A DNA stretch of 38,762 bases. It comes from Candidatus Zixiibacteriota bacterium. Lineage in GTDB: Bacteria > Zixibacteria > MSB-5A5 > GN15 > FEB-12. Shown piece by piece: positions 1 through 38,762 of the stretch. Every line of letters starts with the position of its first letter. Position 1 is the stretch's first letter. Made by a program: the position numbers and the translations under genes. The DNA lies in contig JAWXAN010000046.1 in the NCBI GenBank assembly GCA_034439475.1, positions 1-38,762 on the forward strand, written 5' to 3'. Under the pieces are notes generated by a model, which was given only the letters and a program-made list of their open reading frames with translations, ran no database searches and was not told where the DNA came from.

Positions 1-2028
1 GAAATAAATCGGATTCTCCCATTTATTTTCGAGCACAATTTCATCGACCATCATATCGGCTACTTTTACAATCCGATCATTCAATATAGTCGGCTGGAGA
101 TAGGTCATGCGACGCCGTGGACGGTCATTGAACTGTTTAACAGGACGGCTGCTTTCTCGTCCCCGCTCTACTATGGGAACCCAGAGAATCTGGCTGTCAG
201 TAAGTGAAATAGGGACATCGTAGACATTCTTCATCTGCTCGATATACCAATCAGTATTGGCAAGCGAGAGATTTACCACCCGGACATCCTTGCGGAAGTC
301 ATAAACTTCCTGCAGAGCCCAGATCGGAAAAGTATCATTGTCGCCCGATGTGAACAAAATCGCATCCTTTTCACACGACTGTAGGATATTGTATGCGTAA
401 TTGTAGGCCAGTCGATTTTGTGATCGGTCACTAAGATAATAGTTTTTCGCCAGAGCGACGCCCGGCAGAAGTATAAGAACACCCGAAGCATAGACAAAAG
501 TTCGGCGGCGACCTTCAGCCCCCGATAATTTTGTAAAGAGCAGGTACATGATTGCCGACACGCCCATACCCATGGCAATTCCAAAAAATACAAAGGCCGG
601 AGTAAAGAAATAATCCCGGTCACGCACCTCGAGATAAGCGTCGCCAGTTTGGAAATTGTATTGCGTGCCATCGGCAAAATTCATATATAACGCAAGTCCC
701 ACAGAGGTCAAAAGCAAGAGTGTGAGGATAGGCATGCCTATTTGCATTCGCTTCTTGACAGCCAGTCCGACGCCTAATAGCCCAAGGAGAAAAAATGGCG
801 CAAAGCTCCATCCCGGGCGCGAGTATTGATCTTCAAAATAAGACCAGAAGCCCATATGGGCATGGCGTCCAAGTTGATTTTTTAGCTCACCACGTCTATT
901 AAACATCCGCGTGACCATCGATTCCTGGCCGTACTGTTTGCGGTCAAGAAAATTGATGAAAGTATTGTAGTCACGGGCGGGATTATTTTCGTCAAGACGG
1001 GGATTGTGTTCGGATCGAATGGGCAGAAAGAAGTGCGCCGAAAAGCCTACAAAGGCGACAAGGATAACGGCTAGCGATGTCTTCCATTCAAAACGCCAGC
1101 CGTTTTGTTTTGCCAACACCGATAATCCGAGAATAACAAGGACACTAATCGGCGTCGCCCAAATATAGAGCGAGAAACTCATCATAATCGTGCTGACCGA
1201 AATGATTGCGATAAGAATTCCCCAGTTAATTTTCCTGAAGAGCATTCCGAGCAGAACCAATCCCAGCACACCAGAGATGAGCAGAAAGAGCTGATGCCCG
1301 CCCCGTCCATCGGCAAAAAAGACAATCATGGCCAGTTCAAGAATCGCAAAACCGCAGATCAATGCCCAGTCTCGGGCCACGGCTTCCCGGTTGAACATGA
1401 AGAAGATCGCGCATACCGGCACGACAAGAAAAACAGTCATGTGAATACCAACACCAAGCAGCGCGAGATACATGGCCAAAACCAATGTCCTGGCTGCCTG
1501 CGGTGTGCCCCGCTCTTCGTAAAATCGCACAGCGAGCCAGACTATGGCGACCGAGAGAGCAAGCGCCAAACCATAAACTTCTGCTTCCACCGAATTGCCC
1601 CAGTTAGTGTTTGAAAAAGCGACAAAGAATCCGCCCGCTATGCCGCCGCAATAGGCGATAAAACGAAATAGAGGGTTTTGCTTTTCTCCATTGAAGAAAT
1701 ATTGAACAAGCCGGACGGTAAGCAGATAGCTGAACATGGCTGTCAAGGCCGATGAGATCACGGATATATAATTAATGCGAAGGGCGATATCCTCGACAAA
1801 AGGAATAACGGAAAAAAGCCGGCCTATAATGACAAAGAGGGGTGTGCCAGGAGGATGTGGTATTCCGAGGATTCTCGCGGCTGCGGCAAACTCACCGCAA
1901 TCCCAGTACGAGATGGTCCGCTGGACAGTCAAGGCATAGACCACAAATGAAACAATGAAGACCAGACCGGCCAGAACGGCATTTGTTCTGTCAAATTGAT
2001 TGCTTCCCACTATCTGAGGCTCTGCCAC
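1..2028 (-). CDS. DUF2723 family membrane protein (glycosyltransferase-like), 3' end outside window
   Basis: An open frame of 676 codons runs from a GTG at 2028 (AAGGAG upstream) to the left edge without a stop, so the C-terminus is missing. The N-terminal part has the DUF2723 signature: a first membrane helix, then YWDCGEFAAAARILG and HPPGTPLF. About ten hydrophobic segments follow, then a soluble part with SGDNDTFPIWALQE near the edge. DUF2723 proteins are polytopic and related to protein O-mannosyltransferase-like GT-C enzymes. They are thought to move sugars from lipid carriers onto envelope substrates, but the substrate here is unknown. The family call is firm, the reaction is inference. 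It is divergent from the small gene at 2189. Confidence 0.85.
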   Translation of the reverse strand, partial: MAEPQIVGSNQFDRTNAVLAGLVFIVSFVVYALTVQRTISYWDCGEFAAAARILGIPHPPGTPLFVIIGRLFSVIPFVEDIALRINYISVISSALTAMFSYLLTVRLVQYFFNGEKQNPLFRFIAYCGGIAGGFFVAFSNTNWGNSVEAEVYGLALALSVAIVWLAVRFYEERGTPQAARTLVLAMYLALLGVGIHMTVFLVVPVCAIFFMFNREAVARDWALICGFAILELAMIVFFADGRGGHQLFLLISGVLGLVLLGMLFRKINWGILIAIISVSTIMMSFSLYIWATPISVLVILGLSVLAKQNGWRFEWKTSLAVILVAFVGFSAHFFLPIRSEHNPRLDENNPARDYNTFINFLDRKQYGQESMVTRMFNRRGELKNQLGRHAHMGFWSYFEDQYSRPGWSFAPFFLLGLLGVGLAVKKRMQIGMPILTLLLLTSVGLALYMNFADGTQYNFQTGDAYLEVRDRDYFFTPAFVFFGIAMGMGVSAIMYLLFTKLSGAEGRRRTFVYASGVLILLPGVALAKNYYLSDRSQNRLAYNYAYNILQSCEKDAILFTSGDNDTFPIWALQEVYDFRKDVRVVNLSLANTDWYIEQMKNVYDVPISLTDSQILWVPIVERGRESSRPVKQFNDRPRRRMTYLQPTILNDRIVKVADMMVDEIVLENKWENPIYF

Positions 2029-2188
2029 TTCTTTCTCCTTATCGCTCCTCAAGCCGCTCCCTGTACTTGCCGATATATAGTAATATCCGGCAACGGATTA
2101 AAAAATTGAGCGTCAATATAACATCCTGTCGGACAATGCCAACTACTATTTTATTGTCTGGTGGCAAGATATGTGGGTGGAGGTTTTT

Positions 2189-2437
2189 ATGTTTATCTGG
2201 TGTGCCATTCTTTTCTGTCTCGGGATTCTTGCGTTCGTCGACGCGATCATGAATATGGGTGAGTTCTTTCGCGGACTCAACTCGGTTCTCTTCATGCTCA
2301 TCTCATTGGGACTGCTGGTACGAACCACGACCAAGATCAAGAACAAGAAGATCGAGATGTATGAGCATCGGATATTCTCTCTTGAACAGCAAGTCGCAAT
2401 TTTAAAAGAGGGCCGGGAAAAACTTCAGGAATTTTAA
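2189..2437 (+). CDS. small two-helix membrane protein with C-terminal coiled coil
   Basis: This is the only plus-strand gene I accept. The ATG at 2189 is preceded by GGAGG (2179-2183) at good spacing and is preferred to the in-frame ATG at 2171. The product is 82 residues: two hydrophobic helices (about 2-22 and 29-47) followed by a charged segment (KIKNKKIEMYEHRIFSLEQQ) that looks like a short cytoplasmic coiled coil. Its stop codon overlaps the stop of the convergent TPR gene (2434-2437). I do not recognise the family. The arrangement resembles small bacterial membrane scaffold proteins, but no function can be assigned. Confidence 0.6.
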   Translation: MFIWCAILFCLGILAFVDAIMNMGEFFRGLNSVLFMLISLGLLVRTTTKIKNKKIEMYEHRIFSLEQQVAILKEGREKLQEF

Positions 2438-4305
2438 CCGACAGACAACGGTTCATTCAGTTGTCTGAGTTTTTTGCGGACATCCGAGCTATAGGGAAAA
2501 TTCGGATACGATTCAAGCAACTGACGGTAAATCGCAATCGCTTCCTGGCGCGATAATTCATCTTGGGCGAGTATATCTGCCTTTATCTTCAGTCCGTATG
2601 GGACGGGATGAGCATCCGGGAATTGGTCGACCAGCCGGTCGATATACCCAATCGCATTGGTCGAATCAAATTCATTCAATTCAATCTGAGCCAAATCAAA
2701 AAGCGCGACTGGCGCGAGTAATTTATCTTCGGCGTTAGTCAGCCGCTCGAGCCGTTCTGAGGCGGAGTCGGTCATCCGACGGTATGCAAAGTATGAGGCA
2801 TCGGCATAGTCATTGAGTATCGCCGGGCTCGCTTTGGCTTCAGAGATAATTAGAAGCTGGCGCAAACAGTCATTGACAAAATATCCGCGCGGATGCTGGA
2901 TGATTATCCGTCGCATACCCGTCTCGGCTGAGTCATAATTATGGGTAAAGAAATCCACAAGGGCGAGGGAATATAAAAACTCTTCCACCATATCTTCCCC
3001 ACCGATTTTTTGCCCCGCAAGTGCCGCCCACTCAGTCTGCGCCTGATCCAATCGCCCCGCTCGGGCATGACAAATGGGAACCGACCGGCGTGAGTTGAGG
3101 TACGGCAGGCCTCGCTTGCTTGCCTCGATCGATACCGTAAATGATGCAAGCGCTGATTCGGGGTCACCGAGCTTATTGAGTTGAATATCCCCAATGTGGT
3201 ATAGAGCCTCGGCTTTGTCCTGCGGATTGGGTGAGAGAAGCATCGCCTGATACATTGCAATTGCTTCGGTCGAATGGTTCATCCCCGCAAGAGCGTCGGC
3301 ATGACGGAAATGCGCTTCCATGATCAGCCGGCTGTCGGGGTAGCGGCTCTTAAAGATATCGGCCATCCGAATAACCTGGGCGTAGGCCTTTCTCTCGCTG
3401 CATTGCCTCATAAAATCAAGTAGCGGAAACCCCTGCGAATTATCGAGCGAATCCTGCCGAAGAGAAAATCCAAAGGCGTCATCATATCGCCCGGCTTTGA
3501 TATAATAAGCGGCCAGAAGCGCGGCCGTCCTCCCTCCGAGAATAGCAGGTATATTTTCCAACAGGGTTTTCTCTACTATAGTCGTTGATTCGGCAAATTC
3601 AAGCATCGCAAAAAGCCGTTTCTCGGCCTCTATGCCGATAAACGAGGTATCCTCGGCGGTCAACGGCAGAAAAGTCAAAGTGGCGCGTCGGTAATCCCGT
3701 TGCTTCTCAAAGAGCGTTCCCTGCTCGAGACCAAAGAGAAGCGAATCTCCGCTTTCAGTGCGGGCGCGTTCGATGAGTTTGAGACCTTTTTCTTCCTGAC
3801 CATGGGCGATGAGACTTCGCACTATAACCAGATACTGTTTTGCTCCCAGCGATTTTAAGAGTTCAGCGGCTCTGTCATACTCCTGATTCCCTGGCTCAAT
3901 TTTCCCTTGATCAACAAGCGATTCAGCGAGACTGAGGCGGTAGGTATAGTTCAGCGGAAAGCGATCGGCCATCGCCCGGAGGAGCGTCTCGTTCTTCTCG
4001 TGGTATTTCAGTTCGGTATAGCATGCGCGGAGAAGATTGGCCGCAAGTTCGTTACTCGGAGCACTTTCATAGATTGTTTCGAGCAACGCGGATGCGCCCT
4101 CGAAATTTCTTGCGCGAATCAATTGACGGGCAACGATGATACGTTCGTCGCCGGAGCGGTCATTTTCATTTGTAATTATCTCAATCGGGAGAGGTCTGAC
4201 TCCGCCATCCTGCGATGATACTGACGGAACTACCCCGACGAGAAATATCAAAACAGGCATCATTAAAAACTGAGGCATAAACCGGTTCGCCGATGAAGTG
4301 CTCAC
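2434..4305 (-). CDS. secreted TPR-repeat protein
   Basis: 623 residues. The start is a GTG at 4305 whose GTGA overlaps the stop of the DUF4175 gene, indicating translational coupling. An N-terminal signal peptide (hydrophobic stretch about 12-30, ending near VSSQDG) sends it to the periplasm. The remainder is helical with many degenerate tetratricopeptide repeats: paired helices carrying A..LL....A and ALYHIGDIQ, and a C-terminal YPNFPYSSDVRKKL of the type found in envelope TPR proteins. TPR proteins act as protein-protein scaffolds. As third gene of DUF4159-DUF4175-TPR it probably works with the large DUF4175 protein at the membrane. Function beyond scaffolding is not visible. Confidence 0.85.
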   Translation of the reverse strand: MSTSSANRFMPQFLMMPVLIFLVGVVPSVSSQDGGVRPLPIEIITNENDRSGDERIIVARQLIRARNFEGASALLETIYESAPSNELAANLLRACYTELKYHEKNETLLRAMADRFPLNYTYRLSLAESLVDQGKIEPGNQEYDRAAELLKSLGAKQYLVIVRSLIAHGQEEKGLKLIERARTESGDSLLFGLEQGTLFEKQRDYRRATLTFLPLTAEDTSFIGIEAEKRLFAMLEFAESTTIVEKTLLENIPAILGGRTAALLAAYYIKAGRYDDAFGFSLRQDSLDNSQGFPLLDFMRQCSERKAYAQVIRMADIFKSRYPDSRLIMEAHFRHADALAGMNHSTEAIAMYQAMLLSPNPQDKAEALYHIGDIQLNKLGDPESALASFTVSIEASKRGLPYLNSRRSVPICHARAGRLDQAQTEWAALAGQKIGGEDMVEEFLYSLALVDFFTHNYDSAETGMRRIIIQHPRGYFVNDCLRQLLIISEAKASPAILNDYADASYFAYRRMTDSASERLERLTNAEDKLLAPVALFDLAQIELNEFDSTNAIGYIDRLVDQFPDAHPVPYGLKIKADILAQDELSRQEAIAIYRQLLESYPNFPYSSDVRKKLRQLNEPLSVG

Positions 4306-7300
4306 TGTACCTCTGGCGCTGTCTGCGGTGCGCTGTTTTCTGTTGTGCCGGCTTGCAATAGCGACCTAAAGTACGCCTTGATCTGCTCCTGGTATTGCGG
4401 CGGGCAGTCACTGCTCAAAAAGCGTCTCAGGCGATCTTCAAATTCGGTTTTGTTATTGAGCAAATCACCGCTCAATTCTGCGGGAAGAAAGACTGCTTGT
4501 GAGTTCGCCGATGTCGCCTGACGCTGTTCGGCGAAGTCTTTGCGCTGCATTGTCCGCGTGGCTTCAAGCATGCGCGAGAATATTTTCAACTGCCGCTGGG
4601 ATGTTTCTTCGCCTATTTCTCCGTTGGAGAGATCTTCTTCTACTTTCTTCATTTCTTTGGAAATATCATCAAGGCGACCCATAATCTGACGCGAGCCATC
4701 GAATTCCTTTTCAAGCTCTTCGAGCGATTTCCTGATTGAACCCTGTTCTCCGGCGATTCGCTGAAGTCCCTCACGGGTCATGGCCGACCGATTCCCCTGT
4801 CCTGGCATCGGTTGCTGGCCATCGGGACACATCCCCTGGGTCTTCTCGTTTAACTGCTGTTGTTGCTGAGCAAGCGATTCAAGCTTGGGCATGCCGCTGT
4901 TGCAACTGCTACTGGGGTTATTGCACTGTTTCTGCTGGTCAAGCGACTCCATTAGGCGATTTGCAGCCTTGTTCAGCGAGGCCATTGCCTCGCGCTGATG
5001 GGAGGTTGCGCCTGCGCTGTTTTTGCTGTCGCATTGTTTTGTGGCCTCATCCATATTCTGCGAGGCTTGATCCACAAGCTTTTGAAGTTCTGCGGCGACA
5101 AAGGGGGATTTTTTGCCAAGCTCGGCGATCGTTCCCTTAAGTCCTTCGGTCGCCGCGGCTAAATCCTGCTGGGATTCGGCCATATCACGCATAACCATCG
5201 AATTGGGCTGCATGGCTGCGGCTTCTCGCAGAAGGCTCTCTTGATTTTGAGATAGCTGATTGGCATCATCGATTGCCTGTCGAATTGCACGTTCAGATTC
5301 TTTATTTTCTCCGCCCTGCATGGCCATCTGCTGTTTTTGCATTTCACTCAGCATCTCGCTCAATTTCGAGAGCGCCTCTTTTTCCTGCTTCATTGCGCTT
5401 GGCTTTTGCGACTGTTTAAGAGCCGAGGATGACTGCTGCATATTTTTTTCGGCATCGGTCTTTTCGAGCGCTTCGGCAAATTTTTGAGCCTCAGGAGACT
5501 TCTCCATCTCGGCATTCTTCATTGCTTCCTTGAGTTCACCTACTTCCTTCTTAAGATTTTCCAAATCGTTCTTTACTTTTTCTTGCGCTGACTGGAGTTC
5601 CGGAAGTTTTTCATCCTTTGAAGCCGCAGTCTTCTCGTTGACCGCTTCCTGCTCCTTGACCAACTGCTCGGCTTTGCGGATCATGGCTTCCATCTTCTGC
5701 TCCATCTGCATTTTTTTGAGCAAAGATTTTGTCCGTTCGAGACGCTGCATCATTTCTTCATGGGAGAGCTGGAAGTCTTTCATGGCCTTTTGCATCTCGT
5801 TTCGGTCAAGTTTCTCCAGGGCTTCCATGAGCTTCTTCTGAGCTTCGCGCATTTCCGGGGTTGCGACTTCTTCGAAAAGCTTCTGTATTTCAGCCATCTT
5901 TTCCATTATCTCGCGGCTCATCAGAGAGTTCTCTTTTAATTCGTCGAGCGACTTCTCCATCTCCTTGGCCATTTCATCAATCTGTTTTACCATCTCTTCA
6001 TTTTTTTCGGCGATGGATTCAAGGTCTTTCTGCTGTTGCCAGTCGGCTTTTTTGGAGTCACGATTTTGCGAGTCAAGCTTGCGTCCGGCGCTTTTCATCC
6101 GCTGTACCAGTTCTTTGCCTGTCTTAATAAGTTTCTCTGTCTGACTGATACGCGTTTCGCCTTCAGTTTCAGCCTGCTGGGTAATTTCTTCCAAAGAAGG
6201 TAGCCGCGCGATATACTGGCGCGAGTGGCTTATTTTTGGTCCGGAGACGCGGTCATTATCAGCGACTTCAAAGAAGTAACTGACATAGTCTCCCGGGAAC
6301 AAGGCAAGCGATTCCATATCCCAGTTAAATTCAATGTCGCCTTCGACTTTTATTTTCTCCGAGAAATGAATAACCGCGACGTTTTCAGCCGACTGCTTAC
6401 CGCGTGAGAAAATCGAGTATTTCAGCACAAGCGACGAAAAGCCATAATCATCACTGATACGCGCTAAAAGCGGCAGCATCATCTCTTCGGTCAAATTGGC
6501 ATCAAACCCGGGGCGAATAACATCCACCGTCGGATATTCATCGGGAATGGCAGTAATTGTGTACTCAATCGGATCGGGGTTGGTCTCACCGAGTCGATCG
6601 ACAAGGCTGACATAATAACTGCGCGATTTATCCACAACGAGCGACAGTTCACCGGTCTTGTTGTTGACCGTTATGGGTGTGCGGCTTGAATCCTGAAAAA
6701 CCAACTCGGCGCTCTGCATCGGCAGGTTTGTTTCAATCGAGAGGTTAACCCGGCTCCCGACCACAGCAGAAAATGAGCCGTTGTTTTCGTCGATTGTCGT
6801 CGGCTGTAATCCGGTGTAGTCAGGATAGAAAATGGCAACGCGGATATTTTCGACGCGGGGGCGGTCGACCACGGTAATCGTTTGCACATCGCTTTTAATC
6901 CGGCCGGCCGTGACATAATACTCGAAAGATTTGTTGATCTGGCGAAGAGTCAACTCGGCGACGACTGAATCACCAGCGGCGATTGCAGCATAGTCGACAG
7001 TCTTGAGATCAATGGCTGATTCCTGCCAGCTTCCCCCTGTCAGACGATGATGAATGACAGCTTGCTGGGGCAGTCTCTGTCCGATAATGGCTGCGCCGAT
7101 TTGGATGTCGCGGTATTTTACCCATTCGGTGGTGCCAGGAATGGGATTAACCTGATATGAAAGCGGTGGTGCAATTTCAGTGGTCGGGTTGGAAAAGACC
7201 TCGTATGAGTAACTAAACAGTCCGGGAAAGATAAAGAGCATAGCCGCGCCAAGAACGGCGGAGACGGCAAGATACCGGCTGGTCCGTGCAATAGGATGAA

Positions 7301-7736
7301 ATGAAACGATTTCGTTAAAGTTCACACTGCCAGCCCGACTGATTGCATGCATTTGGGTGGCTTCCATCAGTTCCGAGGAAAAACCGGGATTGCTTTTCAT
7401 CCGAGAAAACTGAATGGCGGCGATAAGCAGGCCTTTGAGTTCGGGATTCTTCTGTTCCAGTCCCAAAGCGACAGACTCAATATTGCCATTGAAAAGGCGA
7501 GAGAAGGCAAACCGCGCAAAAAAGAAAAGTGTGACGCCAGCCGTGGCCACAAGCAACGAGACTTTGAGCCAAACCGGAAGTACCATCACATTGGCAAGTA
7601 CTGAAAGCAGAAGCCACATGCCGACTCCAGCCGCAACTGTGGTAAGCAGGCCGGCGGTGAAAAGCATCAGCCTTTGTTTGAGCAAGATTCCTTTTAATTT
7701 ATCAATCAGGCTGCTGGTGGACTCAATCGGACTCAT
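4302..7736 (-). CDS. DUF4175 family large membrane coiled-coil protein
   Basis: 1144 residues, ATG at 7736 with AGGAG upstream. Two close N-terminal helices (about 24-47 and 57-77) and a third (about 155-175) anchor it. A beta-rich region follows (about 190-520, with VRPGFDANLTEE and DDYGFSSLVLKYS), typical of DUF4175. The second half (about 530-1060) is a very long Gln/Met/Lys/Glu-rich coiled coil. This matches the usual DUF4175 layout in FCB-group bacteria, where it is found with DUF4159 and often MoxR/vWA (Bat-like) genes. Function is unknown; a cell-envelope structural or sensing role is inference. It is coupled to the TPR gene by a 4-base overlap. Confidence 0.88.
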   Translation of the reverse strand: MSPIESTSSLIDKLKGILLKQRLMLFTAGLLTTVAAGVGMWLLLSVLANVMVLPVWLKVSLLVATAGVTLFFFARFAFSRLFNGNIESVALGLEQKNPELKGLLIAAIQFSRMKSNPGFSSELMEATQMHAISRAGSVNFNEIVSFHPIARTSRYLAVSAVLGAAMLFIFPGLFSYSYEVFSNPTTEIAPPLSYQVNPIPGTTEWVKYRDIQIGAAIIGQRLPQQAVIHHRLTGGSWQESAIDLKTVDYAAIAAGDSVVAELTLRQINKSFEYYVTAGRIKSDVQTITVVDRPRVENIRVAIFYPDYTGLQPTTIDENNGSFSAVVGSRVNLSIETNLPMQSAELVFQDSSRTPITVNNKTGELSLVVDKSRSYYVSLVDRLGETNPDPIEYTITAIPDEYPTVDVIRPGFDANLTEEMMLPLLARISDDYGFSSLVLKYSIFSRGKQSAENVAVIHFSEKIKVEGDIEFNWDMESLALFPGDYVSYFFEVADNDRVSGPKISHSRQYIARLPSLEEITQQAETEGETRISQTEKLIKTGKELVQRMKSAGRKLDSQNRDSKKADWQQQKDLESIAEKNEEMVKQIDEMAKEMEKSLDELKENSLMSREIMEKMAEIQKLFEEVATPEMREAQKKLMEALEKLDRNEMQKAMKDFQLSHEEMMQRLERTKSLLKKMQMEQKMEAMIRKAEQLVKEQEAVNEKTAASKDEKLPELQSAQEKVKNDLENLKKEVGELKEAMKNAEMEKSPEAQKFAEALEKTDAEKNMQQSSSALKQSQKPSAMKQEKEALSKLSEMLSEMQKQQMAMQGGENKESERAIRQAIDDANQLSQNQESLLREAAAMQPNSMVMRDMAESQQDLAAATEGLKGTIAELGKKSPFVAAELQKLVDQASQNMDEATKQCDSKNSAGATSHQREAMASLNKAANRLMESLDQQKQCNNPSSSCNSGMPKLESLAQQQQQLNEKTQGMCPDGQQPMPGQGNRSAMTREGLQRIAGEQGSIRKSLEELEKEFDGSRQIMGRLDDISKEMKKVEEDLSNGEIGEETSQRQLKIFSRMLEATRTMQRKDFAEQRQATSANSQAVFLPAELSGDLLNNKTEFEDRLRRFLSSDCPPQYQEQIKAYFRSLLQAGTTENSAPQTAPEVQ

Positions 7737-7848
7737 AGTAGACTCCTCGGTGTTTGCGTGTCTCGGCTGTTCTTTGTTCGCGAATCTTCTTTCATTTTCT
7801 GTATTGTCGTTCGGCCCTTTTCAATCGAGCGGAACGCCTATTGTCTCG

Positions 7849-8631
7849 TTAGTATAACAGCGCGTAGGCAAGTAAGTTTAGCCCCATTTTTAAAGCTTGA
7901 GCGCGTTTCTCCGGCGAGTCATTGTGGACTTGGCTGTCTTCCCAGCCATCTCCTATATCAGATTCGACAAGGAAGTAGACCACAGCCCGGCCATTTATTA
8001 TTATGGCATAGCCGCGCGGCGGGTTGTTGTCATGTTCGTGGATTTTCGGCGGGCCGTTTGGGAAATCATAAAAACTGTGATACAATTTGTGGTCAAATGG
8101 CAGATCGACAACTGGACGCTCCGAGAAGAGGGTGGCCATTTCCTTCAAAAATGACTGGGCCATCCCATACGAGTCATTGACGAACAGGAATCCCCCACCC
8201 AAAAGGTAATCTTTCAGCCGCTCTTTTTCTTCGCCGGAGAAACTGATCACTCCATGTCCGGTCGCGAAAAGAAAGGGGTATCGGAAGAGATCGGCGTCCA
8301 TTATCTGAACCTGCCGCTCAATTGTATCGACTGGAAAATCGCTATTGTCGCGGACGAATTTCAAAAAGTTAGGCACGGCGGAACTTCCCCAATACCAGTC
8401 CCCTCCTCCGCTATAATGGAGTCGGGCGACTTTAATTGATGACGGATCAGGATGGTAACGTAAACTCTGGTCTGATTGCGGGTTCACAAGTATCGGACTG
8501 ATTCTTTGCTGAGTCTGGGCGGAGATCGAATAGCACCAAGTAACGGAAATAGCGAAAAATAGAGTAAGGGTTCGAAAGGTTGCGTAGTTATAAGTTGAGC
8601 CCATACCTGCAATATACAATTGTCTGCCCAT
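7849..8631 (-). CDS. DUF4159 domain protein, exported
   Basis: 260 residues from the first ATG (8631). An in-frame ATG at 8604 gives a cleaner signal peptide (hydrophobic segment then YSISAQTQ) and could be the true start; neither has a strong ribosome site. The body matches DUF4159: KVARLHYSGGGDWYW near the start, FATGHGVISFSGEE, a glycine-rich turn LLGGGFLFVNDSYG and a C-terminal RAQALKMGLNLLAYAL. The domain has a flavodoxin/GATase-like look and is often adjacent to DUF4175 and MoxR/DUF58 genes. It is the first gene of a three-gene unit with DUF4175 and TPR. Its biochemical role is unknown. Confidence 0.85.
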   Translation of the reverse strand: MGRQLYIAGMGSTYNYATFRTLTLFFAISVTWCYSISAQTQQRISPILVNPQSDQSLRYHPDPSSIKVARLHYSGGGDWYWGSSAVPNFLKFVRDNSDFPVDTIERQVQIMDADLFRYPFLFATGHGVISFSGEEKERLKDYLLGGGFLFVNDSYGMAQSFLKEMATLFSERPVVDLPFDHKLYHSFYDFPNGPPKIHEHDNNPPRGYAIIINGRAVVYFLVESDIGDGWEDSQVHNDSPEKRAQALKMGLNLLAYALLY

Positions 8632-8746
8632 TTTAGGCGAAAAATCTGGCCAAGTGAGGAAAAGAAGGCTAAATAAGCTTAAAATTTGCCCAGCTAATGG
8701 AATCTAAAAATAGCTGATATCTTAATTCCTCACTGGCTCAAGATGG

Positions 8747-9340
8747 TTAAACCGTCGACTGTTCCTCGAATTCGGCGTGAGGATTCTCTTCTTCATTCAC
8801 ATAATTAACTGTTAGCGGCCCGGCTGCACTTAATTGTATGACTGCGCCGTTTTCACTCCAGGTAAAATGTCTGGTTCCGGCCCCAATCATGGTAAAGCCT
8901 CCAGTTGGAAGTTCCTTGAGCTCAAATTCATCAAATACGTCTCCCAGACCTATTGAAAAAGAGCCTGAAATGACCGTTATAGTCGCATTGGTGAAAAGCC
9001 AATTAGCTGGAATCCTATACCCAGCAGGGATTTCGAGACGAATAGTAAACAAGCCTGACCGGCTTGGGTCTCCTTCAAGAACCGCGACTCGGGCGCCCGA
9101 CGGCAGAAATAACGGACCCTCGGTCCACTGCATATCAGTCGGATTGACAACAATATGGGAGACATGATTTGATATTATGCTGTCCATATTCGCTGTCTGG
9201 CTTTCGTCGGTTTCCTCGTGCAATATTTGGCTGATTACAGACTCCGATGTCTGGCTTATTACTGAGTTCTCTTTTAGATTTGATAAAAGCAGTCCTCCTG
9301 CCCCAAGTAATAAAATTGCTAAGAATAATCTTTCCCTCAT
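8747..9340 (-). CDS. membrane-anchored cupin domain protein
   Basis: 197 residues, ATG at 9340 with AAGGAG upstream. A single N-terminal hydrophobic segment (about 4-20) is a signal peptide or anchor. A Ser/Glu-rich spacer follows to about residue 60. Residues about 65-185 form one cupin-type beta barrel: FLPSGARVAVLEGDPS, the RLEIPAGYRIPANW strand (motif 1 position), a G-S-F-S-I-G turn, and FTMIGAGTRHFTWSENG (motif 2 position). This resembles ChrR-like or DUF4437 cupins. The usual metal-binding histidines of motif 1 are not evident, although H in TRHFTW is kept. Substrate unknown. It is a single gene between the secF terminator and the DUF4159 operon. Confidence 0.7.
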   Translation of the reverse strand: MRERLFLAILLLGAGGLLLSNLKENSVISQTSESVISQILHEETDESQTANMDSIISNHVSHIVVNPTDMQWTEGPLFLPSGARVAVLEGDPSRSGLFTIRLEIPAGYRIPANWLFTNATITVISGSFSIGLGDVFDEFELKELPTGGFTMIGAGTRHFTWSENGAVIQLSAAGPLTVNYVNEEENPHAEFEEQSTV

Positions 9341-9458
9341 CTGTTTCTCCTTAACGTAGACAGTTTACACAATCTTTACTATTTATACAGCGGGGAGATT
9401 GCGACTGTTGTGGGGAAGGCCGCCCCCATACATATGAAAAGGGGTCTAAACTCTTGGA

Positions 9459-9499
9459 TAAAAAACAAGCCGTTCGGAGAATATCCGAACGGCTTGTTT
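9459..9499 (-). terminator. strong Rho-independent terminator after secF
   Basis: Perfect 16-bp inverted repeat: 9463-9478 pairs with 9484-9499 around a 5-base loop (GAATA on the plus strand). Read on the minus strand the stem ends in a T-rich tract. It lies 33 bases beyond the secF stop. Plus-strand T's after the stem are few, so it is mainly a minus-strand terminator; it also separates secDF from the cupin gene's promoter region. Confidence 0.9.
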
Positions 9500-9531
9500 C
9501 CAAAAGATTTTTGGCTGAGAGAAAACGACTT

Positions 9532-10455
9532 TTATTTAAATCGTTTCGGACTGCGGGCTTCCCATTCAACAAGGATGGGGCTTGCCACAAAAATCGAACT
9601 GTACGTCCCAATTAAAACTCCGATTATCAGCGCAAGCGAGAAATTCTTCAAAACCACTCCGCCAAAGGCATAAAGAATCAGAACGACAATGAGCAGGGTC
9701 ATTGAAGTGTTCAATGTCCGCGAGAGCGTTTCATTGATGGAAAGGTTTACTGAATTAACAAACTCGCCTTTGGTTCGGTACTTGCGAAGGTTCTCTCGTA
9801 TTCTGTCGAAGACCACCACGGTATCGGTCAGTGAATATCCGGCAATGGTTAACAAGGCTGTCACGATGAGCAAGTCAAACTCCAACCCAAAAATATAAAA
9901 GATTCCGATAATCGCTAGGACATCGTGAAAAGTTGCGATCGTAGCGGCCACACCAGAACGCAAATCGAAACGAAAAGCGATGTAGGCGAGAATTCCTACC
10001 AATGAGATAAGAATTGCCTTCACGGCGTCTTTTCGGAGGCTTTCGCCTACTGAAGGGCCGATAATATGCTCGGAGTCACGGATAAAGGCATTGCCTGGGA
10101 ATTTTTTCTCCAAGGCGCCCACCAGAGCTTCGAGTTTTTCGCTGCCTGCGGCATCGCTTTCAGGCCGTTTGGTTTTAATTATAAAAGTCTTGTTCTCGTT
10201 ATCCGCCACCTGAGTTACCGAAGCGTCGCTGAATTCTGTCTCCACCGCGGCGCGGACACTCTCTATTGAAACCGGGCTTTCAAAGTGACCCTGGACCATG
10301 ACCCCGCCTGCGAAATCAATTCCCATCTCGGCTTTCCCCAAAAGAATCATGACAAAGGCAAAAATGCCAATGGCGGAGAGAATCGCCGAGACAATAAAGG
10401 ACACTTTTCGTTGTCCGATAAAATCTATTTTCGTATCTCCAATTAGTCTAAACAT
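9532..10455 (-). CDS. secF: protein translocase subunit SecF
   Basis: 307 residues, ATG at 10455 with a GAGG site upstream; normal length for SecF. It shows the first membrane helix, then GIDFAGGVMVQ (SecF head signature), a periplasmic P1-like domain (about 55-135), GPSVGESLRKDAV, and five further membrane helices with GYSLTDTVVVFDRIREN, where the conserved Asp/Arg of RND-type proton-driven subunits sit. SecF works with SecD to use the proton gradient to pull exported proteins through SecYEG and complete their release. It is the second gene of secD-secF, 34 bases after secD. Confidence 0.97.
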   Translation of the reverse strand: MFRLIGDTKIDFIGQRKVSFIVSAILSAIGIFAFVMILLGKAEMGIDFAGGVMVQGHFESPVSIESVRAAVETEFSDASVTQVADNENKTFIIKTKRPESDAAGSEKLEALVGALEKKFPGNAFIRDSEHIIGPSVGESLRKDAVKAILISLVGILAYIAFRFDLRSGVAATIATFHDVLAIIGIFYIFGLEFDLLIVTALLTIAGYSLTDTVVVFDRIRENLRKYRTKGEFVNSVNLSINETLSRTLNTSMTLLIVVLILYAFGGVVLKNFSLALIIGVLIGTYSSIFVASPILVEWEARSPKRFK

Positions 10456-10489
10456 AATATCCTCATTTTATATAGTCTTGCTGATGCGG

Positions 10490-12208
10490 TTAGATGCTGA
10501 GCGTTTTGTATCCTTTGCGAATATCAAAAATTGCTTTGGTGATAACGTAAGCTGTAAAGAGTGATAGTGTCACACCCCAAAACAGAGTAATCGCGAATCC
10601 TTTGATCGGACCCGAGCCGAATATAAAGAGCGCTCCGGCAGTAATAAGTGTTGTAACGTGCGAATCCAGAATCGCGGTGAAAGCTCGATCATATCCGGCA
10701 TCGATAGCCGCTCTGATCGTTTTGCCAGTTCGCATCTCCTCTCGAATTCGCTCGAAAATAAGGATATTTGAGTCGACCGAAATACCAATAGTCAGAATGA
10801 TACCGGCAATGCCCGGCATCGTAAGCGTCGCTCCAAGTCCCGCTAAGATAGCCAGCAGGAAAAAGACGTTAAAGAGCAAGCCGATATCGGCAATCAACCC
10901 GGACATCCGGTAATAGGCGCCGATATAGGCCAGCACGAGAATAAGTCCAAGGAGCGAAGAGATGAATCCTTTGCGGATTGAATCGGCTCCAAGCGAGGCC
11001 CCGACAACATTTTTCTCGATGATTTCGACCGGGGCAGGCAGCGCGCCGGCTTTGAGAACAATCTCAAGGTTGCGAGCTTCATCCACATTCGCCGAGGAGC
11101 CCATTGTTATCTGGCCCCGGTTACGGATTTTCGAATTGATAAAGGCGGCTGATTCAACCTTGTCATCCATGACTATGGCAAGCGGTTTATCTATGTTAGC
11201 TCCAGTCAGCTGACCGAACCGATTGGCGTTGTCTCCGGAGAGTTGGAAGTCTACAGAAAATCCGCCGTTTTCTCCGACGCCGAGTTTGACACCCTCAATA
11301 AATCGACCGAGAAATTCGACTTTCCGTTTGAGCACAAAAAGCTCATAGGCCTCTCGGTTGTTGACAATCGACGAGCGAGTTGACCAGGCAAACTCGACGC
11401 CCTGAGGAATAACATGCTGGACTTCGGGCAATGCCAGCCAGCGTTCAAGTATCGGTTTATCGTTTCGACCGACAATGAAGCCGGGCCAGTTAATGCCGGT
11501 CTTGCTGTTGAACATTGAGATCTCAAGGCGCGAAGAAAATGGCTTCTCCTCTGCTCCAACCTTTGCGCTGTCGTCAAACTCAAAACTTGACGTGTCGCGC
11601 GAACTGTCTCCCATCATTTCAGAAAGAACATCGCTGGAATTTGATGCCGTATCGGTTGATTTACTTGTTGTATCAGCAGGGGTTCGCGGTGTTTCAGTCA
11701 TGCCACTCTTGGCAAGTTCCATACTATGGACAACCGAGTCAACTTTGGCGAGGACCTGCTCGGCAGTTGCGAAGCTTTCCATCATTTTGAATTCGAGTAA
11801 AGCCGTTTTGCCGATAAGAGCCTCGGCTCTGCTGGCATCGGTGTACCCCGGCAGGTCAATAATGATTCTGTCTTCGCCCTGCTTTTGGATAATCGGCTCG
11901 ACAACACCAAGTCCGTCAATTCGACTGCGCAGAACCTGCATCGCCCGGTCAACAGCTCCCTCGCGCAAAGCTGGCTCAAGTTCCTCCGATTTCACGCGAA
12001 GAACGGTGTGAATTCCGCCTTGCAAGTCCAGTCCGAGTCTGATTGAATTTTGCTGTAACTCAAGCAGTTTGTCCGGATTGCTTTCTTGCAAAGCAGATCT
12101 TTCGGCATCGTCCATTGTCCAAAGCTTGAATGTATCCCAAAACGCCATAAAGGATAAAATCACCAGTACTGCGGTGATGCCCCAGCGCCATTTTTGTCCA
12201 GAAGACAT
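10490..12208 (-). CDS. secD: protein translocase subunit SecD
   Basis: 572 residues, ATG at 12208 with AAGGAG upstream. Motifs: LGLDLQGGIHTVLRV after the first membrane helix, DRAMQVLRSRIDGLGVVEP and RIIIDLPG of the P1 head, the second-half region with NRFGQLTGANIDKPLAIV, then membrane helices with TIGISVDSNILIFERIREE. A Ser/Thr/Asp-rich insert (about residues 178-235) within the periplasmic part makes it longer than the simplest SecD forms; such inserts vary between phyla. It acts with SecF in the inner membrane as the proton-driven accessory of SecYEG. Confidence 0.97.
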   Translation of the reverse strand: MSSGQKWRWGITAVLVILSFMAFWDTFKLWTMDDAERSALQESNPDKLLELQQNSIRLGLDLQGGIHTVLRVKSEELEPALREGAVDRAMQVLRSRIDGLGVVEPIIQKQGEDRIIIDLPGYTDASRAEALIGKTALLEFKMMESFATAEQVLAKVDSVVHSMELAKSGMTETPRTPADTTSKSTDTASNSSDVLSEMMGDSSRDTSSFEFDDSAKVGAEEKPFSSRLEISMFNSKTGINWPGFIVGRNDKPILERWLALPEVQHVIPQGVEFAWSTRSSIVNNREAYELFVLKRKVEFLGRFIEGVKLGVGENGGFSVDFQLSGDNANRFGQLTGANIDKPLAIVMDDKVESAAFINSKIRNRGQITMGSSANVDEARNLEIVLKAGALPAPVEIIEKNVVGASLGADSIRKGFISSLLGLILVLAYIGAYYRMSGLIADIGLLFNVFFLLAILAGLGATLTMPGIAGIILTIGISVDSNILIFERIREEMRTGKTIRAAIDAGYDRAFTAILDSHVTTLITAGALFIFGSGPIKGFAITLFWGVTLSLFTAYVITKAIFDIRKGYKTLSI

Positions 12209-12303
12209 AGCGGTCTCCTTTGTGTTAAAAAGTTAATAGTTCGATTCTTCTAAATTGTCAGAAAAGGGCCTTGTGAAATCCAAGGCAGTAAGTATAGACG
12301 GAG

Positions 12304-12741
12304 TTAGCTTGTGCCGGAAGGACGCGCGCCGACAAGAGTGAATTGTCGGCCAAGCAAAGCGCAGACCCGATCAGGCGTTGAGGCAATTGCCCCATTCCTG
12401 ATGAGAATTGGCTGTATTGTAACTATTCGCGGAGAGTGCTCGTTAATAACGTAGGCTCGGAACTGTGAATTGTCCGAGGGCGGAAGTGAAGCGGTCAGCT
12501 GTTGATGAACATCACCGCTCTGTTTCTTTTCCCCTTTGGCAATCTCATCGAGAGGGCTGTCGGCTGTTGGCGCCGGGGTTAAATTATCACAGTGAAGATT
12601 TTTAATTTTCTCTGAATTGTCATGGAAGGTAACATCCCGATTGGCTAAAGACCATCCGCTCAGAAACCACGAGCAAAAAATAAGGGAGATAATCCAGACA
12701 TGGATTACGGTTCGAAATTTTCGGGTTATACTATTCATCAT
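12304..12741 (-). CDS. hypothetical exported protein
   Basis: The frame opens at a TTG (12786), but paired ATGs at 12741/12738, preceded by a GGTAAG-like site, are more likely. That gives about 145 residues: a basic N-terminus, one hydrophobic segment (about 10-30, FCSWFLSGWSLA) that could be a signal peptide or anchor, a polar middle with PTADSPLDE, and a hydrophilic C-terminus with SPRIVTIQPILIRNG and VCALLGRQFTLVGARP. I recognise no family. It lies directly upstream of secD on the same strand, with 95 bases between. Codon use looks like its neighbours, but support is modest. Confidence 0.5.
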   Translation of the reverse strand: MMNSITRKFRTVIHVWIISLIFCSWFLSGWSLANRDVTFHDNSEKIKNLHCDNLTPAPTADSPLDEIAKGEKKQSGDVHQQLTASLPPSDNSQFRAYVINEHSPRIVTIQPILIRNGAIASTPDRVCALLGRQFTLVGARPSGTS

Positions 12742-12888
12742 AAGACTTACCAAATATACGGTCTGGGAGTCATCTGTCAACGGCAATTTATGAACAAAGT
12801 TTCAGGGTCACGCCTATCCAAGCTCAACCGGCAGAAACAAGACAGGTTAAAGAATGACCATGATTTAGCACTCTCGACTCCTCTTCAA

Positions 12889-14094
12889 TCATGGCTTCTT
12901 CTTAGGGCCAAAACCCGCCCGGAAAGCGGGCAAAAGCGAAGTGCGGTATCGAGTAAAATAGATAGCCGCCAAAACAATATATATGGCGGCGATTTCGAGG
13001 CGTATGCTTTCAACCAGTAACTGGGCCATAAAAAGCGCAAAGAGAGCGCTCGCCTCAAGCCGGCTCATCCGCAAATTTACGAAAACTGCCACGGCAAAGA
13101 GCGACTGGGCCGCAGTAAGATACAGTTCATGGTCCTGAACTAAGTCAAGTTCAAACGGCATAATCTTGCCTCCGGAAATCGCATAGACCAACGGAATCGT
13201 ACCGACAAGCAGGGTCCAGTGGTTGACTTTTGAGGAGATAAGAGCCCTCATTGCTAAGCTTGCCGAGCCGCGAAGGGTCCATGTGGCGGCAATCACAAAC
13301 TCAGGAAGCTCGCTTGCTAGTGGAGCAAGCCACTGCACAAGCAGAAATTCATTTATTTTCAACAAGCGCCCGGATGCAACAAGCGATTCCGCAAAAGGTT
13401 CGGCAACCAAGAAAATCACCGCTCCCGAGAAAAGAAAAAGGAGTCCGGTGCACACTCTCCGTGGAACAGTTTTCATATTTGCGACAATTTTAACCGGCCC
13501 CACTAACTCCGGCTCAGCAGATTCCATCTGGGCGGTGCGGCGGGCGTACATGACATACAGCCCAACAAGTATGACAGTATCAACAAGATTGAGGCTTCCT
13601 TTGAGAGGAATAGTGAAGGAATAAAGAGTTGCAAGCGCGAGATAGAAGATTTCAACGCGCTGGCTCTCTTCAAGCACAATCTGTTTTTTCTTCTTGAAAA
13701 AAACATAGAGAAATAGCACCACCGGCCAGCCCAACCCGACCAGCAGTCGATTGGCTCCGGTCATATTTGCCAGGGCGTACGCTTTTTGTGAAGGGTCATG
13801 CGCAGAATTCCAAGTAAAGACAAAATCGACCGCATATTCAGGAAGCACCGCAATGAGAGCAAGAATTGCGATGGCAAGTCCCTGTGAGATATCGATCTGC
13901 GCGGCCTCGGCAGCCCATGACAACATAAAAGCCGCGCCGAAAATAGCAACACCGGATATAATCGCGCCGGTAATCGGAGAAATGTGAGCGTGTGTCAACC
14001 CTAGCCACGAACCGGGCAGTGTGCTAACAATCGCAAGTATTAGTATAATATAGAGCGATGGCGTAATCGCATAGTGCTCCCGCTCATGACTCAT
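12889..14094 (-). CDS. sodium/calcium exchanger family membrane protein
   Basis: 401 residues, ATG at 14094, no clear ribosome site. The two inverted alpha-repeats of the CaCA (NCX/CAX) superfamily are visible. Repeat 1 is LALIAVLPEYAVDFVFTW ... ALANMTGANRLLVG (about 80-125). Repeat 2 is WLAPLASELPEFVIAATWTL ... ISSKVNHWTLLVGTIPL (about 250-300). Each keeps the central Pro-Glu essential for ion binding. About ten membrane helices are predicted by eye, and the length fits bacterial Na+(or H+)/Ca2+ antiporters. The usual G-T-S-x-P in both repeats is altered (ALIAVLPE, PLASELPE), so ion specificity is uncertain. It appears monocistronic. Confidence 0.85.
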   Translation of the reverse strand: MSHEREHYAITPSLYIILILAIVSTLPGSWLGLTHAHISPITGAIISGVAIFGAAFMLSWAAEAAQIDISQGLAIAILALIAVLPEYAVDFVFTWNSAHDPSQKAYALANMTGANRLLVGLGWPVVLFLYVFFKKKKQIVLEESQRVEIFYLALATLYSFTIPLKGSLNLVDTVILVGLYVMYARRTAQMESAEPELVGPVKIVANMKTVPRRVCTGLLFLFSGAVIFLVAEPFAESLVASGRLLKINEFLLVQWLAPLASELPEFVIAATWTLRGSASLAMRALISSKVNHWTLLVGTIPLVYAISGGKIMPFELDLVQDHELYLTAAQSLFAVAVFVNLRMSRLEASALFALFMAQLLVESIRLEIAAIYIVLAAIYFTRYRTSLLPAFRAGFGPKKKP

Positions 14095-14144
14095 GTATAA
14101 TTATCAATCCCTTCCCTGTCCTTTAAATAATAACAGATTCTCTG

Positions 14145-15050
14145 TCAGCCGCGAATTATCATGTTGACAATATCTTTACGAAGCAACACACCGACAAGGT
14201 TGTCGTTTTCGGTTACGAAGACGCGGCGGACATCTTTGAAAATCATCATCGCCGCGACTTCGACGATGCGTGTCTCGGGCGTCGTGACTTCGTATTCTTT
14301 GCGATATAACTGAGCTACCTTGATTTTATCCTGCTGCTTGAGCAGTTCCTCAAAGGGCTCTACTTCCATTGAATAATTTAGATTCGAAATAAGCGATTTG
14401 TAATCCGGCAAGGCCGCCTTTATAAGGTCGCGGTCGTTGATGATACCGATAAGTTTGTTTTTATCATCAACGACCGCCAAGCCAGACAGTCGATAACGGA
14501 ACATCCGATTGGCAACTTCGCGAAGGCTGTCATCGGGAGTAACGCAGGCGACATCATGACGCATGACATCTTTGACCATAAGTTCCTTGTCTATTGTGAC
14601 ATTTGCATCGGATATGAGCTTTATCAGGTCGGCCGATTTTTCAGCGGTAAGAATATTGTTCATAATGCCGGGTTTGCGCGCAAACGAAGCTAGTCCGGAG
14701 AGAGTTTGCAAATAAAGCTTTGCGATAGTCGAAGGAGTTAAGAGCAGACACACTACTTTGAGCGGCTCATTGTCGACAGTTTTGGCGCTCAATCCCTGTT
14801 TTGAAAGGCCAATGAGAATGTACATCTCGCTTACGGCATCGGTTCGCGCATGAGGAAAAGCAAAGCCGTGTCCGTATGCGGTACTTTCGATCTCTTCTCG
14901 CTCGAGAACAGAACGCACGACTTCATCGTAATCAAATTTTACCCCCTCGCTTTTTAACAAATCGAGCAGTTCTTTGACGGCGTCGATAAGCGTGCCGGCA
15001 TGCAGCTTCATATTTATCCGGCGTTCGGCAAGCAAATTCGCAAGTTTCAT
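14145..15050 (-). CDS. PTS EIIA (PtsN-like) domain fused to tandem CBS domains
   Basis: 301 residues. ATG at 15050 forms an ATGA overlap with the DUF502 stop, so the two are translationally coupled. Residues 1-150 match a PtsN/fructose-type EIIA domain with the phosphorylation site GFAFPHARTD (His67) and preceding ESTAYGHG. Residues about 157-300 are two CBS motifs (VKDVMRHDVACVTPDDSLREVANRM; SGLAVVDDKNKLIGIINDRDL; a second half ending RKDIVNMIIRG). CBS pairs usually bind adenine nucleotides. A phospho-relay or energy-state sensor that controls a membrane partner is a reasonable inference, but no other PTS gene lies in the window. Confidence 0.88.
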   Translation of the reverse strand: MKLANLLAERRINMKLHAGTLIDAVKELLDLLKSEGVKFDYDEVVRSVLEREEIESTAYGHGFAFPHARTDAVSEMYILIGLSKQGLSAKTVDNEPLKVVCLLLTPSTIAKLYLQTLSGLASFARKPGIMNNILTAEKSADLIKLISDANVTIDKELMVKDVMRHDVACVTPDDSLREVANRMFRYRLSGLAVVDDKNKLIGIINDRDLIKAALPDYKSLISNLNYSMEVEPFEELLKQQDKIKVAQLYRKEYEVTTPETRIVEVAAMMIFKDVRRVFVTENDNLVGVLLRKDIVNMIIRG

Positions 15051-15703
15051 TCTCTGACTCCCTGGGATGACGACTGTGTGCCCAATGCTTCGGCGTTTTC
15101 TCGTGCGCGAAATGTTCTCGGAGCCGCAACGCCGCCCGAAACAATAAATTTAATCCCATCCTCGATACTTATATCCACAACAGTCACATCCTCGGACGGG
15201 ACAAGAATTATCATTCCCGAAAGAGGTGTGGGCGTTGACGGAATGAAAACAGAAATCAGCCTTGATGTCTTCTCCGCCATCGTCATCTCCATTCGGTTGG
15301 TAACAAATCCTATACTATATATTCCCTTGCGGGGATATTCCACAATAACGACGTCATCGAAAGACTTCTCGCCAGATGATGTCATCGCTTCCAGCAACTG
15401 TTTCACGGACGAGTAAATCGGGCGAATCAACGGCAGTTTCGCGAGTATAGCTTCCCACACACGGTAGAATTGATTACCAAGGAAGTTTCGAGTAAGTATG
15501 CCGGCAGTAAAAATGAGCAGAATGGTGGCAAGAAGTCCAAGCCCGGGGATATAAAAGCCGAAAAGACGCTCAATGAGCGGGCTCAGAACGCCGTCAATTG
15601 TCTGGAAAAGAAATTTCAGCACAAGGACGGTGATGATAAATGGAACCACCACCAGAACGCCGCTGAGAAAATACCGCTTGATGAGATTAAGGAGCTTTTT
15701 CAT
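15047..15703 (-). CDS. DUF502 family membrane protein
   Basis: 218 residues, ATG at 15703. Two membrane helices (about 14-35 and 52-72) frame DGVLSPLIE, and the family pattern follows: ILAKLPLIRPIYSSVKQLLE, VVIVEYPRKGIYSIGFVTN, SVFIPSTPTPLSGMIILVP and MTMAEK. The length matches bacterial DUF502 proteins. Function is not established for the family. The 4-base overlap with the EIIA-CBS gene suggests that the soluble regulator acts on this membrane protein. Confidence 0.9.
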   Translation of the reverse strand: MKKLLNLIKRYFLSGVLVVVPFIITVLVLKFLFQTIDGVLSPLIERLFGFYIPGLGLLATILLIFTAGILTRNFLGNQFYRVWEAILAKLPLIRPIYSSVKQLLEAMTSSGEKSFDDVVIVEYPRKGIYSIGFVTNRMEMTMAEKTSRLISVFIPSTPTPLSGMIILVPSEDVTVVDISIEDGIKFIVSGGVAAPRTFRARENAEALGTQSSSQGVRE

Positions 15704-15815
15704 CTCTTTTGCCGACAGCCATAACTAAGCCGCCAGCCGGACGAGTATACAAGAGGCAACTCGAATTGTCAACTCGATATCCACAGGTCTTCGCAAGCCG
15801 TAAATGGAACAAGAA

Positions 15816-17354
15816 TTATTTGACCGGAAAGCCGAAAACAGACGGTAAATTCGCCACAAATGCGACAAGCGGCGCCGGATACACACCAAAGAGAATAAGA
15901 CTGCTGGCGCACACAAGCATAACGCATTGGAGCGCTAAAGATGGCCTATGCTGAAATGGGGCCGAAACAAAATCTGGCCGCTTGACAAAAAAGCTCCTGA
16001 TAATTCTGATAACCGCGAGCAGTCCAAAAAACGAAGACAGTATTATTACCGCATAGAGAAGATACAGCCAAGCAAAACGTCCGTCACTCGCCGCTATTCT
16101 AAAACCTTCCTGAAGCAGATCGAAGCGTGAGATGAACCCTGCCGTGGGAGGAACACCGATCATGGCGAGAAGAAAAATAATCAGTGAAATAGTGGCCGAT
16201 GGCGAGTCATGATACAAACCACTGATAGTGACTGAAGAGCCAAGTTCCTGTTTCTGACGAAGAAATCCGGTAATCGCCAATGCGCCGAGAAAAGGGAGTG
16301 TCTGAATTATAAGAGTGAAGCCAATCGATGTCATACCCGCCGCAGACAACGAAAGCGTTCCAGCCAGACAGATTCCTATCTGAATAATCCAGAGATGGTA
16401 GATCGTTGTCGGCAAATCTCTGTGACTGAATAATCCCACAGTACTATACAGAATGGCTACTGCCGCTAACAGTCCAAGCGTTGTACCCCAGTCATTTGGA
16501 GCCATAACTGGATCGCTGAATGCGAATAGCGTGTTCATGAAGATTTTTATGAATCCGGCCAGCACCGCCGTCGCGATCGAAGTCTGATATATCGACCGCA
16601 GTTCACTTGGGAAAGAAGAAAACATTTCTTCACGGGCCAGGGACAGAAGCGGTAGGAATAGTTTTATGAGAAGCCCTGCGCCGATAAGCAAACTGGCGGC
16701 AAGGAGCACCGGACTAAACTCCCCGTTGAACGAAACCTGCGTCATCGCCATATTGATTTTTGCCTGAACGAGGTTGGTCGTCCCGCTCAAACCATAGAGA
16801 AGAGATAACCCGTAGGCAAATAGTGCCGACGAGAACACCCCGGTGAGCAATAGTTCTCGTCCCCTGCCGCAGGAGGAGCTTGACGCAATTGCGAAGTCGT
16901 TTGTATGAAAATACGCGCTTATGATATAGAGCGGAATAAAAATCAACTCCAATCCCAGATAGATCATTACCAACTCGTTCGCGGAGCAGACTAAAAGCGT
17001 TCCGAGCACCATCAGTAAAAGCAGGGCGTAGTAGTCTCCCTGACGATGCCCGTAACGCTTGGCTATTGATGGTACAGATGGAATAAGCCCGAGAGTAGCG
17101 CCAATCAATACTACAGTTTTGCAAAAAACCGCAAAGGGGTCATTGAAAATAATATCGCTATATCCTTGCCCATACCCAAAAACCCATAATATAATCCCGG
17201 CACACAGGAGTGAGAAAATCGCGCTGTATCCAAGCCAAAGTGAGTTACGAAATTTAGAGAAACGCCCACACAGAGCGATCATCAGACAAGTGACGGTTAT
17301 GAGAAGTTCAGGAAGAATAAAATGCGCGTTGAAAAGTGAACCGATGTTGTTCAT
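15816..17354 (-). CDS. nuoN: divergent NADH:quinone oxidoreductase subunit N-like protein
   Basis: The frame opens at a TTG overlapping the nuoK stop (17360); an ATG at 17354 is a likelier start and gives 512 residues with about 14 membrane helices. NuoN features: IYLGLELIFIPLYIISAYF with the key Glu136, FSSALFAYGLSLLYGLSGTT, GAGLLIKLFLPLL (Lys231 kept) and MIGVPPTAGFISRF. Odd points: the PFHxWaPDvYeGAPTP block after Lys231 is replaced by unrelated residues, the conserved Lys of the EAxxKYFLLG motif becomes Glu167 (after Arg166), and the Lys of the late-helix GFxxKF motif is Arg410. It is a complex I antiporter-like subunit by fold, but the proton path may be altered. Confidence 0.8.
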   Translation of the reverse strand: MNNIGSLFNAHFILPELLITVTCLMIALCGRFSKFRNSLWLGYSAIFSLLCAGIILWVFGYGQGYSDIIFNDPFAVFCKTVVLIGATLGLIPSVPSIAKRYGHRQGDYYALLLLMVLGTLLVCSANELVMIYLGLELIFIPLYIISAYFHTNDFAIASSSSCGRGRELLLTGVFSSALFAYGLSLLYGLSGTTNLVQAKINMAMTQVSFNGEFSPVLLAASLLIGAGLLIKLFLPLLSLAREEMFSSFPSELRSIYQTSIATAVLAGFIKIFMNTLFAFSDPVMAPNDWGTTLGLLAAVAILYSTVGLFSHRDLPTTIYHLWIIQIGICLAGTLSLSAAGMTSIGFTLIIQTLPFLGALAITGFLRQKQELGSSVTISGLYHDSPSATISLIIFLLAMIGVPPTAGFISRFDLLQEGFRIAASDGRFAWLYLLYAVIILSSFFGLLAVIRIIRSFFVKRPDFVSAPFQHRPSLALQCVMLVCASSLILFGVYPAPLVAFVANLPSVFGFPVK

Positions 17355-17356
17355 AT

Positions 17357-17860
17357 TCAAACCGACGTCATTTCTTCTTTGCTTGTGGCAGGCGGCTCGG
17401 ACGGCGTCTGCTCCTCTCTTTTGGATGGCGAGTGACGCGAAGCGAGCGCCATTACAATCAGTCCAAGCGCGGAGACAAGGGTCAGCAACGGCCAGACGCG
17501 CTCACGTGATGGATCCGTCTCAAGTTTATAGAGACCGATAAGCGACACACCGATGACAAGAAGAAGCCAACGCCGTTTGATCATGTTGAGAGCCGCAAGC
17601 GACTCCTTTTTGTACGTGCGCAGTACAAACAGCGCGCCGAGTAAGAGCTGGGCGGCAGACACGACCGCAATCACTATCGCAAATATCTGCCCGCTGTTGC
17701 CATCGGAGACAATAAAATGATTGAATGTCACAAAAGTCACTATCGCAGCGGTGGCCATGAGCTGTATAGAAAGCAAAACAGCCGCAGTGGATGTCCTTGT
17801 CAACGCGCCAAAGAGTCCAATCGCAAAGAGAAGTCCGCCGAATATAAGGTACTGATTCAT
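17357..17860 (-). CDS. nuoK: NuoK-like subunit with both conserved glutamates replaced and an extra C-terminal region
   Basis: 167 residues, ATG at 17860 overlapping the nuoJ-like stop (ATGA). Residues 1-90 align by eye with NuoK: LLFAIGLFGALTRTSTAAVLLSI, then GQIFAIVIAVVSAAQLLLGALFVL. The two buried glutamates essential for NuoK proton transfer (E. coli Glu36 and Glu72) are Gln33 and Gln71, each CAG in the DNA. NuoK is normally about 100 residues; here about 70 more follow, with two extra hydrophobic segments (about 96-112 and 122-138) and a Ser/Glu-rich tail. Family membership is inferred from pattern; function as a pump subunit is doubtful. Confidence 0.75.
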   Translation of the reverse strand: MNQYLIFGGLLFAIGLFGALTRTSTAAVLLSIQLMATAAIVTFVTFNHFIVSDGNSGQIFAIVIAVVSAAQLLLGALFVLRTYKKESLAALNMIKRRWLLLVIGVSLIGLYKLETDPSRERVWPLLTLVSALGLIVMALASRHSPSKREEQTPSEPPATSKEEMTSV

Positions 17861-18369
17861 TCAGTAAGTCCTTCAGAGCGACTCAGCCGAATCGCAATAA
17901 ACAGACCAGCCGAAATAATGAGAATGGCCGCTATATGCGGAAGATGGCGCTGGATTAGTTCAGTGACCACAGCTAAAGTGCCTGTATCAGTTGTTGATGC
18001 TTTCGAGAATTTCCAGATTCGTGTGCTCAGTATGCTGAACCGCACACCGAAAAGTATCAGCAGACAGATTAGGAAAACAGTCATCCCATTGATATCCTGT
18101 GGAATGGTCAGACCAAAATTGGACGATTGAGATGCCTTCGTTTTGCGGGCCTGTAAGAGAAAATATGCGGCCACACAGATACCGAGCTGAACCAGCATTA
18201 CGGTAATTGCACCGAGCGCGTACAAAAGTCCTGAGATACCGAGGAGCATTCCGATAACCGCAAATCCAGCGCGTCGGCTTTCTTTCAGGCTTACTGACAG
18301 AAGGGCGCAGAGCAAAGCTGTCGCGGCACAGACCCAGAAGAGAATGGTCGGATCTTCGGACTGCGACAT
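17857..18369 (-). CDS. nuoJ: NuoJ-like membrane protein
   Basis: 170 residues, ATG at 18369. Helices at about 9-27, 31-49, 55-76, 95-113 and 144-162. The segment LLYALGAITVMLVQLGICVAA sits where NuoJ has the LGAxFLAxVQVLVYVGA helix; the VQ is kept but the YVGA is not. Position (first of three overlapping genes, followed by NuoK- and NuoN-like) supports a NuoJ identity more than the sequence does. NuoJ normally forms part of the membrane arm near the E-channel. It is divergent, and no NuoA-I, L or M genes are in the window. Confidence 0.6.
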   Translation of the reverse strand: MSQSEDPTILFWVCAATALLCALLSVSLKESRRAGFAVIGMLLGISGLLYALGAITVMLVQLGICVAAYFLLQARKTKASQSSNFGLTIPQDINGMTVFLICLLILFGVRFSILSTRIWKFSKASTTDTGTLAVVTELIQRHLPHIAAILIISAGLFIAIRLSRSEGLTE

Positions 18370-18545
18370 ACTTATCTTGTCCGCCGCAGAATAGTATCAG
18401 GGCCGGTTTTGTCCATGTTTGACGCGGTAATAGTGTACGATCGCATTGAAATAGTATCGGACAATTCCTGCCAAGTATGAGATAAAAGTCGCGGACTGAC
18501 TCTATTTATGGTCGCAGCTTAGCGCAGTTTGGAATGCTACAAGCC

Positions 18546-18929
18546 TCATGCCATGGCAATGACTTCGATCTCGACCCGACAGTCTTTTGGCAACCGTGAG
18601 ACCTCTACAGTAGACCGTGCCGGAGGGGGGGCCGAGAAATAGCCGCCGTACACTTCGTTTACTGAAGCAAAATCATTCATATCTTTGAGGAAAATAGTTG
18701 TCTTCACAACATTTGAGAAGTCAGCGCCAGCCGCCTTGAGGACAGCCTGGATGTTGGCCATGACCTGTTTGCATTGCTCGGCCGCGGTCTCTCCCACGAG
18801 TACCATAGTTTTGGGATCAAGGGGGGTTTGCCCAGCGCAGAATATCATAGTCCCGCATGATATTTTCACCGCCTGTGAATACGGGCCGATAGCTTTGGGG
18901 GCATTTTCGGTATGAATTATTTCTCTCAT
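18546..18929 (-). CDS. ridA: RidA family enamine/imine deaminase
   Basis: 127 residues from the ATG at 18929 (AGGAG, 4 bases); the longer frame to 19046 has no site and overlaps plsC. The sequence is a complete YjgF/YER057c/UK114 domain: NAPKAIGPYSQAV (Tyr17), FCAGQTPLDP, QVMANIQAVLKAAGADFSNVVK, PPPARSTVEVSRLP with Arg105, and VEIEVIA with Glu120. These match the catalytic residues of RidA, which hydrolyses reactive 2-aminoacrylate and related imines in the cytoplasm and forms trimers. It is the third gene after cmk and plsC. Confidence 0.95.
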   Translation of the reverse strand: MREIIHTENAPKAIGPYSQAVKISCGTMIFCAGQTPLDPKTMVLVGETAAEQCKQVMANIQAVLKAAGADFSNVVKTTIFLKDMNDFASVNEVYGGYFSAPPPARSTVEVSRLPKDCRVEIEVIAMA

Positions 18930-18943
18930 GTAACTCCTTCTAT

Positions 18944-19567
18944 TCACTTGTTGTTTTTTTCGTTTTTGAGCTTCTCTATCTCGCCCATTACTTTTCTGGC
19001 GATAGTCATATACCCCTCTTTGTCGAATGGCTGACTGCCAATCCACAGCGGAGAAATCGCTGGACCAAAAGTTATTGACATTTGCCTCCTACCGAGAAAG
19101 CATTCTTTAAGCGCATTGGTGCCATGAATATAGCCGGGAATAATCGGGCAACGCGCGCGAGCGGCTATCAATCCAATTCCTGGTTTTGGTTCAAGAAATT
19201 TATCACTGAGCGAGCGCGTGCCTTCAGGGAAAATTACCAGACCGTTGCCATGGGCGATGGTGTTCAGCGAAAGATCCAAAGCTGTTCTGTCCACTGCGCC
19301 TCGTTTGACCGGAAGGGCGTTTGTCCGGCTGATAATGGCGCCAAAAATCTTATTTTTCCACAACTCTGATTTGGCAAAATAATACAGTTGCCTCGGCGAC
19401 CAGCTTCCGATAAAAAGCGGATCGAAATACGATTTATGGTTTGTTGCGAGAATGAAACCGCCTGTTCCCGGAATATGCTCCTGCCCTGAAACCGTAATTC
19501 TAAAAATGCCTTTGGATATTATCCGGCCGATTGTCCAGCCGGTATAGTAGAGAATTTTCGGTTTCAC
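18944..19567 (-). CDS. plsC: 1-acyl-sn-glycerol-3-phosphate acyltransferase (PlsC family)
   Basis: 207 residues from a GTG at 19567, two bases after the cmk stop, with no independent ribosome site, so probably coupled to cmk. Motifs: the catalytic NHKSYFDP (residues 43-50), LPVKRG (motif II region, 85-90) and FPEGTRS (113-119), followed by PIIPGYIHGTN. This is the HX4D acyltransferase family that makes phosphatidic acid from lysophosphatidic acid at the inner membrane. A cmk-plsC neighbourhood is common in bacteria. It is clear of frameshifts and of usual length. Confidence 0.93.
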   Translation of the reverse strand: MKPKILYYTGWTIGRIISKGIFRITVSGQEHIPGTGGFILATNHKSYFDPLFIGSWSPRQLYYFAKSELWKNKIFGAIISRTNALPVKRGAVDRTALDLSLNTIAHGNGLVIFPEGTRSLSDKFLEPKPGIGLIAARARCPIIPGYIHGTNALKECFLGRRQMSITFGPAISPLWIGSQPFDKEGYMTIARKVMGEIEKLKNEKNNK

Positions 19568-19569
19568 AT

Positions 19570-20271
19570 TTACGACGGAACGGATTTTAACAGGTCGACA
19601 ATTGCGATCACTTGGTCTTCAATTGTTAAATTTGTCGTATCGACAATCACTGCATCTGCGGCGCGGGTAAGCGGCGAATGCGTCCGCCCTGAATCGTATG
19701 CGTCGCGTCGTTCCAGATCGGCAATCTGCTCCTCCACAGAACTTGTGAGATTCATGCGCTGAATGTCAAGCAGCCGGCGTCGTGCACGGGCATCGACTGA
19801 TGCCTCCAGATAAACTTTAATCTCGGCATGGGGAAAGACTACGGTTGTGGTATCGCGTCCTTCAGCAACAATTCCGCCTGTTTTACCGATTTCCACCTGT
19901 TTGGCAACCATTGCCTCACGTACACCTTTGTGCGCTGAGACTTCAGACACCAGCCGGGTTATTTCCGGAGTCCGTATATCCGAAGTAACTTCTTCCCCAT
20001 TTACAAAAACGCGATTGACCGCCTCAGTTGTCTGAAACTCGAAGACCATTTCAAAAGCCATCTTTGTTAAAGTAACACCGTCGGATGGCGGAATGTGATT
20101 TCGGGTGGCGATGAAAGTGAGCGCGCGATACATCGCGCCGGTATCCAGATACTGGTAGCCGAGCCGCGCGGCAACAAGTTTCGCGGTCGTTGATTTTCCC
20201 GACCCGGATGGGCCGTCGATTGCAATAATACGTTGTTTCACGTTAAACAAATTACTATTCAGATGCGCCAT
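19570..20271 (-). CDS. cmk: cytidylate kinase
   Basis: 233 residues from the ATG at 20271; an alternative ATG at 20298 adds nine residues and neither has a strong site. The P-loop IAIDGPSGSGKSTTA is at residues 16-30, followed by YLDTGAMYRALT, the RTPEITRLVSEVSA lid region, GIVAEGRDTTTVVFP, RARRRLLDIQ and RRDAYDSGRTHSPLTRAADA. The enzyme phosphorylates CMP and dCMP for RNA, DNA and CDP-lipid synthesis. It heads the cmk-plsC-ridA group. Confidence 0.95.
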   Translation of the reverse strand: MAHLNSNLFNVKQRIIAIDGPSGSGKSTTAKLVAARLGYQYLDTGAMYRALTFIATRNHIPPSDGVTLTKMAFEMVFEFQTTEAVNRVFVNGEEVTSDIRTPEITRLVSEVSAHKGVREAMVAKQVEIGKTGGIVAEGRDTTTVVFPHAEIKVYLEASVDARARRRLLDIQRMNLTSSVEEQIADLERRDAYDSGRTHSPLTRAADAVIVDTTNLTIEDQVIAIVDLLKSVPS

Positions 20272-20542
20272 GTCTTTAAGGTATAATAAATTGCTCATTC
20301 AGGCAACCGGAAATCTATATTCATGAGATGTTGTCGATAAGATATTTTTGCGCATAAATGAGAAAGTGCTCGAACATTTTGCTTAGCATAAACGTCACTA
20401 AGCAAAGAGAATCGTAACCGCCAAACAATGGAGCCCTGCAATGTCATCAGTCGATCAGAAAAATCGGACAATTCCCACACGACTTACGAGAAGACCAGCT
20501 CTATTTCTGGAGGGGTGATAAAAATTTTTGTGGACTTTTTCG

Positions 20543-21478
20543 CTAATAATAATCAATGGAAAGAGAGCTGATTCTATCGTCAAGCTCGACATTGATTTTG
20601 TTCGACGCATCGTTATAAACGTCATTTATAAAATAATTATCTTCCAAGCGCAATCCAAGGTGGTTGAGAAAGACTTCGTCATTAACACCCGTCACCTTTA
20701 ATCCCGAACCGGTCGGAACGCGGAGTTTGAATAATGCCTCATCGCCAGTCAAGTCGAGATATACCTCAGGTTGAAGTGTGCCGATAACCAAATAGACGTC
20801 TGAGGCGTCGGCTCGCATCTCGAGTTTTCGCAGAGGCGTTGTGGCGAGGTTAAGATGGATGTCAGAACCCTCGAAGGCACAGCGCAGTTCAAGCGGGATA
20901 TCGCGCGAGAACCGCACAGTCCAATCCTCGTCTCCTTTATCACTTAACTCGAATTTTATGACATTGCCCATAACATGGTTACGCGTCTGAGAAAAAATTG
21001 CATGAGCCTCGTCCCCGGAGACGTTATAATAAAACTCGGGCTTAACCTGGTATTTTCCGACACGGGCATAGAGCACGTCATCAGAAGCATCGCGGACTTC
21101 AAGGTGGGTGTCGTAAAGTTGCATTTCGACAAGAATCGAGCGGAGAGGTTCATCTTCCGCCGGCACCGCGCGGAAAACCTTCTCGTCAAAATACGACGAG
21201 ACGCCGATGCGGAACATTGAATTCAATCGTCCTTCGGATGTCGAAAGGAATGAGACATAGACCGCGCCGGCGACCAACGCAATGGTCGACAGGTAAGAAA
21301 TAATCTGCACCCGCGAGCCGGTGAATATTTTTTCTATCCCAATGGCAATAAACAAAAATGGCGAATAAAAGACGAGGGCTTCCCAGAAACGTCCGCCGAT
21401 AATATCCATATTCCGAAGCAGGAGAAGGGCGCCAATGAGGACAAGCAGCATTCCCCAGCGGAATCTTGCCGGAGTCAT
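20543..21478 (-). CDS. LiaF/LiaI-like membrane protein with C-terminal toastrack-type domain
   Basis: 311 residues. Its ATG shares one base with the stop of the preceding PspC gene (TAATG). The N-terminal third has four hydrophobic stretches starting RWGMLLVLIGALLLLRN, the LiaI/LiaF-like (DUF5668) pattern. Residues about 95-311 are beta-rich with repeated short strands (SDIHLNLATTPLRKLEMRAD; ASDVYLVIGTLQPEVYLDL), like the DUF2154/DUF4097 toastrack domains of LiaF. LiaF-type proteins sense or modulate cell-envelope stress. It is the last gene of the sigma/anti-sigma/PspC unit. Confidence 0.75.
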   Translation of the reverse strand: MTPARFRWGMLLVLIGALLLLRNMDIIGGRFWEALVFYSPFLFIAIGIEKIFTGSRVQIISYLSTIALVAGAVYVSFLSTSEGRLNSMFRIGVSSYFDEKVFRAVPAEDEPLRSILVEMQLYDTHLEVRDASDDVLYARVGKYQVKPEFYYNVSGDEAHAIFSQTRNHVMGNVIKFELSDKGDEDWTVRFSRDIPLELRCAFEGSDIHLNLATTPLRKLEMRADASDVYLVIGTLQPEVYLDLTGDEALFKLRVPTGSGLKVTGVNDEVFLNHLGLRLEDNYFINDVYNDASNKINVELDDRISSLSIDYY

Positions 21479-21939
21479 TATACCGTGCCGCCATTCTGTT
21501 CCTGAGTTGACTGTACCATACCTTTCGATGAAGCGCGGCCAAAAAATATCACAGCCGCACCGGCAAGAATGAGGATAACCGGCCAGACATCGCCAAAATC
21601 AAACCAACGCCAGAATTCGCGCATGAGCATCGCCGCTCCGACCAAAATAAATATTACGCCCGGATAATAACTGCTCCAAAAAGCAGGTCGGCTTCGAATG
21701 GGGGGAACACTATCCAGGGGTGAAGCAGAGGCCTGACTGTCGGTCGGCAACGCCAAATTGTATGATTTCGGAATAACTATCCAGCCGACAATATATGCCG
21801 GAAATCCGACGCCGGAAAAGAACAGAACAACCATCAAAATGCGAACTAATGCCGGATCGGTGTCAAAATAATCAGCCAATCCGCCACAAATGCCAGCGAT
21901 CATTTTATCAGTCGTCGAACGATACAGCCGTTTTTTCAT
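21478..21939 (-). CDS. PspC domain protein with LiaI-like membrane region
   Basis: 153 residues, ATG at 21939 with AGGGAAG upstream. Residues 1-60 are a canonical PspC domain: KKRLYRSTTDKMIAGICGGL, ADYFDTDPALVRI, a membrane helix and GWIVIPK. After a Ser/Pro linker, two more hydrophobic segments (about 92-107 and 118-134) resemble the LiaI/DUF5668 region of the next gene. PspC is an inner-membrane component of the phage-shock envelope-stress response. It sits between a shorter PspC gene and the LiaF-like gene. Confidence 0.88.
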   Translation of the reverse strand: MKKRLYRSTTDKMIAGICGGLADYFDTDPALVRILMVVLFFSGVGFPAYIVGWIVIPKSYNLALPTDSQASASPLDSVPPIRSRPAFWSSYYPGVIFILVGAAMLMREFWRWFDFGDVWPVILILAGAAVIFFGRASSKGMVQSTQEQNGGTV

Positions 21940-22017
21940 CTTCCCTAACCTCGAATAAAAATTAATCTATCAGTATCTATGGGATATACGGGCAGAGATT
22001 GAAAAGGTTGTGAAAAT

Positions 22018-22218
22018 CTATACCCTTTGCGGCTCGACCGGAATGACAACCCAGCCGATGAGATAGGCCAATAATCCAAATCCGGCTCCCAAGACCGAAG
22101 CCAGCCAAATTATTCGGATAATAGTTGGGTCGATATCAAAATAGTCGCCTAAACCGCCGCAGAGGCCGGCAATCTTTTTGTCGGTTGCAGAACGATACAT
22201 CCGCTTTTTCTCTCTCAT
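22018..22218 (-). CDS. short PspC domain protein
   Basis: 66 residues, ATG at 22218 with GGGAGGA upstream. It is almost entirely a PspC domain: [38 protein letters not shown], one membrane helix and GWVVIPVEP. It is closely similar to the first 60 residues of the next gene, so the two are tandem paralogues. PspC has a cytoplasmic N-terminus and a periplasmic or membrane C-terminus and relays envelope stress. Confidence 0.92.
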
Positions 22219-22244
22219 CCCGTCCTCCCGTTATGAATTAAACT

Positions 22245-23399
22245 CTATTTCTTTTCTATACGGTTAAGATAACTATTTGCCTGTTTTGAAACAATAGAAT
22301 CTTTGTTCGAGGCGTAGCGCTGAAGAGTAGACAGAGCATTCTCACGTTCAACCGAGTCTGGGCTTAGCTCATAAATTTTCAAGGTAGCCTCCAAAAATGA
22401 CAATGTTCGCCCGGTTAGGATGAGCTGTTCTGCCGATGAAGCAGGTCCGGACTCCTTCTTCTGCATAAGATTTTGCGGCCGAGCGGAGCTTGAGGCTGAA
22501 GGTAACGCAGGACTTCGGTCCTGTTTGGCAGACTTATTCATCACATTAGCTCTTGGCTCTTCCTCTGCCGCTGAGTCTTCGCCCTCAACTGAAACCAATT
22601 CTTCGAGAGAGTCGCGGATTGAACGCCATTCGTCGAGTGTGAGTTTAATATCTTCGAATTCTGCCCCTGAGGAATAGTTATTGAAGGATCTGTCTTCAGC
22701 AGAAAGGGCAGGATCATTTTCCGCCGTGCCGGTCGGAGCTGATTGTTGACGCGGCACGCGGCTTATCTGATGCGAATCGGTGCGCGTCTCATATTTGTCA
22801 ATTTGATCCCATAAGGGCCGTTGTTGCGTTGGCGTGGTTGTTGCGGTTGCAAGACTTTCATTTTTTTTGGCTTCTTGTGAGCGCAAATCAACTGACTCGG
22901 GCAATCTCTCGACAGGAGCATTTGTTGCCGAAGATTTTCTTTGAGAAGAATCGCTTATGACAGGAAGCGGAGCAACCTGAATTGGTTCTTGCTGCCAGAA
23001 CGATGGGGAATCAGATGGCGGTGCAACCCCGTTTTCCTTCCAGATATCACTGTAATGGATTCCGAGGAATGTGAACAAAACCAGCGATGCCGCAGTCGCA
23101 AGCAACCGCCGTCGCGAAGCATTTTTTGCAGGTGGGCGGTTTAGCGCCGTTACATCAGTTTCTGACACCCCTGCCAGCCGTTTATCTATGGACTGTGCCG
23201 ATTTCTCCCAGTATTCGTTCTCAGAGAGTCCGCTGTGTTTGCTGACCATTCCGTCGACAGCGCGTAACTCCTGGAGAAGCCTATTGCATTCGGGACACAG
23301 CTCTTTTTCAACATGGTGGGTCAGTAACTCCTGTTCCATTGCAGGAAGGTTCTGATCCATATAGGCTGAGACCCTGTCTCTAAAGTATGAATGATCCAT
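22245..23399 (-). CDS. transmembrane anti-sigma factor with zf-HC2-like domain
   Basis: 384 residues, ATG at 23399. The N-terminal anti-sigma zinc-finger pattern is His28/His29 ... Cys35-x-x-Cys38 (LTHHVEKELCPECNRLL). A single membrane helix lies at about 95-112 (LLATAASLVLFTFLGI). The remaining roughly 270 residues would be periplasmic: Ser/Pro/Gln-rich and probably disordered to residue about 300, then a short helical end (LEATLKIYELSPDSVE). It follows the ECF sigma gene by 51 bases, the classic pairing in which the anti-sigma factor holds the sigma factor at the membrane until stress. Confidence 0.88.
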   Translation of the reverse strand: MDHSYFRDRVSAYMDQNLPAMEQELLTHHVEKELCPECNRLLQELRAVDGMVSKHSGLSENEYWEKSAQSIDKRLAGVSETDVTALNRPPAKNASRRRLLATAASLVLFTFLGIHYSDIWKENGVAPPSDSPSFWQQEPIQVAPLPVISDSSQRKSSATNAPVERLPESVDLRSQEAKKNESLATATTTPTQQRPLWDQIDKYETRTDSHQISRVPRQQSAPTGTAENDPALSAEDRSFNNYSSGAEFEDIKLTLDEWRSIRDSLEELVSVEGEDSAAEEEPRANVMNKSAKQDRSPALPSASSSARPQNLMQKKESGPASSAEQLILTGRTLSFLEATLKIYELSPDSVERENALSTLQRYASNKDSIVSKQANSYLNRIEKK

Positions 23400-23450
23400 T
23401 CGGGCCTGTCTTCATAATTTTTGCAACATCAAAATCGTACATCAATCTCT

Positions 23451-24029
23451 TCATAACAAATCTTTCAGTGCGTCCAGCAACATCTGCCTCGCTCTGAACA
23501 ATCGTGAGTCAACCGTGCCGGGCGGTATTTTGAGGTAACTGGCAATTTGGGCATAATCCATCTGTTCATAATGTCTCAGAACAAAAACCGACCGATATTT
23601 TATAGGTATCGCCATCAGCGCTTTTTGGAATCGGCGCTCGGCTTCGCTATCGAGAAGTTGTTCAAGCGGTCCAAGGTTTGGCGAGGCGGGGTCAAAACCA
23701 GTCTCGGATAATTTATCTAATGAATCTTTCTTCTCCTCGCGGGCAATCTGATTATAGGTCAAATTCCGGGCGATGGTCGACAGCCACGGATAGAAATCAT
23801 AACCCGTCCGAAAATTCTTAATCGCCTGATAGGCTTTAACAAATGCCTCCTGGACTATATCTTCGGTTCGGTCAAAATTAGCAGTCAGGCCATAAATGAA
23901 TCGAAACAACTGCTTCTGATGCAACCGGACAATCTGCCCAAAGGCCGCCTTGTCTCCCTGCTGGGCCGCCTCAATGAGCTTCTGTTCGTTGGGCGGCGCT
24001 ACCATCTTCTCTACTCGTTCAGGTGTCAT
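23451..24029 (-). CDS. ECF RNA polymerase sigma factor (RpoE-like)
   Basis: 192 residues from the ATG at 24029; the longer frame begins with TTG (24038). Region 2 is intact: AAFGQIVRLHQKQLFRF ... RTEDIVQEAFVKAYQAI and FYPWLSTIARNLTYNQIARE. Region 4: IPIKYRSVFVLRHYEQMDY ... IPPGTVDSRLFRARQMLLDAL. The length and lack of regions 1 and 3 fit the extracytoplasmic-function group. It heads an operon with its anti-sigma factor, two PspC proteins and a LiaF-like protein, suggesting control of an envelope-stress regulon. It may also activate its own promoter, which I could not identify. Confidence 0.95.
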   Translation of the reverse strand: MTPERVEKMVAPPNEQKLIEAAQQGDKAAFGQIVRLHQKQLFRFIYGLTANFDRTEDIVQEAFVKAYQAIKNFRTGYDFYPWLSTIARNLTYNQIAREEKKDSLDKLSETGFDPASPNLGPLEQLLDSEAERRFQKALMAIPIKYRSVFVLRHYEQMDYAQIASYLKIPPGTVDSRLFRARQMLLDALKDLL

Positions 24030-24071
24030 TTCTTCCAAAATACTTGATCAAAGCGTATTGATGGGTCAAAT

Positions 24072-25073
24072 TTAGAGGTTGACCGCACTAATCATATTAA
24101 TGGCAAGTGTTTCAAGTAGCAGAGCCGCGCTTGGTGGACTATTTCGAAGCTGGCTGTCGACGCTTGCGATTTCGATGAGTATTTTCTCAAGATTTTCATT
24201 GCTAAAACTTTGGGCCTGCGGCCGATAATCTTTGGCTTTCCATGCAAAGCGGGAAGTCAATGATTTCCCATTTTTAACAAGATAGAGATTTGTGAAATGC
24301 TCGCCGAGAAAGTAGACGATACTTGTGGGGGTGCTGCCTTCCAAGAGCAAGTAGTGAAGATTCTTCAGGGCCGCAGTTGTCTTTCCTGCGATTACATCAT
24401 CAGCGAGAGAATAGACAATATAGGTTTGAAACCCGGAGGTAACCGCGCGAACGTCATCCAAGGCAATTGTTTTGTCATCACCTTTAAAATCCCGAAGCTT
24501 CTCCAGTTCGCCTTCGAGTGCCCCTCTGTTCCCAGCAACAGCATCGAGAAGCCTATCGAGCGCGTCCCGAGTGATTGTGTAGCCAAGTTTTGTGAGCCGT
24601 GAGATAATTACAGATTCGGTTTCGACGGAGGTGAGTTTCTTGAATTCGATAACCGTCGCCGACTCGGCCATATTTTTTATAAACGCCGAGTCCCATTTTG
24701 GCGCCCGGGCAGAGGGAGAACTGAAGATAACCAGTCTATTCGGGTCAGGCGGTGATAGAAGCCTGAGGATTCTTTCAATTTCTGTCGGTTTATAGCTTTG
24801 AAATTCGGTAATCCCGAATACTTGGCGCTCGCCAAGCATAGGGTACACTGATAATTCCGAAAGGATTTCCACGCAGGAAACTTTTCGGCCGTTGAACCGC
24901 CGGTAGTTGGTCATGAGCTGTTTGTCGGGGAGAAACTCACGGGCGATATATTTTTCAGCTTCGACTATGCGATAGTCTTCGCTGCCGTAGAAATAGTACG
25001 CCGTTTTGAACTTGCCCGCAGAGATATCATTCAGCAGTTGTTTTGGGGTCAAGCTTTTGCTTGAAAAGGCCAT
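24072..25073 (-). CDS. holA: DNA polymerase III subunit delta
   Basis: 333 residues, ATG at 25073 with a weak site. It follows the HolA pattern: YYFYGSEDYRIVEAEKYI, MLGERQVFGITEFQ, PDPNRLVIFSS, AGNRGALEGELEKLRDF, and the C-terminal collar region LHYLLLEGSTPTSIVYFLGEHFTNLY with SQLRNSPPSAALLLETLAI. HolA opens the beta clamp within the clamp loader. Length is standard. It follows the RNase H-like gene by 33 bases. Confidence 0.93.
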   Translation of the reverse strand: MAFSSKSLTPKQLLNDISAGKFKTAYYFYGSEDYRIVEAEKYIAREFLPDKQLMTNYRRFNGRKVSCVEILSELSVYPMLGERQVFGITEFQSYKPTEIERILRLLSPPDPNRLVIFSSPSARAPKWDSAFIKNMAESATVIEFKKLTSVETESVIISRLTKLGYTITRDALDRLLDAVAGNRGALEGELEKLRDFKGDDKTIALDDVRAVTSGFQTYIVYSLADDVIAGKTTAALKNLHYLLLEGSTPTSIVYFLGEHFTNLYLVKNGKSLTSRFAWKAKDYRPQAQSFSNENLEKILIEIASVDSQLRNSPPSAALLLETLAINMISAVNL

Positions 25074-25106
25074 AGCGAGAAGTATACCACTTCCACTAGA
25101 GAAGGG

Positions 25107-25604
25107 TCAACCTAAAAGAGAATCATGGGCAGCGTTATCTGTATCGGGTACCCAGGCCAGAGCGAATTTGTACTTTTTACGAAAATCTATTGCCTTTTCA
25201 AGAAGTACCGCGAATGGTTCCGGGCCGCGCTCCTGACCGTTGACCTGATTTATAATTGAGAGATTATTTCCAAAGATTTTGAATGTCCGCGAAGAGAAGT
25301 ACTTTTGATTGGAGTCAATAAACTCAAGCAAGGCAAGGAGCGAGGCAAAATCAGAGTGATTTTTGTCGACGCCACTAAATGGCGCCTTGAAACGTATTCC
25401 GACATCGGGAATATAAAAAGTGACCACGGCGCTTTTGCCCGATGGGTTATTCTTTGGCAGATCGAAGGTTCCGAAATAACAATCCATGACAAGGGAACTG
25501 CAATTGTCATGCCGTCGTACATCAAGTTCCCTCCTTATTGGGAATGAATCACTTAGAGGGGTTGAGCTATGGTTTGTGAAGAAAGATGTCGCAAGAGGAT
25601 TCAT
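25107..25604 (-). CDS. divergent RNase H-fold protein
   Basis: 165 residues from the ATG at 25604 (AAGAGA upstream). Residues about 42-165 follow the RNase HI (RVT_3-like) layout: YFGTFDLPKNNPSGKSAVV (DGsxxxNPG region), KNHSDFASLLALLEFI (E helix), FKIFGNNLSIINQVNGQ (the DSxLVxxQLNG strand) and LAWVPDTDNAAHDSLLG (the HxxREeNxxADxLA region). The acidic set is altered: the third catalytic aspartate is Asn and the Glu is Asp, while the first and last Asp may remain. Catalytic activity is therefore doubtful. It is probably cotranscribed with holA. Confidence 0.6.
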   Translation of the reverse strand: MNPLATSFFTNHSSTPLSDSFPIRRELDVRRHDNCSSLVMDCYFGTFDLPKNNPSGKSAVVTFYIPDVGIRFKAPFSGVDKNHSDFASLLALLEFIDSNQKYFSSRTFKIFGNNLSIINQVNGQERGPEPFAVLLEKAIDFRKKYKFALAWVPDTDNAAHDSLLG

Positions 25605-25635
25605 ATCTCTTTTTAAGTTTTCTTGGGGAAAACAA

Positions 25636-25683
25636 AAAGTACCTTGTCCTGAGATTTGTATTAGCTCGGTGACAAGGTACTTT
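25636..25683 (-). terminator. Rho-independent terminator, minus strand
   Basis: A 13-bp perfect stem (25636-25648 with 25671-25683) encloses a 22-base loop. On the minus strand it runs into a T-rich stretch. It lies about 75 bases beyond the lipoprotein gene ending at 25759 and immediately upstream of the RNase H-like gene, so it probably ends the lipoprotein transcript. Confidence 0.75.
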
Positions 25684-25693
25684 CGTGAGGGGT

Positions 25694-25718
25694 GACATCA
25701 GGTCTTTTGCCTGATGTC
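25694..25718. repeat. inverted repeat (9-bp stem)
   Basis: GACATCAGG at 25694-25702 pairs perfectly with CCTGATGTC at 25710-25718, loop 7 bases. It is the second of three hairpin-forming sequences between the lipoprotein stop and the downstream terminator, together with a 16-base perfect palindrome GGCTCGATATCGAGCC at 25731-25746. It may be part of a composite 3' end structure for the lipoprotein mRNA. Confidence 0.6.
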
Positions 25719-25758
25719 CAATATCTATCGGGCTCGATATCGAGCCATGTTCAATCAG

Positions 25759-26202
25759 TTAGCCTCGGGAATTCCAATTGTTGTCTCTGAACATCTGGTC
25801 CATATCGCGTTTGAAGGTTTCCCAATTGGACTCAGTCACATCAGACATGCGGTCAAGCGCATCCTCAAGACTTGTCTTTTGGAATTCAAGTCTTTCTACT
25901 TCGGCATTTAGTGTGCTGCCACCCTGGTTATCAACTCGATCCTTGAGGGCTTCAATGTTGGTTTCCAGCGAATCAATCCGATTGTTTATCATAACTGAAT
26001 ACTCTTTGCGTTGAGCGTCAAGATAATCCTCGTTTGCTTCCTGGGAATTCTCGCGCTGCTCCTCAACAGCCTTACGTCGTACTTCGGCAATTGTATCATC
26101 GCTGTCGGTTTGACAGGAGATGACCGTAAATGATGCGGCAAACGCCAACGCCATTGATGACATCAACTGGATGATTCTCTTGAAATGTTTTGTTGTGCTC
26201 AT
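25759..26202 (-). CDS. coiled-coil lipoprotein, unknown function
   Basis: 147 residues from the ATG at 26202 (GAGGT upstream); the longer frame to 26250 has no better site. The signal peptide has a basic start (TKHFKR), a hydrophobic core and a lipobox-like VISC, so the mature protein is probably lipid-anchored at Cys31. The rest is acidic and helical with heptad-like spacing (RIDSLETNIEALKDRVDNQ; AEVERLEFQKTSLEDALDRM). It resembles small periplasmic coiled-coil lipoproteins and not a named family I recognise. It heads the stress-type gene island and ends in tandem hairpins. Confidence 0.7.
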   Translation of the reverse strand: MSTTKHFKRIIQLMSSMALAFAASFTVISCQTDSDDTIAEVRRKAVEEQRENSQEANEDYLDAQRKEYSVMINNRIDSLETNIEALKDRVDNQGGSTLNAEVERLEFQKTSLEDALDRMSDVTESNWETFKRDMDQMFRDNNWNSRG

Positions 26203-26292
26203 AATAACTACCTCGTTTTTGGTTTTTGGTGTTCTACTCTCTACCGGCAAATGCCAGTACCCCTTAATAACTTTTTGAATCCCCTCGATTTG

Positions 26293-26324
26293 ACTGCTGT
26301 CTGCACGTTCATACAGACAACAGT
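26293..26324. repeat. inverted repeat between CsbD and lipoprotein genes
   Basis: ACTGCTGTCTG at 26293-26303 pairs with CAGACAACAGT at 26314-26324 with one mismatch and a 10-base loop. It lies about 35 bases after the CsbD stop on the minus strand. No T-run follows the stem on the minus strand, so a terminator role is uncertain; it could equally be an mRNA-stabilising hairpin. Confidence 0.5.
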
Positions 26325-26357
26325 ATCTGGACTATTCGATCCGCGTTAATTCTGTGA

Positions 26358-26543
26358 TTACATGCCCTGAATTACGTGGTAGATTTCGTCTTTGGTCTTA
26401 CCGGTCTTCTTTTGAAGTCGGCCAAGCAATTCATCTTCCTTACCTTCGACGAACATAAGGTCGTCATCGGTAAGATCAGCGTATTGCTGTTTCAGTTTCC
26501 CCTTTATCTCGTTCCAGTTTCCTTTGAAATGATAATCTGCCAT
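26358..26543 (-). CDS. CsbD family stress-response protein
   Basis: 61 residues, ATG at 26543 with GAGGAG upstream. The sequence is a typical CsbD domain: [25 protein letters not shown], then [22 protein letters not shown]. CsbD-like proteins are small, hydrophilic and induced by general stress; their biochemical role is unknown. A second, more divergent relative is at 34702. Confidence 0.92.
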
Positions 26544-26698
26544 TGTCTGTGCTCCTCATGACATGTGCGCAACAGTGGATGAAATCCACGCGTTGCTTTA
26601 AATTAAACTTTCGGTCCATCCGTAGGGCTCTCCTCGCCAGCGCTATCCCACACAACACTTTTTTTGAAAGTGAAGTGTAACCAAGGTCAGCGCGGCGC

Positions 26699-26848
26699 TT
26701 AAAGCGGTCGGCGTCCCTGGATTACCCGTATCAATACGGCTACAATTGCGACAACCAAGAGGACGTGTATAAAACCGCCCATGGTGAACCCGGTAACTAA
26801 TCCCAGTGCCCAAAGGATCAGTAGAATTACAAATAGTGTCCAAAGCAT
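26699..26848 (-). CDS. Lmo0937-like mini membrane protein
   Basis: 49 residues, too short for most gene finders. ATG at 26848 with GGAAGGAG upstream. It has two hydrophobic segments separated by a GLVTGFTMGGFIH turn, and ends GRRPL. It is very similar to the 50-residue protein at 31866-32018 (shared MLWT start, LVTGF/TVTGF and GGF.HVLL patterns). The family (Lmo0937-like) is widespread, function unknown, and often found beside stress genes. Confidence 0.85.
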   Translation of the reverse strand: MLWTLFVILLILWALGLVTGFTMGGFIHVLLVVAIVAVLIRVIQGRRPL

Positions 26849-26865
26849 TATCTACTCCTTCCTAT

Positions 26866-26895
26866 AAAAAAGCGGCCTGGGCTGACTTCCCCCGC
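26866..26895 (-). terminator. Rho-independent terminator after the YtxH genes
   Basis: On the minus strand, GCGG/CCGC and GGG/CCC arms (26872-26895, small bulge) are followed by six T's (plus-strand A-run 26866-26871). It lies between the last YtxH gene (ending 27008) and the mini membrane protein at 26848, and so probably closes the DUF948-YtxH operon. Confidence 0.65.
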
Positions 26896-27007
26896 CCGCC
26901 GTTTCGACTTTCCTGTGTGAGCACCCATATTTAATTTCAATTTCTTATGATCAACGGATCATTGTCTTGTGGTGCTTCAATATAAAACAGGATGTCGTTC
27001 ATATGTT

Positions 27008-27205
27008 CTACAGAGTATCGCTACCCGCGAATTCAGCCGAGTTATTGTGGCCGAATTTTTCAGCTTTACTTAGACCCTGCGAAATTTTATCTTTGATGCT
27101 TCCCATTTTTTCAGTGAGAGTACCGCGCAGTTCGCGGCCCGATTTTGGCGCGAAGAGAAGGCCGAGGCCCGCTCCCAGTAATGCGCCCAAGGTTAAACTA
27201 CTCAT
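27008..27205 (-). CDS. YtxH domain protein (third copy)
   Basis: 65 residues from the ATG at 27205 (GGAGG, 5-6 bases); the upstream ATG at 27241 lacks a site. A glycine-rich membrane helix (LGALLGAGLGLLFAPKSGREL) is followed by a short amphipathic helix (KMGSIKDKISQGLSKAEKF). This is the YtxH/gas-vesicle-protein-like pattern. Function is unknown; in Firmicutes ytxH belongs to the general stress regulon. It is the last of three consecutive YtxH genes. Confidence 0.85.
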   Translation of the reverse strand: MSSLTLGALLGAGLGLLFAPKSGRELRGTLTEKMGSIKDKISQGLSKAEKFGHNNSAEFAGSDTL

Positions 27206-27233
27206 AAATCCTCCGTTTCCAGAAACGGGGTGA

Positions 27234-27506
27234 TTAAACATATCGCCCTTGGTTCTTCTGGCTTCCTAATTGTGATTTTTTGTCACGAATAAATGAACCG
27301 GCCTTTTCAAGCCCTTGATCCACTTTGCTTGTTATATCCTTGCCTTTGGTGACAAGTTGCTCGCGCATCTCGCGCCCACTTTTCGGAGCGTAAAGAAGCG
27401 CAATACCGGCGCCAATTAGCGCGCCGATAAGGAATTGTCCCCAGCCGATACTCGGCCCGGAACTAATATCGCGGTGTAATGCGTATTGTAAATCTGTGTT
27501 ATACAT
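27234..27506 (-). CDS. YtxH domain protein (second copy)
   Basis: 90 residues from the ATG at 27506 (GAGGG upstream); the frame extends to 27557 without a better start. The core FLIGALIGAGIALLYAPKSGREMREQL is a glycine-zipper helix plus the APKSGRE motif, followed by an amphipathic coiled region (KDITSKVDQGLEKAGSF). Its start lies inside the end of the first YtxH gene (8-base overlap), so the three copies are tightly coupled. Confidence 0.85.
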   Translation of the reverse strand: MYNTDLQYALHRDISSGPSIGWGQFLIGALIGAGIALLYAPKSGREMREQLVTKGKDITSKVDQGLEKAGSFIRDKKSQLGSQKNQGRYV

Positions 27507-27744
27507 TGCGTCCCTCGTCTGTTTGAGAGGTGTAATCTGACATTCTATTTTTGCCAAAATTCTTTACGCTCTGGATGCCTTCCTCAGCCATTCCTTTTAC
27601 CTGCTTGCTTTTGTCCACAATCATCTGACGGACTTCGGAACCCGGACGGGGCGCATACAGAAAAGCTACTTCCGCTCCGATTGCGGCACCAAGGAGAAAT
27701 GTGCCCCATGAGCTTCCACTGTTTGAAGGATCGTTATATGGCAT
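27499..27744 (-). CDS. YtxH domain protein (first copy)
   Basis: 81 residues, ATG at 27744 with AGAGGT upstream. Pattern: FLLGAAIGAEVAFLYAPRPGSEVRQM, then KSKQVKGMAEEGIQSVKNFGKN. The Glu in the middle of the membrane helix (GAEVA) is unusual for the family, whose helices are normally uncharged. It overlaps the DUF948-like gene by 11 bases and the second YtxH gene by 8. Confidence 0.85.
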   Translation of the reverse strand: MPYNDPSNSGSSWGTFLLGAAIGAEVAFLYAPRPGSEVRQMIVDKSKQVKGMAEEGIQSVKNFGKNRMSDYTSQTDEGRNV

Positions 27745-28165
27745 CGTGTACCTCTACTTTCGGTTGATGGTTTTGTGTACGATTAAATATTGACTGGACA
27801 AACATTGTCAATCCGCCGCGTACGATATTTAGCAAACGTGTGGCTGTATCAATCGGCACTTCGACTATTGACCCGACTTTGGAAACGATCCGGTTACCCT
27901 GATCGGACCATCCTCGGGCGGTGTGCATTATGTGTTCGACTTGATACCACTGTTGTTTCGCGCGACCGGACAATTCCTTGACATCGGCGATAAGGTCCTG
28001 CGAACTCTCGATAAGTGATTCAATTGGCGCCTTCAGGCCATCAATGATATTCACTACACGCTCAACGAGTTTTTTCACAGCGAATAGCGTCACTATCGTA
28101 AAGATGCATAGCGCCACTATTGAGATAGACGCAAGAAATAGCGCTACTTGCAGAGCATCTGACAT
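27734..28165 (-). CDS. DUF948-like membrane protein
   Basis: 143 residues, ATG at 28165 with GGAGG upstream. A single N-terminal membrane helix (about 7-28) is followed by a long amphipathic helical region (VKKLVERVVNIIDGLKAPIESLI, SQDLIADVKELSGRAKQQW) and a second hydrophobic-amphipathic stretch (LLNIVRGGLTMFVQSIF). This matches DUF948 proteins, which commonly precede YtxH genes in bacteria. It heads the four-gene overlapping set with the YtxH copies. Probably a membrane scaffold; function unknown. Confidence 0.75.
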   Translation of the reverse strand: MSDALQVALFLASISIVALCIFTIVTLFAVKKLVERVVNIIDGLKAPIESLIESSQDLIADVKELSGRAKQQWYQVEHIMHTARGWSDQGNRIVSKVGSIVEVPIDTATRLLNIVRGGLTMFVQSIFNRTQNHQPKVEVHDAI

Positions 28166-28216
28166 AGAGCCTCCACTTTCCTATCGACCCTGCATGGAGC
28201 CGACTGACAACAAACG

Positions 28217-29692
28217 TTACTTGTTAACACTAAATGTCGGTTCCCCGACTATTCGTTTCACTTTTTTCCCCGCCTCCAGCCGCTGTCCTTCCCCGACTTG
28301 GTTTATCAACGCAAGGGTCTCTGTCGTAACTGGTGTCGGAAAACTGCTTGCAAATTGGTCAACCGTCATGGCCAGATCCAATGTGACAATATCAAGCTTG
28401 AGCGGCTGCACGGATAGAGCTTTGGGATCTGTCAGGCGGTCGAAACTTTGCATCGCATTTCCAATAGCCATTTCATTTCGACTCCATCTGTCCGACGGAG
28501 AATAGCCCAACACTTGATAGACATTTCCCTCGTAGTCAATGAATGAGGCTATACCACTTAACTCACCCTGCTCGGTCTGAGCCCTAAACCGTCCTGATAC
28601 ATGGGGCAGACCGTTCACATTTCCTCGCGAAGTCCGCTCCGCTGACAATCCTTCCTGTGAGAAAAACTCCTGCGCGGCGGCATCGGCTGACTGTTGACTG
28701 GCGAGCGTTACCTGAATGATCCCATCTTGGTCGGGAGTGACAGCAAGCACGCCCTGTTTCTGGTTCGCATACTGCCAACCGGCCGGAAATTGAACTGTGA
28801 ATCGCAGATCAGGATGATAGAATGTGTTAATTTTAAAGTATCCCTCGCGCGGATTTTGACCGTAGGTCATGCCGTCAAGCCGATTCAAATCTGAATCGCG
28901 ATTGACAGTTGCGTTGCTTAAATTTCCGATCAGGGTGTCAAGCTGGCTTTGTATGCGCTCCTTGCGATTGCTTGGATCGGGATGGGTTGCAAGCCATTCT
29001 GGAACTCGCCCGGTCGCTTTTGCTCCGCCGCTCACATTTTCGAGCATATCAAAGACGCCAACCATTTCACGCGGGTCATTACCTGCCCGGCGCATGTATC
29101 GAAGGCCTAAATCGTCGGCCTGCTTTTCATCGTCTCTGCTGTATTTGAGAAAGAGCAATCCAAGACCGGCACTTGCCAGTTGTCCGTACTTTTGCAATCC
29201 GGGTTCGATAATCATTCCGGCAATAAGTCCAATTTGTGTCAATTGCTGTGTGCTCATTCTGTTAACAGAATGTTTAGCGGTTACATGGCCAATTTCATGA
29301 CCAAGCACACCAGCAAGTTCAGCTTCGTTATCCAAATGAGCGAGAATTCCCCGAGTTACATAAATATACCCGCCCGGTAGGGCAAAGGCATTGACAACCG
29401 GGTCATCAAGAACGCGGAATGTCCAAGGGAGGTCCGGCCGCTCTGAGGTTGCGGCAATCTCCGACCCGAGCTCTTGTATATATCGCTGGAGGTTTGAATC
29501 AGAATAAAGCCCAAGCGAAGTGCTGATCTGTTTATCAGCTTCTTTGCCCATGCTTATTTCCTGTGATTCGCTGATGAGATTGATTTTGCTCTCTCCTGTC
29601 GCCGGATTCTTGGCGCATCCAGTCAGCGTTAGTCCGCCCGCAAAAGTTAGAAGGAGAGCGTACGAAAATCCCGCTTTGCGAATTGATTCCAT
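28217..29692 (-). CDS. M48 family metalloprotease lipoprotein
   Basis: 491 residues from the ATG at 29692, which gives a clean lipoprotein signal (lipobox LTGC, Cys26). An upstream ATG at 29776 with AGGAAG further away is possible. The protease domain carries HEIGH (132-136) and the third zinc-ligand region RDDEKQADDLGLRYM (Glu189), as in BepA/YcaL/Oma1-like M48 enzymes. The C-terminal third (about 280-491) has a beta-rich domain (YFKINTFYHPDLRFTVQFPAGW) and a LysM-like end (VTTETLALINQVGEGQ, LEAGKKVKRI). Such proteases perform envelope quality control in the periplasm. Confidence 0.92.
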   Translation of the reverse strand: MESIRKAGFSYALLLTFAGGLTLTGCAKNPATGESKINLISESQEISMGKEADKQISTSLGLYSDSNLQRYIQELGSEIAATSERPDLPWTFRVLDDPVVNAFALPGGYIYVTRGILAHLDNEAELAGVLGHEIGHVTAKHSVNRMSTQQLTQIGLIAGMIIEPGLQKYGQLASAGLGLLFLKYSRDDEKQADDLGLRYMRRAGNDPREMVGVFDMLENVSGGAKATGRVPEWLATHPDPSNRKERIQSQLDTLIGNLSNATVNRDSDLNRLDGMTYGQNPREGYFKINTFYHPDLRFTVQFPAGWQYANQKQGVLAVTPDQDGIIQVTLASQQSADAAAQEFFSQEGLSAERTSRGNVNGLPHVSGRFRAQTEQGELSGIASFIDYEGNVYQVLGYSPSDRWSRNEMAIGNAMQSFDRLTDPKALSVQPLKLDIVTLDLAMTVDQFASSFPTPVTTETLALINQVGEGQRLEAGKKVKRIVGEPTFSVNK

Positions 29693-29835
29693 TATGTCCG
29701 GCTTGCCGCTAAGCCTAAGCAGAGCTGAGGAAGCCTGGTCGATGACAGACATACAACAAGAAAGCATATTTTTCATTTCAATTTCTTCTTCCTGCAAGCA
29801 ATGCTTAATAATGAACATCCAAAAAGTCCTATACA

Positions 29836-30384
29836 CTATTCTTTATACTTTTTAGTTGGTATCTCAGTCTCTTCGAGGTTAACATTAGCAGGGCCATTGA
29901 CTACTTTTCCATCGAAAGAAAAACGAGAGCCATGACATGGGCAATCAAACGATTGTTCTTCGTCATTCCGCCGGACTAGACACTTCAGGTGAGGGCATAT
30001 CGCGCTGAAAGCATGGAGGTGGCCATCACCGTCGCGATATACGGCAGTTTTATCAATTACTGCTCCGCTTCCGCGTTCAATAGTATCAAGCGACTCGTCC
30101 CCGTTACCAGTTAAATAGTTTTTGTATTGAGCTACAGAATTTGCGGCCTCTTTTACAAAAGTACCTATAGCGCCCGTCACCTTTCTTGAAGGATCGTACA
30201 TCTCGCTCCACTGGCTCTTTCTTCCGTGAATGAGATCAGGGATCAGTTCGCTGGCAATCGCGGCATGGGTAATTCCATTTCCTGAATCGCCAGTGATGAT
30301 GTATATATTTTCATCACCAGGATTCTTGCCAATGAAGGCAAGGCCGTCCGCGGGTTCTATAATTTGTCCGGACCAGCGATACAT
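29836..30384 (-). CDS. C-terminal part of FAD oxidoreductase/Rieske protein, after in-frame TGA
   Basis: 182 residues in the same frame as the gene upstream (30451-31446), separated from it by one TGA and 22 sense codons. It holds the last segment of the DAO-type FAD domain (QIIEPADGLAFIGKNPG; ITGDSGNGITHAAIA) and then a complete Rieske [2Fe-2S] domain with CPH ... CPCH ligands and FSFDGKVVNGPA. A GGGAG site six bases before the ATG at 30384 could allow separate translation. By homology the two parts form one protein of about 535 residues; here they may be a broken gene, a read-through product or a split pair. Confidence 0.8.
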   Translation of the reverse strand: MYRWSGQIIEPADGLAFIGKNPGDENIYIITGDSGNGITHAAIASELIPDLIHGRKSQWSEMYDPSRKVTGAIGTFVKEAANSVAQYKNYLTGNGDESLDTIERGSGAVIDKTAVYRDGDGHLHAFSAICPHLKCLVRRNDEEQSFDCPCHGSRFSFDGKVVNGPANVNLEETEIPTKKYKE

Positions 30385-30450
30385 GATTTCTCCCAGCTCA
30401 GGAAAACGCTTCCGGGCCCAGGATTCAATACGACGATATGGTTCACCCTT

Positions 30451-31446
30451 TCAGTCGTCTTCCTTATAAGGCTGTCCTGTCTTGTGGTCTTCACCGCCGA
30501 CCATGAGCAGGTCATGGTGGTCATTGAGCGGTTGAGTGCGAATGTAATGGTAGGGCTCGTTTCTACTCTCCGAGTCTTTATCTCCACTGTCCCACCAGAG
30601 AGCGCGAAGGACTGAATCTTTTGGAACCGGCCCGGCAATAACATACGTCCGGTACGCCGCCTGTTTGGTGTGCATGGTCACGATGTCATTGATTGGTGAA
30701 TTGGTAGCCAAAACAATGCTGCCGGCTGTTATTCGATAGCCAGTACTGGTCGTAACACCACTATGGTCTATCTTGTCGGCATGAGTTTTCGTAAATATCC
30801 GGCCGCCCCGTTTTACAATCGCATCAGCAACTCCCTTAAGAAATTTCAAAATGTGAAACTGTGCTTGATTGGGAAATCGAAGCGAGCGTCCTTTTTCAAC
30901 CGGGATACCTGGTATGTCTGGCATCATTTCTGTCTTTAAACCAGCATGCTGCGATGCGGTCAGCTCTTCGCTGAGCAGTTCTGCTTTCTCCGACGGGTGT
31001 AGAAATAGATAACCGTCGAGTCTCTCAAAATCACACTTTATCTGTTCATCATTAACTATTGACTCTATAACGTTGATCGCCCTTGTATGACCTGCCGCGA
31101 CTTTCTTTGCGGTTAGAGCATCGAACATCTTCTCTATTTCGAAATAACGTTCATCGACTCCCGTTGCAAGATGCGCCGTCGTTCGTCCGGTTTCTCCGCT
31201 TCCAAGTTGACCGTCTTCGACAATGGCAACACTCCTGCCCTCTTTCGCAAGCGCATAAGCGGTGATAACTCCCGCTATTCCACCGCCGACGATAACAACA
31301 TCGACTGTGATATCTTTGTGAAGCTCATCGAATAAAATCGGCTCAGTCGAATCAAGCCAGTAAGATAGGGTTGTGCCTGAACTGAAGACGTCATCTTCAA
31401 GATCGTTGTCGGTAGATTTTCGGGTCGGGCTATTCTGTGAGTCCAT
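30451..31446 (-). CDS. FAD-dependent oxidoreductase, N-terminal part (ends at in-frame TGA)
   Basis: 331 residues, ATG at 31446 with AAGGA upstream. The dinucleotide-binding motif VVIVGGGIAGVITAYALAKEG is at 51-71, followed by ETGRTTAHLATGVDERY, RFPNQAQFHILKFLKGV and VGGEDHKTGQPYKEDD just before the TGA at 30451-30453. The conserved reading continues past the TGA (KGEPYRRIESWARKRFPELG). The family is DadA-like FAD oxidoreductase with a C-terminal Rieske domain, often found near stress genes. The missing C-terminus would remove part of the FAD pocket unless supplied by the downstream piece. Confidence 0.85.
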   Translation of the reverse strand: MDSQNSPTRKSTDNDLEDDVFSSGTTLSYWLDSTEPILFDELHKDITVDVVIVGGGIAGVITAYALAKEGRSVAIVEDGQLGSGETGRTTAHLATGVDERYFEIEKMFDALTAKKVAAGHTRAINVIESIVNDEQIKCDFERLDGYLFLHPSEKAELLSEELTASQHAGLKTEMMPDIPGIPVEKGRSLRFPNQAQFHILKFLKGVADAIVKRGGRIFTKTHADKIDHSGVTTSTGYRITAGSIVLATNSPINDIVTMHTKQAAYRTYVIAGPVPKDSVLRALWWDSGDKDSESRNEPYHYIRTQPLNDHHDLLMVGGEDHKTGQPYKEDD

Positions 31447-31865
31447 AATGATATTCCTTCATCGAGTGTAGCAGACGACTTAAAACGGTGTTATTGTCGA
31501 CATTTTTTGTATAGAACCATCTGCGATGCCAAACGTAATTTTTCTGAAGAGAGATTCTGTTTACGCAGGTGAAAGAAAATGTAAGCGCGCCTATACGTGA
31601 AATTCGCAAGGTCTTGCTTTTGGCCATACCATCTAAAATTTGTAAAAGTGCGACAGACCCGGTATCAGCCCCGTCAAAGGTTCATCATCTCATAACACAT
31701 ACGGGATGATTAACCCGCACACTTCGACCTGTAAGCAAACGAAAGTGTGCTCAGGGTACGAGCACAATCATTCTCAATAGAACAAGTGATTTAAACAATT
31801 TTCGCCCCTGAGCATTTCTTCCGTTGCGATCCGCGATACCATTCTGCGCACTCGTCGCGTTTATA
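31447..31865. other. 419-bp intergenic region with overlapping hairpins
   Basis: No convincing gene: a 65-codon frame at 31430-31627 is basic, lacks a clear ribosome site and overlaps the oxidoreductase start. The region is the probable leader of the oxidoreductase gene. Two inverted repeats overlap here: 31718-31726 with 31740-31749 (one bulge), and TGTGCTC 31746-31752 with GAGCACA 31760-31766. They share bases 31746-31749, so only one can form at a time. Confidence 0.5.
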
Positions 31866-32018
31866 TCAGACAGTGGGTTTTCGACCGCTGAACAAATTAT
31901 ACAGTACGACGATAACGGCTACGGCAAGCAGCACATGCAGAAACCCGCCCAGGACGAACCCGGTTACTGTTCCGAGCAACCATAGTACGAGTAAGATTAT
32001 TGCTATTGTCCACAACAT
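31866..32018 (-). CDS. Lmo0937-like mini membrane protein, second copy
   Basis: 50 residues from the ATG at 32018 (GGAG upstream, 6 bases). Two hydrophobic helices: MLWTIAIILLVLWLLGTVTG and FLHVLLAVAVIVVLYNLF, ending GRKPTV. It is a paralogue of the 49-residue protein at 26699-26848. Function unknown. It lies 22 bases downstream of a short lipoprotein-like gene. Confidence 0.85.
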   Translation of the reverse strand: MLWTIAIILLVLWLLGTVTGFVLGGFLHVLLAVAVIVVLYNLFSGRKPTV

Positions 32019-32040
32019 TGGATACTCCTCATTCTGAAGT

Positions 32041-32229
32041 CTACCTCTCCCATTGAGAGAAGACTTCACTTGTTGTTAATTCCCAGTCAACTGTTTTAGT
32101 TTGTACATCAATTCGCTTGCCGCAACTGAAAGGCAAAAGGAGCATCGCGCCAACCAATACCATTCTTCCGACGACCGGGCTGTTTGCCCTGTGTGACAGA
32201 GTGGCTCCTTGGTCTAATTTCATTGGCAT
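32041..32229 (-). CDS. small lipoprotein-like hypothetical
   Basis: 62 residues, ATG at 32229 with AGAGGA upstream. A central hydrophobic stretch (VVGRMVLVGAMLLLPFSC) ends in a lipobox-like Cys36, followed by a charged tail (KRIDVQTKTVDWELTT). If processed, the mature part would be only about 27 residues. A shorter start at the inner ATG (32163) would give a more standard signal. Unknown family; location 22 bases before the mini membrane gene suggests cotranscription. Confidence 0.45.
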   Translation of the reverse strand: MPMKLDQGATLSHRANSPVVGRMVLVGAMLLLPFSCGKRIDVQTKTVDWELTTSEVFSQWER

Positions 32230-32282
32230 TAGATCCTCTTACTCTCGCCCTCTTCATTTGCTACAACCTATAGGGAAAATGA

Positions 32283-32307
32283 GGGACAGCCCTTTGGGCG
32301 CTGTCCC
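32283..32307 (-). terminator. hairpin downstream of the Ser/Gly-rich gene
   Basis: GGGACAGC at 32283-32290 pairs with GCTGTCCC at 32300-32307 around a 9-base loop. It is about 80 bases beyond the stop at 32388, and a modest T-rich stretch follows on the minus strand. A second perfect palindrome, CTGTCAAA/TTTGACAG (32354-32371), lies closer to the stop. Either could form the 3' end of that mRNA. Confidence 0.5.
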
Positions 32308-32387
32308 ATTATTATCTTATTTAAGGTACGTTCTTGTTTTCACATATCATCAACTGTCAAATTTTTGACAGAGAGTGAAGTTCAAAG

Positions 32388-33377
32388 TTAGTATCCACCA
32401 CCGCTACCTGAACCGCTGGTTCCTTGACGAACGCCGCTCTTGTTGGTTTTGGGCGTGGTTCCGGTTTTCTTCGTGTCACTCTTCATCTGAGAGACGCGTT
32501 CATTGCACTGCTCGATGTGTTGATCAATTTTCGACTCGAGTTGGTGAACTTCTTCGTTGTGTTGCTCAAGCTGGCGTCTGACCTGGTCAACTTCGCCTGT
32601 TGGTGGAATTCTATTGAAGTTATCTTCGAGCAGGCTGAAGTCTTCAGATATGCTTTGGAAATCCGTTACGAGTTCTTGTGTCGCGTAAGTCTGGCCTTTC
32701 ATGCCAGCGCTACCTGATACTCCAGCGCGTCCTGATGTACCAGTACCGCTACCTGAAGAGGTGGCGTCACCAATTCCGTTACCCGATGTTCGTGGCTGGC
32801 CGCTTCGTGATGTCATGGTATCTGACTGTCTACCGGATTGTCCCGGCGTACCTGACGTTGGGGATTCTGATCCCATCGAACCGGTTGTGCCTGAGCCGCT
32901 CTTTTTGCCAGAACCAGTACCAGTCGAAGCTCCCATACCGCCCGAGGTACCTGAGTTCAGGCCAGGGTTGCTTCCTGAAGTCTGCCCGGTAGTGCCGTCC
33001 ATGCCTGGTGCCATAAGAACTTGTTGATACTGAGTAAGCTCTACTCTGTAGTCAGCAAGCATTTGACGATGTTTGGTCATCTCTCTTTGGAGTTTCGCCT
33101 TGTCGTCTATGTCTATCATCAAGTCCACATGTTCGTGAATTTTGTCGAAATGAGTTCTGAGGGCTCTAGTCTGTTTGTCCATTTTATCTGTCCACTGCAC
33201 GTTATTCCCGCTCTGCATGCCTTGGGTCGAATGTTCTGGAGTGGACGTTTTCGGGGTGTGTCGCATCGTTGTATCGGTTGTTGTCTTGTCTCCTTGGCGT
33301 TCCATCTGGCCAAAGCCGATAACTGCCAAAAGCAGAATCCCGACAACTGTCAGAGTCGAAATTGTTGATTTCCTCAT
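32388..33377 (-). CDS. secreted protein with Ser/Gly/Thr-rich linker between helical domains
   Basis: 329 residues, ATG at 33377 with GGGAG upstream and a signal peptide (TVVGILLLAVIGFGQ). Residues about 55-120 are helical (DKQTRALRTHFDKIHEHVDLM; KHRQMLADYRVELTQYQQ). Residues about 125-225 are low-complexity Ser/Gly/Thr (for example GSGKKSGSGTTGSMGSES). A second helical part spans about 230-300 (FQSISEDFSLLEDNFNRI; VDQVRRQLEQHNEEVHQLE), then a Gly/Ser tail. I recognise no family. A flexible periplasmic or surface spacer joining two coiled-coil ends is inference. It is flanked by stress-type genes. Confidence 0.65.
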   Translation of the reverse strand: MRKSTISTLTVVGILLLAVIGFGQMERQGDKTTTDTTMRHTPKTSTPEHSTQGMQSGNNVQWTDKMDKQTRALRTHFDKIHEHVDLMIDIDDKAKLQREMTKHRQMLADYRVELTQYQQVLMAPGMDGTTGQTSGSNPGLNSGTSGGMGASTGTGSGKKSGSGTTGSMGSESPTSGTPGQSGRQSDTMTSRSGQPRTSGNGIGDATSSGSGTGTSGRAGVSGSAGMKGQTYATQELVTDFQSISEDFSLLEDNFNRIPPTGEVDQVRRQLEQHNEEVHQLESKIDQHIEQCNERVSQMKSDTKKTGTTPKTNKSGVRQGTSGSGSGGGY

Positions 33378-33443
33378 AGAATTTTCTCTCCCTTGTTTAC
33401 TGGTTTTTTACTCCATTATTCCCTGTGTTCATACACCTCATAT

Positions 33444-33647
33444 CTAATGTGCGGTCGGAAACATATCCTCTACCTTTTCCTTGGTGTGTATTCGTCTCCA
33501 TTTGCCGGAAAGAAACGAAAGCCCGTCAGGATCCCGCTCTCGTGAGCCTATTCCGTGCTCGATCGACAGGACGCGGCCGCGTGACCGACTTGAAGTCCGG
33601 CAATTACAGCAGTTCCGCCCTTTTGTCTTCAGTTCCAAGTTTGCCAT
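33444..33647 (-). CDS. small basic hypothetical protein with CCNC cluster
   Basis: 67 residues from the ATG at 33647 (AAGGGG upstream). Features: a Cys-Cys-Asn-Cys cluster (residues 13-16), an Arg/Ser-rich stretch (RTSSRSRGRV) and SFLSGKWRRIHTKEKVEDMF. Too few cysteines are present for a classical zinc ribbon. No family recognised. It lies immediately downstream of two other unknown genes on the same strand. Confidence 0.4.
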   Translation of the reverse strand: MANLELKTKGRNCCNCRTSSRSRGRVLSIEHGIGSRERDPDGLSFLSGKWRRIHTKEKVEDMFPTAH

Positions 33648-33679
33648 AAACTTAACCCCTTTTTGAATGTCTGTTTCCC

Positions 33680-33889
33680 TCAGACAGACAGACTCTCCGA
33701 CGCCAATCGCACCGGGTGTTCGCAAGCAAAATGTCCTTTAAACTCACCACTCCAATAATATCTTCCGCTCTGCAGCACTTGCGTATTGTGTAGCAGAAGG
33801 ATAAACAGTAGTGCTGAAGCTGCCATCAAATGCGACGGCGACGTTCGGGTTGAAACTTCCCATACTAATAATTCAGCCTTGTGATTCAT
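33680..33889 (-). CDS. small single-helix membrane protein
   Basis: 69 residues from the ATG at 33889 (GGAG, 6 bases upstream), overlapping the 3' end of the IS110-like gene by 17 bases. One hydrophobic segment (about 22-36, MAASALLFILLLH) is followed by a polar tail with RYYWSGEFKGHFACEHP. No family recognised. The ribosome site and the overlap suggest it is translated together with the gene before it; support is modest. Confidence 0.4.
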   Translation of the reverse strand: MNHKAELLVWEVSTRTSPSHLMAASALLFILLLHNTQVLQSGRYYWSGEFKGHFACEHPVRLASESLSV

Positions 33890-34553
33890 ATAGACTCCAA
33901 TACTGTTCGATCGGCATCTGATCATTCTGGCGATCTAAGGCGGGTAACGACAGAGAAATTGTCGTCATTGCTTTTGTCTCCGCCAGCTCACTGATGGTCG
34001 GCAATACGATCGAACGTGGTTCTCTCGATGTCTGCCTACTGGTTTCGCTCGTCTGCGCTTCGGGTCTCTGTGTTGGCGAGACATCCAGCCAGTGGAGCGG
34101 GGTCGATACGACAGCAGAGGAAGGCGCTATCATACCTGGATTAACCTCTTCCGAATTGTCGGAGGGGGTAGAGCGCGGACTGTTCTTTCCAATACCCTGA
34201 TCTCCTGAAATTATACACTCAACTTTTTTTCTTGATATCGTTTGGTTTCGCAATAATGAGGCCAGTGTGACCGCATTCGTCGGTTCTATATCGTTTGATG
34301 CAATCGGAGAAACTGGCCATTGACGGCTGTCGGCAACTATGATTTTTCCCAGCGGCGAAAGCAAGTTTCGCACCCAGCGATTTTCCGGACAGTCTTCAAC
34401 AGCGGCAACAAACGGCCGCATCTTTTCAAATGCGCTAATAATCAATTCCGTGGAGCGGCAGGAGAACCGACGGGCAATACCACGAGAGCCGCGGTCGTCT
34501 TCTCGCGCCATCACGATAATGCCCTTTTCCAAAGTAATGCCGATATAATTCAT
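33873..34553 (-). CDS. IS110-transposase-like N-terminal domain with degenerate active site, Ser/Pro-rich C-terminus
   Basis: 226 residues from the ATG at 34553 (AAGGAG, 5 bases). Residues 1-105 resemble the DEDD RNase H-like domain of IS110/IS1111 transposases: MNYIGITLEKG (family: GxD), RPFVAAVEDCPENRWVRNLL (Glu53 kept), LGKIIVADSRQW and NDIEPTNAVTLASLLRN (family: TDxxDAxxLAxLL). The acidic residues at the first and last positions are Thr7 and Asn93. The C-terminal half is Ser/Thr/Glu/Pro-rich and lacks the transposase C-terminal domain. Likely a transposase relic or recruited domain. No inverted-repeat ends seen. Alignment is by memory only. Confidence 0.5.
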   Translation of the reverse strand: MNYIGITLEKGIIVMAREDDRGSRGIARRFSCRSTELIISAFEKMRPFVAAVEDCPENRWVRNLLSPLGKIIVADSRQWPVSPIASNDIEPTNAVTLASLLRNQTISRKKVECIISGDQGIGKNSPRSTPSDNSEEVNPGMIAPSSAVVSTPLHWLDVSPTQRPEAQTSETSRQTSREPRSIVLPTISELAETKAMTTISLSLPALDRQNDQMPIEQYWSLYESQG

Positions 34554-34701
34554 CTGACTCCTTGTGTACTCAAAATGATCGCATGTGCACAGTTGCATTC
34601 CAACGAGTGAATTGTTTCGCCTTTTGAGTCATACGGAGCGACAACACATATCGTATTATCGCGCCGCAATACTCTTTGGGCGCATCACAACGAAATGCGT
34701 C

Positions 34702-34926
34702 TTAGCGGTAGTTGCGAAGAAACTGCAACACCCGCTTCTGGGCCTCAATCTTGCCGAGACCGTATTTTTCCTGAACTTTACCGACCAGACGGTCATGCTT
34801 GCTTGCTACCACATACATGTCGCGATCTTCGGTGAAAGTGTCGCGCATCTTTCTTACTTTCCCTTTTCCACTTTTCCACTGTGTCCGTTCCGAGCTAAAT
34901 TCATCCTCAATGTCGTACCAGTCCAT
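34702..34926 (-). CDS. CsbD-like protein, divergent second copy
   Basis: 74 residues, ATG at 34926 with AAGGA upstream. It keeps the CsbD outline: MDWYDIEDEFSSERTQWKSGKGKVRKM (family: Q-x-x-G-x-x-K), then VASKHDRLVGKVQEKYGLGKIEAQKRV, whose second half is close to the family pattern. The first half is more charged than usual. Stress-induced family, role unknown. A 10-bp inverted repeat lies upstream (34972-35015). Confidence 0.8.
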   Translation of the reverse strand: MDWYDIEDEFSSERTQWKSGKGKVRKMRDTFTEDRDMYVVASKHDRLVGKVQEKYGLGKIEAQKRVLQFLRNYR

Positions 34927-35421
34927 GGCGTTGCTCCTTACTCTTACTCATTCCATTGTCTGTTTCTATCGGGGTTTGCAAGTCCGCACCTTGAAGAGCG
35001 GGCGATTGCAAACCCGACATGTCCTTGTTACGAAGACTAATTTAGGATTTGATGCAGCCAATACAATCGCCCAAAGAATTGAAAAAAGGTCTAATACGGG
35101 ATAACAGCGGCCGGACTAATCCGGATGGTAGATAGATTACCAGCATGGGAGTAATCCTCTGTGGACTTCTCTTAGATTTGGTAGGGCGGGTCCATCCGCG
35201 AACCCGCCGATTCACTGGATCATTGCAGATCGTAACTTTCTCTTTCCGCAGAAAAAAAAAGACTGGGTACACCACCCCGCCCTCGGCGGGACTCTTCCTT
35301 ACCCAGTTAGTCAAAACCCGAGAACAGTGAAATCCCGCACTACCTGATTGCCCCCGTGGGACGGTGAGCCAACATGCTTACTTGTGGAAAGAGAAAGAAA
35401 AACCGGCCCGAGCCCTTAAGA
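34927..35421. other. 495-bp intergenic region between regulator and CsbD gene
   Basis: No gene seen. It holds three inverted repeats. First: 10-bp arms 34972-34981 and 35006-35015, loop with an inner CCGC/GCGG stem. Second: a GC-rich hairpin at 35185-35208. Third: a branched terminator (35251-35307) for the regulator. The block ACAATCGCCCAAAGA at 35063 and the hairpin at 35185 recur at 38443 and 38568 at nearly the same spacing. Confidence 0.6.
35251..35307 (-). terminator. Rho-independent terminator of the first regulator gene
   Basis: On the minus strand, ACTGGGTA (35300-35307 complement) pairs with TACCCAGT (35262-35269 complement), with an inner CCCGCC/GGCGGG stem of 3-base loop (35276-35290). 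The outer stem is followed directly by nine T's (plus-strand A-run 35252-35260). It lies about 115 bases beyond the stop at 35422. Confidence 0.85.
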
Positions 35422-36180
35422 TCAGTTCGGCTCGCTGGATTTAGAAAAATATGCGCTGATGGAGCCTAAGCCCAGTGCCGCTGATAAGGTGTCGCCGCCA
35501 TTTTTTTGCGACAACTGGCCATGGACGAAAGTCGCAATCTGGAGACGGCTGTCCAAAGCGAGTTTCTCCAAAACATTGTGGACATGGCTCTTAACTGTAT
35601 GGATGGCAACACAGAGACGGTCTGCGATTTCTTTATTGCTCAGACCCTCAGAAATCAGGTCGATAACCTCCTGCTCACGGCGAGTCATTTGAACGTCATC
35701 GGGCATCTTCAAAGTCGGTTCTGATTTTAGGGACTGACCCACTATCTGGCTGAAAAGAGACTCAACCAGTTGGGGAGGCATTGTCTTCTGGTCCTCTACG
35801 ACAGAGCGCACGGTGCTAATTACCTCATCAAATCCAGCGTCTTTGAGGACGAAACTTGTTACTCCTGACCTAACATACTCTATGATTTCGAGTTGATTGG
35901 GAATAACGCCCATTCCGATAACCTGGACTTCAGCCGCGTCAAGTTTCAGCGCCTCAATGAGCGGAAGCGCGAGTTCTCTTGCCGTTGCAAGGTCAATAAG
36001 AATGATCTCCGGCTTTACCGCTCGCGCGACTGCAATGGCATCCTGCAAATTCGAGGTCGCAGGAACTTCTATATCAGAAAGGCCCGCGAATTTCTCCTTT
36101 AATCCTTCGCGCATGATGCGATTGCTCTCGACGACCAAGAGCTTTGTTCTATGCATGGTGGTTTCCCCTGAAAAGGACAT
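35422..36180 (-). CDS. NarL/FixJ-type response regulator
   Basis: 252 residues from the ATG at 36180 (AAGGAG, 6 bases); an ATG at 36156 is another candidate. The receiver domain starts TKLLVVESNRIMREGL, has Asp63 in IILIDLA as probable phosphoacceptor and Lys113 in FVLKDA. One of the usual acidic pair is Ser. The C-terminal LuxR-type HTH is complete: MTRREQEVIDLISEGLSNKE, then VAIHTVKSHVHNVLEKL. It is probably a transcription factor of the stress island; no sensor kinase is in the window. It is a tandem paralogue of the gene at 36491. Confidence 0.92.
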   Translation of the reverse strand: MSFSGETTMHRTKLLVVESNRIMREGLKEKFAGLSDIEVPATSNLQDAIAVARAVKPEIILIDLATARELALPLIEALKLDAAEVQVIGMGVIPNQLEIIEYVRSGVTSFVLKDAGFDEVISTVRSVVEDQKTMPPQLVESLFSQIVGQSLKSEPTLKMPDDVQMTRREQEVIDLISEGLSNKEIADRLCVAIHTVKSHVHNVLEKLALDSRLQIATFVHGQLSQKNGGDTLSAALGLGSISAYFSKSSEPN

Positions 36181-36490
36181 ACGCCACTCCTTCGGACATG
36201 AGGATACAATCTCCGCTTCTGTCATATATTGGACACTTTTTGCGTCCGTGAGTTCCTACTTAACGAGTTTTATACACGTTCCTCTATTTGCCAGCTTGAA
36301 AAGCTTAAACCAATTTATCACACAAGATAATACGCGCCGAGATTTGAGAATGTATCAGTCGCAGGCTTTAAATACGAATTAAACCGAATGGGAGACGATA
36401 AAGTGGTCTCGGCTTGTGAAGTCTGGCAGTAGGAATACTTGCCGTAGTCGACATCACATCAAACAGGGTACTTGCCTGCGGTGCTATGTT

Positions 36491-37174
36491 TTATCTCTGT
36501 TCTCCGATACCAATAACTGGCTGCTGGTTGCGATAAATCCCCGCGTATCTAATCAGTTCGAGGCGTGTGGATAAAGCAAGTTTCTCAAAGAGATTATGTA
36601 TATGGCTTTTGACCGTATGGGTGGCGATATTCAACTGATGCGCTATTTCTTTATTGCTCAGACCCGATGCAACATGATCGATGACTTCTTGTTCACGCCG
36701 AGTGATGCTAACAGCCTCAGAAACGCGAATGGGTTTGACTGTAACCTGTGGATCTATCGTGATAGTTCTGAAAAGCGAGTCAGTTACGGTCTGCGGAAGT
36801 ACCACCTGGCCGTCCAATACGTTTTGAATCGTCTGGATCAAATCCTGGAAGCTAGCATCCTCTAAAACAAATCCTCTCAGACCGATTTTGACGCAACTCA
36901 GCAGATCCACTTTCTCAGGCACCACATTGATCCCGACCATCTGGATAGCGGGGAATTTACTTCGCAGCTCAGTAGCGATAGAAATACTATTACCATGCTG
37001 GAGAGACATAGACTGCAAAATCAGATCCGGCTGAACCACTGAAGTAACTTCAAACGCCGTTGATGATTCGCTCATTTTGACTGTAGCGAAGTCAGAGGAG
37101 GTCTTAATCTTTGTAGTAATACCCTCTCTTAATACTCGATTGTCTTCTATTACCAACAATTGTTTCATTACCAT
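36491..37174 (-). CDS. NarL/FixJ-type regulator with pseudo-receiver domain
   Basis: 227 residues, ATG at 37174 with AGGAG upstream. The receiver-like domain begins KQLLVIEDNRVLREGI, but the phosphoacceptor position reads LILQSMS (Ser55 where the paralogue has Asp63), and the conserved Lys is Glu105 (FVLEDA). The HTH is intact: ITRREQEVIDHVASGLSNKE ... THTVKSHIHNLFEKL. This suggests phosphorylation-independent control, as in other atypical receivers. It lies 310 bases upstream of the typical paralogue. Confidence 0.9.
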   Translation of the reverse strand: MVMKQLLVIEDNRVLREGITTKIKTSSDFATVKMSESSTAFEVTSVVQPDLILQSMSLQHGNSISIATELRSKFPAIQMVGINVVPEKVDLLSCVKIGLRGFVLEDASFQDLIQTIQNVLDGQVVLPQTVTDSLFRTITIDPQVTVKPIRVSEAVSITRREQEVIDHVASGLSNKEIAHQLNIATHTVKSHIHNLFEKLALSTRLELIRYAGIYRNQQPVIGIGEQR

Positions 37175-37363
37175 GCCCCATTCTCCTCTCGCTCCAGCCC
37201 CTCAGAGCACCAGAGTCTTAAACGTAAGCTTGTCAGGAAGTTATGCTTGTGCCCGGAACTAATAAAATCAAGATCTCCCATAATTGCCATTGACTGTCAA
37301 TTCGATCTGTGATCCATTCTCCCGTCCATAACTACCTTATATACCAGCGCTACAAGGACATAA

Positions 37364-37394
37364 TTTATATGTATTATAAATTATTGCTTGTCAA
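37364..37394 (-). promoter_or_regulatory. possible sigma-70-type promoter
   Basis: On the minus strand TTGACA (37389-37394) is followed after 19 bases by TATAAA (37364-37369); ATATAA gives a spacing of 18. The surrounding DNA is AT-rich. It would leave a leader of about 180 bases before the regulator ATG. Spacing is longer than ideal and this is a pattern match only. Confidence 0.3.
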
Positions 37395-37539
37395 GAGAAA
37401 ATCGACCGAAGGATTGAAAAAAGAATTAACCCGTTGACCTTCAAGCTCTTCAAGTTTCTGATTCACACACCAATCAAAGATAGCGATTCGAAACTCTGCT
37501 TTAGTTGCTTCATGAGTAAGTGAATTCAATCCCGTAATG

Positions 37540-37562
37540 AAAAAACCCACTCGAAAGCGGGC
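37540..37562 (-). terminator. UUCG-loop Rho-independent terminator
   Basis: On the minus strand a CCCGCT/AGTGGG stem (37546-37561, one G-T pair) closes a UUCG tetraloop and is followed by six T's. It lies 85 bases after the PEP-CTERM gene stop and is a textbook intrinsic terminator for it. Confidence 0.85.
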
Positions 37563-37646
37563 TCTCTCAAGAAGCGATATTACAGGCGTGCGATGGGTCT
37601 GTAACGTTGGCTCTCGCTTGTGTTTGTGTGTTGACCTCGAACTGGC

Positions 37647-38294
37647 TTAGGAACGCATCCGTCTGATAGCGCTCGCACCAAGCAACCCTAATCCGAGCAG
37701 AAGCAAAGTGGCTGGCTCGGGATTTGTGTGAACGGATTCGTTTTCTGTCTCTCGCTCGGGATGAACTTGTGGGGCCGATCTGAGTGACTGGCTGTATTTG
37801 TCTATAACGATACCGTTCTCATTGCAGTGGACTATCGGCGACGACATTGTTTGAAGGGCCGAATGTTCGAACGGAACCGATGGATCAAAACTGCTTGGCA
37901 TATCAAACTCATAGCCGATGAATCGTCCAAGCGCTGTCTCTGTGAGCCCTCGACTGTCATAAGGAGGAAAGAGAGCCTCTTTTTGTGAAAGAGGGTTTTG
38001 ATTGATTGCTTCGTGTTGGATGTCGCTGGTCTCATAGACCCGAGTCGATTCAATTGCTGAAGAAATTGCAAAATGGGTGAAATACGGATTGGGACTACGT
38101 AGAGAGACGACGGGCATTGGCAGCGATGGATGCTCGATGGCATCACGCGACCAGTCGACCTGGACTGAAACTAAAGAGTTACCCTGATTGTGCAGATATT
38201 CGGTTTCTGGTCTTTGAAAGAAATCAAAAGTCTGCGAAACTGCTGGTGATACTAAAACTGTAATCAGTGTGAGGATGCGGACATTTCTTGACAT
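37647..38294 (-). CDS. PEP-CTERM sorting domain protein
   Basis: 215 residues, ATG at 38294 with GAGGAG upstream. A signal peptide (hydrophobic, VRILTLITVLVSPAVSQ) opens the protein. The C-terminus is a PEP-CTERM tail: NPEPATLLLLGLGLLGASAIRRMRS (25 residues), that is Pro-Glu-Pro, one membrane helix and a basic end. In such systems exosortase cleaves at the motif and the protein is retained on or released from the surface, often with exopolysaccharide. The middle has no recognised domain. No exosortase lies in the window. Confidence 0.88.
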   Translation of the reverse strand: MSRNVRILTLITVLVSPAVSQTFDFFQRPETEYLHNQGNSLVSVQVDWSRDAIEHPSLPMPVVSLRSPNPYFTHFAISSAIESTRVYETSDIQHEAINQNPLSQKEALFPPYDSRGLTETALGRFIGYEFDMPSSFDPSVPFEHSALQTMSSPIVHCNENGIVIDKYSQSLRSAPQVHPERETENESVHTNPEPATLLLLGLGLLGASAIRRMRS

Positions 38295-38762
38295 TAGTTA
38301 CTCCTCTATCATGTATCATTATAATCCGATGTTTCTAACTCCGGACAGCCCCGTGTATTATGTGAGCTATTACGCTTCGGCATATGGAGGTGGGCTCGAC
38401 TGCCGTTACGCATAGTCATATTATCAGGAGCTTACATATTTTACAATCGCCCAAAGAGATGGAAAAGGAGCCAACTATGGCCTATTTGTCTTTGCAACAA
38501 AAGGATTAGACCATTAGGCAGATTTGTGAACTCTACCACATCTTATACGAATTCTGGAAGGAAGAGACGGGTCCTTCTTCGAACCCGCCGATTTATGACC
38601 GTCAGGATCACGGCGATCCTGACCTACTAAGAGAAGAAAATGTCTCTCGTTGTCCGCCCCGGCGGAGTGTGGCACAAGAATCAAAGCCAACTTTCCCAGT
38701 ACGTCATTGCGGGCATAATAGCCAAAAAGTGTTGGTAAGTTATTCATTTTGGGCGGAGTTTA
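38295..38762. other. intergenic region with repeat-like hairpins to window edge
   Basis: No gene accepted; a 77-codon frame at 38514-38747 runs through the hairpins and is probably spurious. The segment holds ACAATCGCCCAAAGA (38443-38457), a CGGGT/ACCCG hairpin (38568-38587) and a perfect 9-bp stem GTCAGGATC/GATCCTGAC (38601-38623). The first two blocks match 35063 and 35187 at almost equal spacing. Confidence 0.6.
38568..38623. repeat. twin hairpin, REP-like
   Basis: Two short palindromic elements lie in tandem: CGGGT (38568-38572) with ACCCG (38583-38587), then GTCAGGATC (38601-38609) with GATCCTGAC (38615-38623), loop 5 bases. The first shares the sequence CGAACCCGCCGATT with the copy at 35200-35212. 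This is typical of dispersed intergenic palindromes. Confidence 0.55.

Follow-up and report, generated by a model that had tools for sequence, protein, structure and literature searches.

A probable deletion-derived NuoJ-NuoK-NuoN remnant of a second complex I operon in Zixibacteria

RESULTS

Three complex I-like genes without L or M

The window (the whole 38,762-nt contig JAWXAN010000046.1 of assembly GCA_034439475.1, Candidatus Zixiibacteriota, whose coordinates are used throughout) contains three minus-strand genes resembling nuoJ, nuoK, and nuoN, with overlaps of 4 bp (Table 1). There is no L or M gene near them, and neither the quinone subunit H nor any redox subunit is encoded at the locus. 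The original prediction of a J-K-N set lacking L and M was borne out in the positions, strand, and overlaps of the genes and in their family matches.

TABLE 1 Features of the J-K-N locus and its neighbors in the window
Feature	Position	Strand	Basis	Remarks
Sodium/calcium-exchanger family protein	12889-14094	-	PF01699, 2e-23	Frequent neighbor
PTS EIIA-2 with two CBS domains	14145-15050	-		Usual neighbor by synteny
DUF502 membrane protein	15047-15703	-	PF04367, 1e-32	Constant downstream neighbor of full and reduced operons
NuoN-like protein	15816-17360	-		514 aa from TTG, 512 aa from ATG at 17354
NuoN Arg412	16125-16127	-		In place of TM12 Lys
NuoN Ala263	16572-16574	-		In place of TM8 Lys
NuoN K233	16662-16664	-		Kept TM7 Lys
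NuoN E138	16947-16949	-		Kept TM5 Glu
NuoK-like gene	17357-17860	-		
NuoL C-terminus relic (NuoK residues 99-148)	17417-17566	-	phmmer and hhalign	
NuoK-like core (residues 1-98)	17567-17860	-	PF00420, 2e-10	
NuoK Gln71	17648-17650	-		
NuoK Gln33	17762-17764	-		
NuoJ-like protein	17857-18369	-	hhalign, Foldseek, and motif table	170 aa
RidA-type gene	18546-19046	-	PF01042, 1.7e-44	Upstream; start codon probably further in

The NuoN-like protein matches PF00361 (1.2e-17; 64.5 bits against a cutoff of 21.5) and TIGR01770 (7.3e-43), but its 147 bits for the latter fall below the NuoN subfamily cutoff of 333. Its AF2 model (pLDDT, 82.5; pTM, 0.85) has E. coli NuoN as its top Foldseek match, with a TM score of 0.80. 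The NuoJ-like protein gave only a weak single-sequence match (NF005025, 1e-3), and its AF2 model is weaker (pLDDT, 73; pTM, 0.58); the top Foldseek matches of this model are all NuoJ (E = 7e-3), and profile-profile comparison of the reduced J proteins with J from relatives having a full operon scores 99.3% (3.7e-20, hhalign). The TM3 motif of those full-type NuoJ proteins, AEFLAAAQVLIYVGA, is missing from the window J in the motif table. Those E-values, here and below, that come from small local databases or from pairwise hhalign are relative, not absolute.

A complete canonical nuoA-N operon is present elsewhere in the window genome, on a separate contig (C34), settling whether a full nuo operon exists in this organism, as the original prediction had proposed to check. 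The PF00361 proteins of the genome number four, namely the N of J-K-N and the canonical L, M, and N, and no spare L or M was found in G000, G012, G034, G067, or G022. Only 16 to 29% of residues are identical between J, K, and N and the canonical subunits of the same genome. No redox or hydrogenase module lies beside J-K-N, whose neighbors are the RidA, DUF502, PTS-CBS, and exchanger genes, and no MrpA N-terminal part, MrpB, MrpE, MrpF, or MrpG was found among the neighbors read.

Canonical complex I genes accompany J-K-N in the window genome and in those reduced genomes that were examined, which leaves room for J, K, and N to act as alternative or accessory subunits of that canonical enzyme. 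This is quite improbable: the three proteins stem from a paralogous 11-subunit system, their identity to the canonical subunits is low, and residues needed in complex I are gone from them.

An 11-subunit operon at the same site in relatives

Most relatives in the family and order carry at this site a full A-B-C-D-H-I-J-K-L-M-N operon of 11 subunits, without E, F, and G, which ends at the DUF502 gene, the PTS-EIIA/CBS gene, and, usually, the sodium/calcium-exchanger gene. Because a DUF502-adjacent full operon is also found in other families of the class, the 11-subunit operon is most likely the ancestral state of the locus. It had been argued originally that finding L and M in the operons of close relatives, or Glu at both buried NuoK positions, would point to misassembly or to family misassignment. 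Both situations do occur, L and M in most relatives and the two glutamates in the full types, but we read them as ancestral, because the cut-down operon has the same flanks and was found again in separately assembled genomes, of which one is closed. The draft status of the genome from which the window contig comes gives some opening to an assembly or binning artifact as the cause of the L/M loss, a possibility rendered negligible by the synteny of both flanks with relatives, by the intact frames and overlapping starts, and by the same cut-down in other assemblies and in the closed 2.12-Mb genome G089.

Recurrence of the reduced operon

Reduced J-K-N sets occupy the orthologous locus in 11 genomes, the window genome and 10 others. 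Within family f1, to which the window belongs, these others comprise genus g13 (G012, G034, G067, and JADFPZ010000016.1) and G022 (genus g23), two genera besides that of the window. All four genomes of family f3, representing three genera, are reduced (G038, G041, G044, and G047, with the contig of the last ending inside N), as is G089, which lies outside the window order. The RidA-type gene marks the left edge of the deletion and adjoins J in the reduced f1 and f3 genomes; the PTS EIIA-2/CBS gene was not found beside the G089 cassette. A profile search among the 80 genomes of the order disclosed no further reduced form that stood out. The check put forward originally, conservation of the J-K-N set in related genomes, is satisfied by the 10 other genomes, which have lost one or both of the NuoK glutamates.

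Two further candidates were set aside. A weak K match in G087 turned out to be spurious, and in a Nitrospirota record (L221, 7011-9413) N directly follows K, but other contigs of that genome hold further PF00361 genes, probably L and M.

Several other arrangements of complex I genes were seen. Besides the canonical operon and the J-K-N remnant, G038 (L150/L181) and G041 (L180) have a further complex I of the 11-subunit type elsewhere. Apart from its full operon, G064 (L144, 4051-7930) has a second, partial D-H-I-J-K set followed by an unidentified 273-aa open reading frame (ORF). The second complex I of G057 (L052, 6588-10570) seems broken, with only N, M, and part of L recognizable and without the usual DUF502 neighbor, and could reflect assembly errors. 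Eight Acidobacteriota records (L205, L214, L219, L239, L245, L252, L254, and L255) contain two complex I gene sets arranged tail to tail, the N of one facing the N of a J-K-L-M-N set on the opposite strand.

A NuoL relic in the NuoK tail

The NuoK-like protein had been predicted to carry an extension of about 70 residues with two hydrophobic segments. This extension is real and can be identified as a NuoL C terminus: residues 99 to 148 correspond to the final two hydrophobic segments of NuoL in the full types. The best phmmer matches of the tail are NuoL C termini (1.2e-6), hhalign scores it at 96.4% and 1.1e-9 against the NuoL C termini of f1 and at 9.7e-4 against those of f4, and its independent matches fall inside 703-aa NuoL frames. 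In the window lineage, NuoK is thus fused in frame to the tail of NuoL.

A corresponding fusion probably exists in f3 and G089. The f3 tail is closer to NuoL of f4 (7e-6) than to that of f1 (1.8e-3), the match being moderate (84%, hhalign). The G089 tail gives a weaker match (0.01), yet nearly all of its top matches are NuoL C termini, and it ends after one helix, as does the NuoL of other families in the class. Neither tail nor relic is present in NuoK of g13 or of G022.

Loss of residues in the proton path

Both buried glutamates of NuoK (Glu36 and Glu72 in E. coli) are glutamine in the window (Gln33 and Gln71), as originally predicted, and Glu occupies both positions in 51 of 51 full-type relatives. 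The TM8 Lys of NuoN, present in 60 of 60 full types, is Ala263 in our alignment, and the PFHxWxPDxYxGAP loop is lost, in agreement with the reported absence of this block (given then as PFHxWaPDvYeGAP). Of the two lysine changes claimed for NuoN, the replacement by Arg holds (TM12, Arg412), but the replacement by Glu/Arg does not, the TM8 residue being alanine. The residues described as kept, Glu136 and Lys231, are kept, and become E138 and K233 when counted from the first start (TTG). In E. coli NuoN, the K247A and K395A changes are severe and cripple the enzyme, and E133A is tolerated (PMC13073174).

Among the reduced forms of the order that were read (the residue table leaves out the incomplete N of G047), all have lost the Glu36 equivalent, and g13 alone retains the Glu72 equivalent. 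In NuoN, none has the TM8 Lys, most have Arg for the TM12 Lys, and all retain the TM5 Glu and TM7 Lys. G089 differs: its NuoN has Gly for the TM5 Glu and Gln for the TM7 Lys, retains the TM8 Lys, and has Arg for the TM12 Lys, and its NuoK has lost Glu36, with no Glu aligned at position 72. Judging from these aligned residues, the charged chain is broken in every reduced lineage, at differing points, and lineages differ in which residues they have kept and lost. At first, the TM5 Glu/TM7 Lys pair seemed the key to function, an idea weakened by G089; because both residues are lost there, not one charged pair is common to all lineages, and the module need not have retained any ion transport.

Divergence followed by constraint

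The J, K, and N proteins share 23 to 43% identity with their full-type kin, as opposed to 63 to 75% for the flanking PTS-CBS protein and 60 to 80% for comparable pairs of full operons. Within genus g13, their rates of evolution are ordinary, with dN/dS values of 0.04 to 0.21 compared with 0.07 to 0.14 for flanking genes. J-K-N is under purifying selection in g13, the only genus in which selection was measured; the window lineage has no close relative. Such a burst of rapid change, later giving way to constraint, suggests that the proteins took on a new role and are not decaying.

Complete loss of the operon is seen in G016, the sister of the window genome (support of 99/97 in the canonical complex I tree), where the RidA gene lies about 90 bp from the DUF502 gene (L177, 11548-12693). 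The cassette is therefore dispensable in that genome. The DUF502 and PTS-EIIA/CBS genes adjoin the locus whether the operon is full or reduced, and they adjoin RidA in G016.

The empty site in G016, together with the very fast divergence of J, K, and N and their loss of key residues, could be taken to mean that genes are lost one by one and that J-K-N is a decaying remnant, a transient stage on the way to such a site. We regard decay as unlikely, because the dN/dS values in g13 argue against it, the same three genes are retained in each reduction, and the reduced cassettes of the 11 genomes, one of them closed, have intact ORFs wherever a contig covers them. Moreover, the set has persisted in f3, being common to all of its genomes and genera.

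Number of reductions

Four changes are needed on a tree of the flanking genes, built by a quick method. On a canonical complex I tree (3,206 columns), the reduced genomes fall in separate places; four changes are again most parsimonious, three are forced by well-supported branches, and a single change is found in 0% of bootstrap trees. Holding the reduced f1 genomes as one clade is rejected (AU test, P = 0.0008), and G089 is an additional reduced case from another family. G012 and G022 could share a single reduction event.

A joint NuoN tree, in contrast, unites all reduced sequences (support, 99), as would be expected if a single reduction had been passed on horizontally, with recombination in the flanks that the lineages have in common. 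That grouping joins very long branches, against which the tree tool itself warns, and when NuoN is placed lineage by lineage, f3 falls outside f1 and the f1 members fall inside it. The NuoL relic resembles the NuoL of f1 in the window, that of f4 in f3, and the single-helix NuoL of other families in G089, and the relic is altogether absent from g13 and g23. Horizontal spread remains possible, but we consider it rather unlikely, and less likely than independent reductions. In the window, f3, and G089, each relic is most similar to NuoL from the kin of that lineage, and the reduction therefore probably happened several times independently.

DISCUSSION

The evidence makes it very probable that J-K-N derives by deletion from a second complex I and has been selected. 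The second 11-subunit operon lost two blocks by deletion, A-B-C-D-H-I before J and L-M after K; in the window, the latter deletion left NuoK joined to the two terminal hydrophobic segments of NuoL. Comparison with the full operons shows these steps, whereas continued assembly of J, K, and N with the NuoL tail, all of them neighbors in the membrane arm of complex I, is an inference. The last NuoL helix of E. coli anchors in the proximal membrane arm (PMC3274701) and therefore lies near the retained subunits. As an overall explanation, we favor, with moderate confidence, a selected nonredox membrane module that originated by deletion from the 11-subunit operon.

Several known systems resemble J-K-N in part. 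The 11-subunit complex I lacking NuoEFG, the second Zixibacteria copy, shares its locus, gene order, and direct homology and is its ancestor, but J-K-N has no A, B, C, D, H, I, M, or core of L, and the NuoK Glu and NuoN TM8 Lys that are invariant in the ancestor are lost in the window. The canonical NuoA-N enzyme has homologous J, K, and N subunits and a common NuoN fold, but J-K-N is without its redox arm, its quinone subunit H, and L/M. J, K, and N correspond to the C-terminal part of MrpA, MrpC, and MrpD (PMC7419157), and the TM5 Glu/TM7 Lys pair of Mrp antiporters is kept in most J-K-N lineages; unlike Mrp, J-K-N lacks the N-terminal part of MrpA and MrpB, E, F, and G, has lost the TM8 Lys, and has an N subunit closer to NuoN than to MrpD in both structure and sequence. 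The membrane modules of MBH and MBS likewise contain just one MrpD/NuoN-like subunit and none that is L-like, but J-K-N adjoins neither a hydrogenase or redox module nor homologues of MrpB/E/F/G.

The original prediction, of a complex I-derived module that has lost the usual route of pumping, is supported by comparative evidence, namely the full nuo operon elsewhere, the recurrence in 10 genomes with Glu loss, and purifying selection; the loss of pumping itself is an inference. No redox-driven proton pumping would be expected of J-K-N, because it is without H, redox subunits, L, and M and because its charged-residue chain is interrupted. That it is not a redox pump we hold to be highly likely, in the absence of activity data. 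What remains would be a stand-alone module with at most a partial ion path, serving gated ion flow or the regulation of a partner. The sodium path of Mrp has been proposed to run at the MrpC/MrpD interface by way of the TM5 Glu (PMC7419157); given the correspondence of J, K, and N to Mrp subunits, a partial ion path is plausible in f1 and f3, with G089 as the exception. Ion conduction, as opposed to a purely structural role, is accordingly a tentative proposal with slightly under an even chance of being right and no activity data behind it, and a role that is only structural or regulatory has similar odds. The broader proposal, that J-K-N, whether or not it carries the NuoL tail, has evolved repeatedly into a stand-alone complex with a nonpumping function of its own, is evenly balanced in our judgment, in the absence of data on expression, protein, or activity.

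The open-access literature searched, which leaves out most subscription journals, contains no description of a stand-alone J-K-N. If the broader proposal of a recurrent stand-alone complex is true, its repeated emergence would show the J-K-N segment to be a functional submodule of complex I that can be released from redox control. Two long-standing questions are touched on here, the modular assembly of complex I and the part that its antiporter-like subunits play by themselves. Full and reduced forms at one locus would provide natural, closely matched pairs for testing the pumping residues, and J-K-N itself is a small complex that could, in principle, be expressed and assayed directly.
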